NCBI GenBank assembly: GCA_009781755.1
Contig: WQVD01000013.1
Span: 1-64,000 of the forward strand
Reading direction: 5' to 3'
Length of the DNA stretch: 64,000 bases
DNA from: Defluviitaleaceae bacterium
GTDB taxonomy: Bacteria; Bacillota; Clostridia; Lachnospirales; WQUN01
In this document: positions 1 to 64,000 of the stretch, in pieces
How the letters are laid out: the number at the start of each line of letters is the position of its first letter
Numbering within the stretch: the stretch's first letter is position 1
Position numbers and translations under genes: made by a program
The notes under the pieces: model-generated
The model's input: the letters and a program-made list of their open reading frames with translations, nothing else
The model's database searches: none
What the model was told of the DNA's origin: nothing

Positions 1-170
1 GACTCTTGATCGGCCGATCTTTTTGTTGAGTCGTAAGTCCGGTGGTAACGATTCGATCCGGAGGCATGTGTTGTACGGGATGCACGCAGGGACGTTTGCA
101 TACGTTTGTCATGAGAGCCGTGTTACATGTGCGGATGTCTAGGATACGCCGATGACTTGGATGCAGTATA
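1..170 (+). repeat. Dispersed ~170-bp element, copy 1
   Basis: Nearly identical to 35964-36131 from the outer GACTC/GAGTC hairpin to the shared 3' end GATGCAGTATA, beyond which the two copies diverge. The 5' end forms a nested hairpin: GACTC at 1-5 pairs with GAGTC at 28-32 and encloses the perfect palindrome GATCGGCCGATC followed by a T run. In the other copy that palindrome is CTCTGGCCAGAG, so the pairing is kept while the bases differ. The left border could extend beyond the window. Family not recognised; it may be a structured RNA or a non-autonomous mobile element. Confidence 0.8.
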
Positions 171-318
171 GCGCGGGGCGGGTGCCAAGTTCTAAGAAAA
201 AGGCTAAGGTTTTTGCCAGGACAACAAAAAAACCACAAATTAAGCAGATTTTGCACAATTCCAATCCACAAGCTATAGTACGCATCAACCCAAACCCAAC
301 AAAATTTAACGTAAAAAG

Positions 319-349
319 TTGCACGTAGCGCTTCATCGGCTTTTATACT
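319..349 (+). promoter_or_regulatory. Possible sigma-A promoter of the AraC-type regulator
   Basis: TTGCAC at 319-324 and TATACT at 344-349 are separated by 19 bases, longer than the ideal 17. The ribosome site AAAGGAGGG lies at 358-366, which would give a very short leader. The AT-rich stretch 171-318 before it contains only a doubtful minus-strand open frame that runs into the repeat; I see nothing else there. Confidence 0.4.
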
Positions 350-371
350 TTGGCACAAAGGAGGGACAAAA

Positions 372-1286
372 ATGGATTGGCTCACCCGCATGAACGCAGC
401 CATCGTCTACATCGAAGAAAACTTGGACGGCGACATTGATTATGAAGCCATGGCGAAGAAGGCGTGCTGTTCGTCGCACAATTTCACCCGTATGTTTTCG
501 TTCGTCACGGATGTTTCGCTGTCAGAATACATCCGCAGGCGCAGGCTAACGCGTGCCGCATACGACTTGCAAAACAGCGGCACCAAGGTCATCGATGTGG
601 CAGTGAAGTATGGCTACGATTCGCCCATATCTTTTGCACGGGCGTTCCAGCAACTGCACGGCGTTACCCCGTCCGAGGCGCGCAACGACGGCGCAACGCT
701 CAAGGCCTATCCCCAAATGTCCTTCCAAATTCAAATTAAAGGAGAAAAAGAAATGGATTATCGTATCGAAACCAAGGAAGCCTTCCAAATCTTCGGCATC
801 GAGCGCATTTGCAAGGACGAAGAAACGGAAATCGTCAACCCCGGAGACACCCATGAAATCGCCTTAGTGGACGACCAATGGGAAGAATGCTACGAAAACG
901 GCGAGTTTGATAAATTAAACAACGCCGCAGGCGAATTGCCACCGTTCGTAAACGGCAAAGTAAGCAAGGTACACGTCGCATTCGCGTACAAAAATACCAA
1001 GCCCGGCACTTTCGCCACCATGCTTTTCGCCTTCCGCGGCCCCGCCAGCAATATGGAAGGTTACACCGTAGCGGATATCCCCGCACACACGTGGGCTATC
1101 TTCCCGTCCGAAGTGCATCCCATGAACCAACAAGACGAGGTCGTTACCGCATTAAACAAGCGCATCTACACTGAATGGTTCCCTGCATCCAATTATGAAC
1201 CTGTAGGCGATTTGGAATTTGAACTATACGGCGGCGATGACCAAAACGGCTACATCGAAGTGTGGCTGCCGGTCAAAAAAATATAA
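372..1286 (+). CDS. AraC-family transcriptional regulator with C-terminal GyrI-like ligand domain
   Basis: A 304-residue protein. Residues about 8-105 are an AraC-type double helix-turn-helix with the typical recognition stretch (VIDVAVKYGYDSPISFARAF, then HGVTPSEAR). From about residue 128 to the end is a GyrI-like/SHV effector domain, known to bind amphipathic small molecules and drugs in the BmrR/Rob group. The start at 372 has a strong AAAGGAGGG site. A second well-placed site, AAAGGAG at 738-744, lies 8 bases before an in-frame ATG at 753, exactly at the domain boundary, so the ligand domain might also be made alone. Ligand and target genes are unknown; it stands alone and is closed by its own terminator. 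Confidence 0.9.
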   Translation: MDWLTRMNAAIVYIEENLDGDIDYEAMAKKACCSSHNFTRMFSFVTDVSLSEYIRRRRLTRAAYDLQNSGTKVIDVAVKYGYDSPISFARAFQQLHGVTPSEARNDGATLKAYPQMSFQIQIKGEKEMDYRIETKEAFQIFGIERICKDEETEIVNPGDTHEIALVDDQWEECYENGEFDKLNNAAGELPPFVNGKVSKVHVAFAYKNTKPGTFATMLFAFRGPASNMEGYTVADIPAHTWAIFPSEVHPMNQQDEVVTALNKRIYTEWFPASNYEPVGDLEFELYGGDDQNGYIEVWLPVKKI

Positions 1287-1297
1287 TTGCAACCAAT

Positions 1298-1334
1298 AAA
1301 AATTGCCTCGCATTTGTCGCGGAGCAATTTTTTT
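1298..1334 (+). terminator. Rho-independent terminator after the AraC-type gene
   Basis: AAAAATTGC pairs with GCAATTTTT across a CG-rich apex and runs into a T tract. Confidence 0.75.
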
Positions 1335-1452
1335 GGCGAAAAATTGGTTTAAAAATAAACTTTCTTATACTTATCATGCGTATATCTGTACATGCCGCTT
1401 TTTTTGATGTATTGTCTTTGTCGGCAAATTTTATACATAGGGTAGGTATTGC

Positions 1453-2244
1453 ATGACAGATATTTTTATTGTATCGCATCTATTGTCTTGGCAGCATTTT
1501 TCTATTCTTACTTTGGCGGTTTTGTATACAGTGGGGCTGTATTGGGCCTTGCGCAATCGGTCACAACAAGCGCAATCGCGGGTGTTATTAGGTCTTGCGG
1601 TTATTTGTGTGCTGTTGTTTGCTTGGCGCTGGCGGGTTCTTTTCACCGGGCAGGAGTTGGAACCCGGCGAATGGGGCGGTTTGTTGCCGCTCGAATTATG
1701 CAACATCGGCGCATTCGTGCTGCCTTTTACGGTGTATTTTAAGAAGCGGTTCTTGTTCGTGTTCTCATTTTTCCTCAATTTATTGGGGGCGGTATTAGCG
1801 CTTTTGTTGATCCCCGAAGCCATACACCAACGATTCTTCTTGCATCCGCAATTTTTGGACTTCTTTATCATCCATGTAAATTTAGTTGCCATCCCCTTTG
1901 CCATGGTGGCATGCGGTTGGTACAAGCTGCGCTTGAAGGACAGCGTGCTGGCAGTGACCATGTTCTACATCTTGGGCGCAATTTTATTGGTGATTAATTT
2001 ATTCTTGGCAGCGGTCAATTGGCCGGGTGATCATACCAACTACCTTTTTGTCATGGGGCCGCGTGATTTCCCCGTGCTGGATCAGCTTTTTAATTTGATA
2101 CCCATACCGCTATTGTACTTAGTGCCGCTGATACCGGTTTTCCTGCTTTACAGCATACTCGTATTAATGCCCATCGTAAAAAAAGGCGAATGGGGCGAGC
2201 AATTCGACGAAATGCTGCGCAGCTTCAAAACGCTGGGGTTCTAA
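1453..2244 (+). CDS. TIGR02206/YwaF-like integral membrane protein
   Basis: A 263-residue polytopic membrane protein with about seven hydrophobic segments. It carries the family hallmark LPLELCNIGAF near residue 76 and a GDHTNYLFV..P stretch late in the sequence, as in the YwaF (TIGR02206) family of low-GC Gram-positives. Function of the family is not established. The start ATG at 1453 has only a weak ribosome site (GGTAGG). Free-standing; no operon partner on either side, uvrA having its own promoter 16 bases downstream. Confidence 0.8.
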   Translation: MTDIFIVSHLLSWQHFSILTLAVLYTVGLYWALRNRSQQAQSRVLLGLAVICVLLFAWRWRVLFTGQELEPGEWGGLLPLELCNIGAFVLPFTVYFKKRFLFVFSFFLNLLGAVLALLLIPEAIHQRFFLHPQFLDFFIIHVNLVAIPFAMVACGWYKLRLKDSVLAVTMFYILGAILLVINLFLAAVNWPGDHTNYLFVMGPRDFPVLDQLFNLIPIPLLYLVPLIPVFLLYSILVLMPIVKKGEWGEQFDEMLRSFKTLGF

Positions 2245-2259
2245 TAAGAACAAATTTTC

Positions 2260-2288
2260 TTGCACATTTTCAATCCTTCCTATATAGT
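2260..2288 (+). promoter_or_regulatory. sigma-A promoter of uvrA
   Basis: TTGCAC at 2260-2265, 17-base spacer, TATAGT at 2283-2288. No convincing SOS (LexA) box was found around it, although uvrA is often in the SOS regulon. Confidence 0.6.
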
Positions 2289-2337
2289 ACGTTCGATTTT
2301 TTATTCGACTATATACCAAACAAAGGGGATTGTTTAA

Positions 2338-5160
2338 ATGGATCGCAACGTAATCACAATAAAAGGCGCACGCAGCCACAACCTCAAAAATATTGACTTA
2401 ACCCTACCACGAGACAAAATGATCGTATTCACCGGCCTGTCCGGTTCGGGCAAAACCAGCCTGGCCTTCGATACCATCTACGCCGAGGGCCAACGCCGTT
2501 ACGTCGAATCCCTCTCGGCTTATGCCCGTCAATTCTTAGGGCAAATGGAAAAGCCCGATGTAGATGTCATCGAGGGTCTCTCCCCCGCCATCTCCATCGA
2601 TCAAAAAACCACCAGCCAAAACCCGCGCTCCACCGTGGGCACCGTAACGGAAATTTACGACTACCTGCGCCTCTTGTACGCACGCGTGGGCATCCCCCAC
2701 TGCCCCGAATGCGGCAAAGTGGTAGCCAAACAAACCGTTGACCAAATCGTAGACCAAGTGTCCGGCTTGGCCGAAGGCACCCGCCTACAAGTCCTAGCGC
2801 CTGTAGTGCGCGCCCGCAAAGGCGAACACACCAAAGTGTTGGAAGACGCCCGCCGCAATGGCTACGTCCGCGCCCGCGTTAACGGAGAAACCTACGAACT
2901 GGGCGAAACCCCCACCCTAGACAAAAAGAAGAAGCACACCATAGAGATCGTTGTAGACCGCCTCGTCGTGCGCCCCGATATCCAACAACGCCTAAGCGAA
3001 TCGATTGAAGCGGCGATGGTACTAAGCGGCGGGTTAGTAATCTTTGCATTACCGGACTCCGACCTCGTATTCTCTGCGAATTTTGCGTGCGCGGATTGCG
3101 GCATATCGCTGACGGAAATCGAACCGCGGGCGTTTTCGTTTAACAACCCTGCCGGGGCATGCCCGGACTGTTCGGGGCTGGGTGTGAAGTTAATCTTCGA
3201 CCCGGAATTGCTGGTACCCAACGACGAATTATCGCTGGCGCAGGGAGCCATCACCGCCCCAGGTTGGAACGCCATCAAAGCCGAAAATTCCAGCGGCCGC
3301 GCCATTTTCGCCGCGCTAGCATCGGAATATGGCTTCGATTTGGACACGCCCTTCCGCGATTTAACACAAAAACACAAAGACATTGTCATGCTGGGCGCGG
3401 ACAAGTCGCTGCGCATCACTTACAAAGGGCAGGACGGCCAACAGCGTTCTTATCCCTACGACCATGAAGGCATCATGAACAACTTGTGGCGGCGCTACCG
3501 CGACACCAATTCCAGCTGGATGCGCATGGAATACGAAGCCCTCATGACACAAATCAAATGCCCCACGTGCAATGGCAAACGCCTGAAACCCGAGGTGTTG
3601 GCAGTCACAATCGCTGACACCAACATTGCGGGTATCACGGACATGACCATCAGCGATGTGCGGGCGTTTTTTCGTGCGTTGACACTGACCGACACGCAAC
3701 TCATCATTGCCGGCCCCATCTTGAAGGAAATCCACGCACGCACGGGGTTTCTCATGGATGTAGGGCTGGATTATTTGACGCTGGCACGGTCGGCGGGGTC
3801 ATTGTCAGGCGGCGAAGCGCAACGCATCCGCTTGGCTACGCAAATCGGCTCCGGGTTGGTGGGCGTGGTGTATATCTTGGACGAGCCGTCCATCGGCCTG
3901 CACCAACGCGACAACGCCCGCTTGCTCAAGACCCTGCGCCACCTCACGGACATCGGCAACACGCTCATCATCGTGGAGCATGACAACGACACCATGGAAG
4001 CCGCCGATTATATCGTGGACATCGGCCCCCGCGCGGGGGTGCATGGCGGCCAAGTCGTATACGCAGGCACCGTCAAAGGCCTGCTCAAATGCAAAGAGAG
4101 CATCACCGGCCAATACCTGTCCGGCAAATTACACATCGATACGCCTACAACGCGCCGCCCCACCAACGGCAAATTCCTACACATCACCGGCGCTGCAGAA
4201 AACAACCTCAAAAATATCGACGTGCAGATTCCCATCGCCCTGTGGACGTGCATCACGGGCGTATCCGGCTCAGGCAAGTCATCGCTCATCAACGAAATCA
4301 TGTACAAGCGCCTATCCCGCGATCTTAATCGCGCCCGCGTCAAACCCGGAAAACACACCGACATCACGGGCTTGCAGCACCTCGACAAGGTCATCAACAT
4401 CGACCAGAGTCCTATCGGGCGCACCCCGCGTTCCAACCCCGCCACGTACACGGGGCTCTTCGACCTCGTGCGCGATGTGTTCGCCCAGACCCCCGAAGCC
4501 AAAATCCGTGGGTATCAAAAAGGCCGCTTCTCATTTAACGTGAAAGGCGGCCGATGCGAAGCTTGCGCAGGCGATGGCATCATCAAAATTGAAATGCACT
4601 TCTTGCCCGACGTGTACGTCCCCTGCGAAGTCTGCCACGGCAAGCGATACAACCGCGAAACACTGGAGGTCAAATACAAGGGCAAAACCATCGCCGAGGT
4701 GTTGGACTTGACCGTCGAGGACGCGCTGACGTTCTTTGATGCCCTACCTCGCCTGCGCGAGAAATTGCAAACCCTGTACGACGTAGGGCTGTCCTACGTC
4801 AAGCTGGGGCAATCTTCCACCACCCTGTCCGGCGGCGAAGCGCAGCGCGTCAAGCTAGCCACGGAATTATCCCGCCGCGCCACGGGCAAAACATTATATG
4901 TACTGGACGAGCCTACCACCGGCCTACACGCCGCCGACGTACACAAACTCATCGGCATCTTGCAAAAGCTGACCGACTGGGGCAACACGGTCGTCGTCAT
5001 TGAGCATAACCTTGATATGATCAAAACCGCCGATTACATCATCGACTTAGGCCCCGAAGGCGGCAACGCAGGCGGGCAGCTGCTAGTTTGCGGCACCCCT
5101 GAAGAAATCGCCGCGTGCAAAGAATCGCATACCGGGCAGTTCCTGGCACAAATTTTATAA
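2338..5160 (+). CDS. uvrA: Excinuclease ABC subunit A
   Basis: A full-length 940-residue UvrA, the damage-recognition ATPase of nucleotide excision repair, acting with UvrB in the cytoplasm. Two ABC ATPase modules are visible: the first Walker A is [14 protein letters not shown] near residue 32 and the second [11 protein letters not shown] near 640; both signature loops read LSGGEAQR. Zinc-binding CxxC pairs occur in the first module (CPEC, then CADC/CPDC around residue 250-280) and in the second (CEAC and CEVC around 740-765). Ribosome site AAAGGGG precedes ATG 2338. The last six bases overlap convergently with the end of traX on the other strand. No uvrB or uvrC in the window. Confidence 0.98.
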
Positions 5161-5913
5161 AACGCCAACCAACCCCACCAACCCCGCAATGTGTGCGGGA
5201 TAAAACGCATAAAACAACCACTTCAAGCGCGGGCCGTCGGGTCCGCGTTTTTTATTGTACCGCGCGGCCAGCGGCACGGCCAAACACGTTGCAATCACCA
5301 TTGCCAAGCTGATCAACGGGTATTGTAATACGTACCCCCGCACCATGTTCACAAACAATTGCAACCACAACAACAGGCAAAAAACGAACATCGTCTTGAG
5401 CCGCCAGTCCTCGCGCACCACGTACATAACAAAGATAAACGCCACGCCAATTTCCCCGTAATCGGATCCCAAGAATGCCGCCAACACACAGCACAAAATA
5501 ACCGCAAACACCGCGGACGCCGTACTGTGCCATCGCTCCTTTATGTAATCAAACACCGTAATCGCCGCGCCCCCCAAGAGCAACGTGTAAAAAATATTTG
5601 TGTTATTGAGAAAATCCACGCCGCGCAAACCCACTGCGTCATTAAAAGCCAAATCAAAAAACGGCTCGCTCGCCACCGCGAAAATCGCCAGCCGCAACAA
5701 AAACTTCCCCCGCGAGCGCGTATGCCGAAAACCCTCCGCCAACAAAAATACAAATAATGGGAACGCCAACCGCCCCGCCACGCGCAACCACGGCGAAAAA
5801 ACATCCGGGAAAACCACCTGCATGTGGTCGAGTAGCATGGTGACAATGGCGATCATTTTCAAATGGAACGCCGTAAAGCCATCTGCCACCACCGCTTGCA
5901 TCCGCTTCATCAT
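5155..5913 (-). CDS. TraX family membrane protein
   Basis: A 252-residue membrane protein of the TraX family (PF05857). The characteristic N-terminal pattern is present: [17 protein letters not shown], then [20 protein letters not shown], followed by several more hydrophobic helices. TraX was named for pilin acetylation on the F plasmid, but chromosomal Firmicute homologues are of unknown role. Its start overlaps the rsmA stop (ATGA), so it is translationally coupled to rsmA, and its end overlaps the end of uvrA. Nothing suggests a conjugative element here. Confidence 0.85.
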
Positions 5914-6809
5914 GATTTGGCTGCGATGGACGAATTTCCAGTTGCCGCGCCCTGTGTCACGGCCTCCGCCACAGCGGCGAATTGGTAGATGTCCAGCGCT
6001 TCACCGCGCACGTCCGCGCGCAAGCCGCATGCGACCAATGCGGCCGCCAAGCCAGTCTTGCCACTTTCGACATCCCCACCGCCGTCCTTCGCGGTGAATC
6101 CCGCCGCGTGCAGCGCGTTCACCAGCGTTTTACGCCGCGTGGCGAAGGCCGCTGCTATCACCGCGAATAGCTTCTCCTTCTCCACCTCCACCGGCGGCTG
6201 TGGCAACGCCCGCAGGCATATTACCGCCGAAACCACCTCCGGCCGCGGCAAGAACGACCGCGATGGCACAATCGCCACCATTTCCGCCGTTGCGTGATAC
6301 TGCACTGCCAGCGTCAACGAGCCGTAAGCCTTCGTACCCGGCTTGGCGCTCATCCGCTCCGCCACTTCTTTCTGTATCATCACCGTAATCGACGCGAACC
6401 CTAACCCCGATTCCAACAACCGCATAATCACCGGCGTTGTGATATAGTAAGGCAAATTCGCCACGACTTTTGCTACCTTATGGCGAAACGGCGCAAGCAC
6501 GGCTTCTAAATCAATCTTCAAAACATCACCGCGCACCAGCGTAAATTGGCCGCTGGCCGCCTGTGCAGAAAACTCCGCCGCCAAAATATCGCCCAGCCAT
6601 TTGTCCAACTCAATCGCCACCACGTTGCCCGCGTGCGCCAACAATCCTTGCGTCAACGCGCCCAACCCTGGCCCGATTTCCAACACACAATCATCGGTGC
6701 TTGGCGCAGCCGCAGCAATGATTTTAGTCAAAACATGGCCGTCCGTAAGAAAATTCTGCCCCCATTTCTTGCGCGGGGAAAGGCCGTGCCGTGCCAATAA
6801 GTCGCGCAC
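5910..6809 (-). CDS. rsmA: 16S rRNA (A1518/A1519) dimethyltransferase
   Basis: Class I SAM methyltransferase of the KsgA/RsmA family that dimethylates two adenosines near the 3' end of 16S rRNA during small-subunit maturation. Visible are KKWGQNFLTD, the SAM loop EIGPGLGALT and the catalytic NLPYYITTP. The coordinate uses the first conventional start, GTG at 6809, but this has no ribosome site and lacks about 11 residues of the usual N terminus. The frame stays open upstream, with a promoter at 6875-6903 and a clear GAAAGGAAG site at 6857-6849 placed 8 bases before an ATC codon at 6842 (and 2 bases before ATT 6848). The true start is probably there, on a rare codon. Coupled downstream to traX. 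Confidence 0.95.
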   Translation of the reverse strand: MRDLLARHGLSPRKKWGQNFLTDGHVLTKIIAAAAPSTDDCVLEIGPGLGALTQGLLAHAGNVVAIELDKWLGDILAAEFSAQAASGQFTLVRGDVLKIDLEAVLAPFRHKVAKVVANLPYYITTPVIMRLLESGLGFASITVMIQKEVAERMSAKPGTKAYGSLTLAVQYHATAEMVAIVPSRSFLPRPEVVSAVICLRALPQPPVEVEKEKLFAVIAAAFATRRKTLVNALHAAGFTAKDGGGDVESGKTGLAAALVACGLRADVRGEALDIYQFAAVAEAVTQGAATGNSSIAAKS

Positions 6810-6874
6810 GGTGGCGGTAGAGAGAAGTTCGGGGTTTGTGATGGGAATCTTCCTTTCGGGGTGTGAGTTGCGTA

Positions 6875-6903
6875 AGTATATATTGTGAGCGGTTAAAAGA
6901 CAA
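6875..6903 (-). promoter_or_regulatory. sigma-A promoter of rsmA-traX
   Basis: On the minus strand TTGTCT (6903-6898), 17-base spacer, TATACT (6880-6875). It would start transcripts near 6868, just ahead of the ribosome site at 6857-6849. Confidence 0.65.
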
Positions 6904-6922
6904 AGCGTGCGGCCGGGTGACC

Positions 6923-6984
6923 AAAACCCTGGGGACGCTGCCCCAGACCCCGCAAGGGGACGGCAAGCGTCCCCTTGACCCCTT
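6923..6984 (+). repeat. GC-rich intergenic repeat, copy a
   Basis: Reads AAAACCCTGGGGACGCTGCC at its start, then a hairpin of GGGGACG...CGTCCCC type. Same family as 16930-16996 and 31572-31672, and inverted relative to 7091-7192. Together with its neighbour it brackets the palindrome at 7036-7060, filling the gap between rsmA and the DUF445 gene. Confidence 0.75.
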
Positions 6985-7035
6985 ATGTGCTACCGCAACG
7001 CAATCATGGCTATGCGTATATAAGAGAAGAAACCC

Positions 7036-7060
7036 AGTTGGTGGCAATTTGCCACCAACT
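7036..7060. repeat. GTTGGTGGCAA palindrome, copy 1
   Basis: Perfect inverted repeat AGTTGGTGGCAA-T-TTGCCACCAACT. One of five related palindromes in the window (others at 17032, 27689, 42009 and 56065). Not followed by a T run here, so not a terminator at this site. Confidence 0.75.
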
Positions 7061-7090
7061 GAAACCCGCACCAGCCATGAACCAACCCAC

Positions 7091-7192
7091 GCGAAGCATA
7101 ACGCGGGTCGAGGGGAACGCTTCCCCACGCGGGTCTGATGCCGGCTAAAGCCTTATTTGGCAGCGCCCAGGGTTTTAATCTTTTGACCTTAG
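7091..7192 (-). repeat. GC-rich intergenic repeat, copy b (inverted)
   Basis: Reverse orientation copy of the 31572-31672 element, from GCGAAGC through GGCAGCGCCCAGGGTTTT to CTTTTGACCTTAG. It differs by about 23 extra bases between the GCGGGTC and GGCAGCGCCC blocks. Confidence 0.7.
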
Positions 7193-7231
7193 CACCGACC
7201 TTAACACCCCCACACACAAAAGGAGCTCCCC

Positions 7232-8107
7232 ATGCTAACCTACATCATCCCACCCTTGCTTGGCGCTATCGTCGCGCTGGGCACCAACTGGATCGCCATT
7301 GTTATGCTGTTTCGCCCGCACCGCGAATGGCGTGTTTTCGGCCTGCGGGTACCGTTCACGCCCGGACTTATCCCGCGCGAGCAAGGCAACCTTGGGCGCA
7401 AAATGGGCGAGGCGATTGAAAAGCATTTGCTGACGCCAGAAGTGCTGGTGGGTACGTTGGCCGATCCATCGCGGTGGCCGCTGCCGGATATGACGCTGGG
7501 GCAAGCGTTGGATATTTACGGCGGAAAAGCCGCAAAAAGTGTCAATGAAAAAGCCAAGGCTGCGGTGGACAAGCTGCTGCCGCAGGCTTCGGATTTTGTT
7601 GCTAATTTACACGATCGCTTCCCCTATGCGGACGAGAAACTGGCCGACTTGACGCGGCACATTACCGACCAATCAATGAACAAGATTGCTTCGATATTCG
7701 TGAAGAAAGATAAAATGTACCCGCGGCTCAAAGAATGGCTAGTGGGTTACTTGGCGAACGAGGAAAACCGCGATCTGCTGCGCGCGCGGCTGCACGAAGC
7801 CATCGACCAATACAGCGCCTCCACCCCCGCCAATGACATGCACGAGAAAATCTTGAACACGCACTTCAACCAATTATTCGCGCTGCTGCCGCTGGAGAAA
7901 ATATTAACCATGGCAGCCACGTTCATCGCCAAGCACCTACCCATCGCGCAGATGGTCGAGCAGAAAATGGCCACCTACGACGTGGCCGAAGCCGAAGAGA
8001 TGATTTTATCGGTGGTTGGGCGCGAGTTGCGGATAATCGTACTGCTGGGCGGTGTATTCGGGTTTTTGATTGGCTTACTTTCGATTATTCCACTCGCAAG
8101 CGGTTGA
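7232..8107 (+). CDS. DUF445 family membrane-associated protein (YheB-like)
   Basis: A 291-residue DUF445 protein. The N-terminal hydrophobic segment followed by ALGTNWIAIVMLFRPHREWR and VPFTPGLIPREQGNLGRKMG is diagnostic of the family. A second hydrophobic helix (IIVLLGGVFGFLIGLLSIIP) lies at the very C terminus, so the protein is anchored at both ends with a helical middle. Bacillus YheB belongs here; the biochemical role is unknown. AAAGGAGCT lies 6 bases before the ATG. Followed by a terminator, so probably monocistronic. Confidence 0.88.
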   Translation: MLTYIIPPLLGAIVALGTNWIAIVMLFRPHREWRVFGLRVPFTPGLIPREQGNLGRKMGEAIEKHLLTPEVLVGTLADPSRWPLPDMTLGQALDIYGGKAAKSVNEKAKAAVDKLLPQASDFVANLHDRFPYADEKLADLTRHITDQSMNKIASIFVKKDKMYPRLKEWLVGYLANEENRDLLRARLHEAIDQYSASTPANDMHEKILNTHFNQLFALLPLEKILTMAATFIAKHLPIAQMVEQKMATYDVAEAEEMILSVVGRELRIIVLLGGVFGFLIGLLSIIPLASG

Positions 8108-8219
8108 TTTCGTCATAATGACGAATACCGGTACGCACATTTTTATTTTTTTCACGCTTAGACAAGCCACGCAAGCAGCAAGGTATACAAAAAATTCCAC
8201 GTGAATATACATCATGCAC

Positions 8220-8248
8220 AAGCGGCGCAAGTTATGCGCCGTTTTTTT
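8220..8248 (+). terminator. Terminator after the DUF445 gene
   Basis: GGCGCAAGTTATGCGCC stem-loop followed by seven T residues. Confidence 0.8.
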
Positions 8249-8293
8249 GTGCATTTTTTTGCCCCAATGTTACACAATCGTTACACCCCCCAC

Positions 8294-8322
8294 TAGACAA
8301 CAACCAAAACCCTCGCTACAAT
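8294..8322 (+). promoter_or_regulatory. sigma-A promoter of the oligopeptide transporter operon
   Basis: TAGACA at 8294-8299, 17-base spacer, TACAAT at 8317-8322. It leaves a leader of about 165 bases before the first ATG. Confidence 0.5.
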
Positions 8323-8496
8323 GCGCGGAAATATCCAATTGGCCTCGTGCTGTGTCGGGGCGGGTTCCATTACGAATCATTGGGAACGTGTTACGTTATG
8401 TATAGCGGACGCAGGAATGTAAGCAACTACAGTTGCCCAAATTTCCCGGTGATTTGTACAAAATGGAATACTCTAAGAGTTAGGTTGGTGTCAACC
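8323..8496 (+). promoter_or_regulatory. Long leader of the oligopeptide transporter operon with three small hairpins
   Basis: No gene here. The leader holds GCAACTACAGTTGC (8422-8435), ACTCTAAGAGT (8470-8480) and GGTTGGTGTCAACC (8483-8496). The last stem abuts the ATG at 8497 and contains the only purine-rich stretch that could act as a ribosome site, so it could limit initiation. No known riboswitch was recognised. Confidence 0.35.
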
Positions 8497-9489
8497 ATGA
8501 CGCAGGAATACTTACTACAGGTAAGGAATTTACGTACCTCTTTCCGGATTGCCGGTACATACCATGCCGCTGTTGACGGCGTGAATCTGGACGTCAGTAA
8601 AAACGAAGTCCTCGCCTTGGTGGGCGAATCTGGCTGTGGCAAGTCTGCCATGGCGCTCTCTTTGACCCGTTTGCACAACATGAACTACACTTCTATTGAA
8701 GGCGAAATCTTTTTCAATGGCAATGATTTACTTTCCATGACCCTGCCCGAGTTAAACAAGGTGCGGGGCGGTCGTATTGGCATGATTTTTCAGGATTCAT
8801 TGACGGCGATGAATCCTCTTTCGCGTGTCGGCGCGCAAATTGAAGAGGTGCTGACTTATCACACGCAACTGTCCATGAGCGAGAAAAAGGAACGTGCGCT
8901 GGAATTGTTAAACAAAGTGGGCATCTTCAACCCCGCGCTTACTTATAACCAATTCCCGCACGAATTGTCCGGCGGTATGCGCCAACGCGCCATGATCGCC
9001 ACGGCCATCGCTTGCTCGCCCGACCTCATCATCGCGGACGAACCTACAACCGCGCTAGACGTTACCATTCAAGCACAAATCTTGGATCTACTGGACGATT
9101 TGCGCATGAACACCGGCGGCAGCATGATTCTCATCACCCATGACTTGGGCGTGGTGGCAGACATCGCCGATCGCGTAGCCGTCATGTACGCCGGTCAAAT
9201 CGTAGAAATCGCTACCGTCTACGACCTTTTTGAAAATCCGCTTCATCCTTATACGCGTTCGCTCATGCACTCCATGCCCAGCGCACTGTCCGAAGAGGCA
9301 CGGCTGCATACCATCCAAGGCATCGTGCCCAGCTTGCAAAACTTGCCGCGCACGGGTTGCCGCTTTGCCGAACGTATCCCTTGGCACCCCGCCACCATGC
9401 ACGAGGCCGAACCCACATACCACGAAGTAACACCCGGCCACTTTGTACTGTGCAACTGCTACAAAACATTTAATTTGGGGGGTGCGTAA
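8497..9489 (+). CDS. Oligopeptide/dipeptide ABC transporter ATPase, OppD/DppD type
   Basis: A 330-residue ABC ATPase that powers peptide import. Walker [13 protein letters not shown] loop [12 protein letters not shown], signature [12 protein letters not shown] and Walker [13 protein letters not shown] are intact, followed by the H-loop TTHD-type ITHDLGVV. The C-terminal oligopeptide-binding extension begins GCRFAERIP but lacks the later cysteine usual in OppD. The open frame extends to 8347, but homology starts at [16 protein letters not shown], hence ATG 8497. First gene of a five-gene operon; two bases separate it from the next ATPase. Confidence 0.93.
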
Positions 9490-9491
9490 CC

Positions 9492-10418
9492 ATGGCCATT
9501 CTTGAAGTCAAAGACCTAAAAGTCCACTTCCCCATCGCGGGCGGTATCCTTGGCCGCACCGTCGGTTATGTAAAAGCCGTGGACGGCGTCACCTTCTCCA
9601 TCAACGAAGGGGAAACCATCGGCTTGGTGGGCGAAAGCGGCTCCGGCAAATCTACCATCGGCAAGTCCATCCTCGGCCTGACCCACATCACATCGGGGCA
9701 AATCTTGTACAACGGGCAAGACATCACCCGCCAAGTACGCAAAAATCGCTCCCCCTACCGCAAGAGCGTGCAAATGATTTTCCAAGATGTATATTCGTCC
9801 CTCAACCCGCGCAAGCGCGTACTCGACATCATCGCAGAACCCCTGCGCAACTTCGAAAAATTCACCAAAGCCGAAGAACGCAAACGCGTGGACGAACTAC
9901 TTAGCATCGTAGGCCTGTCTCCCGACAATGCCAGCAAATACCCCTTCGAATTTAGTGGCGGGCAGCGTCAACGTATCGGCGTGGCGCGCGCCATTGCACT
10001 CAAACCCAAACTTATCGTTTGCGATGAGCCCGTATCGGCCCTTGACCTTTCCGTACAAGCCCAAGTCCTTAACCATCTCAAGGACATCCAAAAGGAATTG
10101 GGCATCGCCTACCTCTTCATTTCTCATGACTTAGGCGTCGTCCGCCATATGTGCGAAAACCTCGTCATCATGCACAACGCCCGCTTTGTAGAAGCCGGCA
10201 CCCGCGAGGATATCTACAATAATGCCACCCACATCTACACCCAACGCCTGATCGCCGCCATCCCCGACATCGACCCCCGCAAGCGCATTGCCCATGCGGA
10301 ATACCGCAAAGGCATCAACGAAAACTACGAGGCCAACCGCGACAAATTCTATCGGGACGGCTACCAAGTGTATGACCTAAAACCCATCAGCCCGACGCAC
10401 AGCGTCGCAATACCATAA
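9492..10418 (+). CDS. Oligopeptide/dipeptide ABC transporter ATPase, OppF/DppF type
   Basis: A 308-residue ABC ATPase pairing with the preceding subunit. Walker A GESGSGKSTIGKS, Q loop MIFQDVYSSLNPRKR, signature FSGGQRQRIGVARA and Walker B LIVCDEPVSALD are intact. The C-terminal tail (about residues 260-308) is charged and lacks the oligo_HPY cysteines found in many OppF proteins. Placed 2 bases after the OppD stop and 13 before the first permease, so part of the same operon. Confidence 0.93.
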   Translation: MAILEVKDLKVHFPIAGGILGRTVGYVKAVDGVTFSINEGETIGLVGESGSGKSTIGKSILGLTHITSGQILYNGQDITRQVRKNRSPYRKSVQMIFQDVYSSLNPRKRVLDIIAEPLRNFEKFTKAEERKRVDELLSIVGLSPDNASKYPFEFSGGQRQRIGVARAIALKPKLIVCDEPVSALDLSVQAQVLNHLKDIQKELGIAYLFISHDLGVVRHMCENLVIMHNARFVEAGTREDIYNNATHIYTQRLIAAIPDIDPRKRIAHAEYRKGINENYEANRDKFYRDGYQVYDLKPISPTHSVAIP

Positions 10419-10431
10419 AGGGGGAAGCGAT

Positions 10432-11397
10432 ATGTGGAAAACAGTTGTAAGACGTTTGCTCATCTTGATCCCCCAGTTGATTGCGTTGAGCTTGATTGTG
10501 TTCTTCCTAGCCTCTCTCATGCCGGGGGATGCACTGCGCGGGCAAGTCGAACCCGGCGCACCTCCGGGGGAGCTCATGCGCCTGCGGGAAGAAGCAGGAC
10601 TGCTCGACCCTTGGTACCAACAATATACCCGCTGGGTAAGCCACATTATGCGCGGTGACTTTGGCCGCAGCTTGCAACACCGCGTAGCCGTCACCACCGT
10701 CATCGGCGACAGTATGATGAACACCATACGCTTATCCATCATGACTACGATTTTCTTATACTTGATTGCCATACCCCTTGGGCTTATAGCCGGACGCAAG
10801 AACGGCAAGTGGATAGACAAAACCATCTTGATGTACGTGTTTATCTTCTTTAGTATACCCACCATTGTGTTGTCATTAATCATGGTTCTTGTTTTTGCCT
10901 TCAACTTGGGCTGGTTCCCTGCGATGAACTCCGTAAATCCTGTCGCAGCCGTTGCAGGCGGATGGACAGAATTTTGGAGCCGCATGTACCACTTGATTTT
11001 GCCGTCATTAACGGGTGCGCTCATAGGTGGCGTAGGCGTTATCTACTTCCTACGCAACCAAGTAATAGACGTGCAAAACGCCGACTTCATCACCACCGCC
11101 CGCGCAAAAGGCACGCCCGAACACCGTGTATACTCACACCATGTATTGCGCAATGCTTTGTTGCCCGTTGCAGGGGGCATAGGTGCCAGCATCGCAGCTG
11201 TATTTTCGGGTTCTTTCTTTATAGAAACCATATTTTCACTTAACGGCATGGGCACTTTGTTTCTTTCTTCAGTGCTGGGGCGCGATTGGCCTGTTGCTAT
11301 GGCACTCATCATGTTTTATGCCATCACAGGGGTTGTATCTATGTTACTGGCCGACATTACCATTATGTTGGTAGACCCACGTATTCGCATTAAATAA
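10432..11397 (+). CDS. Oligopeptide ABC transporter permease, OppB/DppB type
   Basis: A 321-residue permease with six predicted membrane helices. It opens with the GsiC/DppB pattern (RRLLILIPQLIALSLIVFFLASLMPGD) and carries the EAA-type cytoplasmic loop TTARAKGTPEHRVYSHHVLRNAL that docks on the ATPases, followed by FFIETIFSLNGMG. Ribosome site GGGGGAAG precedes ATG 10432. Forms a heterodimer with the next gene product. Confidence 0.93.
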   Translation: MWKTVVRRLLILIPQLIALSLIVFFLASLMPGDALRGQVEPGAPPGELMRLREEAGLLDPWYQQYTRWVSHIMRGDFGRSLQHRVAVTTVIGDSMMNTIRLSIMTTIFLYLIAIPLGLIAGRKNGKWIDKTILMYVFIFFSIPTIVLSLIMVLVFAFNLGWFPAMNSVNPVAAVAGGWTEFWSRMYHLILPSLTGALIGGVGVIYFLRNQVIDVQNADFITTARAKGTPEHRVYSHHVLRNALLPVAGGIGASIAAVFSGSFFIETIFSLNGMGTLFLSSVLGRDWPVAMALIMFYAITGVVSMLLADITIMLVDPRIRIK

Positions 11398-11410
11398 GGA
11401 GGCGCTGTAT

Positions 11411-12292
11411 ATGAATGAAAAAGTAAATCATGCAAGCGCATTCCGCTTGATGTGGCACGAAATCCGCAACGATTGGTTTGCACTCATCGGCCTGTTCTTG
11501 TTCATCACCATTGTGCTTGTGGTATATATTTTTGGTTATTTTGTTATTGACGAGGCAGCCGCAGGACGATTGAACATGTTTACCATGAATCAATCACCTC
11601 GTGCGGGCTTCCCGTTGGGCACGGATGATTTGGGGCGTTGCATGTTGCGCCAACTTATTTTGGCGGCGCGCAATTCTTTGAACATTGCGTTTACGGTTAC
11701 CCTCGGCGGAGCAACGATTGGCATCTTCATTGGGCTGCTCATGGGCTTCTATGGCGGCCATGTAGATAATGTAATGATGCGCATTATTGGTTTGTGGGGC
11801 ATGATTCCATTTTTGATGCTAATCATTGTTATCCGCACATTAATTGCGCCTCAAACTTGGTGGGGATTTTCGTTTATGATGATTGGGCTGGGCGGTTTTC
11901 TCATGATGTCGGGTATGATACGCGTCATGACCTTGCAGCAAGGACGGTTGGATTATGTATCCGCGTCAAAAACCATGGGTACGCCCAACGTTGTCATCAT
12001 GGTGCGCGAAGTATTGCCTAATTTGGTTTCTATCATTACCAGCGGCCTAACCCTTGCATTGGCGGGCAATATTGGGTTGGAAACGGGGCTTACCTTCCTA
12101 GGATTTGGCTTGCCGCCGGGTACCCCCAGCTTGGGGCAGCACCTTGGTTACGCCCGCGATTCTGTTGTATTGCAAAACCGCCAATGGCAATGGCTACCCG
12201 CCGCCATCCTTGTTTTCGTTTTAATGTTGTGCATCAACTTCGTGGGTCAAGCGCTTAACCGCGCTGCCGACGCACGCAAGCGGACTGTATAA
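11411..12292 (+). CDS. Oligopeptide ABC transporter permease, OppC/DppC type
   Basis: A 293-residue permease, six membrane helices. It has the OppC N-terminal helix (DWFALIGLFLFITIVLVVYI), then FPLGTDDLGRCMLRQLI, the family's LGTDxxGRD-like motif, and an EAA loop ending MVREVLPNL. Fourth gene of the operon, with GGAGGCG 8 bases before ATG 11411. Confidence 0.93.
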   Translation: MNEKVNHASAFRLMWHEIRNDWFALIGLFLFITIVLVVYIFGYFVIDEAAAGRLNMFTMNQSPRAGFPLGTDDLGRCMLRQLILAARNSLNIAFTVTLGGATIGIFIGLLMGFYGGHVDNVMMRIIGLWGMIPFLMLIIVIRTLIAPQTWWGFSFMMIGLGGFLMMSGMIRVMTLQQGRLDYVSASKTMGTPNVVIMVREVLPNLVSIITSGLTLALAGNIGLETGLTFLGFGLPPGTPSLGQHLGYARDSVVLQNRQWQWLPAAILVFVLMLCINFVGQALNRAADARKRTV

Positions 12293-12331
12293 ATCCAAAT
12301 ACAATATGACTCAAGAAAGGAAAGGTGTAAC

Positions 12332-14215
12332 ATGAAAAAATTGTTTCTATTATTGGCTGCAACAGCACTAGCGTTGGTTGCATTCACCGCTTGCCGCGGC
12401 GATGCGGATGAAACCGATCGCTTCCTCATCCCTGCTGGCCACCCGTTGGAAATGCTTGAGGATGCAATGACAAACTTCCCCATGTACGGCGACAACGGCT
12501 TGCCCCACGTAGCAGGTACGACATTTCAAATGGGATTAGCCCATACGACACCTTGGCAAGGCATCATTGGCGGCGGCGGTTTATTTAGCATGGCTGCCAT
12601 CGACACCGACGTTGCCGGAATCATCGGCACCACCGGCGGCCTCATTGCCATGAATGAATTTGAACAATTTGGCGAAGGCGGCATCGTTACCGTAGCCCAT
12701 GATATGGACGCACAAACCATTACCTTGACACAACATTACGATGTATTTTGGCATGACGGCGCACCTTTGACGTTGCATGATCTGTATTTTGCATTGCACA
12801 TCTTGGCGCACCCCGACCACCAAGGCCCACGTAATCACCGCACCGGCGACAACAGTGACATCGTAGGTATTTGGGAATACCACAACGGTGAAGCCGACAC
12901 CATTGAAGGCTTGGTACTGTCCAACAACAACCGTACATTAACCATTTACTTCAACGACTTTGCGCCCACCATTTTGTACTTTGGCATTTGGACCTCGCCT
13001 CTGCCGTATCACATCTTTGGCGCATACTATCCCGACAACGTAGCCGCTATGATTGACAGCCCCTTCATCCGTGAAACACCCATTGGCTTCGGCCCCTTTG
13101 AATTTGTACATTCCGAACCCGGCGAATCCTTCTTGCTGCGCCGCAACGAAAATTATGTATGGGGTGCTCCACACATTGAATACATTCTTATCCGCCGCAT
13201 CGACCCCCAGCAAATTGCCGAAGCCATGGTAGCAGGCGAGTTTGATAGCGTTGGCTTCCGAACTTTGGATTTTGAATACCATATGGATCCCACAAACTGG
13301 CGTTATTTTGGCTTCCCTGTACGCGCAACTCAAGGCCACTTTGCCTTCCGTATGGGCTGGTGGTGCTTCGATACCAACCAAAACGTACCACAAATGCTTA
13401 ACGACCCCAGTGACCCCAACAGCGGCTACCGCGTACACGACATGATGCGCCCTGAAGCCATCTATATCCGCCGCGCCATGGCACACGCCATCGACTGGCT
13501 CACAATTACGCAAATGCGCTACAACGGTTTGCAATTCCCCGCAGGTGCGTATATACCTGTACGCCACCGTCCACTGATGGACTTGACCGTACCCATGTTC
13601 CCCTTCGACCGCGAAGAATCCAACCGATTACTCGATGCCGGCGGATTCACCACCCGCGACAGCGAAGGCTACCGCACATGGCCCAATGGCGACCGCATGG
13701 AACTTATTTGGCTCATGATGGAAGGCCCCACAGCAGAATGGTATTACCAAGCCCACACCCAAGCATGGAGCGATATTGGTCTGCGTGTGTCCTTATTTGA
13801 AGATGGCTTCCATTCCAATTTCGTAGTATGGGATTTGATGGACTTTGATGACGATGGCGACCAAGTACACTTCTGGAGCGGCTCGTGGCAGCACGGCGCC
13901 AACCCCGCCAACAGCATGTGGAGCCGCGGCGAATTTGAAAATGCATCACGCCACAACAGCTATGAATTGGATGCCATCCTAGACCGCATCCAATCAAATG
14001 CCGCATGGGATATCGACTACCTCACCGATGCCATGAGCGAATTGCAATGGTATATGTACAATAACGTGTTCTACTTCCCCACCACATGGGGCGTTGGACT
14101 CACGGCCGTCAACAACCGCGTAGCCAACTGGGACACCCGCGCCGTCATGCAAGGCACCCGTGCATACGGCTGGCACACCATCCGCTTGACCGCAGCACAA
14201 CCCTACAGCGGTTAA
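12332..14215 (+). CDS. Oligopeptide ABC transporter substrate-binding lipoprotein (SBP family 5)
   Basis: A 627-residue extracellular peptide-binding lipoprotein. The signal peptide ends in the lipobox FTAC (cysteine about residue 21), so it is lipid-anchored. The body has the SBP_bac_5 features: QTITLTQHYDVFWHDGAPLT (the family's WxDGxPxTxxD block), ETPIGFGPFEFV (GTGPY-like) and a late RRAMAHAIDW. It is longer than typical OppA (about 540) owing to insertions. Fifth and last operon gene; AGAAAGGAAAGG precedes ATG 12332 and a terminator follows. Confidence 0.92.
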   Translation: MKKLFLLLAATALALVAFTACRGDADETDRFLIPAGHPLEMLEDAMTNFPMYGDNGLPHVAGTTFQMGLAHTTPWQGIIGGGGLFSMAAIDTDVAGIIGTTGGLIAMNEFEQFGEGGIVTVAHDMDAQTITLTQHYDVFWHDGAPLTLHDLYFALHILAHPDHQGPRNHRTGDNSDIVGIWEYHNGEADTIEGLVLSNNNRTLTIYFNDFAPTILYFGIWTSPLPYHIFGAYYPDNVAAMIDSPFIRETPIGFGPFEFVHSEPGESFLLRRNENYVWGAPHIEYILIRRIDPQQIAEAMVAGEFDSVGFRTLDFEYHMDPTNWRYFGFPVRATQGHFAFRMGWWCFDTNQNVPQMLNDPSDPNSGYRVHDMMRPEAIYIRRAMAHAIDWLTITQMRYNGLQFPAGAYIPVRHRPLMDLTVPMFPFDREESNRLLDAGGFTTRDSEGYRTWPNGDRMELIWLMMEGPTAEWYYQAHTQAWSDIGLRVSLFEDGFHSNFVVWDLMDFDDDGDQVHFWSGSWQHGANPANSMWSRGEFENASRHNSYELDAILDRIQSNAAWDIDYLTDAMSELQWYMYNNVFYFPTTWGVGLTAVNNRVANWDTRAVMQGTRAYGWHTIRLTAAQPYSG

Positions 14216-14267
14216 ATCTTAACGCCCGATCAAAGTTGTGTCCTGTTTATTAACACCAATATTTGTG

Positions 14268-14312
14268 ACCACCCTCAATCGGTTTTACGCCAATTGGGGG
14301 TGGTTTGTTTTA
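14268..14312 (+). terminator. Terminator of the oligopeptide transporter operon
   Basis: ACCACCCTCAATCGG pairs with CCAATTGGGGGTGGT (one bulge) and is followed by TTTGTTTTA. Confidence 0.75.
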
Positions 14313-14389
14313 TACAGTTTATTAAAATATATAAGCACAATGAAATAGCATACAATTAACCGCTGTCTTAAACGTTGTTTTTATATAAA

Positions 14390-14581
14390 ATGAAAAAGAG
14401 CATCAAAAAGTACGTAGCGATTAGATTGGCAATTGCAATTTTACTTGCAACACCTTTTATGATGTTTTCACAATTGAGGGCATCAGAAGAACCATTGCTT
14501 ATGGCTGCAAATGGTAATCATCATCGCATTCCAGACAGCTGGGATGGAAACATGTCTGCACCTGGTAATCCATGGGGTTAA
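14390..14581 (+). CDS. Possible small secreted peptide precursor
   Basis: A 63-residue open frame between two terminators. It starts MKKSIKKYVAIRLAIAILLA, a textbook positively charged plus hydrophobic signal peptide, with possible cleavage after QLRA-S near residue 35, leaving a ~28-residue histidine/tryptophan-containing tail that ends APGNPWG. No ribosome site is visible before ATG 14390 (a TTG at 14375 is an alternative), which lowers confidence. It lies directly downstream of an oligopeptide importer, a setting typical of peptide signals, but that link is only inference. Not recognised. Confidence 0.4.
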   Translation: MKKSIKKYVAIRLAIAILLATPFMMFSQLRASEEPLLMAANGNHHRIPDSWDGNMSAPGNPWG

Positions 14582-14597
14582 TGTTATCGGCAATAAT

Positions 14598-14634
14598 AAA
14601 AATGCACCGAGCTTTTTCAGCCGGTGCATTTTTT
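14598..14634. terminator. Bidirectional terminator
   Basis: AAAAATGCACCG pairs with CGGTGCATTTTTT; T runs on both strands serve the small peptide frame (+) and the toxin gene (-). Confidence 0.75.
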
Positions 14635-14635
14635 G

Positions 14636-14950
14636 TTACATAGTCATTGTAGATATATTACGCCTACCATAAATAACGCGTGCTATGCTTACAACTTTTT
14701 TATCATCATCAATTTCATAAAACAGAATATAATTCCCAATCATCGTATAATGGAATCCCTCTACTTCCAATCGTTTGTCATGGTGCAAGGGAAATAAGTA
14801 AGGATTATACCGAAGTCTTTCGAGCATATCTTTTATATTGTTGTAAAATTTTTCGGCGGCTTGTGGGTTATGCAGCTCGATGCAAATATAATCAATAATA
14901 TCGTCCAAATCAATAATTGCCTGCTTTGAATATATCGTCTTAAAAGCCAT
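14636..14950 (-). CDS. Type II toxin, RelE/ParE family
   Basis: A 104-residue ParE/RelE-superfamily toxin. Family features are the N-terminal YSKQAIIDLDDIIDYI helix pair, LRYNPYLFPL, and the C-terminal strand pair FHYTMIGNYILFYEIDDDKK followed by VSIARVIYGRRN. ParE members poison gyrase whereas RelE members cleave mRNA on the ribosome; sequence alone does not settle which. The ATG at 14950 lies 8 bases inside the antitoxin gene; a TTG at 14962 is possible. The AT-rich pair contrasts with its neighbours and looks acquired. Confidence 0.85.
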   Translation of the reverse strand: MAFKTIYSKQAIIDLDDIIDYICIELHNPQAAEKFYNNIKDMLERLRYNPYLFPLHHDKRLEVEGFHYTMIGNYILFYEIDDDKKVVSIARVIYGRRNISTMTM

Positions 14951-15242
14951 ATTTTTTACCAAGTTGATTCATGGCAATATCTGCATCAACGACTTCACCA
15001 TTTTTTATTTGTTCTTTTCCTATCATCAATTTTTCATACAAATCCTTTATATCACGGACGATTACGCTTTCAGGTGCTGAAGGAATTTTTACATCAAAGG
15101 GCACCCCCCCTACTAACGGAATTTGATAAAGGAACATGTTCACTGCATCTGATATTGTTATCCCCAGCATCTTCAATGTATTTTCCGCATTTGTTTTTAC
15201 ATTTTCATTCACTCGAATGTGGAGCGTTTCATTTTTTAACAT
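14940..15242 (-). CDS. Antitoxin, RelB/DinJ family
   Basis: A 100-residue antitoxin. The N-terminal half (LHIRVNENVKTNAENTLKML then GITISDAVNMFLYQI) is the ribbon-helix-helix of RelB/DinJ proteins, which binds its own operator; the C-terminal half wraps the toxin. GAGGTGATGGT sits right before ATG 15242. It precedes and overlaps the toxin gene, the usual arrangement for translational coupling and autoregulation. A TACAAT -10 lies at about 15260 on the minus strand. Confidence 0.88.
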   Translation of the reverse strand: MLKNETLHIRVNENVKTNAENTLKMLGITISDAVNMFLYQIPLVGGVPFDVKIPSAPESVIVRDIKDLYEKLMIGKEQIKNGEVVDADIAMNQLGKKYGF

Positions 15243-15274
15243 ACCATCACCTCAGTTACATTGTATCACATTTT

Positions 15275-15447
15275 TTATTTAAGCAACCAATCAAGCATAT
15301 TCATTTGTTTAATCCAGTTGTGTGATGTAAGCGGGTTGCGATCACTTATCGCTTCAAGCAGCGCATGTCTGTTCTGGCTGTACCCCAAAGCGCATAACGC
15401 AAACCAATATCAACAGCATAATATTTATCGCCGGTCTTAAGATTCAT
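15275..15447 (-). pseudogene. Remnant of an AAA ATPase with DUF4143 domain
   Basis: Too broken for a single open frame. One minus-strand frame from 15447 reads MNLKTGDKYYAVDIGLRYAL, matching the conserved KTxEKYYxVDxGLR stretch of DUF4143 ATPases; after a frame change and a large deletion another frame reads WIKQMNMLDWLLK to a stop at 15275, matching the C-terminal GIKxxxLxDFLL of the same family. The middle (several hundred residues of family length) is missing. Identification is from memory of the family, not a search. Confidence 0.6.
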
Positions 15448-15535
15448 GCAGGATACAATCGCCGCTGTATATACCGCCTGTGCGAAAAATCTGATATACT
15501 GCGAAAAATACTTTCATATTAGGGGCGGCATACAT

Positions 15536-16918
15536 ATGAAGCAGTTTTTTGCGAACGATAAGATGGGTATTTTATGGATTGTATTGACAGTGGTTGCGGC
15601 GGTGGGTTTCTATTTTGCCGTCATGCAATTTGATCAAATTAACCGATATTACGAACATCCCTATATCATCGGCTTGATGTTGACGCTTTTATTTTTGTCT
15701 GCGGGATTGATTATTGCCTTCATGCTGCCATCACCCGGCGAAATACCGGAAAGAGCTGGTGAATGTTTTGTTACGCTGGCACTTTTTTTGTTGATGACGG
15801 CCGGGCTCATTTCTTTGCGCGGAGCGTTTTTCTATTTTGAATCAAACGATTATTTATATTATTTGCGGCATTGGATTGCATCGTTGCGTAATATGACCGT
15901 GCCAGAAGCTTTGTCATACAATGTCAGCGATCACAACATGCCTTACGTTTACATATTGTTGGGGATTTCTCGCCTAGATTATACGCCCTTGTATTTCATT
16001 AAATTTATTTCTGGCGCATTTGATATTGTGCTGGCGTTTTTTGTGATGAAATTGGTTGCGTTCAGCACCGGCAACGTGAAAATACATTTGGCCGTATTTT
16101 TGGGTACCTTGGCCATCCCTACCGTGGTGCTCAATGGTGCCATGTGGGGGCAAAATGATTCTGTTTACGCTGCATTTGCGCTGGGCAGCTTGTATTTCGC
16201 CATGGCGGGCAAAAGCAAGTGGGCGTTTGCATTTTTTGGCTTGGCGATATCATTTAAATTGCAAGCGGTGTTTATCCTGCCCATGTTCATTGTTTTTTGC
16301 ATGGCTGGCCGTATCAAGGCTAGGGATTTTTGGCTTGTTCCTGCGGTGTTTGTTGCGCTATTGGCACCTGCTGTTATTTCTGGCATGCCCCCGTTGGATG
16401 CGTTGACCATTTATTTCGACCGATTTAATAATTACGGCGGTTTAAATTCGAACGCTATGGGATTGTGGCGGCTCGTTGGCTGGGGGATTGAAGAGGCGCA
16501 GTTTATTACTGCCGGTTTGTTTATCGGCGGCATTGGCGTTTGCGCGGCTTTATATTTTGCATTTACCAACCGCGACAAATTAACTCAACCGGCCGATTTC
16601 ATATACTTGGCTTATATTTTTGCTGCGGGGATGCCTTTTGTGCTGCCCAAGATGCATGATCGTTATTTATTTTTGGCCGATGTGCTGTCGATTGTACTGG
16701 TTGCTTTTAATAAAAAGCTTTGGTTTGTGCCCATCGTGACGATTTTGGCTTCTTACACAAGTTATGTTTGGACGTTGATGGGGCACACTACGTTGATTAA
16801 TTATGTATATTTATCCGTAGCGCTGGGTGTTGTGATTATTTATGTGATTAAGGATTTGGCGGAGCGGTTGGCTGCGCGGAAGTCACGTGATGAGATTGAT
16901 GAACTTGAATGGGTATAG
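15536..16918 (+). CDS. Polytopic membrane glycosyltransferase-like protein (Gpi18/COG5542 type)
   Basis: A 460-residue protein with about 11 membrane helices. It contains NGAMWGQNDSVYAAFALGSL, LAISFKLQAVFILP and LPKMHDRYLFLADVLS, the three blocks typical of bacterial Gpi18-like mannosyltransferases (GT-C fold), which use polyprenyl-phosphate sugars outside the membrane. The acidic residue pair usual in GT-C active sites may be DHN near residue 120. The frame opens at 15446, but AGGGGCGG precedes ATG 15536 and the first helix begins just after it. Acceptor unknown; no glycan operon nearby. Confidence 0.75.
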   Translation: MKQFFANDKMGILWIVLTVVAAVGFYFAVMQFDQINRYYEHPYIIGLMLTLLFLSAGLIIAFMLPSPGEIPERAGECFVTLALFLLMTAGLISLRGAFFYFESNDYLYYLRHWIASLRNMTVPEALSYNVSDHNMPYVYILLGISRLDYTPLYFIKFISGAFDIVLAFFVMKLVAFSTGNVKIHLAVFLGTLAIPTVVLNGAMWGQNDSVYAAFALGSLYFAMAGKSKWAFAFFGLAISFKLQAVFILPMFIVFCMAGRIKARDFWLVPAVFVALLAPAVISGMPPLDALTIYFDRFNNYGGLNSNAMGLWRLVGWGIEEAQFITAGLFIGGIGVCAALYFAFTNRDKLTQPADFIYLAYIFAAGMPFVLPKMHDRYLFLADVLSIVLVAFNKKLWFVPIVTILASYTSYVWTLMGHTTLINYVYLSVALGVVIIYVIKDLAERLAARKSRDEIDELEWV

Positions 16919-16929
16919 GAGCGAAAGAT

Positions 16930-16996
16930 AAAACCCTGGGCGCTGCCCAGACCCGCGAGGGGAAGCGTTCCCCTCGACCCGCGCTAGGGCTTCGCC
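16930..16996 (+). repeat. GC-rich intergenic repeat, copy c
   Basis: AAAACCCTGGGCGCTGCCCA at the start, then GAGGGGAAGCGTTCCCCTC hairpin and GCTTCGCC. With 17032-17058 and 17106-17165 it forms the same repeat-palindrome-inverted repeat order seen at 6923-7192. Confidence 0.75.
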
Positions 16997-17031
16997 GATA
17001 CTGACGTAAAATAGTACGCGTATTTAATATC

Positions 17032-17058
17032 CAACCGGTGGCAATTTACCACCGGTTG
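17032..17058. repeat. GTTGGTGGCAA-type palindrome, copy 2
   Basis: CAACCGGTGG-CAATTTA-CCACCGGTTG, followed by TTTTTTATTG, so here it can also serve as a terminator for the preceding membrane glycosyltransferase gene. Confidence 0.7.
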
Positions 17059-17105
17059 TTTTTTATTGCTGCGATTATTGATAATTGCATTGCAGAAGCA
17101 GATAA

Positions 17106-17165
17106 GGGTTCCAAGGGACGCTTGTGTCCTTTGGCGGGGTTCGGGGCAGCGTCCCCGAGGTTTTT
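17106..17165 (-). repeat. GC-rich intergenic repeat, copy d (inverted)
   Basis: Inverted, diverged copy: GGGACGCTTGTGTCC hairpin, then GGGGCAGCGTCCCCGAGGTTTTT. The stretch 16997-17280 around it holds only repeats plus a TATAAT (17192-17197) with a poor -35. Confidence 0.65.
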
Positions 17166-17280
17166 ATTTTTTTCGCATCATAAACTTTGGCTATAATCAA
17201 GTTACCGTTTTGTAAGAATGGATGGCATGGCATATAATAACGCTGTTACACATTATGAGTGGATTTATGAGGTATTGATT

Positions 17281-19101
17281 ATGCAGAAGATTAATGGCAA
17301 CACCGACGGGATCCGTCGTTCCTATTTGACGCAATTGGAAACGGTTTATGACATGGAATTTGACCGCAAGGATTTTTGCTCCGTGGAAATTATTGAGGTG
17401 TTGTGTGCATTTACCGGGGTTACGGGGCGCGAGGCGATGCTTTATATTGACCGTAGTGGGCGGATTGAAACGGTGTATGTGGGCGAGGCCGATCGCGTTT
17501 CATTGCCGTCGCTGTCTAAGCGGCGGTCGGACAATCGGCTTAGCGGGATGCGTTGTGTGCATACGCATCCGGGCGGCGATGGGCATCTTTCGGATGTGGA
17601 CATTCAATCGTTGAAGAGTTTGAAGCTAGATGCGATGGCCGCCGTAGGTGTGTTGAACGGCAAGCCTACTTTTATGCAGGTGGCGATTTTGAGCGAGCGC
17701 GTGGGGGATGAGCACTTTACCGTCAACCATTATGGGCCTTATAAAATTGACCGCGTACCTGATGAGCTCTTGTGGGGCGAAATCGCTTTGGCGGACGAAA
17801 ATATTCGCCCGCACGAGTCGAAGAAGGCCGAAGCAGAAATTGCCCGCACTATATTGGTAGGCATCGGCGACAAGTCCAATGAATCGCTTGAAGAATTAAA
17901 ACAATTGGCCGACACGGCTGGATTTATTACCGTGGGGCGGCTCTTCCAGCCCCGCGCCAAGCCCGACAAGGCCACTTATTTGGGGCAAGGCCGCTTGGCC
18001 GACCTTGTGTTGGAAATCCAACGCATTAATGCAGATGCCGTCATCTTTGACGACGAGCTCAGCCCCGGCCAAATCCGCAACATCCAAAAAGCCTTGGGCA
18101 AAACCGAAATCATTGACCGCACGGCACTTATTTTGGATATCTTTGCCGGACGCGCATCTACCCACGAGGGCCGCTTACAAGTCGAGTTGGCGCAGACCAA
18201 GTACATGTTACCGCGCATGACGGGCTTCTGGACGCACTTGAACCGCATGGGCGGTGGCGGCGGCGGCGGTGGTGGTGCGCGGCGCGGCGAGGGCGAAACA
18301 CAGCTAGAGGTTGACCGCCGTATCCTACGCCGCCGCATCGATGAACTGGAACGCGAAATCAACAAAATCAAAACCCGCCGCGAAGTGCAACGCGTAGCGC
18401 GCGAACGTTCCAACATCCCCGTCGTGGCCCTCGTAGGCTACACCAACGCCGGCAAGTCCACACTCATGAACCGCTTGTCCGGCTCCGACGTGCTGGCCGA
18501 GGACAAATTATTCGCCACGCTCGACCCCGTCTCGCGCCGCGTTAACTACGGCTCCGGCGAATTCCTCCTCGTCGATACCGTCGGCTTCATCAACAAGCTG
18601 CCGCATGACTTAGTCAACGCCTTCCGCGCCACCCTCGAAGAGGCCAAATTCGCCGACCTGCTCCTGCACATCGTAGACGCCAGTGCCGACGACCACATCC
18701 ATCAAATGGAAATTGTAGACACCGTCCTCAAAGAACTGGGCGCGGGCGGCAACCCCACCCTAACCGTATACAATAAATGCGACAAACCCCAATTCCGCTT
18801 CGAAACCGACGGCACCGGCGCTGCTAAAATCGAAACCAACGCCGAACAAATCGCGATTTCGGCCAAAACGGGCATGGGCTTGGATAATTTAAAAAGCGCA
18901 GTCACCCACCACTTGGCCAACCTGCGCACGCACTTGCACGTCCTCCTACCCCTCAACGCCGGGGGCATCCTCTCCCGCGTGTACGAAGTAGGCAAAGTGC
19001 AGCTTTGCGACTACCGCGAGGACGGCATCCTCTTGCAAGCCACCCTACCCATAGCCGATGCAATGCGTATCCGCGGGGTGGCGTTGGAGGTGTATGAGTA
19101 A
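17281..19101 (+). CDS. hflX: GTPase HflX, long form with N-terminal JAMM-like domain
   Basis: A 606-residue HflX, a ribosome-associated GTPase that splits stalled 70S ribosomes. From about residue 175 it is a standard HflX: GRLFQPRAKPDKATYLGQGR, a glycine-rich linker (nine glycines in a row near residue 335), G1 GYTNAGKST and G3 DTVGF. Ahead of it sits an extra ~170-residue domain containing HTHPGGDGHLSDVD (H94, H96, S104, D107), an exact HxHP-x6-S-x2-D JAMM metalloprotease pattern. The frame opens at 17218, but GAGGT before ATG 17281 and the usual INGNTDGIRR start favour 17281. Free-standing with its own terminator. Confidence 0.93.
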   Translation: MQKINGNTDGIRRSYLTQLETVYDMEFDRKDFCSVEIIEVLCAFTGVTGREAMLYIDRSGRIETVYVGEADRVSLPSLSKRRSDNRLSGMRCVHTHPGGDGHLSDVDIQSLKSLKLDAMAAVGVLNGKPTFMQVAILSERVGDEHFTVNHYGPYKIDRVPDELLWGEIALADENIRPHESKKAEAEIARTILVGIGDKSNESLEELKQLADTAGFITVGRLFQPRAKPDKATYLGQGRLADLVLEIQRINADAVIFDDELSPGQIRNIQKALGKTEIIDRTALILDIFAGRASTHEGRLQVELAQTKYMLPRMTGFWTHLNRMGGGGGGGGGARRGEGETQLEVDRRILRRRIDELEREINKIKTRREVQRVARERSNIPVVALVGYTNAGKSTLMNRLSGSDVLAEDKLFATLDPVSRRVNYGSGEFLLVDTVGFINKLPHDLVNAFRATLEEAKFADLLLHIVDASADDHIHQMEIVDTVLKELGAGGNPTLTVYNKCDKPQFRFETDGTGAAKIETNAEQIAISAKTGMGLDNLKSAVTHHLANLRTHLHVLLPLNAGGILSRVYEVGKVQLCDYREDGILLQATLPIADAMRIRGVALEVYE

Positions 19102-19104
19102 CGT

Positions 19105-19311
19105 ATGAATAAAAATAACCTCAAAAATTTTAGACACAAAAAAGTACCAGTCCGCTGGTGCTTTTTAATTGTTTTGGGATTTGCATACGAAATGGGTCGT
19201 GGCGCATCACAGAATAGTGAAATTGCTATGTATTGGTACCACAAGGCATACGAACAGGGTGATATTCAAGCAAAAGATTTTATCGAACAATTAGAGTTAC
19301 AAATAAATTAA
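19105..19311 (+). pseudogene. Sel1-repeat protein fragment
   Basis: From about 19170 the frame encodes one clear Sel1 repeat (LGFAYEMGRGASQNSEIAMY then WYHKAYEQGDIQAKDFI) and stops at 19311. The upstream part of the frame runs through the hflX terminator, so the ATG at 19105 is probably not a true start and the N-terminal repeats of the parent gene are lost. It could still be a 68-residue expressed peptide. Confidence 0.5.
19138..19168 (+). terminator. Terminator of hflX
   Basis: AAAGTACCAG-TCCG-CTGGTGCTTT followed by TTAATT, 37 bases after the hflX stop. Confidence 0.7.
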
Positions 19312-19315
19312 ATTT

Positions 19316-19717
19316 TCACCCCACCATCAAATGCCACTTAACCCCAAAACGATCCACCAACCGCGCATACATGGAGCTCCAAAATTCGGGTTTTGGGGTT
19401 TCTTCTATTTTTGCGCCTTCCTTAAGGATGTCAAAAGCGCGACACACTTCGTCATCGGTGGGGAAGTATGCGTGAAGGTTCAAGACGTTGCCGGTGATGG
19501 GGGTGGGGTCGTCGTCGTCAGACATTTCTACGCGGTTGCCCAACAGGGTAATGGACGCGTGCATGATGGCGGAACCGTTGGTTGCGCCGTCAGCGATGAA
19601 TTCCGGGGAATCTTTTTCATAAGAAATGTGGCGGATTATTGCGCCGAATGCGCGTTGGTACAGTTCGATGGCTTCGGCGCATTTGCCGTTGGTGATGTTG
19701 ATGGAAGGTACTAACAT
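19316..19717 (-). CDS. PhnB-like VOC superfamily protein
   Basis: A 133-residue glyoxalase/bleomycin-resistance fold protein of the PhnB/YjdN group. It opens PSINITNGKCAEAIELYQRAF, has IMHASITLLGNRVEMSDD and ends YARLVDRFGVKWHLMV, the family pattern. Substrates of this group are mostly unknown. AAGGAG precedes ATG 19717. The gene follows the adenylyltransferase by 4 bases, so the two are one transcript; a shared resistance role is possible but unproven. Confidence 0.85.
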   Translation of the reverse strand: MLVPSINITNGKCAEAIELYQRAFGAIIRHISYEKDSPEFIADGATNGSAIMHASITLLGNRVEMSDDDDPTPITGNVLNLHAYFPTDDEVCRAFDILKEGAKIEETPKPEFWSSMYARLVDRFGVKWHLMVG

Positions 19718-19721
19718 GGGG

Positions 19722-20558
19722 TCACTCCTTGGTCATTCTTAAGTATGCGCGTATTCCGTCTTCTTCGTCTTGGCGGTAGATGAAGTTGAAATGGTTGGCG
19801 ACGGTTACGGCCAAATCGTGGAATAAGTCGCACATGATGGTTATGGCACGCCATATATCGTCATAGTCGCCGGCGGAATAAGTGTTAACATACCGCGTGT
19901 ACAATTCGGGCGAAAGGTATTTCTTTATGAACTTGCTGCACTTGCCTGTGGACAGGTCAAACCCGTGTTGCGTGCCGATGTACCAATCTATCATTTCGTG
20001 CAAGGTGCCACGCACCCAACCGTCCAACACTTCTTTTACATAGGGTAGTTCGTCGCGTTTGATGCCTTTGGCTACATTGTTTAAACACCACCAAAAGTTG
20101 TTGGTGCATGAATAATAATCTTGCGGCGTGGGCGGGGTAATGTGCCAATGCTTGGGGTTGATGTGTATCGGCGGGAAGAAGCCGTTGCCGTTGTCCTTGT
20201 CCAATAACACAATGGCGGGGCTGCCGTTATCCATGTATTTTTTGTATACGAAGCTCAAGTCGATGCGGTTGCCGTCGGGGAAGATCATTTGATAGTTGAA
20301 ATGCCCGTTGCCGGTTGCACCGCGCATGGCTTCGGGCATTTGCATAATTAACGGCTTGCCGAATTGGTTGATGACCCAATCGGGATTGTTGTAAAACGTC
20401 TTGATATCCGTTACGTAAAATTCCACATCGTAGTCTTGGTATTTATCTTTGGGTACGGATACATCGGCGCGCGAGCCTGCCAAGAGTACCCCGCGAATAC
20501 GTTCGTCCGCTTGGGCTGCATGCAGGATTAATTCGAACATTTCTTTTTCCGATCGCAT
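19722..20558 (-). CDS. Aminoglycoside 6-adenylyltransferase family protein (AadK-like)
   Basis: A 278-residue protein that matches the AAD(6) family along its whole length: MRSEKEMFELIL at the start, nucleotidyltransferase motif LLAGSRADVS with the acidic pair QDYDVEF, IDLSFV, LLDKDNG and NNFWWCLNNVAKGIKRDELP. Bacillus AadK adenylylates streptomycin. Conservation of the domain suggests an active nucleotidyltransferase, but many clostridial members are uncharacterised and need not confer resistance. CGGAGG precedes ATG 20558. Next in line after the GH9 gene (41-base gap). Confidence 0.85.
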   Translation of the reverse strand: MRSEKEMFELILHAAQADERIRGVLLAGSRADVSVPKDKYQDYDVEFYVTDIKTFYNNPDWVINQFGKPLIMQMPEAMRGATGNGHFNYQMIFPDGNRIDLSFVYKKYMDNGSPAIVLLDKDNGNGFFPPIHINPKHWHITPPTPQDYYSCTNNFWWCLNNVAKGIKRDELPYVKEVLDGWVRGTLHEMIDWYIGTQHGFDLSTGKCSKFIKKYLSPELYTRYVNTYSAGDYDDIWRAITIMCDLFHDLAVTVANHFNFIYRQDEEDGIRAYLRMTKE

Positions 20559-20599
20559 TTTATTACCTCCGTGTTATACACGTCATATTTTTATCGGGG

Positions 20600-23209
20600 T
20601 CATTGCGTTAATAATTTTTGCGCGGCCAAGACGAGGAACATGTAATGCGACGACCCGCCACCCATGACGTATTCGACCTGCTGCCACAAATAAGGGAAGG
20701 TCAACAATTCCGGCAGGTCGGGGCGGATGAGAGCAGTGCCTGAGATAACCCCGCCGGGGATGTATGACCAATCCGCGCGGTTGAGCCCGTAGCCGACGGT
20801 GGCGGACTTTGCGCCCACGCCGCTTGCGAAGGACATCGAGTCAGGGCCGGGGTGACAGCCCAATACGAAGTTGAGCGCGTCAAAGACGCCTTCGGCCGGG
20901 AAGAGGTCGGGATGGGCGGTGTGCAGGAAGTAATGCTCGAAGCCCCCGCGTTGTATCCCCCACCCCGCGCCCCAAATGTGCGGGCGATACGGGATGCCGT
21001 AGGGGGTTTCTTTTGATTCGGCGAGCAGGCGGTCGGCTAGGGTGTGCAGGGCTGCATCGATTTTTTGGGAAAAAGATTGATACACACCGGACATATGCGC
21101 AGTATTATCCGCATGCAACGCGGAATCATTTGTTTGCATGTATTGATTTGCGCGGGCAATATACCATGCGGGGTTGTTGTGGGTATTGGCGGCAATGGCA
21201 CGGGCAATGAAGTCAGCATGATCAAGTAAAAATGCTTGATACGCTGTTTCACCGGTGGTAATCAGTAATTCTGCTGCTGCATGCAGCTTGGCTAGGGTTA
21301 CGGCGGTGCGGCCGTTTTGGCCTTCTTCGTTAAGAATGACGGCGGGGTTGATGGCCATGTAGATGTCACGGGCAATTTTGAGGGCGCGTCTTGCCAGCTT
21401 GTTATTGAAGCCGGTCAACACGCGGGCGGCGGCGGCCAATTGGGCTGCCGTTGTAAGTTCGCGCCGAGGGTTATTTTCTGTGAAAACCCAGCGGTCGTCT
21501 GATGTGCCTTTAATGTTGTCGGTCATGACGGCACTGTCGCCCAAATGTACATATTGGCGCAAGTCGCGCTCGATGATACCGCGCCAATGCCGCCCCACCG
21601 CGCGGATGGCGTTGACCACGCACAATGTACCGTGTTCCACTTGCTGGAGCAGGTCGGGTTTGCCATCGGGCTGGTGGATTTCTACGGTTTTGGTAGCTTG
21701 GCAAATGGTAGTGGCGTCGTAGTCGATGCCGAAGGCTTCATAGGTGAGGGCCAAAATGTAAGTTTCGCCGGCTTGCGACTCTACACGCAGGTCAAAGTCG
21801 CCCGCGTCGTGCCAGCCACCCGCGTCCAAACCGGGTACAAGGTCGCCGGGTTTATATTTGCACAGCGACTTGGGCCCCTGCGTGTATCCGTCGATATGGT
21901 TGTAATCCAGCGGCGCGAATTGTGCATCGTCCACATGGCACAAACCATGCCACACGCGGTATTTTTCGCTAACGCGCATGTGGCACATTTGCACAGGCAG
22001 GAAATATTCCAACACCGGCTGCCATACGCCGCGGTCATACACATCCGCCGCAATGGCGAAAACCGATGACTCCGATTTGCCGTAGCGGATTTTGTACAGC
22101 CCCGGTTCACGGATGTGGCTGAAGTCGAATTTTTCGTATTGGTAGCGCAGGAAAGCGCCCCATTTTTCGGCCTTGCCGGTGTAGGCCACGGCTTCGCCAT
22201 CGTGGGTGATTTTGTACAGGATGGGGTATTGGCTGCCGTCCGTGGTACCGCGCTCGATGACGGCGATTTTGGGTTGCGCGGGGTGATAACCGACCTGCGA
22301 AATTTGTATCGCGGGTGCGTATTCCCAGTCCTGCGCCACACGCGGGGTAATAACCCATTCAATGGCGCGGGTGGTGGCACCGGCAGGGATTTCGCTGCTT
22401 AGCACGAACCAGCCGTTGTTGTGGTTCATGCGGCCATCGTACAGTTTGATATCCGCGTTCAGTGCTTCAACCGTCAAGCAATTGTGCTTGTCATCCGGGC
22501 AGACGGTAAATTTGCGACCTACGGCATACGGCGCGGCAATCAAATTGTCCGCCGTCATGGGGTTGTACGCGGTTTTGGGGTTGCGCGCCATCATGGGTTG
22601 GTAGGCCGCCAACTCACAGGATGCGGCGGTCAAATCGGCCACGCTGGCCCGCGCATCGGGCAGCGCGAAGTCACCCACATGCGTATGGTTGGACGGCAAC
22701 GCCAGCGTAGGCCCGTTGGGCTGCATCGGGAAAACACCCCCGCGCTCGTCCATCAACCAAGGCTTGCCAAACAATGCCCCGGGAAATAATTCCAAATTAA
22801 AACACAGCTTGCCCAAAAATCGCTTCGGTACGGGTTTGGACAAATCCACCGTCACGCGTACTGCATCGCCATCCGCTCGCACGGTTACGGTGTAATCAAA
22901 TTCAAAATCGGGATAAATCATGGGGTTGAAACCGCGCAAATGCCGCTCACGGTCGGGGTAGGATAATTGTGTGGTGATGGTGTTGGCGGCTTCGTCCAAT
23001 ACGCGCGCGCCCTGCTTGGACGCGGGCTGCCACTGACCGGGTGTTTGCTCGAACCGCACATCGCCGTTGGTGGCCAAGCGGTTGCCGTGCATTACGATGC
23101 TGATCCCGGACTGATGCCCCTCGGGGTAGATGTCGTCAAACGCCATCACGTCTACGCCGCTGTTTTTAAAGTAGCCCAAATCCTTTTGCAGGTTGAATTT
23201 GCTTGACAT
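20600..23209 (-). CDS. Glycoside hydrolase family 9 protein, apparently cytoplasmic
   Basis: An 869-residue protein. The first ~290 residues resemble a beta-sandwich module; residues about 300-390 are the Ig-like CelD_N module (IQISQVGYHPAQPKIAVI); from about 400 on is the GH9 (alpha/alpha)6 domain with GGWHDAGDF at 465-472, the nucleophile-activating aspartates, and NFVLGCHPGPDSMSF near the end; the acid glutamate is probably in LWQQVEYVMG. GH9 enzymes hydrolyse beta-glucans or oligosaccharides. No signal peptide is present after the AGGAGGCG-preceded ATG 23209, so imported oligosaccharides are the likely substrate. Lies in an operon with an SLC13 carrier and a four-cysteine protein. Confidence 0.85.
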   Translation of the reverse strand: MSSKFNLQKDLGYFKNSGVDVMAFDDIYPEGHQSGISIVMHGNRLATNGDVRFEQTPGQWQPASKQGARVLDEAANTITTQLSYPDRERHLRGFNPMIYPDFEFDYTVTVRADGDAVRVTVDLSKPVPKRFLGKLCFNLELFPGALFGKPWLMDERGGVFPMQPNGPTLALPSNHTHVGDFALPDARASVADLTAASCELAAYQPMMARNPKTAYNPMTADNLIAAPYAVGRKFTVCPDDKHNCLTVEALNADIKLYDGRMNHNNGWFVLSSEIPAGATTRAIEWVITPRVAQDWEYAPAIQISQVGYHPAQPKIAVIERGTTDGSQYPILYKITHDGEAVAYTGKAEKWGAFLRYQYEKFDFSHIREPGLYKIRYGKSESSVFAIAADVYDRGVWQPVLEYFLPVQMCHMRVSEKYRVWHGLCHVDDAQFAPLDYNHIDGYTQGPKSLCKYKPGDLVPGLDAGGWHDAGDFDLRVESQAGETYILALTYEAFGIDYDATTICQATKTVEIHQPDGKPDLLQQVEHGTLCVVNAIRAVGRHWRGIIERDLRQYVHLGDSAVMTDNIKGTSDDRWVFTENNPRRELTTAAQLAAAARVLTGFNNKLARRALKIARDIYMAINPAVILNEEGQNGRTAVTLAKLHAAAELLITTGETAYQAFLLDHADFIARAIAANTHNNPAWYIARANQYMQTNDSALHADNTAHMSGVYQSFSQKIDAALHTLADRLLAESKETPYGIPYRPHIWGAGWGIQRGGFEHYFLHTAHPDLFPAEGVFDALNFVLGCHPGPDSMSFASGVGAKSATVGYGLNRADWSYIPGGVISGTALIRPDLPELLTFPYLWQQVEYVMGGGSSHYMFLVLAAQKLLTQ

Positions 23210-23220
23210 ATAAACGCCTC

Positions 23221-23774
23221 CTATGTATTGGATTGTTCCGTGTGCGCTTTGAATTCTTCGGCAATTAACCCCTTTACCGACTGCCATTCATCGGCGGTAA
23301 GATTGGCAAACACATCACCGCCGTAGGTGCATGCGTTGTACGCGGTGCCATCCAGTGTGTATTTGACTTGTTGGACGCAAGTTGCACTGCATGCCGTGCA
23401 GATCTTGATGTTTGTTAGCACGTTTTTGACGGCGTCGGGGCAGGCTTGCGCGACTTGTCTGTATTGGTCGATATTCAGAAATTTGGGCTTAACGGCGAAG
23501 GTGGCTGTTGCTTCGTTTTCCACGACAATGATTTTGAATACGAAGATGCTGCGCACGGACGGTTTTTTGGCGGAGTAAATGATGTCGTAGTTGGTTTTGG
23601 TATTGGCGGCGTTACGACGGATGTTGCTGAAGCCGATTTTCATGCCCCAATCCATGGCCAAGGCGTGTAATTCGTCAGCTGTTTTTTGTCCTCGTTGGAA
23701 AACAGGGGGAAGAGTTCTTCTATTTTGGCTAACACATCGGCCATTTTGTTGATGACGGTGGGCAACTTTGTCAT
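23221..23774 (-). pseudogene. Four-cysteine module protein split by a frameshift
   Basis: ATG 23774 with an excellent GGAGGAATCG site opens a 44-codon frame ending at 23640; a different frame from about 23690 to 23221 encodes the rest. Joining them at the A6 run (23682-23687 as T6 on the plus strand) with one extra base gives a continuous ~184-residue protein. Its C-terminal part carries CTACSATC, then YTLDGTAYNAC and NLTADEW, the four-cysteine module also seen at 45073, 60345 and 60864. Either a mutated gene, a sequence error, or slippage on the A run. Sits between the SLC13 gene and the GH9 gene with 12-18 base gaps. Confidence 0.7.
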
Positions 23775-23792
23775 TTTCGATTCCTCCGGGAA

Positions 23793-25085
23793 TTATAAAT
23801 TCAAAACCAGTGGGAACAGCAGCACTACTAATATATAAGCCAAGATGTTATACAGCCCGCCCATCTTGATGTAGTCCTTGAAGCGATACCCCCCCGCCAG
23901 CGCCATGGTCATGGGCGGGGTGGACATGGGTGTAGCGTAGCCGATGCTGGATGCGATGGCCACCGCCATGGCCACGCTGCGCACGTCGTACCCCAATTCA
24001 ATGGCGGTTAAAACGCCGATGGGCACCAACAATGCCGCGCAGGCCGTGCTGGACATGAAGTTGGTCAAAATTACGGCAATCAACGCCAGTACAGCGCACA
24101 ATAACCATGGAGAAATGGCATCGCCCAACAACGCAACGGTGTTTTGCGCAATCATTTCACCCGCGCCGCTTTGGTTGAGCCCGGCGGCAAATCCGAAGGA
24201 GCAACCAAAGATGATGACCGTCGTCCAATCCATTTTGGCGAAGGCTTTTTTTTGCGTGATGCAGCCTGTGGCGATGCAAATAGCCGCGCCCAACATGGCG
24301 ATGACCCCCGGTGACCAAATTTCAAAGATGAAAGCAATGACGCAGAAAATTAAAACCGCGACGGATATAGCCATGCGGAAGGTTTGCAAGGGGGTGTAAC
24401 GGGTAGGTGGTTCTTCGGATTGTGGTGTGCTAGTGGGCGGGGCGATTTCCGTTACTTCTTCAAATTCGAAGGCTTTTTTTTGCAAGCGGTAGCCAATGGT
24501 CAAGGAATACACCAGCAACAACGCAAACAGCGGCAAACCAAACATGCCGATATCGAAGAAGCCCATCGTCTGGTGGCCGCCGTCGATGAGGGCTTGTTGT
24601 GCGATGAGTTGCGGCGGGCTGGACACAAGGGTCAAGCCGCCGCCCGTTACTGCGGCCATGCCTACAATCATGTAAGTATTTTTTTTGGTTAATTTGCCAT
24701 TGCTGGCACTGATGGATGATGCGGCTAAGGGCAGCATGATGGCCGCCGTGGCCGTGTTGGACAGGAATGCCGAAATGGGTATCGCTACTAAAATCAATAC
24801 CGCAATGAACGTTTTTTCGTTGGTGCCCACCAGCGAAATAATCGCCTTACCCATGCGCGGTGCTGCGCCTGTTTCGAACAGGGCATTGCCCACCGTAATC
24901 ATCCCCGCCATCAAAAAAACGATGTCATTCCCAAACCCCGCAAACGCCGTGGTAAAGGGAATAACACCGAATATCGCCATCGCAAGGCAAGCCAAAATCG
25001 ACGTGGTCGCCAGCGGAATGTACTCCGATATGAACAATATCATCATGATGCCGATAATGACGAGTGCGATGGTACTGGGTTCCAC
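23793..25085 (-). CDS. SLC13/DASS family carrier (dicarboxylate or related anion symporter)
   Basis: A 430-residue polytopic protein with about 12 helices. Two repeated substrate-site motifs of the family are visible: SAFLSNTATAAIMLPLA near residue 110 and LTNFMSSTACAALLVPIG near 345, each an SNT/SST hairpin, plus YATPMSTPPMTM. Family members usually couple sodium or protons to uptake of di- or tricarboxylates or sulfate; the exact substrate cannot be told. Start is GTG 25085 with AAGGGG upstream (an ATG further up is out of frame). First gene of the minus-strand operon and divergent from the tubulin-like gene. Confidence 0.88.
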   Translation of the reverse strand: MEPSTIALVIIGIMMILFISEYIPLATTSILACLAMAIFGVIPFTTAFAGFGNDIVFLMAGMITVGNALFETGAAPRMGKAIISLVGTNEKTFIAVLILVAIPISAFLSNTATAAIMLPLAASSISASNGKLTKKNTYMIVGMAAVTGGGLTLVSSPPQLIAQQALIDGGHQTMGFFDIGMFGLPLFALLLVYSLTIGYRLQKKAFEFEEVTEIAPPTSTPQSEEPPTRYTPLQTFRMAISVAVLIFCVIAFIFEIWSPGVIAMLGAAICIATGCITQKKAFAKMDWTTVIIFGCSFGFAAGLNQSGAGEMIAQNTVALLGDAISPWLLCAVLALIAVILTNFMSSTACAALLVPIGVLTAIELGYDVRSVAMAVAIASSIGYATPMSTPPMTMALAGGYRFKDYIKMGGLYNILAYILVVLLFPLVLNL

Positions 25086-25195
25086 TTGGCTCAGCCCCTT
25101 GACCCCATGAATTTTATTCGTGTTTGTCCCATCATATCACCCCCATCCACATTCATACAATATTAATGAAGTCATTCGATACGGGAGGACAAACC

Positions 25196-28100
25196 ATGCA
25201 ATTGGAAACTATTAACCATCCCATTCTCATCATCGGCTTGGGCGGCACGGGTACGGACGCGTTGCTGCGGGTCAAGGCGCAGGCAAGGCGCCGCTTTGCC
25301 ATTAACGGCCAACTGCCCGAAAATATCGCTTTTTTGGCCATCGAGTCCAACAAGCACGACAAAAAAAATTATCAGGGTACGACATTGGACGCCAACGAAT
25401 TGGTGCTGCTGGCCAATGCATCCATTGGATCGATTTTGAATAATCGATCTACATTGCCGTCGTACATCAGTGAATGGTTGTCTCCTGAATTGACGATCAG
25501 CGACGGCATGAAGGGTGCAAGCGGCAACCGCCAAGCCGGGCGGCTGTTGCTGTTCGAGAAGATCAACACGGTCATTGACGCGGTGGATGCGAAGATTCGC
25601 AAGCTGCGCATCCAGCAGGAGAATAAATTGCTGGTGTTTATCCTGACGGGGGTATCGGGCGGCACGGGCGGAGGGATTTTCTTAGATATTCCGTACATTG
25701 TGCGCGGTTTGATGGAGCGCGATTATGGCAAAAAGGGTATCGACCGGGTGGAAATAAATGGATATTTTTTCACGCCGGACGTGCATATTGCGGGCAACGC
25801 GTTGAATATCCACAGCGAAGAATATATCCAGCGCAACGGGTATGCGGCATTGAAGGAATTGGATTATTGGATGAATATTGAAGAACGCGCGGGTGAATTT
25901 TTTACGCAGCAGTACGGTACGCGGTTGCAAGTGCGTTCGGCGTTGCCGCCATATAACTTGTGCCACTTGGTGTGCGCCACCAACATCGACGGCGTGTACC
26001 TGCGCGACGCGTACCCCCATTGCTTGGAAATCACGTCGGAAAACATCATCGACTTTCTGGCGCGCGAGGAGAAAACCGACGAGCGCGAATTCGCCATCCA
26101 CGACTATCAGAGCAATTTGCTGGCCAACATTGCCACCATGAAGAGCAACCTGCCTGCCGAGGCGCATCACAGCGCCAACTATATTTACAACATCATGGGC
26201 GCGGCGGCGGTGTCGCTGCCCATAACCGATGCGGAGGAAGAATTATTGCATCGCTTGCTGGATGAATTGGATCCGATTTTCGATGCGATGCCTGATGCGC
26301 AGGATTTGAAGGATTTAACCCAAGCCACCGGACTGGCGCAGGAATTTTTTGCCGTTGAAATGAAGTCCAAATTGCCGCTCATGCAGTTGGGTGCTGCGCA
26401 GACGGATTATTTCAACTTCGCCAATGTAGTTAAAACGCAGCGCATCAGCGCCGATGCCAAATTGAATGATTTGCTGATGCAAACCAAATATGTGCTGGGT
26501 AACAGCAAACAAGCCGCCGCCGCGCTGTTTGAAAAAGTAAAAACCGCGTTGACACAAGCCGTCGCATCCACGCAGCAAGGCCCGATTTTCGCTGCGCGGT
26601 TGCTGGAGAGTACGACCAATCCTTGCTTGCTGGCGTGGTTGGAGAACACAACGCAACAGCTTCAAGAGAAGCAACAACGCGCCAACGAAGAAATCGAGAT
26701 GTTAATGATAACCGCGGCGACACGCTTTGAAGAAGCGCAAAACGCAGGAATTTTCTCGCGCGAGCGCAAGAAGAATGCTTATTTGCAAGCCAAGGTCGAT
26801 GAATATCAGGCGCGGAGCCAATCGGTATGTGACGCGTGGCGTATTGATGTGTACAAAGCCGTCCACCCCGCGCTGGAACAATTGCACCGCAGTTTTTACG
26901 CGCCACGCGCTGCTGCTTTGCACGACATGAAGCAAACCACCGACGCAACCCGACACGACCGCAGCCCATCCCACCCGCCGAGCACAAGCTTCATCTCCAT
27001 CCATGAAATTCTGGCCGAAGCGAGCAAATTTGATGAAGAGCAAAATAAAAACGCGCGCATTCGTGCCTTTTTGCAACACATTGCGGATTGTGATGCGGCG
27101 CACATAAAAGCGCATTGCGCTTCATTTATACGCGCATATTACAACACCGTTTTGACGCGGCCGATGGATGATTATATCGCCGATGAAGCGCACGTTATTC
27201 AACTGGTGACGCGGCTCAACCGCGAGGCCTTGCCCGTTTTCCACTTGGACAATGCGGCCAATATGTATGTTTTCCCGGGGTACAGCGTAGTGAGCGTGCC
27301 GCACAACGCCCCCCGCGTACAGCGCGCGGTAGAGAAATTCCGCGAGAATTTTACGTCGGGGCAGCGGTTTAATCTACGGCACAGCAGCATCACCGACCGT
27401 ATTTTTTGGCTCAATACGCAGAACGGACTGCCACTGTTCGCCTACACGCCACTGCGCGTGTATGAAGCGCTGTACGAGCAGACGCTGGGCACAAAAGAAA
27501 GCGTCGGCAGACATTTTTGGCCAAATCTCCCCTCTCCCCTGCCTGAAACCGTGTGGGGCGATACGTACACCAACACGCGGCAAAAAGCCGAGAACGACCG
27601 CATCCGCGCGGTGTTTAATGAAGCGATGGCGCTGGGTGTGATTGAATTGGTGGGGAATCGCTACGTGGTGAAGGTTCATAGAGAATCAGTTGGTGGCAAT
27701 TTGCCACCAACCGGTTTTGGCGCTTCGCAATTGTACGTCGGCAACGACCGCGCCCAAGCGATGGCATTCTTTGCACGATATCCGCGGCTGGTTGCCCTCG
27801 TTTCGGCGGAGAATGACAAGCGCAACGCCATCCAAAACGCCCGCGTCGCATTGGAAAAACACCAACAATCCCAAACCGACGAAAAAATCCTCATCGACGA
27901 ACTCGTAACCGCGCTCAGCGGCGAAGCCATCATCCGCCAAAACGAACAATTCATTTACAACCAACCTCCCGGCGAAACCCGCCGCCCACCACTGACACGC
28001 ATCCTCGACCACCCCGATCACCCCGAATACGCGCTATTCCGCGCCTACCAATCTCTTTCGGAAAGCAACAAACAAAGCATTCGCGACCGCGCAGTCAAAC

Positions 28101-28312
28101 TGCGCAGCAACTTCCCCGACGGCAGGCTGCTGGAAAATTTGAAAAGCTGGAAATCCGCGTTTTTATCTCGCAAAAGTGCGCTGGAAGCGGATGCGGACGC
28201 CGCGGATGCAAACATCACAGACGCAAACGCCACGGATACGCATGCAGCCGCACGCAATTTTTATCACGCGGCAATCAAACGCTTTGACGCGTACATCGCG
28301 GCGTTAAAATAA
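25196..28312 (+). CDS. Tubulin/FtsZ-superfamily protein (Tubulin_2, PF13809-like), large
   Basis: A 1038-residue protein. Residues 1-350 form a tubulin-type GTPase: the first nucleotide loop is LIIGLGGTGTDALLRVK (11-27) and the GTP signature is GVSGGTGGG (152-160), matching the GGGTGxG motif of FtsZ and tubulin. The middle (about 480-720) is rich in helix and Q/K/E-rich coiled-coil segments; the C-terminal third is unlike anything I recognise. No membrane segment or signal. GGGAGG lies 8 bases before ATG 25196, so the longer frame from 25124 is not used. A copy of the GTTGGTGGCAA palindrome sits in frame at 27689. One base separates it from the next gene, its likely partner. Role unknown: filament formation is expected from the fold only. 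Confidence 0.85.
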   Translation: MQLETINHPILIIGLGGTGTDALLRVKAQARRRFAINGQLPENIAFLAIESNKHDKKNYQGTTLDANELVLLANASIGSILNNRSTLPSYISEWLSPELTISDGMKGASGNRQAGRLLLFEKINTVIDAVDAKIRKLRIQQENKLLVFILTGVSGGTGGGIFLDIPYIVRGLMERDYGKKGIDRVEINGYFFTPDVHIAGNALNIHSEEYIQRNGYAALKELDYWMNIEERAGEFFTQQYGTRLQVRSALPPYNLCHLVCATNIDGVYLRDAYPHCLEITSENIIDFLAREEKTDEREFAIHDYQSNLLANIATMKSNLPAEAHHSANYIYNIMGAAAVSLPITDAEEELLHRLLDELDPIFDAMPDAQDLKDLTQATGLAQEFFAVEMKSKLPLMQLGAAQTDYFNFANVVKTQRISADAKLNDLLMQTKYVLGNSKQAAAALFEKVKTALTQAVASTQQGPIFAARLLESTTNPCLLAWLENTTQQLQEKQQRANEEIEMLMITAATRFEEAQNAGIFSRERKKNAYLQAKVDEYQARSQSVCDAWRIDVYKAVHPALEQLHRSFYAPRAAALHDMKQTTDATRHDRSPSHPPSTSFISIHEILAEASKFDEEQNKNARIRAFLQHIADCDAAHIKAHCASFIRAYYNTVLTRPMDDYIADEAHVIQLVTRLNREALPVFHLDNAANMYVFPGYSVVSVPHNAPRVQRAVEKFRENFTSGQRFNLRHSSITDRIFWLNTQNGLPLFAYTPLRVYEALYEQTLGTKESVGRHFWPNLPSPLPETVWGDTYTNTRQKAENDRIRAVFNEAMALGVIELVGNRYVVKVHRESVGGNLPPTGFGASQLYVGNDRAQAMAFFARYPRLVALVSAENDKRNAIQNARVALEKHQQSQTDEKILIDELVTALSGEAIIRQNEQFIYNQPPGETRRPPLTRILDHPDHPEYALFRAYQSLSESNKQSIRDRAVKLRSNFPDGRLLENLKSWKSAFLSRKSALEADADAADANITDANATDTHAAARNFYHAAIKRFDAYIAALK
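27689..27711. repeat. GTTGGTGGCAA palindrome, copy 3, inside the tubulin-like gene
   Basis: GTTGGTGGCAA-T-TTGCCACCAAC, identical to the 7037-7059 core, read through in frame as VGGNLPPT. An intragenic insertion of a dispersed repeat, or RNA structure within the message. Confidence 0.75.
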
Positions 28313-28313
28313 T

Positions 28314-29540
28314 ATGCATCCGGTTGTATTTATTTTTGCCACAGATGAAAATACGCCCCTGCCCGCACCGAATGTCATGGGTTACAAGCCTCCCATGACA
28401 TTCAATTTAATAACGGCAGTTAAAAACCGTGCCGCCGAAACGCTGGAAGCGGGGCGTTCGTTTTTTTTGCAATGGAACAACACCGGCGAAACGATGCCCG
28501 CCCGCGTGCAAGCATTAAAAGCGCAGATATTGCAATCCGAAACGCTGACCGACTTGCATGAATTGCACTTGATTGTCATGGCAAACGCCGAAAACGCGCC
28601 ATCGGGCTTGCTGCGTGGCATCAGCGAATTGCGCGCTTCATTTGAAGCGGATTTTTCGCTGGTGCGCGTGGTACTGTGCGTGTCCATTAGCGAATCTCCG
28701 CTGTTTCCCGCACGGGTTGAAAAAGCACGCGCGTTCATCGCCGCGTTCAACGACTTAATAACACGCAGCCCCGCGCCCTGCCCCGTGTGCCTGTTAAGCA
28801 ACCGCAACGAGTTTAATGCCATCCGAGCCGCGCACGACTTGCAAATGGCCGATATCATCGTGCGGTTGCCGTGGGTATTCAGTTGGCTTCCATTTGGGGC
28901 CAACCGGAACGCAACCTCCCATGCCGCAGACACACCGTTGCTTTTTACCGCAGGCATTTCACTATCGCCCAACAACGACCCACCCGCGCTCCCCAATAAG
29001 CACCTCTCGTCCGAAACGATCATTGCTTATTTGCAAAGCGTACCGTTTTCGCCTGCGGGCATTTTTCGTTTGCGTAAATTAACGCTTGCGCAGGCGGAGA
29101 CCGTATTGTTCAGAGACACCCTATTTCGCGCGTTCAACCAATTTTGTTCTGTGAGCGAATCCACTGCGGAGAAAAACAGCCTCTTGTTTGCGCAGCGGGT
29201 TTCGGCTTGGCGTGTTGCGGGGGTGATTGACCAATTGGCGCGTGCGTATGCGTTGCAATACCGCTTGGCACACCGCGGCGGAGTTGACCACCACGGTACA
29301 CATGTCGATGATACGCTACCGCCGTCGCCGCTCCCCGCATTATTATTGTCCTTCATCCGCCGCGATGGCATGCAGGAAGAAACCATCACGCCATCGCAAG
29401 GTGAAACGCTTTCCCAAGGGGTGACGTCTTCACCGAACGTGACGCTTCGCATCGCATGGGGCTTCTCAATCGAGTCTTTGGCGCTTATGAATTACACGCA
29501 ACGGGAATCTCCTTGCGGGCTTGCAACCACGCACTTATAA
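28314..29540 (+). CDS. Unknown protein co-encoded with the tubulin-like protein
   Basis: A 408-residue soluble protein with no signal peptide or membrane helix. Alternating hydrophobic strands and helices (VVFIFATDEN at the start, LHELHLIVMAN, LVRVVLCVSISES, CPVCLLSN, ADIIVRL) suggest a Rossmann-like alpha/beta core, then a helical region, then a low-complexity TP/SQG tail. I do not recognise the family. Its ATG is 2 bases after the tubulin-like stop, so they are translationally coupled and probably act together. The rpsB promoter lies within its last codons. Confidence 0.75.
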   Translation: MHPVVFIFATDENTPLPAPNVMGYKPPMTFNLITAVKNRAAETLEAGRSFFLQWNNTGETMPARVQALKAQILQSETLTDLHELHLIVMANAENAPSGLLRGISELRASFEADFSLVRVVLCVSISESPLFPARVEKARAFIAAFNDLITRSPAPCPVCLLSNRNEFNAIRAAHDLQMADIIVRLPWVFSWLPFGANRNATSHAADTPLLFTAGISLSPNNDPPALPNKHLSSETIIAYLQSVPFSPAGIFRLRKLTLAQAETVLFRDTLFRAFNQFCSVSESTAEKNSLLFAQRVSAWRVAGVIDQLARAYALQYRLAHRGGVDHHGTHVDDTLPPSPLPALLLSFIRRDGMQEETITPSQGETLSQGVTSSPNVTLRIAWGFSIESLALMNYTQRESPCGLATTHL

Positions 29541-29541
29541 T
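29513..29541 (+). promoter_or_regulatory. sigma-A promoter of rpsB-tsf
   Basis: TTGCGG at 29513-29518, 17-base spacer, TATAAT at 29536-29541, overlapping the end of the preceding coding region. Confidence 0.7.
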
Positions 29542-29578
29542 GCGAAAGTTGTAGTAAAACTGTGCAAGACACTACACA

Positions 29579-29698
29579 CACGGCCTTTATACCCGTTGGG
29601 TGCAGCCACTGATACAGTGGCACATAACCAAGGCCGTGGAGGGCCGCAACCGGCAATGCATTGCCACACGCGGCAAAACCCAAGGAGGGAAACACCAC
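29579..29698 (+). promoter_or_regulatory. Structured leader RNA ahead of rpsB
   Basis: Domain 1: a perfect 9-bp stem CACGGCCTT (29579-29587) with AAGGCCGTG (29630-29638) encloses ACCCGTTGGGT and GCCACTGATACAGTGGC, a three-way junction. Domain 2: GCCGC (29643-29647) with GCGGC (29670-29674) encloses the palindrome GGCAATGCATTGCC (29652-29665). The ribosome site AAGGAGGG follows at 29682-29689. Such leaders upstream of ribosomal protein genes commonly bind the encoded protein to repress its synthesis; here that is inference. Confidence 0.55.
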
Positions 29699-30475
29699 AT
29701 GGCAGTAGTATCCATGAAACAGCTGCTCGAGGCCGGTGTACACTTTGGCCACCAAACCCGACGCTGGAACCCCAAAATGGCGGAGTTCATCTACGCCGAG
29801 CGTAACGGCATCTACATCATCGACTTGCAAAAAACCGTGCGCAAAATGGACGAGGCTTACAAAGCCGTAGCATCCATCATCGCCGACGGCGGCGAAATGC
29901 TCTTCGTAGGCACCAAAAAGCAAGCGCAAGAATCCATCAAAGAAGAAGCCTTGCGCTGCGGCATGTACTATGTCAACGAGCGTTGGTTGGGCGGCATGCT
30001 CACCAACTTCAAGACCATGCAAAGCCGCGTGCAACGCCTGCGCGACCTCGAACGCATGCAATTGGACGGCAGCATGGCCCTGCTCCCCAAAAAAGAAGTG
30101 GCCAAGCTCGAACACGAACTGGACAAACTTCAACGCAACTTGGGCGGCGTCAAGCACATGAAACGCCTGCCTAACGTCATCTTCATCGTTGACGCGCGCA
30201 AAGAGCACATCGCCATTCAAGAAGCCCGCAACTTGGGTATCCCCCTCGTTGGTATCGTAGACACCAACTGCGACCCCGACGAAATAGACTTCGTCATCCC
30301 CGGCAACGACGACGCCATCCGCGCCGTCAAGCTCATCGCAGGCAAACTGGCCGACGCCGTACTCGAAGCCCGCCAAGGCGAGCAAGAAGACGACCCCGGC
30401 GAAGCCGAAGCACCCGAAGCCGCCTACGCCGCCGAACCCACCGATATTGAAGAAGTGGCAGAAGCCGCTGAATAA
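29699..30475 (+). CDS. rpsB: 30S ribosomal protein S2
   Basis: A 258-residue S2, the protein that bridges head and body on the back of the 30S subunit and recruits S1-type proteins. Typical stretches are [46 protein letters not shown] and [17 protein letters not shown]. An acidic alanine/glutamate-rich tail extends the C terminus, as in many Firmicutes. AAGGAGGG lies 9 bases before the ATG. First gene of the usual rpsB-tsf pair. Confidence 0.98.
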
Positions 30476-30494
30476 TAAAAGCAATTTTTTATGA

Positions 30495-30565
30495 GAAACC
30501 GATTTGCCAGAGCCGAATTCGCGAACGCTTCAATCGCGTTTTCGGCGACAGGCAAAACGGATTTC
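30495..30565 (+). other. Long hairpin between rpsB and tsf
   Basis: Stepwise stem GAAACCG/CGGATTTC, TTTGCC/GGCAAA, GCCGAA/TTCGGC and CGCGA/TCGCG closing an ACGCTTCAA loop, about 70 bases in all. No T run follows, so it is more likely an RNA-processing or partial attenuation element than a terminator. Confidence 0.55.
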
Positions 30566-30622
30566 GAATTAAATTGCTGTGCGCATTTCGCGCTCCACTA
30601 AAATACTGAAAGGGGTAATCCC

Positions 30623-31564
30623 ATGCAAATAACAGCAGCCATGGTAAAAGAACTGCGTGATTCCAGCGGCGCGGGCATGTCCGCCTGCAAAAACGCCCTC
30701 GTGGAAGCCAACGGCGACCTCAAGCGCGCCACCGAAATCCTGCGCGAAAAAGGCCTTGCCGCCGCCGCCAAAAAAGCCGGCCGCGTAGCCGCCGAAGGCT
30801 TGGTATTCACCGCCCTCACCGAAGACAACAAAAAAGGCGTAGTAGTGGAAGTCAACTCCGAAACCGACTTTGTAGCCAAAAACGAAGGCTTCATTAACTA
30901 CGTAAAAGCCGTAGCCCAACAAACCCTCAATTCCTCTGCCCAAACCGTAGAAGCCCTCCTCGAAGAAAAATGGGCTGCCGACCCCACCCAAACTGTCAAA
31001 GACGTACTGACCCAACAAATCTCCACCATCGGCGAAAACATCGGCATCCGCCGCTTCGAGCGTTACGAGGCCAAAGAAAACGGCGCCATCATCGATTATG
31101 TACACGGCGGTGGCCGCGTAGCCGTACTCGTCGAAATGCTTTGGGACAAATGCGCAGATGATAAAGCCTGCAACGGCCCCTGCTTCGAAGCCGGGCGCAA
31201 TGTATGTATGCAAATCGCCGCCATGTCACCCAAATACGTCTGCCAAAACTGCGTGGATGCCGACTATATCAAGGCCGAAACCGAATTCCACACCAAGCAA
31301 GCCCTAGCAGAAGGCAAACCCGCCAACATTGCAGAAAAAATGGCCACCGGCCGCATGCAAAAGACCTTCAAGGAAATTTGCTTGATGGAGCAAGAATACG
31401 TCAAAGAAGACGGCATGTCCGTAGCCGAGTACCTCAAGACCGTAGGCCAAGGCGAAAAATGTGCGCTGTCCATTGCACAGTTCGTTCGCTATGAAAAAGG
31501 CGAAGGCATTGAGAAGGAAGAGTCAGACTTTGCGGCAGAAGTTGCTGCTGCTATGCAAGGGTAA
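30623..31564 (+). CDS. tsf: Translation elongation factor Ts
   Basis: A 313-residue EF-Ts, the guanine nucleotide exchange factor for EF-Tu. The UBA-like N terminus (MVKELRDSSGAGMSACKNAL) and the core TDFVAKNEGF and AMQ-type helix are present, as is the C-terminal VAEYLKTVG motif. Unusually, residues about 175-215 carry six cysteines in a C-x5-C-x3-C-x7-C-x11-C-x2-C arrangement where most EF-Ts have none, a possible metal site. AAAGGGG precedes ATG 30623. Second gene after rpsB. Confidence 0.97.
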   Translation: MQITAAMVKELRDSSGAGMSACKNALVEANGDLKRATEILREKGLAAAAKKAGRVAAEGLVFTALTEDNKKGVVVEVNSETDFVAKNEGFINYVKAVAQQTLNSSAQTVEALLEEKWAADPTQTVKDVLTQQISTIGENIGIRRFERYEAKENGAIIDYVHGGGRVAVLVEMLWDKCADDKACNGPCFEAGRNVCMQIAAMSPKYVCQNCVDADYIKAETEFHTKQALAEGKPANIAEKMATGRMQKTFKEICLMEQEYVKEDGMSVAEYLKTVGQGEKCALSIAQFVRYEKGEGIEKEESDFAAEVAAAMQG

Positions 31565-31571
31565 GTCGCGG

Positions 31572-31672
31572 CTAAGGTCAAAAGACTAAGGTCAAAGGAC
31601 TGAAAACCTTGGGCGCTGCCCAAACCCGCGAGGGGAAAGCGTTCCCCCTCGACCCCGCGCTGAGCTTCGCGT
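31572..31672 (+). repeat. GC-rich intergenic repeat, copy e (fullest copy)
   Basis: Starts with a doubled CTAAGGTCAAA block, then GAAAACCTTGGGCGCTGCCC, the GAGGGGAAAGCGTTCCCCCTC hairpin halves and GAGCTTCGCG. Used here as reference for the family. Confidence 0.75.
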
Positions 31673-31701
31673 CACACAATTGTTAATAGTGCAATGTTAT
31701 A

Positions 31702-31742
31702 CGGGGTTGAATCGCGCTTGCGCGATTCAACCCCGTTGTTTT
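31702..31742 (+). terminator. Terminator of the rpsB-tsf operon
   Basis: Very strong hairpin CGGGGTTGAATCGCG-CTTG-CGCGATTCAACCCCG followed by TTGTTTTTATT. Confidence 0.85.
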
Positions 31743-31772
31743 TATTCTACATTTGATTTTATGGAGACATTT

Positions 31773-31967
31773 ATGATTGTACCGCCGGATATGGACAAAA
31801 TAAAGAAAATCGCCGCAGACCTCGAAGCAGATATACAATCGCTCGAAGAAAAATTAAAACATGAAACCTGCGAAGGCAAAATAGGCGCATTGCAAGTAGA
31901 AATCAGAGCCAAGGGGTTAACCCAATACGGCTACCAACGGATACTCGGTTCTAGGAAGTATAATTAA
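31773..31967 (+). CDS. Small coiled-coil protein, unknown
   Basis: A 64-residue charged, helical protein (MDKIKKIAADLEADIQSLEE heptad-like start) with GGAGAC 7 bases before ATG 31773. A longer frame from 31680 passes through the terminator and is not credible. No family recognised; nothing conserved around it suggests a role. Confidence 0.6.
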   Translation: MIVPPDMDKIKKIAADLEADIQSLEEKLKHETCEGKIGALQVEIRAKGLTQYGYQRILGSRKYN

Positions 31968-32042
31968 TGATACAGGTACATTTTATTGTGCCAATTCCTC
32001 GCTACATAGCGTGAAACTCGCCCAAATATGCTAATCGTACTT

Positions 32043-32486
32043 TCATAGATTCTTGAAGAAATGGGTCGTCCACACCGTATAATCACTATCTGTATAAAAA
32101 CGCCTAATCGCTTCGGCATTTTTGGTAGCCGAAGACAGCGACATGTGCTGTATGCCGTTATTACGCGCCTCATGTTCGCAATGCCGGAGCAGTGTTTTGC
32201 CCAACCCTCGCGAACGATAATGCTTATCTATGAACAAATCATGTACTTCAATGTAACTTGCACCTTTGGGAAAAACACAAAATTCGCTGTCGTGCCGCAA
32301 CTCTGCTAACAAAAACCCAACGATTTCTGTTCTATCTTTCAACACGAAGCAATACGGTGTTAGCATTGCACCTATTTGCTCTGCGGTGACCGGAACAACA
32401 CCAAAAATTATTTCTTCAGCCGCAACCTCATTGTGCAATTTACAAACGCCTTCTACATGCTCACTGTTCATGATTTCGTATGTCAT
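32043..32486 (-). CDS. GNAT family N-acetyltransferase
   Basis: A 147-residue GCN5-related acetyltransferase. The acetyl-CoA loop is YRSRGLGKTLLRHCE (motif A, R/Q-x-x-G-x-G/A), preceded by the strand IEVHDLFIDKHY and followed by SLSSATKNAEAIRRFY. GGAAGAAG precedes ATG 32486; the longer frame to 32525 has no ribosome site. Substrate unknown. Last gene of the pepF-tatD-GNAT-GNAT run on the minus strand. Confidence 0.85.
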   Translation of the reverse strand: MTYEIMNSEHVEGVCKLHNEVAAEEIIFGVVPVTAEQIGAMLTPYCFVLKDRTEIVGFLLAELRHDSEFCVFPKGASYIEVHDLFIDKHYRSRGLGKTLLRHCEHEARNNGIQHMSLSSATKNAEAIRRFYTDSDYTVWTTHFFKNL

Positions 32487-32535
32487 ATGCTTCTTCCACC
32501 CCTGTCCAATGCATTCAAAACGCAATTAATGCTTG

Positions 32536-33027
32536 TTATGCGTTAGAAAGCTCCAACCTAACCACCACTTCCCCATGGAAAATCTGCCCGGTGGGTTCAT
32601 AACCAAGGCTTGTATATGTTTTGGCCGCGGCTTCATTTTCGGGTGAATAGGCGGTATAGGCGTATTTTGCCTCAATGCCGGTGGGTTGGGTTTTGGCAAA
32701 GTCTAACAATAATTTCAACGCGGCTTTGCCGTACCCTTTGCCTTGGTGGGCTTCGTCAATCATGAGCCGGCTCATCCAAAATATTTCGCAACCGGCATTT
32801 ACATCTTCGCCATCTTCAAAGCATACCATCGCAAACCCAACCACTGTTTCATCATGTAAAATAGCAAAAGGAATTTCTGCGTAAGGCAGTTCATCTTCGT
32901 CAACCGCTTCTCGCAAACTCAAATACGCCTCTGCCAAACTCTCGCTGTTGGGTGCAACCATATCCGATGCCTTTAATTCCAATACATCAATAAAGTTGTC
33001 CTCATTTATGGATTGTATACTGATCAT
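32536..33027 (-). CDS. GNAT family N-acetyltransferase, possibly polyamine-type
   Basis: A 163-residue acetyltransferase. Motif A reads LMIDEAHQGKGYGKAAL and the C-terminal part YSPENEAAAKTYTSLGYEPTG; the overall layout and the acidic DEDELPYAEIPFAI strand resemble Bacillus BltD/spermine-spermidine acetyltransferases. That substrate assignment is tentative. AGGGGAA precedes ATG 33027. Lies 17 bases after tatD. Confidence 0.85.
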   Translation of the reverse strand: MISIQSINEDNFIDVLELKASDMVAPNSESLAEAYLSLREAVDEDELPYAEIPFAILHDETVVGFAMVCFEDGEDVNAGCEIFWMSRLMIDEAHQGKGYGKAALKLLLDFAKTQPTGIEAKYAYTAYSPENEAAAKTYTSLGYEPTGQIFHGEVVVRLELSNA

Positions 33028-33044
33028 TATTATTCCCCTAGCAT

Positions 33045-33896
33045 TTATTTGATTTTATACAACGCCTTCGCATTGGAAGTTGTAATTTCCGCTACTTCTT
33101 GCGGTGAAACATTTTTTAATTCGGCAATGGCTTCTATGGTTAGCCGTAGCAGGCCGGAGTCATTGCGCTTGTGTCGGAACGGCTCGGGGGTCAGGTAGGG
33201 GCAATCGGTTTCGATAATCATGTGCGACAGCGGTATGCGTTTTACCACTTCCACCAGATTCTTGCCGTGGGCAGAGCGGTGTGTCACCAAGCCCGTGATG
33301 CTGATTAAATACCCCATGTCAATATAATCCAATGCCATTTTTGGCGGGCCAAGGTAGCAATGCATCATTCCCTTGCCGTGGCCATAATCGGGCATATCTG
33401 CTTTTTTGATGATTTCAAAGGATTCATTATCGGCATTGCCTGAGTGGATGACCGGCGGTAGGCCAACCCTTCGCGCTATTTCCAAATCTTTGCTGAACAC
33501 AAATGATCGCTTTGCCACTTCGGCGGGCGTTTTTTCGGTCTTGCGAAAATCGATGTAGCATTCGCCGTATGCGACAATTTTTTTATTTTCTTTGCAAAGA
33601 TTCTTCAGCGTTGCTACGGCTTCATCAATGGGTGCATCTACCAAAGGACCGTGTTTTTTGATGTCGAAGTCCTCTTTGGCATATTGATCAAGGATCTTCT
33701 CCCAGCCGTGCGCATTAATGCATATATAATAGAAGGGATATTTTTTAGCCAGCGACAAACCAAAATTTAACTTATCCATGCCGAAGCAATCCACTACATA
33801 GGCAACGTCGCTTCTTTGCAACTTGTCTAAGAGTTCATGCCTGTCTTTGCTAAATTTTCGGTCGTGATAATGCGAATGCGCATCGAAATATTTCAT
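33045..33896 (-). CDS. TatD family metal-dependent hydrolase
   Basis: A 283-residue amidohydrolase-fold protein. Metal ligands are seen in FDAHSHYHD (DxHxH at residues 5-9), GECYIDF (Glu), IHSGNAD (His), HCYLG (His) and ETDCPYLTPEP (Asp). TatD proteins are 3'-5' deoxyribonucleases linked to DNA repair and turnover; the group is diverse, so the substrate is uncertain. Its start overlaps the pepF stop by four bases (ATGA), indicating coupling. Confidence 0.88.
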   Translation of the reverse strand: MKYFDAHSHYHDRKFSKDRHELLDKLQRSDVAYVVDCFGMDKLNFGLSLAKKYPFYYICINAHGWEKILDQYAKEDFDIKKHGPLVDAPIDEAVATLKNLCKENKKIVAYGECYIDFRKTEKTPAEVAKRSFVFSKDLEIARRVGLPPVIHSGNADNESFEIIKKADMPDYGHGKGMMHCYLGPPKMALDYIDMGYLISITGLVTHRSAHGKNLVEVVKRIPLSHMIIETDCPYLTPEPFRHKRNDSGLLRLTIEAIAELKNVSPQEVAEITTSNAKALYKIK

Positions 33897-35686
33897 ATAA
33901 AGCGTTCCAGTTCATCCACCAAGCCTTCGAATACTTTTAATGCCTCACGTATGGGTGTGGGGGTATTCATGTCTACGCCTGCTTTTTTTAGGAGTTCAAT
34001 GGAGTAGTCACTTTCGCCGGATTTTAAGAAGTTGATGTAATCTTCGCGTTTTTGGGGGTCACCGGATTGTAAGCGGCTTGCGAATGCCAAAGCGGCAGCG
34101 TAGCCCGTTGCGTATTGGTATACATAAAAGGAGAAAAAGAAATGGGGGATAACGGCCCACCCGAAGTCTGCTTTTTCGTCAATCACGATATCGGGGCCAT
34201 TGTATTTGACCAGCAAATCGCGCCATGTTTTATTGAGCACCTCCAACGTCAACGATTCGTCTTCTTCTGCAAGGCGATGGGTTTCCATCTCAAATTCGGC
34301 GTACATGGTTTGGTGGAATAAGATGCCGCGGAATTGCTCGATGTGTTGATCCAGCAGATGTATGCGGGTCTTGGGGTCGGTGACGGTGGCCAACATATGC
34401 TTTGCCATGAGCGCATCGTTTACGGTGGATGCCACTTCCCCTGTAAAAGGAGTGTGGCCTTCATAAATATGGGGCTGGGTAGCATGTGTGTAATAACTAT
34501 GCATGGCGTGCCCCATTTCATGGGCAAATTCGGATAGGGAGAAGAAATTGTCGCTGTAATTAAGCATGACATAAGGATGTGCGCCGGCTTCCGCCCATGA
34601 CCACGCACCACCGGATTTGTCTTCGTGTTCGTACACGTCTACCCAGCCGGATTCGATGCCACTTTTCATGATGGTTAGGTATTCCTCTCCCAGTGGAGCA
34701 AGCCCTTCCACGATGAGATTTTTGGCTTCTTCGTAGGGGATTTTTGTGTCGATATCGCTTACAAGGGGGGCGCTGCGGTCATATACGTGGTATTCATCCA
34801 ATTTCAGGGCCTTCTTACGTAGTGCGTTGTAGCGGTGGAATACCGGCAAAAACTCGTTTACCGTTGCAATCAAATTTTCGTAGACGGTGCGGGGGATGTT
34901 GTTTTCGTACAGTGCTGCATCCAAGGTGCTTGGATATTTGCGGGCTTTGGCGAAAAACATGTCCTTATTAATGCAGGAGGCACGCAATGATGCGTGAAGA
35001 TTGGATGATTTCTGATAGGCATCATAATAGGCTTCAAAAGCATCCTTGCGCACACGGCGGTCTGCGGATTCTGTAAACTTGCTGTAATTACTTTCGGTTA
35101 CTTCAACCGAGTTGCCGTTTTCATCGGTGATATGGCCAAAGTCCAAGTCTTCTTCGACCACCGCATCGTAGGCATTTTCTGCGGCATCTGCCATTTCAGA
35201 TGCGCTTGCCAACAGTTCTTCCATTTCTGTGCTAAGGATATGGGCTTTTTTGCGCAGCAGGTCATTAATATAATGTTCGTATACTTCCAACCCGGGGGTG
35301 TTGGCTATGAAACTGCGCAAGGTGGCTTCGTCCAGCTTTAAGATTTCCGGCTCAATAAATGCCGCCGCTTCTTCATAATCCGATTCCAACCCGTCTACGG
35401 TGTCTGTCATCGCAAGGGCATCGGCGTTGGTTCTGTCTGTGTGTTTGTGCAGGTACGCGTACAGATATACTACGTTGTTTACTTGGTCGGCAACGCATTT
35501 TTGGTTCAAGCACGCCAAGATTGCTTCGCCCGTAGTAAGCTTGCCTTCAAATGTTTGTAATTCTTCTGTGTGGGCCTCTAATTCTTCAACCGCTTTGTGC
35601 CAATGGTCAATGGTGGGATATAAGTCGGTTACGTTCCATTTGTATTGCGCGGGGATTTCGCTCCGCTTTTTTTGTTTGATTTCCAT
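33893..35686 (-). CDS. pepF: Oligoendopeptidase F
   Basis: A 597-residue M3 family zinc metallopeptidase that degrades medium-length peptides in the cytoplasm. The zinc site is FAHEMGHAMHSYYT (HExxH at about residue 390) with the downstream ligand in TGEVASTVND. Length and the N-terminal IPAQYKWNVTDLYPT are typical. CAGGAGAA precedes ATG 35686. First gene of a minus-strand operon with tatD and two acetyltransferases. It could process peptides imported by the transporter at 8-14 kb. Confidence 0.95.
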   Translation of the reverse strand: MEIKQKKRSEIPAQYKWNVTDLYPTIDHWHKAVEELEAHTEELQTFEGKLTTGEAILACLNQKCVADQVNNVVYLYAYLHKHTDRTNADALAMTDTVDGLESDYEEAAAFIEPEILKLDEATLRSFIANTPGLEVYEHYINDLLRKKAHILSTEMEELLASASEMADAAENAYDAVVEEDLDFGHITDENGNSVEVTESNYSKFTESADRRVRKDAFEAYYDAYQKSSNLHASLRASCINKDMFFAKARKYPSTLDAALYENNIPRTVYENLIATVNEFLPVFHRYNALRKKALKLDEYHVYDRSAPLVSDIDTKIPYEEAKNLIVEGLAPLGEEYLTIMKSGIESGWVDVYEHEDKSGGAWSWAEAGAHPYVMLNYSDNFFSLSEFAHEMGHAMHSYYTHATQPHIYEGHTPFTGEVASTVNDALMAKHMLATVTDPKTRIHLLDQHIEQFRGILFHQTMYAEFEMETHRLAEEDESLTLEVLNKTWRDLLVKYNGPDIVIDEKADFGWAVIPHFFFSFYVYQYATGYAAALAFASRLQSGDPQKREDYINFLKSGESDYSIELLKKAGVDMNTPTPIREALKVFEGLVDELERFI

Positions 35687-35963
35687 GTGTATTCTCCTGT
35701 TCCGGTTTTAATTATTTAAAAACAATTAATGGCATGCTAACACGCGGGCATAGATGCGGAAAGGGAAATGTTGATTATAACGAAAAAATACCCCACGCAA
35801 ACAAATGCGCAGGGTATGCGGCGTTTCCCCATGGTTTGGAGCACGCGTGGTGGTTCTGTTTTGTATGTTGCCGTTGTCTGCGATGGCTTCGCGGCACTTG
35901 GCTTTTTATATTTGTTGCGGTTAATGCAGCAGGTGGGCACCCGTTATAGTACTTCCCCATGTT
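35687..35963. other. Intergenic stretch without recognisable gene
   Basis: Several short overlapping frames exist on both strands, none with a ribosome site or a family I know. It leads into the second copy of the ~170-bp element. I see nothing else in it. Confidence 0.5.
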
Positions 35964-36131
35964 GACTCTCTCTGGCCAGAGGTTTTTGTGAGTCTAAGTC
36001 CGGTGGTAACGATTCGATCCTTAAGCATGTGTTATACGGGATGCACGCAGGGACGTTTGCATACGTTTGTCATGAGAGCCGTGTTACATGTGCGGATGTC
36101 TAGGATACGCCGATGACTTGGATGCAGTATA
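35964..36131 (+). repeat. Dispersed ~170-bp element, copy 2
   Basis: Matches 1-170 almost throughout; the clear differences are the 5' palindrome (CTCTGGCCAGAG instead of GATCGGCCGATC), a CCTTAAG/CCGGAGG block and one base in TT(A/G)TACGGG. Starts at GACTC, ends at GATGCAGTATA. It lies downstream of araD (convergent) and upstream of pepF (divergent). Confidence 0.85.
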
Positions 36132-36191
36132 CGGTGCAAAACGGATCGGCCACATATTGACATGTCTTTTGGTTTATGGTAGCGGAGCGCT

Positions 36192-36899
36192 TTAGTTTTG
36201 ACCGTAATATGCGTTGGCGCCGTGCTTGCGGTTGTAATGCTTGTCCAGCAATGCTTGCGGTATGGCGGGGATTTTGGCGTTGAGTTTGCGGGTGTGGTAG
36301 GCCATGTGCGCCAAGTTTTCCAACACGGCAGCATTGTGCACGGCATCGTCGGGGTCGGTGCCCCATGCAAAGGAGCCGTGGTTCTTCACCAACACGCCGG
36401 GGCAAGCACATCCGCCTTGCGATTGTTGCGCAGGGCTGCGACGGGCGAAGGTTTCTGCAATGACATTGCCCGTCTCCCACTCATAATCACCAGCAATTTC
36501 CGCCTCGGTCAGCGCACGGGTACACGGGATTTCTCCATAAAAATAATCCGCATGGGTCGTACCCAGCGGCACAATCCCCCTACCCGCCTGCGCAAAAATC
36601 GTCGCCCAAGTAGAATGCGTATGCACCACGCCGCCAATTTCTGCAAAAACTTCATACAACCGCAAATGCGTAGCCGTGTCACTGGATGGCCGCAACCCCT
36701 CCACCACTTTGCCGGTCAAGTCCACAATCACCATATTATCCGGCGTCAAATCCTTGTACGATACGCCACTGGGCTTGATGACCACCAACCCCCGTTCGCG
36801 GTCAATGCCCGACACATTACCCCAAGTAAATTGCACCAAGCCCAGTTTGGGTAATTCCTTATTCGCAGCACACACGGCCTTGCGCAAATTCTTTAACAT
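36192..36899 (-). CDS. araD: L-ribulose-5-phosphate 4-epimerase
   Basis: A 235-residue class II aldolase/epimerase converting L-ribulose 5-phosphate to D-xylulose 5-phosphate. It matches AraD closely: [53 protein letters not shown] with zinc histidines, [14 protein letters not shown], and the C-terminal [19 protein letters not shown]. The usual HGPF is HGSF here. AAGGGG precedes ATG 36899. Lies downstream of the isomerase gene on the same strand, separated by a broken membrane gene; the matching kinase is absent from the window. Confidence 0.93.
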
Positions 36900-36911
36900 A
36901 TAAATCCCCCT

Positions 36912-37333
36912 TTATTTTGCATCACGATTTTTCATTTTATAAATTGAAACTCCAAATCCCATACCAAGCAATGGAACAATTATATGAGGAAGAAAAACAA
37001 AGAAAAAGCCAAAAAATAAAAATCCGGCGGAAAGAAAATATTGCGTAACTGCAGTTTGATTAATAAATATAAGCGCAGCATATGGCACAATTGCATAAAT
37101 AAAACAACACAAACAGGGTACAACCATTTTTTGTATGTATTTGTAATTCCCATATACATTGATATTGCAAAAGTTATGATCAACAAAAGCGTGTGCCCGA
37201 AGTATCCATAAATCAGTGGTGAATCTAAAACAAAATGCGTTGGGCGAGCACCTTCAATAATAAACAAAACGATAACCAAAACCAATGTCCATAAATAATA
37301 ATGTAACTTTATTCTAATAGAAGCAGATTTCAT
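36912..37333 (-). pseudogene. Small membrane protein gene split by a frameshift
   Basis: ATG 37333 (GAGGG 10 bases upstream) opens a hydrophobic frame with YYLWTLVLVIVLFIIEGARP and LLLIITFAISMYMG up to KKWLYPVCVVLF; the following hydrophobic stretch (YAIVPYAALIFIN, then PLLGMGFGVSIYKMKN) lies in another frame ending at 36912. A single extra T near 37096-37104 joins them into a ~140-residue four-helix protein. Mutation or sequence error cannot be told apart here. Function unknown. Confidence 0.6.
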
Positions 37334-37392
37334 TCCCAATACCCTCACTTAACAACCAATCTATAATAACATAATTATAATCAATTAACACC

Positions 37393-37424
37393 AAAAAAGG
37401 TGCGCCACATCACATGGCGCACCT
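37393..37424 (-). terminator. Terminator of the sugar isomerase gene
   Basis: On the minus strand AGGTGCGCCA-TGTGATG-TGGCGCACCT is followed by TTTTTTGG. Confidence 0.8.
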
Positions 37425-37433
37425 CAAAATACA

Positions 37434-37512
37434 TAGGGGTCAAGGGGCGAGTCGCCCCTTGCGGGTGTGGGCAGCGGCCCACGGTCTTAAATCTTTTGAC
37501 CTTAGTCTTTTG
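37434..37512 (-). repeat. GC-rich intergenic repeat, copy f (inverted)
   Basis: GGGGTCAAGGGGCGAGTCGC, GCAGCGGCCCACGG and the AATCTTTTGACCTTAGTCTTTTGA border, the reverse complement of the 31572-31672 border. Confidence 0.65.
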
Positions 37513-37546
37513 AAGTTAATCGTTTAAACGTAATCTTTCAGCACCC

Positions 37547-39028
37547 TTAAAACGGATTCTCTCCGCAATAAGGCAGACTCGCCGGTTGGTTGTATGCTAC
37601 ATCGCACACGCCTAGCATCTTCATGGCGGAATACAGCGCCTTGCCTACATGGCCAAAGCCTAGGCCGGCGTGGTGCGGATAACGCTTGGCGATGAGCACG
37701 TGACGGTAGAAACGCGCCATTTCGTCTACAGCGATGATGCCGATGCCGCCGAAGGACTTGTGGTCGATATCCAGCGTCTCGCCTTGAGCGATGTAGGAAC
37801 GCAGGACGCAATCGGCGGTGGATTGGAGACGGAAGAGGGTGATCTTGTCGGCCTTGATGGTACCTTCCAAAGTGCCGCGGGTGATGTCGGGCTCGCCGTC
37901 GGGCTCGAGGGCGCGCTTCATGATGAGCTGATGTTTCATTTCCGCATCTTCCTTGAGGTGCTTGATGGGCGTGTTGCCGCAGTGGAAGCCCATGAACAAG
38001 TCGTTGGGCTGGTACTTGCCCACTTTGGACTTGTTGGCGTTGTACATATCTTGGGGCACGGTGTTGTTGATGTCTAAGAGCGTGGGGGCATCTTCGGTCA
38101 CGAGGTACAGGATGTACTCGCTGAGTGCGCCGTAGATGTCGGTTTCGCAGCTAACGGGGATGCCACGCGCAGTTAGGCGGCTGTTGACGTAGCAGGGCAC
38201 CATGCCAAATTGCGTTTGGAACGCGGGCCAGCATTTGTTGGCAAACACGAAATATTCGCTTGCGCCCAGGTTTTCTTCCGCCCAGTCCAACAGGGTAATT
38301 TCAAATTGTGCCAAGCGGTTGAGTACGCCGGGGTGCTTGTTGCCTTGACCCAGTTCGGCGGCCATTTCTGCGGCTACTTTTTCTACGCGGGGGTCGTCTT
38401 TGCGGGCGTTGTAGGCGGCGAAGAGGTCAAGCTCGGAATTTTCTTGCACTTCTACGCCCAGCTTGAACAAGGGCGAAATGGGCGCGTTGCAAGCCAAGAA
38501 GTCATGCGGGCGCGGACCGAAAGCAAAAATTTTCAACTTGGACAAGCCGATGCGGACTTTGGCTACGGGCATGAAATCGGCCACCATGTTGGCGACTTCT
38601 TCTGCCGTGCCTACGGGATACTCGGGGATGTATGCGTTGATGCCACGCAGCCCCAAGTTGTAAGATGCATTGAGCATACCGCAATAGGCATCACCGCGGC
38701 TGTTCATGAGGTCGTCGCCGGTTTCTTCGGCGGCGGCGGCAAACATGACGGGGCCGTTGAATTTCTGCGCCAGCAGGGTCTCGGGGCCTTCGGGGCCGAA
38801 GTTGCCCAAGTACACCAATAATGCATTACAACCGGCTGCGTTAAGCTCGGTCAGGGCTTTCATGGCGTCTTTTTCATTTTCCACGATGGTGGGGATTTCG
38901 GTGATTTTGATGTTTTTTTGGCCGATGGCGGCCACGACAGTCTTGCGGCGACGCTCGCTCAGCGTCATGGGGAAACAATCGCGGCTCACGGCCACGATGC
39001 CCAGTTTGACTTCGGGTGCGTTTCTCAT
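37547..39028 (-). CDS. L-fucose/L-arabinose isomerase family protein
   Basis: A 493-residue aldose-ketose isomerase of the FucI-related COG2407 family. It has the N-terminal Rossmann-like regions (VKLGIVAVSRDCFPMTLSER), FCET-like SCETDIYGALSEYI, GFHCGNTP and the C-terminal FRLQSTADCVLRSYIAQGE followed by HHAGLGFGHVGK. Metal ligands (Glu, Asp, His) are probably in CETDIYG, DINNT and HHAGLG. Substrate could be L-arabinose, L-fucose or another pentose; nearby AraD favours a pentose route. GGGAGG precedes ATG 39028. Confidence 0.85.
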   Translation of the reverse strand: MRNAPEVKLGIVAVSRDCFPMTLSERRRKTVVAAIGQKNIKITEIPTIVENEKDAMKALTELNAAGCNALLVYLGNFGPEGPETLLAQKFNGPVMFAAAAEETGDDLMNSRGDAYCGMLNASYNLGLRGINAYIPEYPVGTAEEVANMVADFMPVAKVRIGLSKLKIFAFGPRPHDFLACNAPISPLFKLGVEVQENSELDLFAAYNARKDDPRVEKVAAEMAAELGQGNKHPGVLNRLAQFEITLLDWAEENLGASEYFVFANKCWPAFQTQFGMVPCYVNSRLTARGIPVSCETDIYGALSEYILYLVTEDAPTLLDINNTVPQDMYNANKSKVGKYQPNDLFMGFHCGNTPIKHLKEDAEMKHQLIMKRALEPDGEPDITRGTLEGTIKADKITLFRLQSTADCVLRSYIAQGETLDIDHKSFGGIGIIAVDEMARFYRHVLIAKRYPHHAGLGFGHVGKALYSAMKMLGVCDVAYNQPASLPYCGENPF

Positions 39029-39113
39029 GCGGTTCCTCCCGGATGTATGATTTTTATGTCATTTGTGTTACATTTATATTGTAGCGTTGTGTGTAGATTC
39101 GCGCAAGCGGGGA

Positions 39114-39566
39114 ATGCGGAGGTTGCAATTGTTTAGAATATTTCCGGGCATGATTCATGTGACGGTGGTTATGACACTTCTGGTTTTCGCGCTGTTATGT
39201 TTTCTTGAAACCCCGATGCTTGCAAAATGGTTTGAAAAAAGCGCCTCTTCATGGGAAGTAAAGCCCGACCTTAAAACGCATATGCGAAGAAGCATGTGGA
39301 TGTATATTGTATTGGCAATATGCTTCCTTTTTTATGCATTGCATTTCTTTTTAAATAGCGTGTTGATGGTAGTGTTGGGCGTTGCTTTACTTTTGGGATT
39401 TGTTGCATATAGCCAAACAACTGCCCTACATAAAGGATGGATAATCCAAGAACATAGAACTAAGTTCAAGTGGATTGCAATTACATGGACAATTTTATTT
39501 GGCGCGGCAATCGTTGCTGTTGGCATTTTATTGACAATATTTATCGTCAATGGCAATTTAATTTAG
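39114..39566 (+). CDS. Small integral membrane protein, unknown
   Basis: About 150 residues with four hydrophobic segments (VTVVMTLLVFALLCFL, YIVLAICFLFYALHFFL, LMVVLGVALLLGFVAY and WTILFGAAIVAVGILLTIFI). The start is uncertain: ATG 39114 has only AGCGGGGA upstream and ATG 39150 is possible. Family not recognised. The next gene has its own strong ribosome site 20 bases on. Confidence 0.6.
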   Translation: MRRLQLFRIFPGMIHVTVVMTLLVFALLCFLETPMLAKWFEKSASSWEVKPDLKTHMRRSMWMYIVLAICFLFYALHFFLNSVLMVVLGVALLLGFVAYSQTTALHKGWIIQEHRTKFKWIAITWTILFGAAIVAVGILLTIFIVNGNLI

Positions 39567-39593
39567 CAAAATTCATTTTCCAAGGAGGCCACC

Positions 39594-40034
39594 ATGTTCG
39601 ACTTCGAGAAAGTGCAATCGTTCGTAACCAAATGGCAAGATGTACTGCGCCTACGCGACTGGGATATTAAGTTGGAATTTGTGACCAAGGAATGGCGAAA
39701 GACGGGTGACGTCAAGATTGACCAAGCGGACAAAACCGCCATTGTGCTGATTAACAACCACAACCCCAAGGTCACCAACATCGAGGAAGTCATCATCCAC
39801 GAGTTGCTTCATATTAAATTGTGGGGCATGGATCAAATGATCGAGAATTTGTTGCACTGCGTGTATGGCGAGGACGAATCCGACCCCAAGCTGGAATTTG
39901 CCACCACGCAATTTATGGAAATGCTGGAGGTCACGACGCAGGATTTGACCAAAGCGTACCGCGATTTGGGCGCGGAGGATAAAACTGTGTGCTTTGGGCG
40001 TATTCAATCGCAGGCCGACGGGGAGTGGAAATAA
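39594..40034 (+). CDS. Putative zincin-type metallopeptidase
   Basis: A 146-residue soluble protein with VIIHELLHIKLWG (HExxH near residues 68-72), preceded by an alpha-beta stretch with WDIKLEFV. The single HExxH and small size recall SprT-like or ImmA/IrrE-like zincins; a third ligand is not certain (E96 or H87 region). AAGGAGGCC lies before ATG 39594. Its TAA overlaps the next ATG (TAATG), so the two are translationally coupled. Confidence 0.65.
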   Translation: MFDFEKVQSFVTKWQDVLRLRDWDIKLEFVTKEWRKTGDVKIDQADKTAIVLINNHNPKVTNIEEVIIHELLHIKLWGMDQMIENLLHCVYGEDESDPKLEFATTQFMEMLEVTTQDLTKAYRDLGAEDKTVCFGRIQSQADGEWK

Positions 40035-40729
40035 TGGCTTTTCCCATGGTGCACTTGCATGTGGCGTATGGGGTGGCGCGGGCGTTGAACTTGGACGACG
40101 CGGACACTTCGGCGGTTTTATTGGGTGCGCTGGCACCGGATGGGGTGCATTACCGTCCGCGGTTTAACAATGCTACGCAGTCGGGCATCGGCATGGCCAA
40201 GAAGCTGTCGCATCTTTGCCCGCCCGGCAATGAGCCTTGGGGGCGTGTCACGGACAACGACGGCTGGGTGGCGGAGGCACTGCGCTTGCACCGCAGTTGG
40301 CAATGTTATACTGACATTGATTACATGGCGTTGGGGTACGTGGTGCATGTGCTGACTGACATTTATAACAATAAGACGATTTGGCATGACTACCGCACGG
40401 CATTTCCGCTGGAAGCGGTGAAAGGATACGGAAGCGCGTACTACGTGGAATTGGCCGCGCTGGACATTCATTTATTTCATGATGCGGAAACCGAAACGAT
40501 TATGCGCTTGCTGCCCATGGCCGAAGCGCGAGACTTTTCCGGGCGGGTGGCAGCGGGCGAAATTGAAGATGTACGGGCGGGGTTATTTTCGCCGGTGCAA
40601 AATGGAAATTTTACCGTTTATGTGGGTAGCACGATACCGGATGTGTCGGCGCATACATTTGTCACGCTTGCGCAAATTAAGCGATTCATAGCGGATGCAA
40701 CAGATTTCATTGTCGAAAAAATAAGTTAA
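40034..40729 (+). CDS. Zinc-dependent phospholipase C-like protein
   Basis: A 231-residue protein resembling the zinc-dependent PLC/S1-P1 nuclease fold: FPMVHLHVAYGVA at the start, LGALAPDGVH (GxxxPD), and spaced histidines and aspartates (LGYVVHVLTDIYNNKTIWHD). No signal peptide, so it is intracellular, unlike secreted toxins of the fold. The enzymatic role is not established. Start shares a base with the previous stop; the frame upstream of 40034 is a shadow. Confidence 0.6.
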   Translation: MAFPMVHLHVAYGVARALNLDDADTSAVLLGALAPDGVHYRPRFNNATQSGIGMAKKLSHLCPPGNEPWGRVTDNDGWVAEALRLHRSWQCYTDIDYMALGYVVHVLTDIYNNKTIWHDYRTAFPLEAVKGYGSAYYVELAALDIHLFHDAETETIMRLLPMAEARDFSGRVAAGEIEDVRAGLFSPVQNGNFTVYVGSTIPDVSAHTFVTLAQIKRFIADATDFIVEKIS

Positions 40730-40749
40730 ATAATATCCTGTGTTAGGAC

Positions 40750-40787
40750 TTGTCCTTTCGTGTCGAAAAAGGTATACTTTACACGAA
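40750..40787 (+). promoter_or_regulatory. sigma-A promoter with flanking inverted repeat, polysaccharide deacetylase
   Basis: TTGTCC at 40750-40755, 17-base spacer, TATACT at 40773-40778. TTCGTGT (40757-40763) and ACACGAA (40781-40787) form a 7-bp inverted repeat that straddles the -10, a plausible operator for an unknown regulator. Confidence 0.6.
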
Positions 40788-40821
40788 GCGGAGCATATGT
40801 ATAACACAGGGGGTGGCGCGT

Positions 40822-41805
40822 ATGAAAACGGGAGCGAAGTACCTGTTGGGCGCGCTTTTTTTATTGCTTATTTTGACCACCTGCGTATTGGCTGCCTCCG
40901 CGCCTGTTCTTGCTGACCCTACACCCGAGGTTGATTTACCGACCTCGGGTTTTATTCAATTAGCGGATGAAGCGGATGCACCACCCGAAACGGAGCCGTC
41001 GGTGACCGAACCACCCACCACAGAAGCACCCACACCGCCCCCCACAACACCCGCGCCCACACCCCAACCCACCGTAACCCCGCCCGAACCCACCCTATAT
41101 GACGGCGAAAGTTATATCATCAACGGCGGCCATATATATGAAGAAACAAATACGCCCGACGAAGTGACACAAAACGAAGAACCACCCCGCCGCCCCATGA
41201 TTGCGCTCACTTTTGATGACGGGCCATCGCGCTATACCGTACAAATCTTGGACACGCTGGCCGCACACAACGCACAAGCTACGTTTTTTGTCTTGGGCAA
41301 CCGCGTGATTCAACATCCACACATCACGCGCCGCATTGTGCATGACGGGCACGAACTGTTGGGGCATTCGTGGAGCCACCGCGACATGACCTCGCAAAAC
41401 CGCGACAATGTTGCCGATGCCATTAACCGCACCTCCAGCGTACTGTACGGCGTGGGCGGCGTTCGCACCAATTTATTCCGCCCGCCTTATGGCGCTTTTA
41501 ACGCGCGGGTTAGGGAAGTCGCCGCCGAGTTGGGGTATGCCATCGTCATGTGGACGGTGGACCCGCAAGATTGGCGCTTGAGCAACCAATGTGCCAATTT
41601 CCTTTATAACCATATCATCAACAATGCTTATGACGGCGCCATAGTGGTGCTGCACGACGTTTTTGCCACCACAGCGGATGCGATGGAATATGTCATTCCG
41701 CGCTTGATTGCCGACGGTTTTGAGTTGGTGACGGTAACGGAGCTGTTGGAATACTTCTTTGACGAGATCATACCAGGCACGGTATATTACGGGATGTGGC
41801 GTTAA
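40822..41805 (+). CDS. Secreted polysaccharide deacetylase (NodB domain)
   Basis: A 327-residue exported CE4 enzyme. A signal peptide (LLGALFLLLILTTCVLAA, likely cut after VLA-D) is followed by a ~70-residue Thr/Pro-rich linker and a NodB domain from about residue 130. CE4 motifs: TFDDGP with metal Asp, HSWSH, RPPYGAFN, MWTVDPQDW and VVLHDVFA. Such enzymes remove N-acetyl groups from peptidoglycan or other cell-surface glycans. The GGGGGTGG site fixes the start at 40822 rather than 40750. The Thr/Pro linker suggests it spans the wall. Confidence 0.92.
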   Translation: MKTGAKYLLGALFLLLILTTCVLAASAPVLADPTPEVDLPTSGFIQLADEADAPPETEPSVTEPPTTEAPTPPPTTPAPTPQPTVTPPEPTLYDGESYIINGGHIYEETNTPDEVTQNEEPPRRPMIALTFDDGPSRYTVQILDTLAAHNAQATFFVLGNRVIQHPHITRRIVHDGHELLGHSWSHRDMTSQNRDNVADAINRTSSVLYGVGGVRTNLFRPPYGAFNARVREVAAELGYAIVMWTVDPQDWRLSNQCANFLYNHIINNAYDGAIVVLHDVFATTADAMEYVIPRLIADGFELVTVTELLEYFFDEIIPGTVYYGMWR

Positions 41806-42002
41806 TCGATAGAGCGCGCCACAATTACACAAAATGGGAAATAGATTGACGGCATGCCCCCTGTAAGGTACGCTTGACCCGCCTGCGGTGGGGCGCCCCC
41901 TCAGTACCCTCCGCGCTATAGGCAGGCAAGCCAACACCCCCGACCTTTTTGGTCTGGCTTGCCCTACATAATCGGCGCACAAAATCGAATCGCATACTCA
42001 AT

Positions 42003-42048
42003 AAAAATGCAGTTGATGGCAAATGTTGCCACCAACTGCATTTTTTAT
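42003..42048. terminator. Bidirectional terminator, also palindrome copy 4
   Basis: GCAGTTGATGGCAA-ATG-TTGCCACCAACTGC (42009-42039) is flanked by A and T runs. It closes both the deacetylase gene and the convergent ABC ATPase gene and belongs to the GTTGGTGGCAA palindrome family. The stretch 41806-42002 before it holds a GGCAAGCCA/TGGCTTGCC inverted repeat (about 41925-41971) and no gene. Confidence 0.75.
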
Positions 42049-42067
42049 TGCCGCAGTCGGATGTGTT

Positions 42068-42676
42068 TTACAAATGCAACCGCTGCCCGCCTAATTGCCG
42101 CACTTCGTCCTCATCGTGGGTGATGCATAGGAGGATGGCTTCGGGATTTTCGCTGTGCCAGACTTGCACCATTTTGATGGCGGTTTGTTTGATGTTATCG
42201 TCCAAGCCTTTGAAGGGTTCGTCTAGGATGAGCAGGTCGTGGCTGCCCATTAACGCGCGGCACAGGGTTACGCGCCGCTTCATGCCGCCGGATAAATCGG
42301 CGGCTTTTTTATGGATGCTGTCGGCCAGTCCTGCTTGTGTGAGTAAATCGATGGCACGGACGCTATTTTTTTGCGTGTCCACGAAGAGGAGGTTGGCGAG
42401 GGCTGTTTGCCATTCCAGCAGGCGGTCTTCTTGGAAAACATAGCCGATGCACCCTTGCTTCACACGGGGCGGCAGCGAGAAATCTTGCCATATAACCGTG
42501 CCGCTGTCCGGCTCGGCCAATCCTGCCAAAATACGCGCCAGTGTTGTTTTGCCGATGCCGGATGCACCCATCAGGCAATTGATGCCAGGGGCAAGCGCCA
42601 TATGAATGCCGTCCAATACTTTCCGTTGCGCGATGTCGAAGGATTTGTGCAAATCGGTTATCACGATGCGCTTCAT
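42068..42676 (-). CDS. ABC transporter ATPase, nitrate/sulfonate/taurine type
   Basis: A 202-residue ATPase, short for the family (about 250). Walker A GASGIGKTTLARILAG, Q loop YVFQEDRLLEW, signature LSGGMKRRVTLCRAL, Walker B LLILDEPFKGLD and H-loop CITHDEDEV are intact. It energises uptake through the adjacent permease and lipoprotein. Overlaps the permease stop by four bases (ATGA). Substrate is not evident; family relatives carry sulfonates, nitrate or thiamine precursors. Confidence 0.9.
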   Translation of the reverse strand: MKRIVITDLHKSFDIAQRKVLDGIHMALAPGINCLMGASGIGKTTLARILAGLAEPDSGTVIWQDFSLPPRVKQGCIGYVFQEDRLLEWQTALANLLFVDTQKNSVRAIDLLTQAGLADSIHKKAADLSGGMKRRVTLCRALMGSHDLLILDEPFKGLDDNIKQTAIKMVQVWHSENPEAILLCITHDEDEVRQLGGQRLHL

Positions 42677-43512
42677 GCGGCACCCCCTTTGCGCGCCACA
42701 CGCATGACCATGGCGAATCCTTTGTCAATGAGCAGACTCAGCGCCACGATGGCGATCGTCCAGGCGTACATGTCCGCGGTTTGGATGTTTACCTGTGCGC
42801 GGTGCAGGTAGCCGCCAATCGTGCCGCGCGCTACGCCAATTAATTCGGCCGAAATGCCGGATTTCCATGCAAAGCCGATGCCCACACTTACGGCAGTCAG
42901 CAGATGTGGGGCGATGGATTTCATATAAATATGCCGCACTTGCCGCCCGAAAGGCACGCGAAAAACCCGCGCCATTTCCAACAACGCGGAGTCGGTGCCG
43001 ATGATACCTTTATGCACGTTGTGATACACCAACGGCAGCACCATGACAAAGGGCACGACCACGGACAAATTCTCGCGGCCGAAGAGGAACAGCACCAGCA
43101 GTACAAACGAGGCCAGCGGCATGGCGTTGACCACCCCCACCGCAGGCGTTACCAAGCGCGAAAAAACCCGGCTCGCCGCCGCGAGAACCGCCATCGCCGC
43201 GCCCGCACCCATCGCCAACACAAAACCCAACGATATCCGCCGCAAGCTGGTAAGTACCGCCAGCCAAAATTCCCGCGTCTGCGCCAACACAAAAAGCCGC
43301 GCGAATGCCGCACGCGGCGACACGATGATAATCTCCGACCCCACGCACCACGCCACAATGTGCCACACCAGCAACCAAAACGCGATGACGGGCAGCAGCC
43401 ATATTAAATGCTTTGCGGCATCTGCAAACCAACGGGCGGTGACAAACAAAAACCGCCGCACCCCCCTGCCCGCGCACGCAAGCCTTCTACGGAATGAAGA
43501 AAAATGCATCAT
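42673..43512 (-). CDS. ABC transporter permease, nitrate/sulfonate/taurine type
   Basis: A 279-residue BPD_transp_1 permease with about six helices; the EAA loop is LLEMARVFRVPFGRQVRHIY followed by MKSIAPHL, and the C-terminal GFAWKSGISAELIGVARGTIG is typical of SsuC/TauC-like proteins. The start overlaps the lipoprotein gene by 26 bases. Middle gene of the three-part importer. Confidence 0.9.
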   Translation of the reverse strand: MMHFSSFRRRLACAGRGVRRFLFVTARWFADAAKHLIWLLPVIAFWLLVWHIVAWCVGSEIIIVSPRAAFARLFVLAQTREFWLAVLTSLRRISLGFVLAMGAGAAMAVLAAASRVFSRLVTPAVGVVNAMPLASFVLLVLFLFGRENLSVVVPFVMVLPLVYHNVHKGIIGTDSALLEMARVFRVPFGRQVRHIYMKSIAPHLLTAVSVGIGFAWKSGISAELIGVARGTIGGYLHRAQVNIQTADMYAWTIAIVALSLLIDKGFAMVMRVARKGGAA

Positions 43513-44497
43513 CCGGCAAACGTCCTCCTACGGATTGCGGGTTGGCATCGTACAACACGCGAAAAAGTCCATTTAAGTTACGTTGTTTTTCTTCACCCGT
43601 GATGAAAACCATGTGCGTGCGCGGAATGGCCGTGCGCGCGATATTGGCGTTGCCAATCAAGCCAAAATCTACTGCCAACTGCGCCGCCGCGTCCAATTCC
43701 GTGGTCATAAACGCGATACTTTGCGCGTAGGCCTCCATGAAAGCGGCCACGGTTTCGGGGTGATTTTCAATAAAATCGCGGCGCGCCACCACCACGCTCA
43801 TCATCAATCCGTAGTTGCTTTGCGCACGGTTCCACTCCTCCGTCCAATCCAACGCCACGCGCAAATGATCAAACTGCGCTGTAATATTGGACACAAACGG
43901 TTCCGGCAGCAGCGCCACTTCGGCATGCCCCAACTCAAAAGCTGCAGCAATTTCTGGCGGCTGGCTGCGAAACTCGATGAACACATCCGCACCGGGAATT
44001 AAGCCGTTTTGTACCAGCACATAGTTGAGCGCAAACTCTGGTGTAGCCCCCTCTCCCGTGGCGAAAATCGTGCGCCCGCGCAAGTCTTCGACGCTGTGCA
44101 CTTCATCCGTGGCGTCCACAATGTGCAACACGCCCAGCGTCACTACGGCCAGCCCCTGAATTGCACCGTCCATCTGGTTGTACAACACCGCCGCCAAATT
44201 ACCCGGCACCACCGCAATGTCCACATCTCCCCGCACCAACAACGGCGGTACCTCCATGGGCGCACCCAAGATTTCGAAAGTGTACTCCAATACCGCCAAA
44301 CCACGGTCGTGCGTGTCCATCAAATGCAACAACCCCAACGCCGTAGGCCCATGCAATGCCGCCACGCGCACGGTCGGGTGTCCGTCAGCCGGTTCGTCCA
44401 CTGCACGCCCACACGCCGCAAACACCGCCGCCGCTACGCACATCAACAACAGCGCCAGCCGTTTTATGTTCACACGCCTCATACCCAATCGCTTCAT
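43487..44497 (-). CDS. ABC transporter substrate-binding lipoprotein (NMT1/SsuA-like)
   Basis: A 336-residue lipoprotein. The signal ends with lipobox VFAAC near residue 27-28. The body has the SsuA/NMT1 layout: VRVAALHGPTALGLLHLMD, GDVDIAVVPGNLAAVLYNQ, LRGRTIFATGEGATPEFALN and AEVALLPEPF. GGAGGTTATTA precedes ATG 44497. It follows the TM1266-type gene by 55 bases on the same strand, an arrangement I associate with hydrogenase-linked loci in clostridia, though no hydrogenase gene is present here. Confidence 0.88.
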   Translation of the reverse strand: MKRLGMRRVNIKRLALLLMCVAAAVFAACGRAVDEPADGHPTVRVAALHGPTALGLLHLMDTHDRGLAVLEYTFEILGAPMEVPPLLVRGDVDIAVVPGNLAAVLYNQMDGAIQGLAVVTLGVLHIVDATDEVHSVEDLRGRTIFATGEGATPEFALNYVLVQNGLIPGADVFIEFRSQPPEIAAAFELGHAEVALLPEPFVSNITAQFDHLRVALDWTEEWNRAQSNYGLMMSVVVARRDFIENHPETVAAFMEAYAQSIAFMTTELDAAAQLAVDFGLIGNANIARTAIPRTHMVFITGEEKQRNLNGLFRVLYDANPQSVGGRLPDDAFFFIP

Positions 44498-44552
44498 ATT
44501 AATAACCTCCGGTTTTATTCGAAATTACCGCGCGTTTCGGCCGCGATCACCT

Positions 44553-44798
44553 TCACGCCGAGTACAGCGTCTTGGCATTAATTCCTGCCAACCGCCCAAT
44601 CTTGCCCGACGCGGCATTGATCACATCCCCCGGCGCATCAAAAATCACGCTGATGATGCTGATGCCCTTCTCGCGGTGCGGGATGCCCATTCGCCCGATG
44701 ATATGTTCTCCGTACTCGTGCAAAATCGCATTGACCCGCGCCACGCTGTCGCGGTTTTCTACGATAATAGCCAACACGGCCACGCGCTTGTCGCTCAT
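44553..44798 (-). CDS. TM1266 family [FeFe]-hydrogenase system regulator
   Basis: An 81-residue ferredoxin-like (ACT/NikR-type) protein matching the TM1266 family: KRVAVLAIIVENRDSVARVN, GEHIIGRMGIPHREKGISII and GKIGRLAGINAKTLYS. The family is named as a putative regulator of iron-only hydrogenase systems and usually sits with hydE/F/G; none is in this window. GGGAGGT precedes ATG 44798. Likely first gene of the operon with the ABC importer that follows. Confidence 0.88.
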   Translation of the reverse strand: MSDKRVAVLAIIVENRDSVARVNAILHEYGEHIIGRMGIPHREKGISIISVIFDAPGDVINAASGKIGRLAGINAKTLYSA

Positions 44799-44968
44799 GC
44801 CCTACCTCCCTACTTCTGCGCTTTATAAACAAAAAATGCGCCCACAAAGGCGCAACAAAATAAAGCATTCGTCGCACCTTTTGCCTCGAGCGGCGCGACG
44901 CGCACGGTCTTGGCATTAGGAACGCTGCATTCTTGCACGGCACGGCGCGATTGTCAAACACAAAAACC

Positions 44969-44993
44969 AAGCTATTAGTGTGGCTAATAGCTT
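44969..44993. repeat. Perfect hairpin upstream of the 45073 gene
   Basis: AAGCTATTAG pairs perfectly with CTAATAGCTT around a TGTGG loop. No adequate T run on the plus strand; it may be an operator or an orphan terminator. Nothing else of note is seen in 44799-45072. Confidence 0.5.
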
Positions 44994-45072
44994 GAAATTA
45001 TTTTCCACAGCGCCGTTGTGTCGTAGATTTTTGACCATCCGTGCCATATAATGGCGAAAAGGAGGCGTAACC

Positions 45073-46482
45073 ATGACCACTGCACAAGCCTACCGCGATT
45101 ATTTGACCCGCACTAAGAAAAATGAATCCCTAGTTAACATTAAAATGGAATGCTTCCACGCATTCGAGGCCACAGTGGCAGACCTCGCCGCAATCACCGA
45201 CCAAGACATCTACGCCTTCATCCGCCCCGACGACACTGATTGTCGCGCAGGGCACATCAAAAACGCCAACGAATTTTTCCTCCACTTTGCCACGTTTATC
45301 GAAAAAGAACATCCGTCACTGGCAAACACGGCGGCCGTCATCCGCGGTTATTTTCAAGCTCGGTTTATCACCACCGCACAACGCCATGTAACGGACAAAA
45401 AAGCAAAAATTATACCCATGCCCGATGACACACAAATCGACCTAAGGCACTTGACGGGGTTGTCACACGACGACTTTGCAAGTGCCTTTGCGTTTTTGCA
45501 ACAGCTCGTAATCCAATGCTACGATGCCATCGCGGAGTCACCCCTACTGTGGGGCTACCCGGATTACGTCACCACCGAGGGGCATTACAATCGGTTGGTG
45601 GATGTGCTTTTCGCCCTTGTTTTTTATGGAACGCACTGCGAAGGCGTGATTACCGTGGACACGAAGGCTTTTTTCGCATCGCCCTCCATTAAACGCCACA
45701 AGAAACTGGAGCGCATGATGGACGGTCTGGCACAAATGGGCTTCGCATTTGAAAATATAAAATCTGAAACCTTCCGCGTGTCGTTCCCATCTCACCCGCA
45801 TGTCATCACCGCGCTTTTTGCCTACGCGCGCCAACTTTCGCCCGACCGCCAGAGCTGGTGGCAATACAGCATCGCGGTGCAGAGTTTCTCGCACCGCTTC
45901 GTCGAGAACCCTGCTGCGCAAGCATACGAACCCGCGTATCTGGCGGAAATGGACTACGGCAACGAAACGCTGCGCGAAATCAAACGCCTCCTGCATGCCG
46001 AAGCCGCAAAATACGGCTACACCGTGGACAAGCAAAACTGGCAAGACCCCAACGGTGCCCGCCTAACCAAAGGCGCCAAGCAATTCCTGACCGTGCAACA
46101 AGGCCGACGCACCCCCAACACAAATCACTTCGAGCCGCACGCAACCCAAATCGGCACAAAAGTCTCCTTCATCCACGCCTTCGCCAAGGCCCCCGACAAG
46201 ATGCACGCCCTGTGCGCCCGCTTCCCTCAAGTCTTCCGCCTAGACGACCCCGGCACCTGTTGCAACGACAACCCCGCCAGCGGCCACTCCTTCGCCGACA
46301 AATCCGAAAAATCTGGCCGCCGCTGCGCCTTCGTCATGCGCTTCACCTTCGACGGCACAGCTTACAAACGTTGCGGACTAGGCAATTTCTTCTTCAACGA
46401 CCTCACCCCGGGTGATGTAATGGCAATCTTGGAAATGTATTTAATAGAAAATAACATTAAAACGCCAAGAATCCGGTCATGA
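45073..46482 (+). CDS. Unknown protein with C-terminal four-cysteine module
   Basis: A 469-residue soluble protein. The N-terminal ~330 residues are not recognised. The C-terminal part has CC near residue 393, then C in SGRRCAFVM, FTFDGTAYKRC and NFFFNDLTPGDVMAILEMYL, the same cysteine module (xFDGxxYxxC...F..LT) as in the proteins at 23221, 60345 and 60864. This looks like a zinc- or iron-sulfur-binding site. AAAGGAGGC precedes ATG 45073. Codon usage is like neighbours; no operon partner. Confidence 0.7.
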   Translation: MTTAQAYRDYLTRTKKNESLVNIKMECFHAFEATVADLAAITDQDIYAFIRPDDTDCRAGHIKNANEFFLHFATFIEKEHPSLANTAAVIRGYFQARFITTAQRHVTDKKAKIIPMPDDTQIDLRHLTGLSHDDFASAFAFLQQLVIQCYDAIAESPLLWGYPDYVTTEGHYNRLVDVLFALVFYGTHCEGVITVDTKAFFASPSIKRHKKLERMMDGLAQMGFAFENIKSETFRVSFPSHPHVITALFAYARQLSPDRQSWWQYSIAVQSFSHRFVENPAAQAYEPAYLAEMDYGNETLREIKRLLHAEAAKYGYTVDKQNWQDPNGARLTKGAKQFLTVQQGRRTPNTNHFEPHATQIGTKVSFIHAFAKAPDKMHALCARFPQVFRLDDPGTCCNDNPASGHSFADKSEKSGRRCAFVMRFTFDGTAYKRCGLGNFFFNDLTPGDVMAILEMYLIENNIKTPRIRS

Positions 46483-46522
46483 TTTTTGATAAAAAATCGA
46501 AACGGGCATCCATATATTAGAT

Positions 46523-47353
46523 CTATTTTGTATTATCTTTTAAAATCGCAATAGCCATTGCAATTATTGCTATTAAAGGCCCAAGAAAGGTTCTGGCCTG
46601 TTCTTGTATAGGTAAAAACGCACTTCCCACAGCAATAATACCAAGAATAATAAATGGCCCAATTTTATATAACTTTTGTTTAACTTTGTTAACGGGTTTG
46701 TTTTCTTCCTCTGTTTTAACTTGACGTTTAAATTCCTTCATTTTTTCCAACACTTCAGCGTTTTCATCTTCTGAACGTAAAAATATTTTTTTTATTCCTT
46801 CAAAATTAGTATAAATCCCGCTATCCACTTCTTCTCTATATTTTTTGGGAGGTTGAATGCCATTATCTTGAAGTAACGTTGTAAAAGCTCTTCTCCCCTC
46901 ATATTCTTGATTTGTTTTCGTCGTTAATTTATTAAACGCAATTTGTGCAATTGCATCGCGTCTACATTCTATTTGTCTTGGCATATTTGAATTATTGTGG
47001 TACATAAAAATAAGTCGTCCTACGTATCCGGGATGAACTAATCCTGAAATAGGTGATAGTCCTTTAACAATAAAATCGGATTTTGAATACAATTCACCCA
47101 TTAAATTGTAATCAATTGCAACCGTTTCATGTGTAATAATAAGAACGCAATCTTCACGTTCAATAATTAATTTTTCTGGTTCTTCTGGTTTTTCTTCATT
47201 TTTTATAGCATTTATTTCTGTTCCATTTTTCAATGACCATGCCCAATTACTTGCTGTTAAACTTACAGAAGCTCCATGTATATTTGAAGTCTTCAATGGA
47301 TGAATGATTATGCTTTCACCCAATCCTCTGATGATATCTTCATACGACAACAT
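46523..47353 (-). CDS. Membrane-anchored, active-site-degenerate dCTP deaminase-fold protein
   Basis: A 276-residue protein. Residues 1-165 align along their length with E. coli Dcd: LSYEDIIRGLGESIIIHPLK, GLVHPGYVGRLIF and NNSNMPRQIECRRDAIAQIA. Against Dcd, Arg110 is Lys, Ser112 is Asp, Arg115 is Val and the catalytic Glu138 is Met, so deamination is unlikely. A charged coil (about 190-225) leads to two C-terminal membrane helices (FIILGIIAVGSAFLPI and LGPLIAIIAMAIAIL). AGGAGG precedes ATG 47353. The gene is markedly AT-rich and follows the alarmone synthetase by 28 bases. Probable role: membrane-tethered nucleotide sensor or effector (inference). Confidence 0.75.
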   Translation of the reverse strand: MLSYEDIIRGLGESIIIHPLKTSNIHGASVSLTASNWAWSLKNGTEINAIKNEEKPEEPEKLIIEREDCVLIITHETVAIDYNLMGELYSKSDFIVKGLSPISGLVHPGYVGRLIFMYHNNSNMPRQIECRRDAIAQIAFNKLTTKTNQEYEGRRAFTTLLQDNGIQPPKKYREEVDSGIYTNFEGIKKIFLRSEDENAEVLEKMKEFKRQVKTEEENKPVNKVKQKLYKIGPFIILGIIAVGSAFLPIQEQARTFLGPLIAIIAMAIAILKDNTK

Positions 47354-47381
47354 AAATCCCGCCTCCTAAGCGCTCATTATT

Positions 47382-48008
47382 TTAATACGCGATATCAATA
47401 AGCTCCTGTATCTTGTACATGCGTTCATCCAAGTCCGCGATTTGCCCGGCGCATTCTTTTAAACCCTCTGCCAGGTGCAGCGGCATGCCGGATTTGTACT
47501 TGTAACGTATTTTATGCTCCAGCGATGCCCAAAAGTCCATGGCCGAGGTACGAATTTGGATTTCCACGGGTAGCCGCTCCACACAGTCGGAGAGGTAAAC
47601 CGGTATTTCCAAAATGAGATGGTGCGACCGATACCCCGACGGCTTGGGTTTTTTTACATAGTTTTTCTCGCTGATAATTTTTATGTCGGGTTGGGCTTTG
47701 AACACCTCGGCGATGTAGTCGATATCCTTGGCGTAGGCGCAAATACAACGGAAGCCCACAATGTCGGTGAGGTGATTGCGGGCAGATTCTGTCGTTACGG
47801 GCAAGCTTAGGCGATGCAATTTTTCGGCGATGGATTCGAAGGATTTGAGGCGTTTTTTTATATGTTCGATGGGATTGTGGCCTTTTATGTTGTCAAAATC
47901 CTCTAACAAGATGTCCATGCGCATGTCCATATTCTTGAGCGCACAACGGTACAGCACCAGCAGCTCCTTGATTTTTACAAATTCGTCGGGAGAAAAACGC
48001 ACATCCAT
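47382..48008 (-). CDS. Small alarmone synthetase, RelA/SpoT family (YjbM/RelQ-like)
   Basis: A 208-residue GTP pyrophosphokinase with only the synthetase domain. Substrate motifs: HLTDIVGFRCICAYAKDI, KPKPSGYRSHHLIL (ATP/GTP site) and VEIQIRTSAMDFWASLEHK with the catalytic glutamate. No hydrolase, TGS or ACT domain. It makes (p)ppGpp from ATP and GDP/GTP. GAAGGTG precedes ATG 48008. It is 17 bases after a histidine kinase gene and 28 before the Dcd-fold gene, which implies joint control. Confidence 0.92.
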   Translation of the reverse strand: MDVRFSPDEFVKIKELLVLYRCALKNMDMRMDILLEDFDNIKGHNPIEHIKKRLKSFESIAEKLHRLSLPVTTESARNHLTDIVGFRCICAYAKDIDYIAEVFKAQPDIKIISEKNYVKKPKPSGYRSHHLILEIPVYLSDCVERLPVEIQIRTSAMDFWASLEHKIRYKYKSGMPLHLAEGLKECAGQIADLDERMYKIQELIDIAY

Positions 48009-48025
48009 ACGGCACCTTCTTCAAA

Positions 48026-49357
48026 TTATTTTTTGCTTGCCAAAGGAAGCGAAATGGTAAGCACCGCACCTTTTTCTTTATTTTCGGCTGTGGCGGTGCC
48101 GTTGTGTTGGTCGATGATGGACTTGACGATGGCCAACCCAATGCCCGACAAGCCATTTTTTCCGCGATAAAAACGTTCAAACACATGCGGCAGCGAGTCG
48201 GGTTCAAACCCCGGTCCGTCGTCGATGACGCGTACCACCGCGCGGCCATCCGCCGCATGGCACTCAACAATAATTTCACTTTCGGCATAACGCAGGGCGT
48301 TGGAAATCAAATTATCCAGCGCGCGCTCGATATAAGATTTTATGCAAGAGATCATCACAGAGCTATCATCATGACGCAGCGTGATCAACCCTTTTTGCAT
48401 GGGGTTTTCGTGCAGGCGGATACGCTTTTCTACCAAGTCAATCAAGTTAACCTCGTCGCGGTTGGGGTTGGTGATGTTGTCGATACGCGACACGTACAGG
48501 ATATCGCCCACCATGCCGGTTAGGCGGTTGGTGGCATCCAATATAACAGTGCTGGCATCCTTCGCATCCATGATGCCGTGGTTTATGCCCTCGGCGTACA
48601 ATTTGATGGACATCAGCGGCGTGCGCAACTCATGCGATACGTTTTGGAAGAACGTTTTTTGTTCATTATCATACTTTGCCAATTGCCGCGCGGCATGGTT
48701 TAAGCTTTGGTTCAACGTGTCGAATTCTTCGTTACGGAAGGTCGCTTCATTGGGCGAAAAATCCCCCCGTCCAATCTGCTGCGCAAAGTGGTTCAAGTTA
48801 TGCAGCGGCCAAGCCAGCGACCCCGCCAAAAATGTGGTGATAATCATCGCAAACGCCCATATCACCGCCACCAACAACAACAATAACAAATTAACCCGCG
48901 TAGAAAAGCGCGAAATATCCGTCACATCTACATAAAAAACCGCGTACCAATCCGTGTAGCTAAACGCCGGCAACGACGTAACATAAAAAATACCGCCCGA
49001 TGTACGCAAACGGCGGTTATTTAATTCCCCGGGGGAAAGGTTATGCAATTGCAATAATTCAGCCACTTCAACAGACTCATACGTTGCAATGTGCGGGTAC
49101 AATAATTCAAATTGATCGTTAATGTAAAATTGATTCACACGACGGCCAAACATTCCGTGCCGTACCAACATTGTGAATCCGCTCATATCTACATAGGATT
49201 CCTGCACTTCGTTCAATTCCGCAACCGCGTTTTGGCGCACGACAATCCGCAACACCAATTGAAACGCGCCACCAATCAACACAAACGACAAAAATAATAA
49301 CAGCGCGAACGCCGTCAGTATGCTGCCACGTAAGTTGCGTCTTACACGGTTAAACAA
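48026..49357 (-). CDS. Sensor histidine kinase
   Basis: A 443-residue membrane kinase. Two helices (about 12-40 and 155-180) flank a ~115-residue extracellular sensor region; a HAMP domain follows (WPLHNLNHFAQQIGRGDF), then the DHp box NVSHELRTPL with His242, and a HATPase domain with DNLISNALRYA, DDGPGFE and GIGLAIV. The start is TTG 49357, overlapping the response regulator stop, so they are tightly coupled. Signal unknown. Confidence 0.93.
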   Translation of the reverse strand: MFNRVRRNLRGSILTAFALLLFLSFVLIGGAFQLVLRIVVRQNAVAELNEVQESYVDMSGFTMLVRHGMFGRRVNQFYINDQFELLYPHIATYESVEVAELLQLHNLSPGELNNRRLRTSGGIFYVTSLPAFSYTDWYAVFYVDVTDISRFSTRVNLLLLLLVAVIWAFAMIITTFLAGSLAWPLHNLNHFAQQIGRGDFSPNEATFRNEEFDTLNQSLNHAARQLAKYDNEQKTFFQNVSHELRTPLMSIKLYAEGINHGIMDAKDASTVILDATNRLTGMVGDILYVSRIDNITNPNRDEVNLIDLVEKRIRLHENPMQKGLITLRHDDSSVMISCIKSYIERALDNLISNALRYAESEIIVECHAADGRAVVRVIDDGPGFEPDSLPHVFERFYRGKNGLSGIGLAIVKSIIDQHNGTATAENKEKGAVLTISLPLASKK

Positions 49358-49733
49358 CTTCGCCCCGCTCGTAGGCGATACGACGGAAGAGTGCCTTCAC
49401 CCGCATCACAAAAGTCATCGGGCTCACCGGCTTGGTGAAGAAATCATCCGCGCCCAAGTCCAAGCCCGTTTGGCAATCCAAGTCAGAATCCCGCGCTGTA
49501 AGCATAAAAATAGGCACGTAACTAACGCGCCGCAATTCTCTGCACACCGTGAACCCGTTGGAACCGGGCATCATCACATCCAGCACCACCAAATCGGCAG
49601 CCCTCTCCGCAAACGCGGTCAACAAAGCATCGCCGTTTTCAAATGCTTCTACTTGGTATCCCGCATTTTCCAAAAAAACTTTCAACGCATCGCGAATATA
49701 ATTGTCATCGTCTGCGATATAAATTAATTTCAT
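49350..49733 (-). CDS. Single-domain (receiver-only) response regulator
   Basis: A 127-residue CheY-like receiver with the acidic pocket DDD (8-10), phospho-acceptor Asp52 in VVLDVMMPG, Thr79 and Lys101 in FTKP. It looks like the N-terminal half of an OmpR-type regulator, ending in RVKALFRRIAYERGEVV, just where the DNA-binding domain should begin; the frame then stops inside the kinase gene. Output must be by protein contact, or the effector domain has been lost. A CCAACCC/GGGTTGG hairpin covers the ribosome site just before ATG 49733. Confidence 0.88.
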   Translation of the reverse strand: MKLIYIADDDNYIRDALKVFLENAGYQVEAFENGDALLTAFAERAADLVVLDVMMPGSNGFTVCRELRRVSYVPIFMLTARDSDLDCQTGLDLGADDFFTKPVSPMTFVMRVKALFRRIAYERGEVV

Positions 49734-49735
49734 GC

Positions 49736-49762
49736 CACCAACCCCTTTGGGTTGGATTATAC
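49736..49762 (-). promoter_or_regulatory. Hairpin and possible -10 ahead of the response regulator gene
   Basis: On the minus strand TATAAT is followed by CCAACCC-AAAG-GGGTTGG, a 7-bp stem whose right arm is the GGGGTTGG that would serve as ribosome site. The -35 is poor. Either an internal promoter with translational control or a weak terminator after asnB. Confidence 0.4.
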
Positions 49763-49763
49763 A

Positions 49764-51608
49764 TTAAAAATAAGATTCGTACCACAAAATGAACATAAAA
49801 ATTGTCCAAATCTGCCGAGAGTTGTCTATTTTGCCCAATTTGTGATGTTCCAACATCGCCAATATCTTCTCTTGCTGAAAAATTTCACCAACAAACGGCT
49901 GCTCAAAGGCTTGACGCACGCGATTGTAATATTTTTCTTCGCGCAGCCACAAGCGGGTAGGTACGGGGAAACCGCGCCTCGCTTTAGGTTTGCCGTCGGG
50001 GAAGTTGGCCAATGCCGCTTGTTTCAACGCGTACTTGGTACCCTTGGCGTTGACGCGGTGCTTTGTCGATATCGTCGATGCCACCGCAAAGACTTCTTTA
50101 TCCAAGAACGGGGTGCGGATTTCCAACGAATTGGCCATGGCCATGCGGTCTGCTTTCAACAAGATGTCGCCCGCCAGCCACAGGTGCACGTCCAAATATT
50201 GCATTTTGGTAATGTCGTCGTAACCGTTCGCGTTGGCGGCGTCGTAATACGGGCGCGTGATGTCCGTTGCACGTATACCGCTCACAAACGCAGGCTGCAA
50301 TAAATCGGCACGCTCTTCGTCGGTGAAGGTGTGGAAATTGCCGATGTAGCGCTCTTCAATGGCCTTGCCCGCCAACGTCAAGAAGCGTTTGCCCTTGAAA
50401 TGCACGGGGATTTTTTGCACCAATTTACTAATCATCCGCCGCACGGGCATGGGGATAATCTTCATGAAGCCTAAATTATACGTCCGATGATAATGTTCGT
50501 ATCCGCCAAAAAATTCGTCCGCACCCTCGCCGGTTAGCGCACCCTTTACGTGCGCTCGCGCAGTTTGGCACACGAAGTACAGCGCAATCGCCGCCGGATC
50601 GGCTAAGGGCTCGTCCATATAATACTGCACGGTCTTTAACACTTTCCAAAATTCCGACGTAGTGATTACCCGGCTTATATTTTCGATACCCTTCGCCTCA
50701 GCCAATGATTTTGCGCTTTCAATTTCCGAGAAACCCTCGTACTCAAAACCGACAGAAAATGATTTTTTTACATTGGACACGGCGGTGATGTAGCTGGAAT
50801 CCCACCCACCGGACAGGAATGTGCCCAGCTCCGCTTCCGACCGTTCGTGAAACATCACGCTGTCTTTGACCACCGCGTCAATTTGCGCCACCACATCGTT
50901 TAAACCCTGCCTACCCTTGTGCGCATCGCTAGGGTTAAACGCTGCCTGCCAATACCGCGTCAGGATAACTTCGCCGTCCTTGTACCGCATAAAATACGCC
51001 GCAGGCAGCTTAAAAACCCCCTTGAAAAGCGTCTCTTCCAACACCGAATATTGGAACGTTAAATACGCTTCCAGCGCCACCGGGTTCAACGCCTGCACAA
51101 ACGCAGGATACTCCATAAACGACTTGATTTCCGAGGCAAAAAGCAACGCTCCGCCCACTTGTGTGTAATAAAACGGCTTGATGCCAAAAAAATCACGCGC
51201 GGCAAAAATCTCACCTGTCGCGTGAACATAAATGGCGAACGCAAACATGCCGCGCAAATGCGACAGCATCCCCTCGCCGTATTCTTCGTATAAATGCAGC
51301 AGCACTTCTGTGTCCGATGTAGAGGCGAATTGATGCCCTTTTACTGCCAGCTCCGCCCGCAGCTCAATATGATTATATATTTCGCCGTTAAAAACAATCG
51401 TCAATGCGCCATCCGCCGTCCGCATAGGCTGGTTGCCATGGGTCAAATCAAAAAACGCTAGCCGCCGAAACCCCAGCGATATGCCCGCATCCACAAAATA
51501 ACCTTCGCCATCCGGGCCGCGGTGCGCCACGCGCTCGGCCATACGGCGGATTACGGTGTTTTCATTATCGTTATATTCGCTACCTGTGAAACCTACAAAA
51601 CCACACAT
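49764..51608 (-). CDS. asnB: Asparagine synthetase (glutamine-hydrolysing)
   Basis: A 614-residue class II amidotransferase making asparagine from aspartate, glutamine and ATP. The nucleophile Cys2 (MCGFVGF) follows the start, then RGPDGEGYF, FNGEIYNH and SDTEVLL in the glutaminase domain; the synthetase PPi loop is FLSGGWDSS with Trp where Val is usual, followed by GEGADEFFGGYEHY. AAGGAG precedes ATG 51608. Thirty bases separate it from the response regulator, so it may head the same transcript. Confidence 0.95.
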   Translation of the reverse strand: MCGFVGFTGSEYNDNENTVIRRMAERVAHRGPDGEGYFVDAGISLGFRRLAFFDLTHGNQPMRTADGALTIVFNGEIYNHIELRAELAVKGHQFASTSDTEVLLHLYEEYGEGMLSHLRGMFAFAIYVHATGEIFAARDFFGIKPFYYTQVGGALLFASEIKSFMEYPAFVQALNPVALEAYLTFQYSVLEETLFKGVFKLPAAYFMRYKDGEVILTRYWQAAFNPSDAHKGRQGLNDVVAQIDAVVKDSVMFHERSEAELGTFLSGGWDSSYITAVSNVKKSFSVGFEYEGFSEIESAKSLAEAKGIENISRVITTSEFWKVLKTVQYYMDEPLADPAAIALYFVCQTARAHVKGALTGEGADEFFGGYEHYHRTYNLGFMKIIPMPVRRMISKLVQKIPVHFKGKRFLTLAGKAIEERYIGNFHTFTDEERADLLQPAFVSGIRATDITRPYYDAANANGYDDITKMQYLDVHLWLAGDILLKADRMAMANSLEIRTPFLDKEVFAVASTISTKHRVNAKGTKYALKQAALANFPDGKPKARRGFPVPTRLWLREEKYYNRVRQAFEQPFVGEIFQQEKILAMLEHHKLGKIDNSRQIWTIFMFILWYESYF

Positions 51609-51628
51609 AATTGCTCCTTATTAACGTC

Positions 51629-51700
51629 GCCGAAAGGTAAGCGGGCTCGTTGGAATGGAACGTGCGCTTACCCATTCCAACGAGCCCGCTCACCTTTGGC
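51629..51700. repeat. Long inverted repeat ahead of asnB
   Basis: GCCGAAAGGTAAGCGGGCTC GTTGGAATGG (arms of about 29-30 bases) pairs with the reverse complement at 51672-51700 with one bulge and one or two mismatches, loop of about 12 bases. No T run. It would lie in the asnB leader or behind the lipoprotein gene. No T-box features. Confidence 0.7.
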
Positions 51701-51760
51701 ATCACTATTTTGAAAATTAATACAATTGTTGGAGTTGCTTTTTGTTAAATCGAATTATTC

Positions 51761-52780
51761 TTAGGCTATTTCAAATTCTGCGTAGAGGCGATGGCCTTGG
51801 CCGGGCGCACCCGGTACATTGTGGCGAAAATGTTCGTGTATATATGCTTCATCTACATCCAATTGCACATCAATAACCAATTGCCATAAATAGGGGTTGA
51901 TGGTTTGCCAGCGATGAATATTTGTGATGCATCCTATTTCATCGTACCAATTTACGGTCATGGAGAGGGATTCTCCGACGGCCAGGTGTTTGGGGTCATT
52001 GGCTTCCCAGTGATTAAAAATCATGTATTCCAATCCGGCGGAACGTCTGCCTTCGGGATGTATTTCCTCCCAGCCCATAAAAATCATATTGATGTAATAG
52101 GCGTAGTGAGGATTGTTGTTTGTCAGTGTGAAGTCCAAGCCATGGCGGTTGTGATTTGTTATCATTATATCCAGATGGGCAAAACGCCCGAAAGCGATTT
52201 CTGCCAGTGCGTCTTGCTCCGCCAGCCAGCTGTCGTGGGTTTCTTGCCATTCATCCGAGATGTGGAATATTGCGAAAAAATTGCGTCCGGCGCTTGGGTC
52301 AGCATTCCATCCAATGGAAAAAGTACGTACCACGCGGTATTTGCCGGGCGTTAATTCGCCGTACATGAATTCCCAACCAATGTCGCTGTGTATAGTTGCT
52401 TGGGCTTGAATTGAAAGCAATGGTAAAGTCCATGCAACGCTATTTACATATGGTATGCGCGCCCACGTACCGTCTTCATAACGTTCCACGTGGAACATTG
52501 TCCCATGTGATATATTCCGCTCGGTATTGTTAATCATGGACAACCGCACGCCTGTAGGCGTTACACTGTCCGCAGGGATGTACAATCGGAAGCCTTCAAA
52601 GGCATTGGCTCCGGTGGGTTCGCTATTTGTTTCTTTGTCAATGATGTATTCATCATCAACCGACATTTCCGAAAAGGAGCGTTCATCATTCGCATAATTA
52701 TACGCGGTTGTTTCGTAGGCGCATGCGGTAATGGTTATGATTACCGCTATTATTATCGCTACAAATAATAATTTTTTCAC
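51761..52780 (-). CDS. Lipoprotein with bacterial Ig-like domains (Big_14-like)
   Basis: A 339-residue lipoprotein beginning at GTG 52780 (AGGGG upstream); the lipobox is TITAC. Two beta-sandwich regions are suggested: residues about 65-165 (VRLSMINNTERNISHGTMFH, then YGELTPGKYRVVRTFSIGW) follow the bacterial Ig-like pattern seen in clostridial lipoproteins, and about 200-335 is a second, related sandwich. Tryptophan-rich. Function unknown, presumably surface-exposed adhesion or sensing. Stands alone. Confidence 0.75.
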   Translation of the reverse strand: MKKLLFVAIIIAVIITITACAYETTAYNYANDERSFSEMSVDDEYIIDKETNSEPTGANAFEGFRLYIPADSVTPTGVRLSMINNTERNISHGTMFHVERYEDGTWARIPYVNSVAWTLPLLSIQAQATIHSDIGWEFMYGELTPGKYRVVRTFSIGWNADPSAGRNFFAIFHISDEWQETHDSWLAEQDALAEIAFGRFAHLDIMITNHNRHGLDFTLTNNNPHYAYYINMIFMGWEEIHPEGRRSAGLEYMIFNHWEANDPKHLAVGESLSMTVNWYDEIGCITNIHRWQTINPYLWQLVIDVQLDVDEAYIHEHFRHNVPGAPGQGHRLYAEFEIA

Positions 52781-52831
52781 ACACAAAAACCCCTTCGCGC
52801 TATTATTTATTCGTTAAATAATGCAACGTTA

Positions 52832-54232
52832 CTAATTTGGTTTTTGTTCCTCCACACTTTGTTCCGCCGGGGTGGGTTGTGTTGTTTGTTTTGCGCTCAC
52901 TTTGCGGATGATACCGCAGGGGGTTTGTTCGCCGGATTGACCGAGGGGATTATCGCGAAGGATGGCGGCGTAGAATGCCTCTTTGATGCGGGGATGTGAC
53001 GTGCCCATTTGGTTCATTCCCAGGTCGTTGGCGTCTACGATGGACACGGGCACGCCCAGTTTTTGCGATAAGTAGATGGCTGCTTTGGCGGGTTTGTCGG
53101 GGGCTAGGACTACATATTCGTTGTAGGGGGGAATGGTATTGTCGCAGGGACCGTCAATGCCGCGTGCTTTGGCACCGGCTACGATATAAAACCAGCCACG
53201 GCGACGGAAGAGTTTGCCGATGACAGAGATGGCGGCGGCGAAGAGAATACGTGGTGTACCGCATTCGCGCAGGGCCATTTCCATGGTTTCGGGGATGCCA
53301 AGGCCGATGCCTGCGGGTGTTTTTTGTACATATTTGGAAAGGGTGATCGCCAGTTTGCGCGGTTTGATGTCTATTAATTTGATAGCACGGGATTGCGTAC
53401 AGGCTACGGCACGTTCGGAGATAAACACAAAGTCGCCGTCGCGCACGTGGGGGGCTAGGTGAGGCAGAAATGCCGTATCCAGCGTGTCCTCGTTGGTGAT
53501 GATGTGTGTGCGGATTGGATAGCGGGCATATTGTTCGCCCGCGTGTTCAATTTCTAAGGATTTGTTTTCGTTGGGTTCGGACGGGGCGGGGTCATTGGAG
53601 TCAAGGGGGGGGGCAGTATATGCAAGTTTCTTTTTGCTCATGAACTTATCTTCATTGCCGCGTATCAAACGCATGATGTTGCCGCGGTGCATAAACCACG
53701 CCAACGCGCCCAACGCCGATGTAACCGCAACCACTTGCCACGAATGACCAAACACGGCCATCCCCACGGGGATGAGCAAACTCATCAGCAACGATGCCAC
53801 AGAAATATAACGCACCACCAAAATCGTAACAATCATGATACCGGCGATGATTAAAGCCACGCGCCAATCCAGTGCGAACATTAAACCGATGGTGGATGCA
53901 ACGCCTTTCCCCCCGCGAAAGCGCAAATAGAACGGGAAGTTATGCCCCAGAATTACCCCCAGACCCGCGTACAGCCCCGGGTGTAAGCAATCCCCACAAC
54001 GACAATTTAACAACGCCGTAGCAAGCAAAAAAGCCAACACCGCTTTCGCAATGTCGGCAAAAAGGACGATAACACCCCAGCGAAAACCCAGCACACGGGT
54101 GACATTGGTCATGCCCGCGCCGCCGCTTCCGTAGTCGCGCACGTCGATTCCGGCTACTTTTTTCGATAAGAAATAACCGTTTTGGATACAGCCGAACGCA
54201 TACCCTATCAGCAGGGCAAACAGTACGTACAT
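52832..54232 (-). CDS. plsY: PlsY acyltransferase fused to a CofE-like domain
   Basis: A 466-residue fusion. Residues 1-210 are PlsY, which transfers acyl from acyl-phosphate to glycerol 3-phosphate in the membrane: five-helix layout, RDYGSGGAGMTNVTRVLG and GHNFPFYLRFRGGKGVAST. Residues about 245-440 resemble the F420-0:gamma-glutamyl ligase (CofE, PF01996) fold: RDGDFVFISERAVACTQSRA, FYIVAGAKARGIDGPCDNT and VSIVDANDLG. A linker with a nine-cytosine run (53605-53613) joins them, so a length change would separate the two. A PlsY of usual length would be about 200. Six bases after the DUF1858 gene. Confidence 0.85.
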   Translation of the reverse strand: MYVLFALLIGYAFGCIQNGYFLSKKVAGIDVRDYGSGGAGMTNVTRVLGFRWGVIVLFADIAKAVLAFLLATALLNCRCGDCLHPGLYAGLGVILGHNFPFYLRFRGGKGVASTIGLMFALDWRVALIIAGIMIVTILVVRYISVASLLMSLLIPVGMAVFGHSWQVVAVTSALGALAWFMHRGNIMRLIRGNEDKFMSKKKLAYTAPPLDSNDPAPSEPNENKSLEIEHAGEQYARYPIRTHIITNEDTLDTAFLPHLAPHVRDGDFVFISERAVACTQSRAIKLIDIKPRKLAITLSKYVQKTPAGIGLGIPETMEMALRECGTPRILFAAAISVIGKLFRRRGWFYIVAGAKARGIDGPCDNTIPPYNEYVVLAPDKPAKAAIYLSQKLGVPVSIVDANDLGMNQMGTSHPRIKEAFYAAILRDNPLGQSGEQTPCGIIRKVSAKQTTQPTPAEQSVEEQKPN

Positions 54233-54238
54233 GCTACG

Positions 54239-54448
54239 TTACGCCCCCTGCGCCTCCAGGTGCGCGTTAATTTGGTCGATGAGCTTGTCCACATCTACAC
54301 CATGGCCAATGCCTGCTTCTTCCAGCGTTTCGCGCTGGGCGGATGGACAACCGCTGGCACAACGCAAACCTGCTTGCATAAACAACGGGGCAATGCCTTC
54401 ACCCAGTTTCAAAATGTCCGCAATAATCATACCTTTTGATGCTCTCAT
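54239..54448 (-). CDS. DUF1858 redox-disulfide protein
   Basis: A 69-residue DUF1858 protein, the domain also found beside hybrid cluster proteins and called a redox-disulfide domain. ADILKLGEGIAPLFMQAGLRC, then CASGC (C-x3-C) and SAQRETLEEAGIGHGVDVDKL are diagnostic. The two cysteines probably form a redox-active pair. AAGGAG precedes ATG 54448. Immediately upstream of plsY on the same strand. Confidence 0.85.
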   Translation of the reverse strand: MRASKGMIIADILKLGEGIAPLFMQAGLRCASGCPSAQRETLEEAGIGHGVDVDKLIDQINAHLEAQGA

Positions 54449-54488
54449 TGGTACCACTCCTTATTTTATGGGTTTTCTTTCCAAATTA

Positions 54489-55103
54489 TTAACTGTTTCG
54501 CAAATTCCTAAACCCCGGGAAATAGCGGAAAACCGCTCTTCCTTGGATACGCCCCGCTTCTACGAATGGGTTGTTCCAATCCCGCGAGTCACGCGAGTTG
54601 CCGCGGTAATCCCCCAGCACGAAGAAATGCCCCTCCGGCACCAACATTTCCGGGAAGTCGGCCCCCATATAACCCATCGGCCCCGTGCGGATAAAATCAT
54701 CGCGAAGCCCGGACGCACCGTTGATATACACCACGCCACCCGTAATCCGCACCGTTTCGCCCGGCAATGCAATGACGCGCTTGACGTTCATGACCCCGTC
54801 GTCCGGCGCACGAAACACGATAATATCATAACGGTCGGGTGATGAAAACAAATAAGACAGCCGAAACGCAACAATCCGATCGTTGACCCGGATTGTAGGC
54901 TCCATACTGCCCGTGGGCACTGTGGCATTCACAATTACCAAAAAATTCAAAATCATGGCGCATATTAATGCCACCACAATAATTTTGGACATGCTAAAAA
55001 CTTCGGCAAGGATTTCTTCCTTCATATCAATAGGCGCATCAGGGCCGCTCCCATTGGCCAAATCAAGAACATCCTGCGTTGTTTTTGGCTCAAAATCGTG
55101 CAT
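54489..55103 (-). CDS. lepB: Signal peptidase I
   Basis: A 204-residue type I signal peptidase with one N-terminal membrane anchor (IIVVALICAMILNFLVI, about residues 40-57). Catalytic Ser is in PTGSMEPTI and catalytic Lys in NVKRVIALPGE; VPEGHFFVLGDYRGNSRDSR is the conserved box E. The enzyme removes signal peptides from exported proteins outside the membrane. GAGGTGACGA precedes ATG 55103. Confidence 0.95.
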   Translation of the reverse strand: MHDFEPKTTQDVLDLANGSGPDAPIDMKEEILAEVFSMSKIIVVALICAMILNFLVIVNATVPTGSMEPTIRVNDRIVAFRLSYLFSSPDRYDIIVFRAPDDGVMNVKRVIALPGETVRITGGVVYINGASGLRDDFIRTGPMGYMGADFPEMLVPEGHFFVLGDYRGNSRDSRDWNNPFVEAGRIQGRAVFRYFPGFRNLRNS

Positions 55104-55213
55104 TCGTCACCTCTAGAGTCATAGATTGCTAGTGTAGCATAAACTTCCAGCGTGGTGCAAACCCGCGCGGAGAGCGGGGGGATGAGGACGCGCGCGCGGC
55201 TCGTGTCTGCACA

Positions 55214-55834
55214 TCATCGTCGCCGGGCTTGCATCACCCGCTTTGCGGCGGTTCGAGCTTGTTCGATTTTTTCTAGGAATTTACAAAAGGCTACGGCAAA
55301 AATGGTTGTGATAATAGTGATGAGTAGACCGGGGCCTATGATTTCGGAGGGGTTGGCGGAACCGTATTGGAGGCGGTAGGCCACTACGCTGATGGTTACG
55401 AGTTGCAGGCTAGACATGTTGATGACCATAAACATGCGCATGGAGGGGGTGGCGGTGTCGGGTTCAGGGTTTTCGCGTTGCATGATTTCCATGGCTTTTA
55501 AGCCGCTGGGGGTAGCTGCCCAACCTAGGCCTAGTATATTGGCGATGAAGTTGGTGGCGATGGGTTCGTGGGCTTCGTGTTCGCGGCCCAAGTCGGGGAA
55601 GAGGTAGCGCAGGGTGGGTTTGGCGCGGCGGGATAGGGCGGTGATGAGGCCGGCTTTCTCGGCTACGGTCATGAGCCCGGTCCACATGCTTAGGATACCC
55701 AGCATGGTGATACACAAAGTTACGGCTTCGCGGGCGGAATCTAATGCCGCGTTGGTCAACGCCGCCATGTTTCCTGTGAAAACTGCCACCAATATTGCCA
55801 ACAAAATCATGCCGCCCCACAAATAATTGAGCAT
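55214..55834 (-). CDS. spmA: Spore maturation protein A
   Basis: A 206-residue membrane protein with the Gate (nucleoside-recognition) domain of SpmA: MLNYLWGGMILLAILVAVFT, MLGILSMWTGLMTVAEKAGL, and ANILGLGWAATPSGLKAME. SpmA is needed for spore core dehydration in Bacillus and acts with SpmB, but no spmB gene follows here. GGGGGTG precedes ATG 55834 (a longer frame from 55861 lacks a site). Divergent from the CotS-like gene, both sporulation-related. Confidence 0.9.
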   Translation of the reverse strand: MLNYLWGGMILLAILVAVFTGNMAALTNAALDSAREAVTLCITMLGILSMWTGLMTVAEKAGLITALSRRAKPTLRYLFPDLGREHEAHEPIATNFIANILGLGWAATPSGLKAMEIMQRENPEPDTATPSMRMFMVINMSSLQLVTISVVAYRLQYGSANPSEIIGPGLLITIITTIFAVAFCKFLEKIEQARTAAKRVMQARRR

Positions 55835-55959
55835 GTTGCACCCCCGATTTTCGCCATACATCTGATTATGTTTATTTTTTGTTGCGCCGGTTTATTCATG
55901 TATCGCGGAGCGGGCACATATATTGTCATGATGACAAGCTCAAATACTGGGAGGCATAC

Positions 55960-56856
55960 ATGCGCGATAACATTACGGCGATTTTGGCACATTTCGGCAC
56001 CACGGGTACGGTGATTGCGAAGGAACGCGGTGCTTTCTTGATACAGACACCACACGGCCAATTTCAGTTGGTCGCAAATTGCGACCAACTGGATTCCATC
56101 GTCCGCGCCCACGCGTTCAAGGAAAGCCTTGCGCAGGCAGGTTTTCCGCATACCGACCGTTATTTGACCACCATCGACGGCTTGCCCTATGCGCAATTCG
56201 GCGCGGATTACTACACCCTGGCGCACCGCCCCCAAGGCCGCCCCATTGAAGCCGCCCACGCAACCGCAGAAGAAATCACCGCCGCCACACGCACGCTGGC
56301 GTCCTTCCACCTTGCCGCTGCCACGCTCACCCTCGACGCGCCCGTTGCCCCCACCCCACCTGATACCTTTCGCCGCGGCGCAGAAATCCTGGCCGCCGCG
56401 CAAAAACAAATCCGCAAGCAAAAACAACGCACCGACTTTGAAATACTCCTGCTGACCCACGCTCCCCAATTCATCGAGCGCATCCACCAGTCCATCGACT
56501 TATGGCAAGCCGCCCGCTTCACCACGTGGGATAACCTACCCTGCCACAACCGCGTCAAGGCCACGCACTTCCTATATGCACCGCAATCCACCGCTCTCAC
56601 CCACTTTAATGCCGTCGGCAACAACAGCCACCTGCACGATTTGGCACGCTTGCTCCAACAATTCCCCGCGTACCACGCCGTCATATTAGAAAGCTACAAT
56701 ACCGTCCGCCCCCTGCCCCACGGCGCATTCGAAGCCTTGCAAGCCCTGCGCCATTACCCCGCTCCCGTAATTAAAATCGCCGAACAATACACAACAAAAA
56801 AACGCGGCCGCATGCCCGCCGCACTGGAAGAGAAGTTGAGGCTTTGCGTGAAATAG
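55960..56856 (+). CDS. CotS/YsxE-like spore coat kinase-fold protein
   Basis: A 298-residue protein resembling CotS/CotI/YsxE, spore coat proteins with an aminoglycoside-phosphotransferase-like fold. Visible similarities are FGTTGTVIAKERGAFLIQTP, YTLAHRPQGRPI, ATRTLASFHLA and the NNSHLHDLARLL region in place of the kinase DFD motif, so catalysis is doubtful. GGGAGG precedes ATG 55960. The in-frame palindrome at 56065 encodes QLVANCDQL. Located between spmA and spoIIE. Confidence 0.75.
   Translation: MRDNITAILAHFGTTGTVIAKERGAFLIQTPHGQFQLVANCDQLDSIVRAHAFKESLAQAGFPHTDRYLTTIDGLPYAQFGADYYTLAHRPQGRPIEAAHATAEEITAATRTLASFHLAAATLTLDAPVAPTPPDTFRRGAEILAAAQKQIRKQKQRTDFEILLLTHAPQFIERIHQSIDLWQAARFTTWDNLPCHNRVKATHFLYAPQSTALTHFNAVGNNSHLHDLARLLQQFPAYHAVILESYNTVRPLPHGAFEALQALRHYPAPVIKIAEQYTTKKRGRMPAALEEKLRLCVK
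56065..56091. repeat. GTTGGT(C)GCAA palindrome, copy 5, inside the CotS-like gene
   Basis: CAGTTGGTCGCAA-A-TTGCGACCAACTG. Compared with the other copies, G and C at the sixth stem position are exchanged on both arms, preserving pairing. Confidence 0.75.
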
Positions 56857-56907
56857 ATTCCACAACACACGAAAAATGACATTTTCTAAGCATTTAACAC
56901 GGGCTTT

Positions 56908-56975
56908 TGCGACAAAATAATCCATACCCCCGCGATATGATGGACAAGCACGCCATTTACATATCACGGGGGTAT
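56908..56975 (+). promoter_or_regulatory. spoIIE upstream region: possible 0A box and inverted repeat over the ribosome site
   Basis: TGCGACA at 56908-56914 is, on the other strand, TGTCGCA, one mismatch from the Spo0A box TGTCGAA. ATACCCCCGCGATAT (56924-56938) is the near-perfect inverted repeat of ATATCACGGGGGTAT (56961-56975), which contains the spoIIE ribosome site GGGGG. TATGAT at 56936-56941 could be a -10 but no proper -35 is seen. Confidence 0.4.
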
Positions 56976-56979
56976 TTTT

Positions 56980-59364
56980 ATGGGTTCCATCATGCTCAAC
57001 CGGCATAAAAAAGGGCAACGCGCCAATGCTTCTGCGCAGTCGTCTGCGGCCAAGGCATCATCGGCGTCACTAACGCGTCGCGATGTGGGTACGGTGGTGG
57101 TGGGCGCCGGGGGGTTTTTTATTGGGCGTGCCGTTGTTTTTGGATTTGTTAATCCGCTGGCGTTGCCTTTTTTGGCGGCGTTTATGGGAGCGCGGGCTTT
57201 TTATTTGACGGCGTTGCTTACGGTGTTGGGTATGGCCACGCGGTTGGGGGATTTTTATACGCTGCGGTATATGGCGGCGGTGGGGTTACTTTGCGGGTAT
57301 TATTTTGTGGCCACGCGGGTGGCGGGGAATAACCGTTCGTGGTTGACATTGCCGTATGTGGCGGTGGCTACGGGGGTGGCCATGATGCTGTCGGGGATGG
57401 CTTTTGCGGCGCTGTATGGCGATGGGTCGTTCTTATATGTAGTGGCGGGGTTGGAAGCGGTGCTGGCAGGTGGTATGACGCTGGTCATCAAGCGGGGGCA
57501 CGCAGTGTTGACGGGCAAGCGGCGGCGGATGCTGTCGGGCGAGGACGTGCTGGCCATTACGATTATATTGGCCGGCGTGGTGGCGGGCGCGTCTGAAATA
57601 TATGTGGGCGCCATGCCGCTGCGGTTTTTCTTTTGCGTGTATATTTTGTGCTTGGTGGCTTATAAAGGCGGAGCGGGGTTTGCGGCTTCGGCGGGTATGT
57701 TGCTGGGCGTTTTTTTGTATTTGGCGGGGCATTGGGAAGCGGGAACGGCGGCGGCGTTGTCGTTGGCGGGTATGGGGGGCGGGTTTGCCAAACGGTGGGG
57801 GCGCATCGGGGTGATTTTGGGTGTGGCAATCAGCGGGGTATTGGCATTGTATCTGCTGGCGCGGCCGTTGTTGGCGTTTTCGCTGGTGTATTCGGTGATT
57901 GCGGCGGGGTTGGCGTTTGTGCTTACGCCGCAGGGCTTCTATTTTAATGTAGCGTCGGCCATCAGCCCCGTGTTGGACAACGCCGACGATTACATGGACA
58001 AAATAAAGGAAGAAACCACGCGCCGCTTGAACGCTTTCGCGCTGGCGTTTCAAAAATTGGCAGACACGTTTTCCGGTCTTTCCAAGCCCAAGCACAGCTT
58101 GAACAAGCACGATATTTCACAAATGGTGGATGAATTGACCGCTCGTGTATGCGCCACTTGCCCGCGCCACCGCACTTGTTGGGAAGAAGATTTGTACGCC
58201 ACGCATCAGCGGGTATTTGCATTGCTGGGCGCATGCGCAGAGAACGGCGAAGCCACCGTAGACGACCTCGAACTCCCCTTCCGCAAGGTGTGCAACAAAC
58301 ACATCCAATGGCTGGCAGAGCTCAACGCCATCTTCCACCTGTTCAAAAACGACTTGCGCTGGCACAACCGCATCGCCGAAAGCCGCGAGCTCGTGAGCCA
58401 GCAACTGCACGGCGTAGCGGGCATCGTACAATGCCTGAGCGACGAAATCGACATTTCGCTCAAGTTTCACGAGGGGTTGGAAGAGGAAATGATCCTGGCC
58501 CTACTCCGCAACCGCATCGACGTAACCAGCGTCATCGTGCTGGAAAATAAAGAAGGCCGCTACCGCGTATCCGTCGGCCACCGCGCCTGCTACGGCAAAC
58601 ACGCATGCAAAAACGAAATCCTGCCCGTGCTCAACGGCATACTCAAACGCAAGATGCGTCCCGAATCCGCCGAATGCGAAAAAATCAACGATGCCTGCAC
58701 CACCCGATACATCGAAGACCAAAAAATGCGCGTAACCACCGGCGTAGCCAAAACCGCAAAATCCGCCCGCAGCTCCGGCGACAGCTATTCCTTCATGGAA
58801 ATGAAAAACGGCACCGCCCTACTGGCCCTGTCCGACGGCATGGGCAGTGGCGAACGCGCCCGCCGCGAAAGTGAAGCCACCGTAGGGCTGCTGGAAGATT
58901 TCATCGATTCGGGCTTTGACAAAGAACTGGCGGTGCGCATGATCAATTCCGTGCTGGTGCTCAAATCCGCCGAGGAATCCTTCGCCACGCTGGACATTTG
59001 CTCCATCGACTTATACACCGGCGAGGCAGAATTTATCAAAATCGGCGCGGCATCCACTTTTTTATTGCGCAACGGCAAGGTGCGGGTCATCCGTTCGTCA
59101 TCCTTACCCATCGGCATGCTCAACGATGTAGACCTCGAAACCTCCACCCACCACCTGCACCACGACGACATCATCGTCATGGTAACCGACGGCATCATCC
59201 CCGACATCGAGCGCGAAAATCAACTTGCCGAAGCCCTCCAACGCTGCCGCTACCGCAACCCGCAAGACATCGCCGACTTCATCTTAACCGAATCCGAAGC
59301 CGACCCGGACGCACCCAGAGACGACAAGACCGTGCTGGTAGCGCGGGTTTGGGAACGGGTGTAA
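56980..59364 (+). CDS. spoIIE: Stage II sporulation protein E (membrane PP2C-type phosphatase)
   Basis: A 794-residue SpoIIE, the serine phosphatase that dephosphorylates SpoIIAA and so activates sigma-F in the forespore. About ten hydrophobic segments fill residues 45-320; a central region carries the conserved RVCATCPRHRTCWEE cysteines; the PP2C domain from about 585 has LALSDGMGSGERARRES with metal aspartates, GAASTFLLRNG and VTDGI. Length is close to the usual 800. The start ATG 56980 is near GGGGG in an inverted repeat. Confidence 0.96.
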   Translation: MGSIMLNRHKKGQRANASAQSSAAKASSASLTRRDVGTVVVGAGGFFIGRAVVFGFVNPLALPFLAAFMGARAFYLTALLTVLGMATRLGDFYTLRYMAAVGLLCGYYFVATRVAGNNRSWLTLPYVAVATGVAMMLSGMAFAALYGDGSFLYVVAGLEAVLAGGMTLVIKRGHAVLTGKRRRMLSGEDVLAITIILAGVVAGASEIYVGAMPLRFFFCVYILCLVAYKGGAGFAASAGMLLGVFLYLAGHWEAGTAAALSLAGMGGGFAKRWGRIGVILGVAISGVLALYLLARPLLAFSLVYSVIAAGLAFVLTPQGFYFNVASAISPVLDNADDYMDKIKEETTRRLNAFALAFQKLADTFSGLSKPKHSLNKHDISQMVDELTARVCATCPRHRTCWEEDLYATHQRVFALLGACAENGEATVDDLELPFRKVCNKHIQWLAELNAIFHLFKNDLRWHNRIAESRELVSQQLHGVAGIVQCLSDEIDISLKFHEGLEEEMILALLRNRIDVTSVIVLENKEGRYRVSVGHRACYGKHACKNEILPVLNGILKRKMRPESAECEKINDACTTRYIEDQKMRVTTGVAKTAKSARSSGDSYSFMEMKNGTALLALSDGMGSGERARRESEATVGLLEDFIDSGFDKELAVRMINSVLVLKSAEESFATLDICSIDLYTGEAEFIKIGAASTFLLRNGKVRVIRSSSLPIGMLNDVDLETSTHHLHHDDIIVMVTDGIIPDIERENQLAEALQRCRYRNPQDIADFILTESEADPDAPRDDKTVLVARVWERV

Positions 59365-59447
59365 GAATAGGAACGCTTTTTAAATATGACATGCTGTAGT
59401 CAAGTTTATGTACTATAATCCCCTTAGTACAAAAGGGGGATTTTTTT

Positions 59448-60332
59448 ATGCATACCATTTTTGCTACTTACGCCGCCCACAAAAATGATTTGTTCAGCAA
59501 TTTTTTATTGGCGCACAGCATACGCGACTTCGCCGGGGATCTTTCGGACGCACCTATGAAAATCTATGTATCGTCCAACTTGGATGTACGGGACGAAATG
59601 AAACGGTTTGATGGGTTAAACGTAGCGTTTGCCACTTATCCCTACAATAAGAAGCGCTACCGTTATGCATTCAAACCCGCTGCCGCCGCCGCGTGCGAAA
59701 TGGATGTTAAGGAAGGCAATGTCGTTTGGCTGGATCGACACATGATGGTCCTCAGTGCTTGTACGGATTTAATACTTAACCCATCAAAAAATTTCGCTTA
59801 CCGCCCGCCTCATTTAAAAATATTGGGGGCATCCGCAAATGAACCGATTGGCGATTTATGGTCAATGATATTTAAAATTGCGGACGATGATGTGTCCAAA
59901 TTGTTCCCCATACATACCGAGGTTGATAACGAAAAAATATGGTCGTATTTTTCGGCCGGGCATTTTGCTTTCCGTGCAGAAGCGCGCATCATGCAAGCGT
60001 GGGATGCTTTGTTTAAACAATTGGTTGAACACCCCGACATGCAACCGTTTCTTGAAGATGAAACGGTTCGGATTTATTTACACCAAATCGCGTTAACAGC
60101 GGCGGTGCTAAAGACACAAACCGTAGAAACATTGATGCCGCTACCCGCATTATACGGCTATCCCACACATTTACATAACAAAATGACGCAGGACAACCAA
60201 GTACCCCAAATGGACCAAATCCACACCGCGTTTTTTACAAAGCATGGCAACACAATACCAAAGAAGCACATTTCTGCGTCGCTTACGTCATGGCTCGATG
60301 AAAAAATGAAATTATATAAAAACAAAATTTAG
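59448..60332 (+). CDS. Unknown protein, possibly glycosyltransferase-like
   Basis: A 294-residue soluble protein. MHTIFATYAAHKNDLFSNFL and MKIYVSSNLDVRDEM, then EGNVVWLDRHMMVL, give alternating strands and helices like GT-A nucleotidyl-sugar folds, but the WLDRH triplet differs from a normal DxD metal site and I cannot place the family. AAAGGGGGA precedes ATG 59448; GTACTATAATCCCCTTAGTAC at 59410-59430 places a TATAAT inside an inverted repeat. Followed 12 bases later by the next gene. Confidence 0.6.
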   Translation: MHTIFATYAAHKNDLFSNFLLAHSIRDFAGDLSDAPMKIYVSSNLDVRDEMKRFDGLNVAFATYPYNKKRYRYAFKPAAAAACEMDVKEGNVVWLDRHMMVLSACTDLILNPSKNFAYRPPHLKILGASANEPIGDLWSMIFKIADDDVSKLFPIHTEVDNEKIWSYFSAGHFAFRAEARIMQAWDALFKQLVEHPDMQPFLEDETVRIYLHQIALTAAVLKTQTVETLMPLPALYGYPTHLHNKMTQDNQVPQMDQIHTAFFTKHGNTIPKKHISASLTSWLDEKMKLYKNKI

Positions 60333-60344
60333 GAGGCGATGTAC

Positions 60345-60860
60345 ATGTCCGACAAAAAAATGGAGGTAAGCAACATGTCTAACAAAAAAATAGAAGATCC
60401 ATTTTATAAAGCATTAACCGGAGATGTATTGGAAACCGCATTGGATTTTACAAACTTTTTGCATATAAACAATATAATCCAAGCAGATGAACATCAAATG
60501 CATTACAAAGGTCAATGCGTATGTTATTTGGATACCCGAGGCGATAGTCATTCATGGATTGTCTGGCCGGAGGGTGATTACAGCAAAGAACATGACGCGT
60601 TCCCGATTGACAGCCGCACAAAAGAAATTGCATGGGCAAATATAATGCAATGCGGCAACTGCCCGGATGTCGGTTGCCATGGCACCACGAAAATTATATT
60701 CGGGAAAGAATTTGCAAATATTTGCAATGCCGACAATGTAAATATGACTTTTATGTTTACAAGCCCCAACGCCGAAACCTTGTCTTGCGTTAAAAAGCTG
60801 ATACTTATGAGAAAACATATGGTTGACAACGCTATGGAAAATGGATTGAAAAGGAATTGA
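60345..60860 (+). CDS. Small four-cysteine module protein
   Basis: A 171-residue soluble protein. The C-terminal part has MQCGNCPDVGC, then IIFGKEFANIC and FMFTSPNAETLSCVKKLILM, the CxxC...C...C module shared with the proteins at 23221, 45073 and 60864. Two starts are possible: ATG 60345 (AGGAGGCG) and ATG 60375 (GGAGG too); the leader peptide between them looks like an imperfect duplication (MSDKKME, MSNKKIE). Four bases from the next gene, so operonic. Confidence 0.75.
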   Translation: MSDKKMEVSNMSNKKIEDPFYKALTGDVLETALDFTNFLHINNIIQADEHQMHYKGQCVCYLDTRGDSHSWIVWPEGDYSKEHDAFPIDSRTKEIAWANIMQCGNCPDVGCHGTTKIIFGKEFANICNADNVNMTFMFTSPNAETLSCVKKLILMRKHMVDNAMENGLKRN

Positions 60861-60863
60861 ACC

Positions 60864-61415
60864 ATGCCTAATAACCCAACCATCGAAGAAATCTATATTC
60901 AATACATCACCGACGACACCCTACGCCAAATCGCCGAGCGGTTATTTCACATCGCTCAAGTACATAAAATGAAAAACCGCCCGGTTTCCTATCATTCATT
61001 CACGTTTACATATCGCAGCACCAATGTCTTTAACATCACCATGCGCGCCACCCTATCCAACAAGGGTGTACGCAAAATCGACCCCACCAATCATTTCATT
61101 GTACAAATTTGCATGGGTAAAAAAGACGAAGCTGAAGCACTGTTAGCTGCGCAACCGCAGCATATACGCACCGAATATATTGGCAGCCGTGTCATCAGTT
61201 GCGGCATTTGCGCCGGCACACCCGAAGGTCAAGCCGCACGCAACCTCACTTGCGACAAAGTCCTGTATTTTCGTGAAAGCAACGAAACGTATCCGCTTTG
61301 TACAATCAATTTTGGTTACGCACGGCACAACCCTACACCCGCACAATATGAAATAATCGAACACCTTATCCTCAAACGTATACAAGCGATTGATATTGCT
61401 AAAGCAAAAAAATAA
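60864..61415 (+). CDS. Small four-cysteine module protein
   Basis: A 183-residue protein related in its C-terminal half to the preceding gene: ISCGIC (CxxC), a third cysteine in NLTCDKVLYF, and ETYPLCTINF as the fourth, then NPTPAQYEIIEHLILKRI. A metal site is likely. ATG 60864 lies 3 bases after the previous stop with GAAAAGGAA upstream. Function unknown; lies between its relative and an iron-sulfur protein. Confidence 0.75.
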   Translation: MPNNPTIEEIYIQYITDDTLRQIAERLFHIAQVHKMKNRPVSYHSFTFTYRSTNVFNITMRATLSNKGVRKIDPTNHFIVQICMGKKDEAEALLAAQPQHIRTEYIGSRVISCGICAGTPEGQAARNLTCDKVLYFRESNETYPLCTINFGYARHNPTPAQYEIIEHLILKRIQAIDIAKAKK

Positions 61416-61452
61416 AATATTCATAATTCATTCATCGAGCGGAGGAATTACC

Positions 61453-62085
61453 ATGGATTTAAACCACGCCTTTGTCAAAGCGTTGCAAGAAGAGGGTTGT
61501 CACATCATAGGTTTCGCGGACTTGCGCGAGCTGCCAGAAGAATGCCGGAATAAACTACCCGTCGGCATCATCATGGCAACCACTTATGCCCCGGAAAAGT
61601 TATGGGACAAGTTAAGCGAAGCACAACGCAAAATCATCAACGATGATTGGGCATCCGACAGCCCGTTGGACTGTTATAATAAAAAAGCGAAAGCCTTCTT
61701 AAAAGAACACGGATACAAGCGCAATACCACTTACCCCACCATGCAGCTTACATACAAAATGCTGGCCACCATCGCGGGCATCGGGTGGATTGGGCGCAAT
61801 ACGTTGCTGGTTTCCAACGCGCAGGGGCCTGCGGTACGCTTCACCGCCGTGTTGACAAACGCACCGTTTGCATGCGGCACGCCGATTACCGCTTCACAAT
61901 GCCCGCCGAATTGCCGGTTGTGCATGGACGCATGCCCGGGCAAAGCCATCAAAGCCGAACCCCTGTGGGCGCGGGGTATCCACCGGGATGAATTTTTTGA
62001 TGTGGATGCATGCAAGAAGAACCGCAGCGGTTGCGGCGGAGCTTGTGTGGCGTGTTGCCCGTTTACGGCGAAGGGTTTGTGTTAA
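61453..62085 (+). CDS. QueG-like iron-sulfur protein
   Basis: A 210-residue protein with the C-terminal double [4Fe-4S] arrangement of epoxyqueuosine reductase-like proteins: CPPNCRLCMDACPGKAI and CKKNRSGCGGACVACCPF, preceded by IAGIGWIGRNTLLVS. QueG itself is about 350 residues with a cobalamin site; this shorter homologue lacks that part, so it is a QueG-related reductase of unknown substrate. GGAGGAATTACC precedes ATG 61453. Third gene after the four-cysteine pair. Confidence 0.8.
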   Translation: MDLNHAFVKALQEEGCHIIGFADLRELPEECRNKLPVGIIMATTYAPEKLWDKLSEAQRKIINDDWASDSPLDCYNKKAKAFLKEHGYKRNTTYPTMQLTYKMLATIAGIGWIGRNTLLVSNAQGPAVRFTAVLTNAPFACGTPITASQCPPNCRLCMDACPGKAIKAEPLWARGIHRDEFFDVDACKKNRSGCGGACVACCPFTAKGLC

Positions 62086-62181
62086 TAATTTGACGGGGTG
62101 TGCTTCACTTTAATCATCACAGGGATAATTCCGCATGGCAGAATTTTTTGCTCCCGAATTTGGATCAACCGCGTACCAATC

Positions 62182-62208
62182 AAAAACCGCGCAAACGCGC
62201 GGTTTTTT
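62182..62208. terminator. Terminator after the iron-sulfur gene
   Basis: AAAAACCGCGC-AAAC-GCGCGGTTTTTT, with T runs on both strands, also serving the convergent stalk protein gene. Confidence 0.8.
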
Positions 62209-62245
62209 GATGATTTCATAAAATTATTTCTTTCTAAATTACAAT

Positions 62246-62836
62246 TTATTCTTCAACAATAATATTAGCGGGTGGCTGCCACGACCATTCGATTTTAATG
62301 CTGCGTGTGGCCCTGTCCCAATGCACCTCTGCGCCCAAGGATTCGGCTACAAAGCGCAGGGGCACGAACAGTTCGCCGTTGTGCATCATGGGTGTACCCA
62401 TGTTATTGGGCAAGGGTTGGTTCATTTGCAAGGCGAATGCCATTGTGCCTTGCGTAATGACAAACATTTGCAACGCGTCGTTTTGGGTAACGGTTATCCC
62501 CATGGTGCGTTCGATTAAACGCAGGGGTACCATGGTTCTGCCGTTAATGATGAAGGGTGCGGCATCGCCATGTTGGGGCGTGCCGTCTTGTGTGTAATTA
62601 TATTGACCAACAACTAAATGCAGGATGTGCACGCGTGCGGGCATGTCGGCAACTTCTTCTTCATTACCTGTGGTCCAACCGTCGGGAGCCAAGGGTGAAC
62701 CGGGTTGCGAGGGCGTGCCCGGCGCAATGGGGGTACCCGGTGTTAATTCCGGGTTGGCCATTACCGTTGCACTGCCTACTGCAAACAATACGGCAAGCAA
62801 AACAAATACAGCAATTTTTTTCCATGATTTATACAT
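62246..62836 (-). CDS. Copper amine oxidase N-terminal-like stalk protein, secreted
   Basis: A 196-residue exported protein. A signal peptide (WKKIAVFVLLAVLFAVGSAT, cut after MA-N) is followed by a Pro/Gly-rich stretch and the copper amine oxidase N-terminal domain (PF07833): FIINGRTMVPLRLIERTMGI and GELFVPLRFVAESLGAEV. In Firmicutes this domain appears in surface and cell-wall proteins and rarely in an oxidase. GAGGTGATAAAT precedes ATG 62836. Six bases after the next upstream gene's stop (62842), so likely one transcript. Confidence 0.88.
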   Translation of the reverse strand: MYKSWKKIAVFVLLAVLFAVGSATVMANPELTPGTPIAPGTPSQPGSPLAPDGWTTGNEEEVADMPARVHILHLVVGQYNYTQDGTPQHGDAAPFIINGRTMVPLRLIERTMGITVTQNDALQMFVITQGTMAFALQMNQPLPNNMGTPMMHNGELFVPLRFVAESLGAEVHWDRATRSIKIEWSWQPPANIIVEE

Positions 62837-62841
62837 ATTTA

Positions 62842-64000
62842 TCACCTCAAATTTATTTGCGGAACGGATTCAAACATTGCCCATATATCTTCGGGTGCGA
62901 CACCCGTCATGCTTACTACGATGATTACATCATCAAACAACACGCCAAATTGAGAAGTTTCCCAGCGGGGTAATATGCCGCGCTGTACGTCACTGTACCG
63001 TGCGTTGTTCCAACGTGTCCGCGCTTGTATCGCTTCCGGCGTGAATTCTTCTGCCAAAAACACAGGCGATTGGAAATAATTGAAGTACGCATCCGGTACG
63101 GTATCGGCCCACGGAATTTCGTACAAGTTCACATCGAAACGTTCGCGGTCATGTATGGAAACGATGTTTTGCAAGTCATGGGCGGTGGGTATGCTGACGC
63201 GCCAAGTGATGATGTGCATCCCGCCGCCCCAATCTGTACCCCAGTATGCGAACAAGTCGTTAAGCCGTGTGGTTATTAAGCGATGTGCGGAATTTTCGAC
63301 AAACCCGGGGGGAATATATTGGGGCAGGAAGCTGCCGAAGTCGGCATCTTCGCGCGCTTGGGTTATGGTTAGTTGGTCGTTGCGTAATTTGGGTATCGCA
63401 GGATCAGCCAATACAGACAAATCCGTTGCTTCGCCCGTGACGATTTGATTCACCAACGCGGTTAGGCGCTCCATTCCATTGCGTTCATCGTTGCCTTCGC
63501 CCCAGAGGTATTCCAAGTCGCTGGTTTCTACGCGATAGGCGATGCCGTCCAATACAAAATCCGCGCGGAAGAATTCTTCGTCCATGCCATATACAAAGGC
63601 CGTTACTTTCACCCCATGCACGTCGGACACGATGGGATTATCACGCGGAAACAGCAGCGTGCTGTCCGGCATCACTCCGGCGTAACCCAGCGTAATGGAC
63701 GTGAAATTCAAACGCATTTGTTCGTAGGCGGCTACATACCACACCGAGCCATCCGCCCGGTATTGCACTACGCCCCACATTTGCATATCCACCCCCGGGA
63801 ACACCGCGCGGATTTGGTCGGCCGTCAAATCGTAGTCGAAGTATCCGTCGGGGATGATCATGCTGGCGGACATGACCGATTCTACTTCGTTGAAAGTGAG
63901 CGCGTGGATTTCCATGGGTGGGGGGGATTCGTTTTGTTGGGGTGCGGTCGTGACGGGGACAGGGAAAATGGGGGCGGGAGAAATGGGGGCGTTGGGGTCG
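62842..64000 (-). CDS. Large extracellular protein, partial (5' end outside window); possible DUF4367-like
   Basis: The frame is open to the window edge; 386 residues are present and the N terminus is missing. The first part is a Pro/Ala/Thr-rich linker (about 28 residues), then an ordered region with beta-rich stretches such as FGSFLPQYIPPGFVEN and WETSQFGVLFDDVIIVVSMT. The tail resembles DUF4367-type domains of anti-sigma factors and sporulation-associated lipoproteins, but this match is weak. It lies immediately upstream of the stalk protein gene on the same strand. Confidence 0.65.
   Translation of the reverse strand, partial: DPNAPISPAPIFPVPVTTAPQQNESPPPMEIHALTFNEVESVMSASMIIPDGYFDYDLTADQIRAVFPGVDMQMWGVVQYRADGSVWYVAAYEQMRLNFTSITLGYAGVMPDSTLLFPRDNPIVSDVHGVKVTAFVYGMDEEFFRADFVLDGIAYRVETSDLEYLWGEGNDERNGMERLTALVNQIVTGEATDLSVLADPAIPKLRNDQLTITQAREDADFGSFLPQYIPPGFVENSAHRLITTRLNDLFAYWGTDWGGGMHIITWRVSIPTAHDLQNIVSIHDRERFDVNLYEIPWADTVPDAYFNYFQSPVFLAEEFTPEAIQARTRWNNARYSDVQRGILPRWETSQFGVLFDDVIIVVSMTGVAPEDIWAMFESVPQINLR

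Follow-up and report, generated by a model that had tools for sequence, protein, structure and literature searches.

The Tubulin Gene and Its Surroundings

The window, which is the whole 64,000-nucleotide stretch of DNA analyzed here, carries two adjoining genes on its plus strand. The first, TubA (25196..28312, + strand), encodes a protein of 1038 aa that was assigned to the FtsZl1/Tubulin_2 family by Pfam (PF13809), by the AlphaFold model of its N-domain and by the gene tree, and the second (28314..29540, + strand) encodes a partner of 408 aa. A Shine-Dalgarno sequence, GGGAGGA (25183..25189, + strand), can be read directly 6 nt upstream of the TubA start codon (ATG, 25196), and the start codon of the partner (ATG, 28314) lies one base past the TubA stop (TAA, 28310–28312; T, 28313). 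The first-pass annotation had paired the two genes on the basis of this one-base spacing, and partner homologs indeed occupy the same place in the other genomes of the genus (4/4). Both open reading frames are real genes, as indicated by the ribosome-binding site, both tubulin loops, the Tubulin_2 match and a codon-position GC similar to that of the neighboring genes.

Upstream of the pair, positions 20600–25085 encode a glycosyl hydrolase family 9 protein with a CelD_N domain (895 aa) and a CitMHS-type transporter (23793–25085), the latter being found near TubA in sister genomes as well (L034, L035). Further downstream, the gene for the stage II sporulation protein E (SpoIIE, 794 aa, 56980–59364) suggests a sporulating organism or ancestry. 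In the sigma-70 and terminator scans, the number of matches was little higher than expected from shuffled sequence, and no matches were obtained in Rfam. One promoter-like match (10/12, 28284–28313) spans the TubA stop and the partner start, and it is probably due to chance because the whole scan was only modestly above the shuffled expectation.

TubA is almost certainly a member of the tubulin superfamily, as the first-pass annotation had proposed. The Tubulin_2 family PF13809 matches residues 11–356 far beyond chance (E 4e-60, score 204 against a cut-off of 27), and the N-domain model matched CetZ, tubulin and FtsZ chains in the fold search (Z 14–16, up to 15.8). Both nucleotide loops that had been read from the sequence are present, T1 as GLGGTGTD (residues 14–21, 25235..25258, + strand) and T4 as GVSGGTGGG (residues 152–160, 25649..25675, + strand); their positions are conserved across 43 homologs, all of which keep GGTG twice (43/43). 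Compared with the FtsZl1 signature GGGTG(S/T)G, the TubA motif SGGTGGG contains the core GGTGxG, with G at the S/T position and S at the first G, and the T4 loop of the Bacilli homologs reads SGGTGSG. A PDB sequence search gave no matches for TubA, and NCBIfam and PADLOC returned nothing for either TubA or the partner.

The remainder of the protein follows the plan of its family. The predicted coiled-coil middle is borne out by the AlphaFold model, in which residues 478–588 (26627..26959, + strand) form two long helices (478–515 and 522–588) at high confidence (pLDDT mostly 85–93). The C-terminal third (residues 698–1038, 27287..28309, + strand) is a mixture of strands and helices and had been called novel, which the family alignments (A3, A5) contradict, as the region is conserved throughout the family and is not peculiar to TubA. 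Residues 667–790 were modeled with low confidence, and the whole model has a mean pLDDT of 71.7 and a pTM of 0.39. The protein had also been considered outsized relative to FtsZ. However, the FtsZl1 family combines an FtsZ-like N-domain, an extended coiled coil and a mostly helical C-terminal domain (Makarova and Koonin, 2010; PMC2875224), and with this architecture 1038 aa is a normal length. One element of the family is missing, an N-terminal tail of about 24 residues (consensus hIxQLDxSLGGG) that occurs in nearly all relatives; since the Shine-Dalgarno sequence supports ATG 25196 as the start codon, this tail is absent from the window TubA.

Relatives of TubA and the Seven-Gene Operon

Sixty-one genomes were searched for TubA, and 29 of them gave TubA-like matches. 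Most matches belong to two types, the type A orthologs, with 48–60% identity, and the type B paralogs, with about 33%. The type B genes (L049–L062) lie in a compact operon, in the order vWA, tubulin, partner-like protein of 600 aa, 210-aa protein and GTPase (Pfam VWA and DO-GTPase2), which is present in many relatives and was not found in the window genome, where only the type A tubulin was detected. In the relative G017, two Tubulin_2 genes stand in tandem (L067:4474-11202; 1202 and 1033 aa). In the tree, the window TubA groups with the orthologs of its own genus (support 100), while the genome G007 forms the deepest type A branch and the Bacilli form the sister group (support 99).

A search of genome contigs yielded 66 loci in Bacilli, from Paenibacillus, Saccharibacillus, Brevibacillus, Cytobacillus and others. 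The partner gene is directly downstream of the tubulin gene in all of them (66/66), and the order vWA, tubulin, partner, vWA2, small protein, DO-GTPase and GAP1 is kept in each of the 63 loci that lie complete within a contig (63/63). All seven genes recur in that order in G007 (L045/L097), which has a membrane protein in addition. This operon is the Firmicutes GAP1-N2 system, for which two tubulin-domain genes with coiled coils, two vWA genes, a DO-GTPase, GAP1 and an FNIII-repeat component have been described (Kaur et al., 2020; PMC7159879).

The partner can be followed along a chain of homologs from the window protein (408 aa) to its sisters (381–395 aa, 27–32% identity), from a sister to the 643-aa protein of G007 (E 6e-24), and finally to proteins of about 800 aa in Bacilli (E 1e-33). 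What remains in the short forms is an N-terminal stretch of ~330 residues together with a C-terminal piece; the central helices are gone. Judged from these comparisons of sequence, the partner is a shortened, fast-evolving form of the 640–890 aa protein encoded downstream of the same tubulin gene in Bacilli.

Dispersal and Reduction in the Window Genome

In the window genome, four further parts are grouped on another contig (C31, L069). The first gene (9149–9748) encodes a small protein of 199 aa, which is conserved in gene order and a candidate for the FNIII-repeat slot, although it has no Pfam match. It is followed by the DO-GTPase (G000:C31:9730-11019; profile E 6.6e-103), whose sequence carries two CxxC pairs (Zn-ribbon) and shares 70% identity with its L045 counterpart, a protein matching PF19993. 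The GAP1-N2 protein (about 10988–12052) matches PF20013 above its cut-off (E 3.6e-6), and the membrane protein gene (12074–12919) completes the group.

The vWA proteins of the system have another fate. In the sister genomes (L079, L080), the type A vWA gene is flanked by rho and a methyltransferase gene. These two genes are direct neighbors in the window genome, with about 150 bases between them, and the vWA site is empty (L091:7571-9971). An assembly gap was considered as the cause and rejected for this site, the two genes being contiguous well inside a 287-kb contig. Elsewhere in the genome, no match to a type A or system vWA was obtained at E ≤ 1e-5, nor at E ≤ 1 with the vWA of a sister as the query; two unrelated vWA proteins exist. 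As the window genome and its relatives are draft MAGs, a gene that was not found may still exist, except at the vWA site.

The window lineage also shows signs of faster evolution. The TubA branch is long (0.81, against 0.13–0.31 in the sisters), and the partner is only 31–32% identical to its sisters, compared with 54–55% for TubA. The loss of the vWA, the loss of the N-terminal tail and the faster evolution may belong together, in a single lineage. All of this could be a sign of decay instead of a reduced form that still works, the pair having lost its job with the membrane vWA parts and now drifting. However, the two frames run open for 1446 codons, TubA retains its two GTP loops intact and the ribosome-binding site is good, and the frames of the GTPase, GAP1 and the small protein are likewise open. 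These features speak against simple decay in the window lineage, and a decaying remnant is, on balance, an unlikely description of the locus.

A Probable Degenerate Tubulin Fold in the Partner

The first-pass annotation could name no family for the partner, and no profile library names it in the window genome either. The protein itself has no Pfam match, and its profile gave only chance-level matches, mostly to helical proteins, in a PDB sequence search. Nevertheless, a degenerate relative of tubulin itself is strongly suggested. The partner profile gave a colinear match to the mixed Tubulin_2 profile (probability 95, E 2.7e-8), while nothing was matched among the vWA, GTPase and reversed controls; the match to the narrower A5 profile was weaker (probability 39, E 3e-4). 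The Pfam family Tubulin_2 touches 23 of the 42 partner homologs (best 1.5e-5).

Structure predictions, which had been suggested for both proteins, point in the same direction. Within the partner model, residues 1–195 (28314..28898, + strand) form a well-predicted core of alternating strands and helices (pLDDT mostly 80–94), the confidence of the whole model being moderate (mean pLDDT 64.7). In VIA, chains of the tubulin superfamily fill nearly all leading rows (Z up to 11.5 over 226 residues, rmsd 4.5), and the best unrelated row, with Z 10.2 over 154 residues, is not far below them. In Foldseek, FtsZ came first with a probability of 0.99.

The partner might instead be a Rossmann-like adaptor that has no kinship with tubulin. 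The Foldseek E-values are weak even for the leading FtsZ match (best 2.8e-3) and other Rossmann-like folds are among the matches, and the type B counterpart set (c3), which matches the partner with E 1.5e-13, reaches Tubulin_2 directly with E 0.0057 only. Against such an adaptor stand the colinear profile match with its clean controls, the Tubulin_2 matches among the homologs, the tubulins leading the VIA rows over ~226 residues, and the two tubulin-domain genes that Kaur et al. (2020; PMC7159879) described in the Firmicutes systems, so that it appears quite improbable.

The paired GGTG loops, kept in every TubA homolog (43/43), are kept in none of the partner homologs (0/42). On the alignments and models together, the partner is thus very probably a pseudo-tubulin, with a degenerate tubulin fold that lacks the GTP-binding T1 and T4 loops.

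The Pair as a Likely Part of a Larger System

How far the partner and the GTPase follow TubA was examined in 17 TubA genomes. A matching DO-GTPase is present in 16 of them (16/17) and the partner in 14 (14/17), adjacent to TubA in six and elsewhere in eight, whereas it was not found in three (G005, G016 and G035). The two genes adjoin in all five genomes of the window's genus (5/5) and in G007. TubA and the partner are encoded apart from each other in g2 and g8, two genera in which the partner has 408–514 aa; a lone tubulin in these genera, as first suggested by a single-sequence search, was dropped when the profile search located the partner elsewhere. The first-pass annotation had named conservation of the gene pair as a check, and a partner encoded elsewhere in most genomes as counting against its reading. 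Adjacency is seen in the genus, in G007 and in the Bacilli loci (66/66), and it does not extend to the eight of 17 genomes with the partner elsewhere. Its retention together with TubA in 14/17 genomes still argues for a functional link. When scattered genes are retained in this way, a shared function is well supported, although the genomes are drafts from one family and are not phylogenetically independent. The genome G005 (L041), which is 96% complete, keeps TubA, and neither the partner nor the DO-GTPase was found in it.

A two-component GTPase or filament system had been considered plausible in the first-pass annotation; as a free-standing system, TubA and the 408-aa protein would act without DO-GTPase, GAP1 and vWA. 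The two genes are adjacent and coupled in the genus, and the vWA parts are missing from the window genome, as such a system would have it. However, the ancestral gene order unites all parts in one operon, the window genome has the matching DO-GTPase/GAP1 cluster and the GTPase accompanies TubA nearly throughout, while the case of G005 indicates that the two genes need not occur together; a self-sufficient pair is decidedly improbable. The pair is best seen as one half of a known system that is reduced and split here, and it comprises two genes of a scattered seven-gene set.

That TubA could be a cell-division FtsZ or a phage/plasmid TubZ-type segregation tubulin has next to no probability, since nothing beyond the superfamily is shared, a separate FtsZ is encoded elsewhere in the genome (G000:C11:42068-42550, PF00091 E 2.2e-51), and the pair lies among chromosomal housekeeping genes, none of its neighbors being a gene for replication or partition or a phage gene.

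We therefore consider it likely that a catalytic FtsZl1-type tubulin and a loop-less pseudo-tubulin are two subunits of the Firmicutes GAP1-N2/DO-GTPase/tubulin/vWA system, the ancestral seven-gene operon of which was broken up in this family. GTP-binding TubA would polymerize, and the pseudo-tubulin would join or cap the polymer as a non-hydrolyzing subunit. The Zn-ribbon DO-GTPase together with GAP1, encoded on C31, may serve as the switch. In relatives, the membrane vWA proteins would tie the scaffold to the envelope, where it might either remodel membrane and surface structures or contain an invader. The window genome would represent a reduced form, with no vWA parts, a shortened partner and a TubA without the conserved N-terminal tail. 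We infer a GTP-driven, envelope-linked scaffold as the function and lean toward it, while the published readings as membrane remodeling (Makarova and Koonin, 2010; PMC2875224) and as an anti-invader conflict system (Kaur et al., 2020; PMC7159879) compete.

A bolder proposal, which we hold tentatively and think the less likely outcome, is a new kind of tubulin heteropolymer, in which a large GTP-binding tubulin assembles only with a nucleotide-free pseudo-tubulin, is switched in trans by DO-GTPase/GAP1, and works in the window organism without membrane vWA anchors. The dispersal of the operon in one family suggests that tubulin, pseudo-tubulin and DO-GTPase tend to remain together and that vWA can be lost, and this can guide reconstitution; the intact operon is present in culturable Paenibacillus and Brevibacillus.

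Comparison With Known Systems

FtsZl1, which corresponds to Pfam Tubulin_2 (PF13809), resembles TubA in its FtsZ-like GTPase N-domain, coiled coil, large C-terminal region and length of ~1000–1200 aa, and in its coexistence with a normal FtsZ. Genes of this family are often beside vWA, GTPase and kinase genes (PMC2875224). In contrast, no vWA, kinase or OmpA gene adjoins the window TubA, and the N-terminal tail that its nearest relatives conserve is absent from it. The vWA and GTPase operon context does not occur at TubA within the window and is met in L045 and the Bacilli; it is a common trait of FtsZl1, neither universal nor family-defining.

Four parts of the GAP1-N2 systems described by Kaur et al. 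(2020; PMC7159879) occur in the window genome: a tubulin, a protein related to tubulin, GAP1-N2 and a DO-GTPase whose CxxC motifs are paired (Zn-ribbon). The genome differs in that these parts are split over at least two loci, that no system vWA proteins were detected where the described form has two, and that the second tubulin, at 408 aa, has neither the central helical region nor the GTP loops. Two tubulin-domain genes in Firmicutes operons were already known from that work; new here are the loss of the GTP loops by the second tubulin and the finding that, in the window's family, this protein has become shorter and has moved.

In Synechocystis, Sll0445 is a Tubulin_2 protein like TubA. Its mutants are impaired in phototaxis, and it is reported to form complexes with proteins of pilus assembly and of the photosystems (PMC9880817). 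The cyanobacterial cluster contains FtsA-like and DivIC-like proteins, and no pseudo-tubulin partner was reported in it (PMC9880817). Our literature search returned functional data on Tubulin_2 for Sll0445 only, and experimental work on the Firmicutes systems was not found.

FtsZl1 tubulins are widespread, and recognizing the constant downstream neighbor as a probable pseudo-tubulin makes the heterodimer a testable question. In BtubA/BtubB and in alpha/beta-tubulin, two unlike tubulin subunits are made together and form heterodimers in which both subunits bind nucleotide. The window pair, whose assembly is predicted, would differ from both in that one of its two subunits is without the nucleotide loops.

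What the first reader, a model, noticed from the sequence alone, without database searches (positions are those of the whole stretch)
52832..54232. PlsY acyltransferase fused to a CofE-like domain
A 466-residue frame joins a complete PlsY (about 210 residues) to a ~200-residue domain similar to F420-0:gamma-glutamyl ligase. I know of no linked function between glycerolipid synthesis and CofE. The junction contains a nine-cytosine run, so slippage could switch between fused and separate forms.
Basis: partly seen in the sequence, partly recalled or inferred. Interest (0 to 1): 0.6.

Follow-up and report, generated by a model that had tools for sequence, protein, structure and literature searches.

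The report
PlsY fused to CofE-like ligase
In a small group of termite-gut bacteria, an enzyme that starts membrane-lipid synthesis is joined to a borrowed ligase-like protein of unknown substrate; the join looks real and inherited, but what the second half does is not known.

Summary
Window 52832-54232 (minus strand) is one 466-codon frame: a complete PlsY (residues 1-198), a loose linker (199-232) and a PF01996/CofE-fold domain (233-440). It is not an assembly or frameshift accident: all 5 genomes of the genus searched carry the fusion in one open frame, both domains are under purifying selection, and it holds the only PlsY found in each. The nine-cytosine tract is in the window only, so a slippage switch is not supported. 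Outside the genus PlsY stands alone, and the C-terminal domain is a free protein of about 230 residues, mainly in Oscillospiraceae and other Clostridia. The fused domains form one clade, which suggests one horizontal acquisition and one fusion. The domain has the CofE fold (Z 14.6 to 2PHN) but scores far below the CofE equivalog cut-off, lacks a CofE segment of about 26 residues and sits in genomes without CofD or CofH, so it is probably not an F420 ligase. PlsX and a FakA-like kinase are present, so it does not replace acyl-phosphate supply. Best reading: a membrane-tethered, NTP-dependent amide ligase of unknown substrate riding on PlsY. A real, lineage-restricted new domain architecture of modest interest.

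The parts
52832..54232 (-). plsY::cofE-like fusion gene, 466 codons plus stop
   Evidence: same architecture in 5 of 5 genus genomes
53639..54232 (-). PlsY domain, residues 1-198 (G3P acyltransferase)
   Evidence: PF02660 full length; TIGR00023 138.7 bits over cut-off 137.2; model matches 5XJ5, rmsd 2.0, TM by target 0.88, 36% identity
53537..53638 (-). linker, residues 199-232, variable and low confidence in the model
   Evidence: identity 34-84% and pairwise dN/dS 0.14-0.87 in 9 of 10 pairs; pLDDT 53 and 66 for residues 201-210 and 211-220
53605..53613 (-). nine-cytosine tract in the linker (nine G on + strand)
   Evidence: not present in the other four fusion genes
52913..53536 (-). CofE-like (PF01996) domain, residues 233-440
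   Evidence: CofE fold by model
52835..52912 (-). variable C-terminal tail, residues 441-466
   Evidence: not conserved among the five fusions; low pLDDT
54489..55103 (-). signal peptidase I gene upstream of the fusion, neighbour in all five genus genomes
   Evidence: PF10502; tblastn hit in 4 of 4 other genus loci
54239..54448 (-). 69-aa DUF1858 protein directly upstream
   Evidence: PF08984, E 4.4e-11
49764..51608 (-). asparagine synthase (AsnB) gene downstream on the same strand
   Evidence: PF00733 and GATase domains; hit in 4 of 4 other genus loci

Best explanation
A genus-level gene fusion in termite-gut Defluviitaleaceae. A whole stand-alone CofE-like protein of the kind found in Oscillospiraceae was acquired once and joined to the C-terminus of the only PlsY. 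PlsY still makes lysophosphatidate from acyl-phosphate and glycerol 3-phosphate. The C-terminal domain hangs in the cytosol on a flexible linker. It most likely acts as an NTP-dependent amide ligase (CofE chemistry by way of an acyl-phosphate) on a substrate that is not F420, with the fusion giving membrane tethering and 1:1 co-expression. Shown by computation: fusion, conservation, fold, family, distribution, single clade. Inferred: activity of each domain, cytosolic side, direction of transfer, purpose of the fusion. Unknown: the ligase substrate.
For: One open frame in 5 of 5 genus genomes, from assemblies tagged to at least two termite hosts (record titles; host codes in PMC7024585, passages read). 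Only one PlsY match per genus genome, the fused one. Purifying selection on both domains, looser linker. 29 columns are invariant over 43 fused and free family members. The start of the free proteins aligns within the fusion's linker, so the join is whole protein to whole protein. Fused domains monophyletic, 100/100, near three Oscillospiraceae sequences, fork 86/97. CofE fold: 2PHN Z 14.6, rmsd 3.2, 182 aligned, 20% identity; Foldseek E 4.9e-8. Profile alignment to CofEs from named plasmids, 97% probability.
Against: No biochemical data. No gene neighbour links the stand-alone protein to lipid synthesis: PlsY is not found in the held DNA of any unfused locus. Neighbours differ by clade (murB in one, mtaB in another), so the fusion may be a neutral accident that was then kept. 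Direction of transfer rests on a tree with an open fork.
Confidence: 0.6

Rival explanations
1. The fusion is an assembly or sequencing artefact at the C9 tract, joining two separate genes.
For: The tract is a typical place for an indel error, and PlsY and the C domain are separate outside the genus.
Against: The other four genus genomes are fused in frame without the tract. The linker is codon-aligned across all five.
Confidence: 0.01
2. The C9 tract works as a slippage or phase-variation switch between fused and unfused forms.
For: A tract of nine is long enough to slip, and it is the only such run in the window.
Against: Not conserved in 4 of 4 sister genes. Other frames end in 19 and 3 residues, giving truncated PlsY tails and no separate C domain. 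No conserved internal start.
Confidence: 0.03
3. The C domain is a real F420-0:glutamate ligase and the organism makes F420.
For: PF01996 over its cut-off and the CofE fold.
Against: TIGR01916 16.3-18.9 bits against a cut-off of 180.65. CofD TIGR01819 0 of 5. CofH TIGR03551 0 of 5 over cut-off. A CofE stretch of about 26 residues after the DxxGRxxR motif is missing.
Confidence: 0.03
4. The C domain is a folate poly-glutamate ligase (FolC2-like), filling in for missing FolC.
For: FolC is absent over the cut-off in 4 of 5 genus genomes. A COG1478 protein of Chlamydia, CT611, replaces E. coli folC (PMC1971073, passages read). 14 of 43 family members match TIGR04132 weakly.
Against: G003 has FolC and the fusion. 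The window's own domain does not match TIGR04132 at E 0.01. All four FolC-less genus genomes also carry a separate ~400-aa PF01996 paralogue, absent from G003, which is a better candidate. FolC-less genomes of other genera lack the fused domain.
Confidence: 0.15
5. The C domain makes or delivers acyl-phosphate to PlsY, as proposed for the PlsY-DegV fusions.
For: CofE chemistry passes through an acyl-phosphate (PMC10861534, passages read) and PlsY uses acyl-phosphate; PlsY-DegV fusions were read as channelling (PMC5700162, passages read).
Against: PlsX is present in 5 of 5 and a FakA-like YloV protein in 5 of 5, so supply is intact. The free relatives are not near plsY.
Confidence: 0.06

Closest known systems
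PlsY glycerol-3-phosphate acyltransferase (PF02660, TIGR00023, PDB 5XJ5-5XJ8)
   Same: Full-length family match, fold and G3P-clamp motifs in the N-terminal half.
   Different: Carries a whole extra domain of about 230 residues; motif 1 reads GSGGAG rather than the GSGNAG of many relatives.
CofE, F420-0:gamma-L-glutamate ligase (PF01996, TIGR01916, PDB 2PHN/7ULD)
   Same: Fold, N-terminal GD block, GID block, C-terminal TP-x-x-(I/V)-R block.
   Different: Far below the equivalog cut-off, lacks about 26 residues after the DxxGRxxR motif, has an insertion before GID, no CofD/CofH in the genome.
FolC2 / COG1478 of Chlamydia (CT611) and TIGR04132
   Same: CofE superfamily member in organisms that seem not to make F420.
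   Different: The window's domain does not match TIGR04132; folate role untested.
PlsY-DegV fusions of Bellilinea and Thermanaerothrix, reported in PMC5700162
   Same: Extra domain at the C-terminus of PlsY.
   Different: DegV proteins bind fatty acids; here the partner has a ligase fold.
FbiB (CofE domain fused to a nitroreductase domain)
   Same: A CofE-fold domain in a two-domain protein.
   Different: The partner is a soluble reductase of the same pathway, and the CofE part is the N-terminal half.

Membership tests
PlsY | Full-length PF02660 / TIGR00023 match over curated cut-off | tested here: met
   155.5 bits vs 24.1; 138.7 vs 137.2, narrowly
PlsY | PlsY fold | tested here: met
   5XJ5 rmsd 2.0, TM by target 0.88, 36% identity
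PlsY | G3P clamp residues Ser35, Arg45, Lys104, His177, Asn180 (aaPlsY numbers, PMC5700162) | tested here: met
   S36, R46, K109, H182, N185 by motif spacing (my reading), in 5 of 5 fusions. Ser142 counterpart S144 or S147, not resolved
PlsY | Acyl-phosphate:G3P acyltransferase activity | not testable with these tools
   -
CofE (F420-0:glutamate ligase) | PF01996 over gathering score | tested here: met
   36.3 bits vs 25; 43 of 43 family members match PF01996 at E <= 0.01
CofE (F420-0:glutamate ligase) | TIGR01916 equivalog cut-off | tested here: not met
   16.3 bits and 18.9 vs 180.65
CofE (F420-0:glutamate ligase) | CofE fold | tested here: met
   2PHN Z 14.6, 182 aligned, rmsd 3.2
CofE (F420-0:glutamate ligase) | F420 pathway partners CofD and CofH in the genome | tested here: not met
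   CofD 0 of 5; CofH 0 of 5 over cut-off; draft genomes of 95-100% completeness
CofE (F420-0:glutamate ligase) | Segment after DxxGRxxR, next to the F420-contacting residues G153-C155 | tested here: not met
   Gap of about 26 columns against three annotated CofEs and one FbiB-length protein. That this stretch belongs to the F420 site is my inference from PMC10861534 passages
FolC2-like / TIGR04132 folate glutamate ligase | TIGR04132 match | tested here: not met
   Not listed for the window's domain at E 0.01
FolC2-like / TIGR04132 folate glutamate ligase | Fills a FolC gap | tested here: inconclusive
   FolC missing in 4 of 5 but present in G003, and a second PF01996 protein is present in exactly those four

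The most novel reading that the evidence does not exclude
The C-terminal domain is a membrane-tethered amino-acid ligase acting on a lipid or lipid-precursor carboxylate next to PlsY, so that phospholipid initiation and an unknown amino-acid or glutamyl modification are coupled in one protein: a new branch of polar-lipid synthesis in these termite-gut bacteria.
Probability: 0.08. Interest if true: 0.65.

Novelty: new variant of a known kind. Interest (0 to 1): 0.32.

Why it matters
The fusion ties an orphan CofE-like family, widespread in gut Clostridia and matched only by F420-named models, to a membrane enzyme that is normally essential. That is the only physical hint found here about where the family works. 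If the domain acts on lipids or at the membrane, the fusion points to the assay. If not, it is a neat recent example of transfer plus fusion onto a core gene, and a warning that an 'F420 ligase' label in Clostridia without other F420 genes should not be read literally.

Tried and rejected
Artefact at the C9 tract: rejected, the four other genus genomes are fused too. Slippage switch: rejected.

F420 ligase: rejected on equivalog score, missing partners and missing segment. PlsX replacement and fatty-acid kinase replacement: PlsX 5 of 5, FakA-like YloV 5 of 5.

FolC replacement: kept as a rival at low probability. Across the 61 relatives FolC and the long PF01996 paralogue often coexist, so the neat mirror pattern inside the genus is not general.

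Neighbourhood as a clue: clustering of 861 neighbour frames around 80 loci found no partner common to all. mtaB is near in 30 of 110 loci, and murB plus a solute-binding protein in 15 of 110. Several 'clusters' are frames antisense to real genes (an artefact of mechanical frame calling) and were ignored.

Sequence-only PDB searches with the C domain gave nothing relevant; the structural search was needed. Profile comparison with the ~400-aa paralogue matched only 59 N-terminal columns. Searching plasmids and phages with the C domain gave one plasmid CofE at 28% and two unannotated 'Bacteriophage sp.' faecal records at 34-37%, not followed. PHROGs: none. In one search row L174 has a long branch. 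In one search the Natrinema frame was unusable (148 aa after its first Met, unannotated); I give it no weight, though it was among the five sequences of that profile. In one search the small upstream gene was read in the wrong frame; the corrected frame is and the wrong one is not counted. One search also found a PlsY frame in only 16 of the 25 loci L012-L036 by a motif filter (GGKG[VI]A), so 9 were left out of that alignment.

Papers: no paper in the searches was seen to describe a PlsY-PF01996 fusion. One search listed 15 of 386 papers, and all 15 had a PlsY count of 0. These searches cover open-licence PMC only.

Full report
What is there. The frame 52832-54232 on the minus strand is open, 466 codons, with an ATG start. 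Pfam gives PF02660 over residues 9-189 across the entire profile (1.6e-45) and PF01996 over 240-392 (36.3 bits, cut-off 25). TIGR00023 (PlsY equivalog) is passed narrowly, 138.7 against 137.2 bits; TIGR01916 (CofE equivalog) is missed by far, 16.3 against 180.65. The nine-C tract is at 53605-53613 and is the only G/C run of 8 or more in the window.

Is it real? The window lies on contig 13 of a 2.64-Mb, 55-contig assembly. Of 61 genomes (own plus 60 relatives), 5 hold the C domain at E <= 1e-5, and these are the 5 of the same genus; none of the other 56 does. 56 of 61 hold PlsY. In the 5 genus genomes it sits in open frames of 457-471 codons (stop to stop), and in all other matching genomes the open frame is at most 267 codons. 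Each genus genome has one PlsY match, the fused one. Among 38 genomes of the family, 5 hold the C domain, again only this genus. Three of the five are also in a named collection as 'Defluviitaleaceae bacterium' MAGs Co191P3bin17, Lab288P1bin109 and Lab288P3bin217 (contig lengths agree). The host codes Co191 and Lab288 are Cornitermes sp. and Labiotermes labralis in the termite MAG paper PMC7024585 (passages read).

The five proteins are 455-469 aa (window 466) and align end to end apart from the linker and tail. Identity over the ten pairs is 69-94% (PlsY), 34-84% (linker) and 70-95% (C domain). dN/dS (Nei-Gojobori) is 0.037-0.167 for PlsY (10 of 10 pairs) and 0.039-0.140 for the C domain (6 of 10 pairs; dS could not be computed in 4). 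For the linker it is 0.14-0.87 (9 of 10 pairs). Many dS values exceed 1 and are saturated, so only the contrast is used.

The tract. The other four genes have no nine-C run at the junction; the longest C run there is six. After the tract the two other frames stop within 19 and 3 residues. The in-frame Met at 198 is not conserved. Slippage could truncate the protein but would not give a separate CofE-like protein. A switch is not supported.

What the C domain is. With the five fused domains as a profile (A1), a scan of the genome collection kept 80 of 168 confirmed loci. 3 of these 80 are the fusions; in the other 77 the domain is in a frame without PlsY, mostly of 230-290 codons (one 334), and no PlsY hit is seen in the held DNA. 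In 391 genomes of the class, 35 match, and only the window's own genome has a frame over 272 codons. Record names point mainly to Oscillospiraceae/Ruminococcaceae and other Clostridia, with single records titled Calditrichales and Brevinematales. The alignment shows the free proteins starting within the fusion's linker, and PlsY ending where unfused PlsY proteins end, so two whole proteins were joined. In a tree of 43 sequences the fused domains are one clade (100/100) beside three Oscillospiraceae sequences (86/97, drawn open). One of these three, L075, is a Th196 record, and Th196 is Termes hospes in PMC7024585. A single transfer in an insect gut followed by fusion is the simplest story; the direction is inferred.

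Fold and active site. The model of the C domain (pLDDT 88, pTM 0.84) matches A. fulgidus CofE 2PHN: Foldseek E 4.9e-8, VIA-align Z 14.6, rmsd 3.2, 182 aligned, 20% identity; the next entry that is not a CofE is at Z 3.5. A full-length model (pLDDT 86) gives 5XJ5 PlsY (rmsd 2.0, TM by target 0.88, 36%) and 2PHN, with a weak linker between the halves. Against CofEs annotated on named plasmids the profile match is 97% probable. The N-terminal GD block, the GID block and the C-terminal TP-x-x-(I/V)-R block align. A stretch of about 26 columns after the CofE DxxGRxxR motif is missing, and an insertion precedes GID. PMC10861534 (passages read) says G153-C155 and a domain-swapped hairpin contact F420 in CofE; that the missing stretch is part of this site is my inference. 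I did not map the metal- and nucleotide-binding residues of CofE one by one.

What it is not. CofD: 0 of 5; CofH: 0 of 5 over cut-off, three weak partial hits at 18-20 bits. The family members match the CofE equivalog model only weakly (33 of 43 at E <= 0.01, best E 1.2e-10; the window's domain 18.9 bits against 180.65). So an F420 role is unlikely. PlsX is in 5 of 5 genus genomes and a FakA-like YloV protein in 5 of 5, so PlsY does not need the C domain for acyl-phosphate.

Folate. FolC is over the cut-off in 1 of 5 (G003, two hits, an assembly with 5% contamination) and absent over the cut-off in 4 of 5. A second PF01996 protein of about 400 aa is in exactly those four and missing in G003. 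Because of that mirror image the long paralogue, not the fused domain, is the natural FolC stand-in. Over all 61 relatives the two often coexist, so this is only a lead. CT611 of Chlamydia, a COG1478 protein, rescues E. coli folC (PMC1971073, passages read).

How it most likely works. In aaPlsY the glycerol-phosphate clamp, which includes the near-C-terminal Asn180, opens to the cytoplasm (PMC5700162, passages read). The linker follows that motif directly, so the C domain should be cytosolic; this is inference. The simplest function is two independent enzymes on one chain: PlsY as usual, and an NTP-dependent amide ligase held at the membrane. PMC5700162 reports a Pfam search that found no PlsX/PlsY or PlsY/PlsC fusions but two PlsY-DegV fusions, a precedent for an extra C-terminal domain on PlsY. 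I saw no report of a PlsY-PF01996 fusion in the searches.

Verdict. A genuine, inherited, genus-restricted new domain combination of two known families, with an unknown ligase substrate. Not a switch, not an artefact, probably not F420. Interest 0.32.

Noticed in passing
G000:C2:19075-20214 (L057); A second, ~400-aa PF01996 protein is present in the four genus genomes that lack FolC and absent in the one (G003) that has FolC: a possible FolC replacement. The mirror pattern does not hold across the wider family.
   Followed up: partly
L137, L144 and 13 of the loci L152-L167: In one clade the free CofE-like gene sits next to a solute-binding protein gene and murB; in L137/L144 the run continues with PHP, rapZ, a CofD-like (YvcK-type) gene, lepB and whiA (names by eye except PF01547/PF13416, PF02873 and PF01933).
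   Followed up: partly
L147:3075-11003: In a record titled Brevinematales the free CofE-like gene lies inside what looks like a V-type ATPase operon (by eye).
   Followed up: no
MT835656.1:5930-6661 and MT838774.1:2215-2886: Two unannotated human-faecal 'Bacteriophage sp.' records encode relatives of the C domain at 34-37% identity; may be bacterial DNA in phage sets or mobile copies.
   Followed up: no
window 54239-54448 (-): A 69-aa DUF1858 protein (PF08984, E 4.4e-11) lies directly upstream of the fusion.
   Followed up: partly
window 54104-54130 (-), residues 35-43 of the fusion: PlsY motif 1 reads GSGGAGMTN in all five fusions where many unfused relatives read GSGNAGTTN or GSGNAGTSN.
   Followed up: partly
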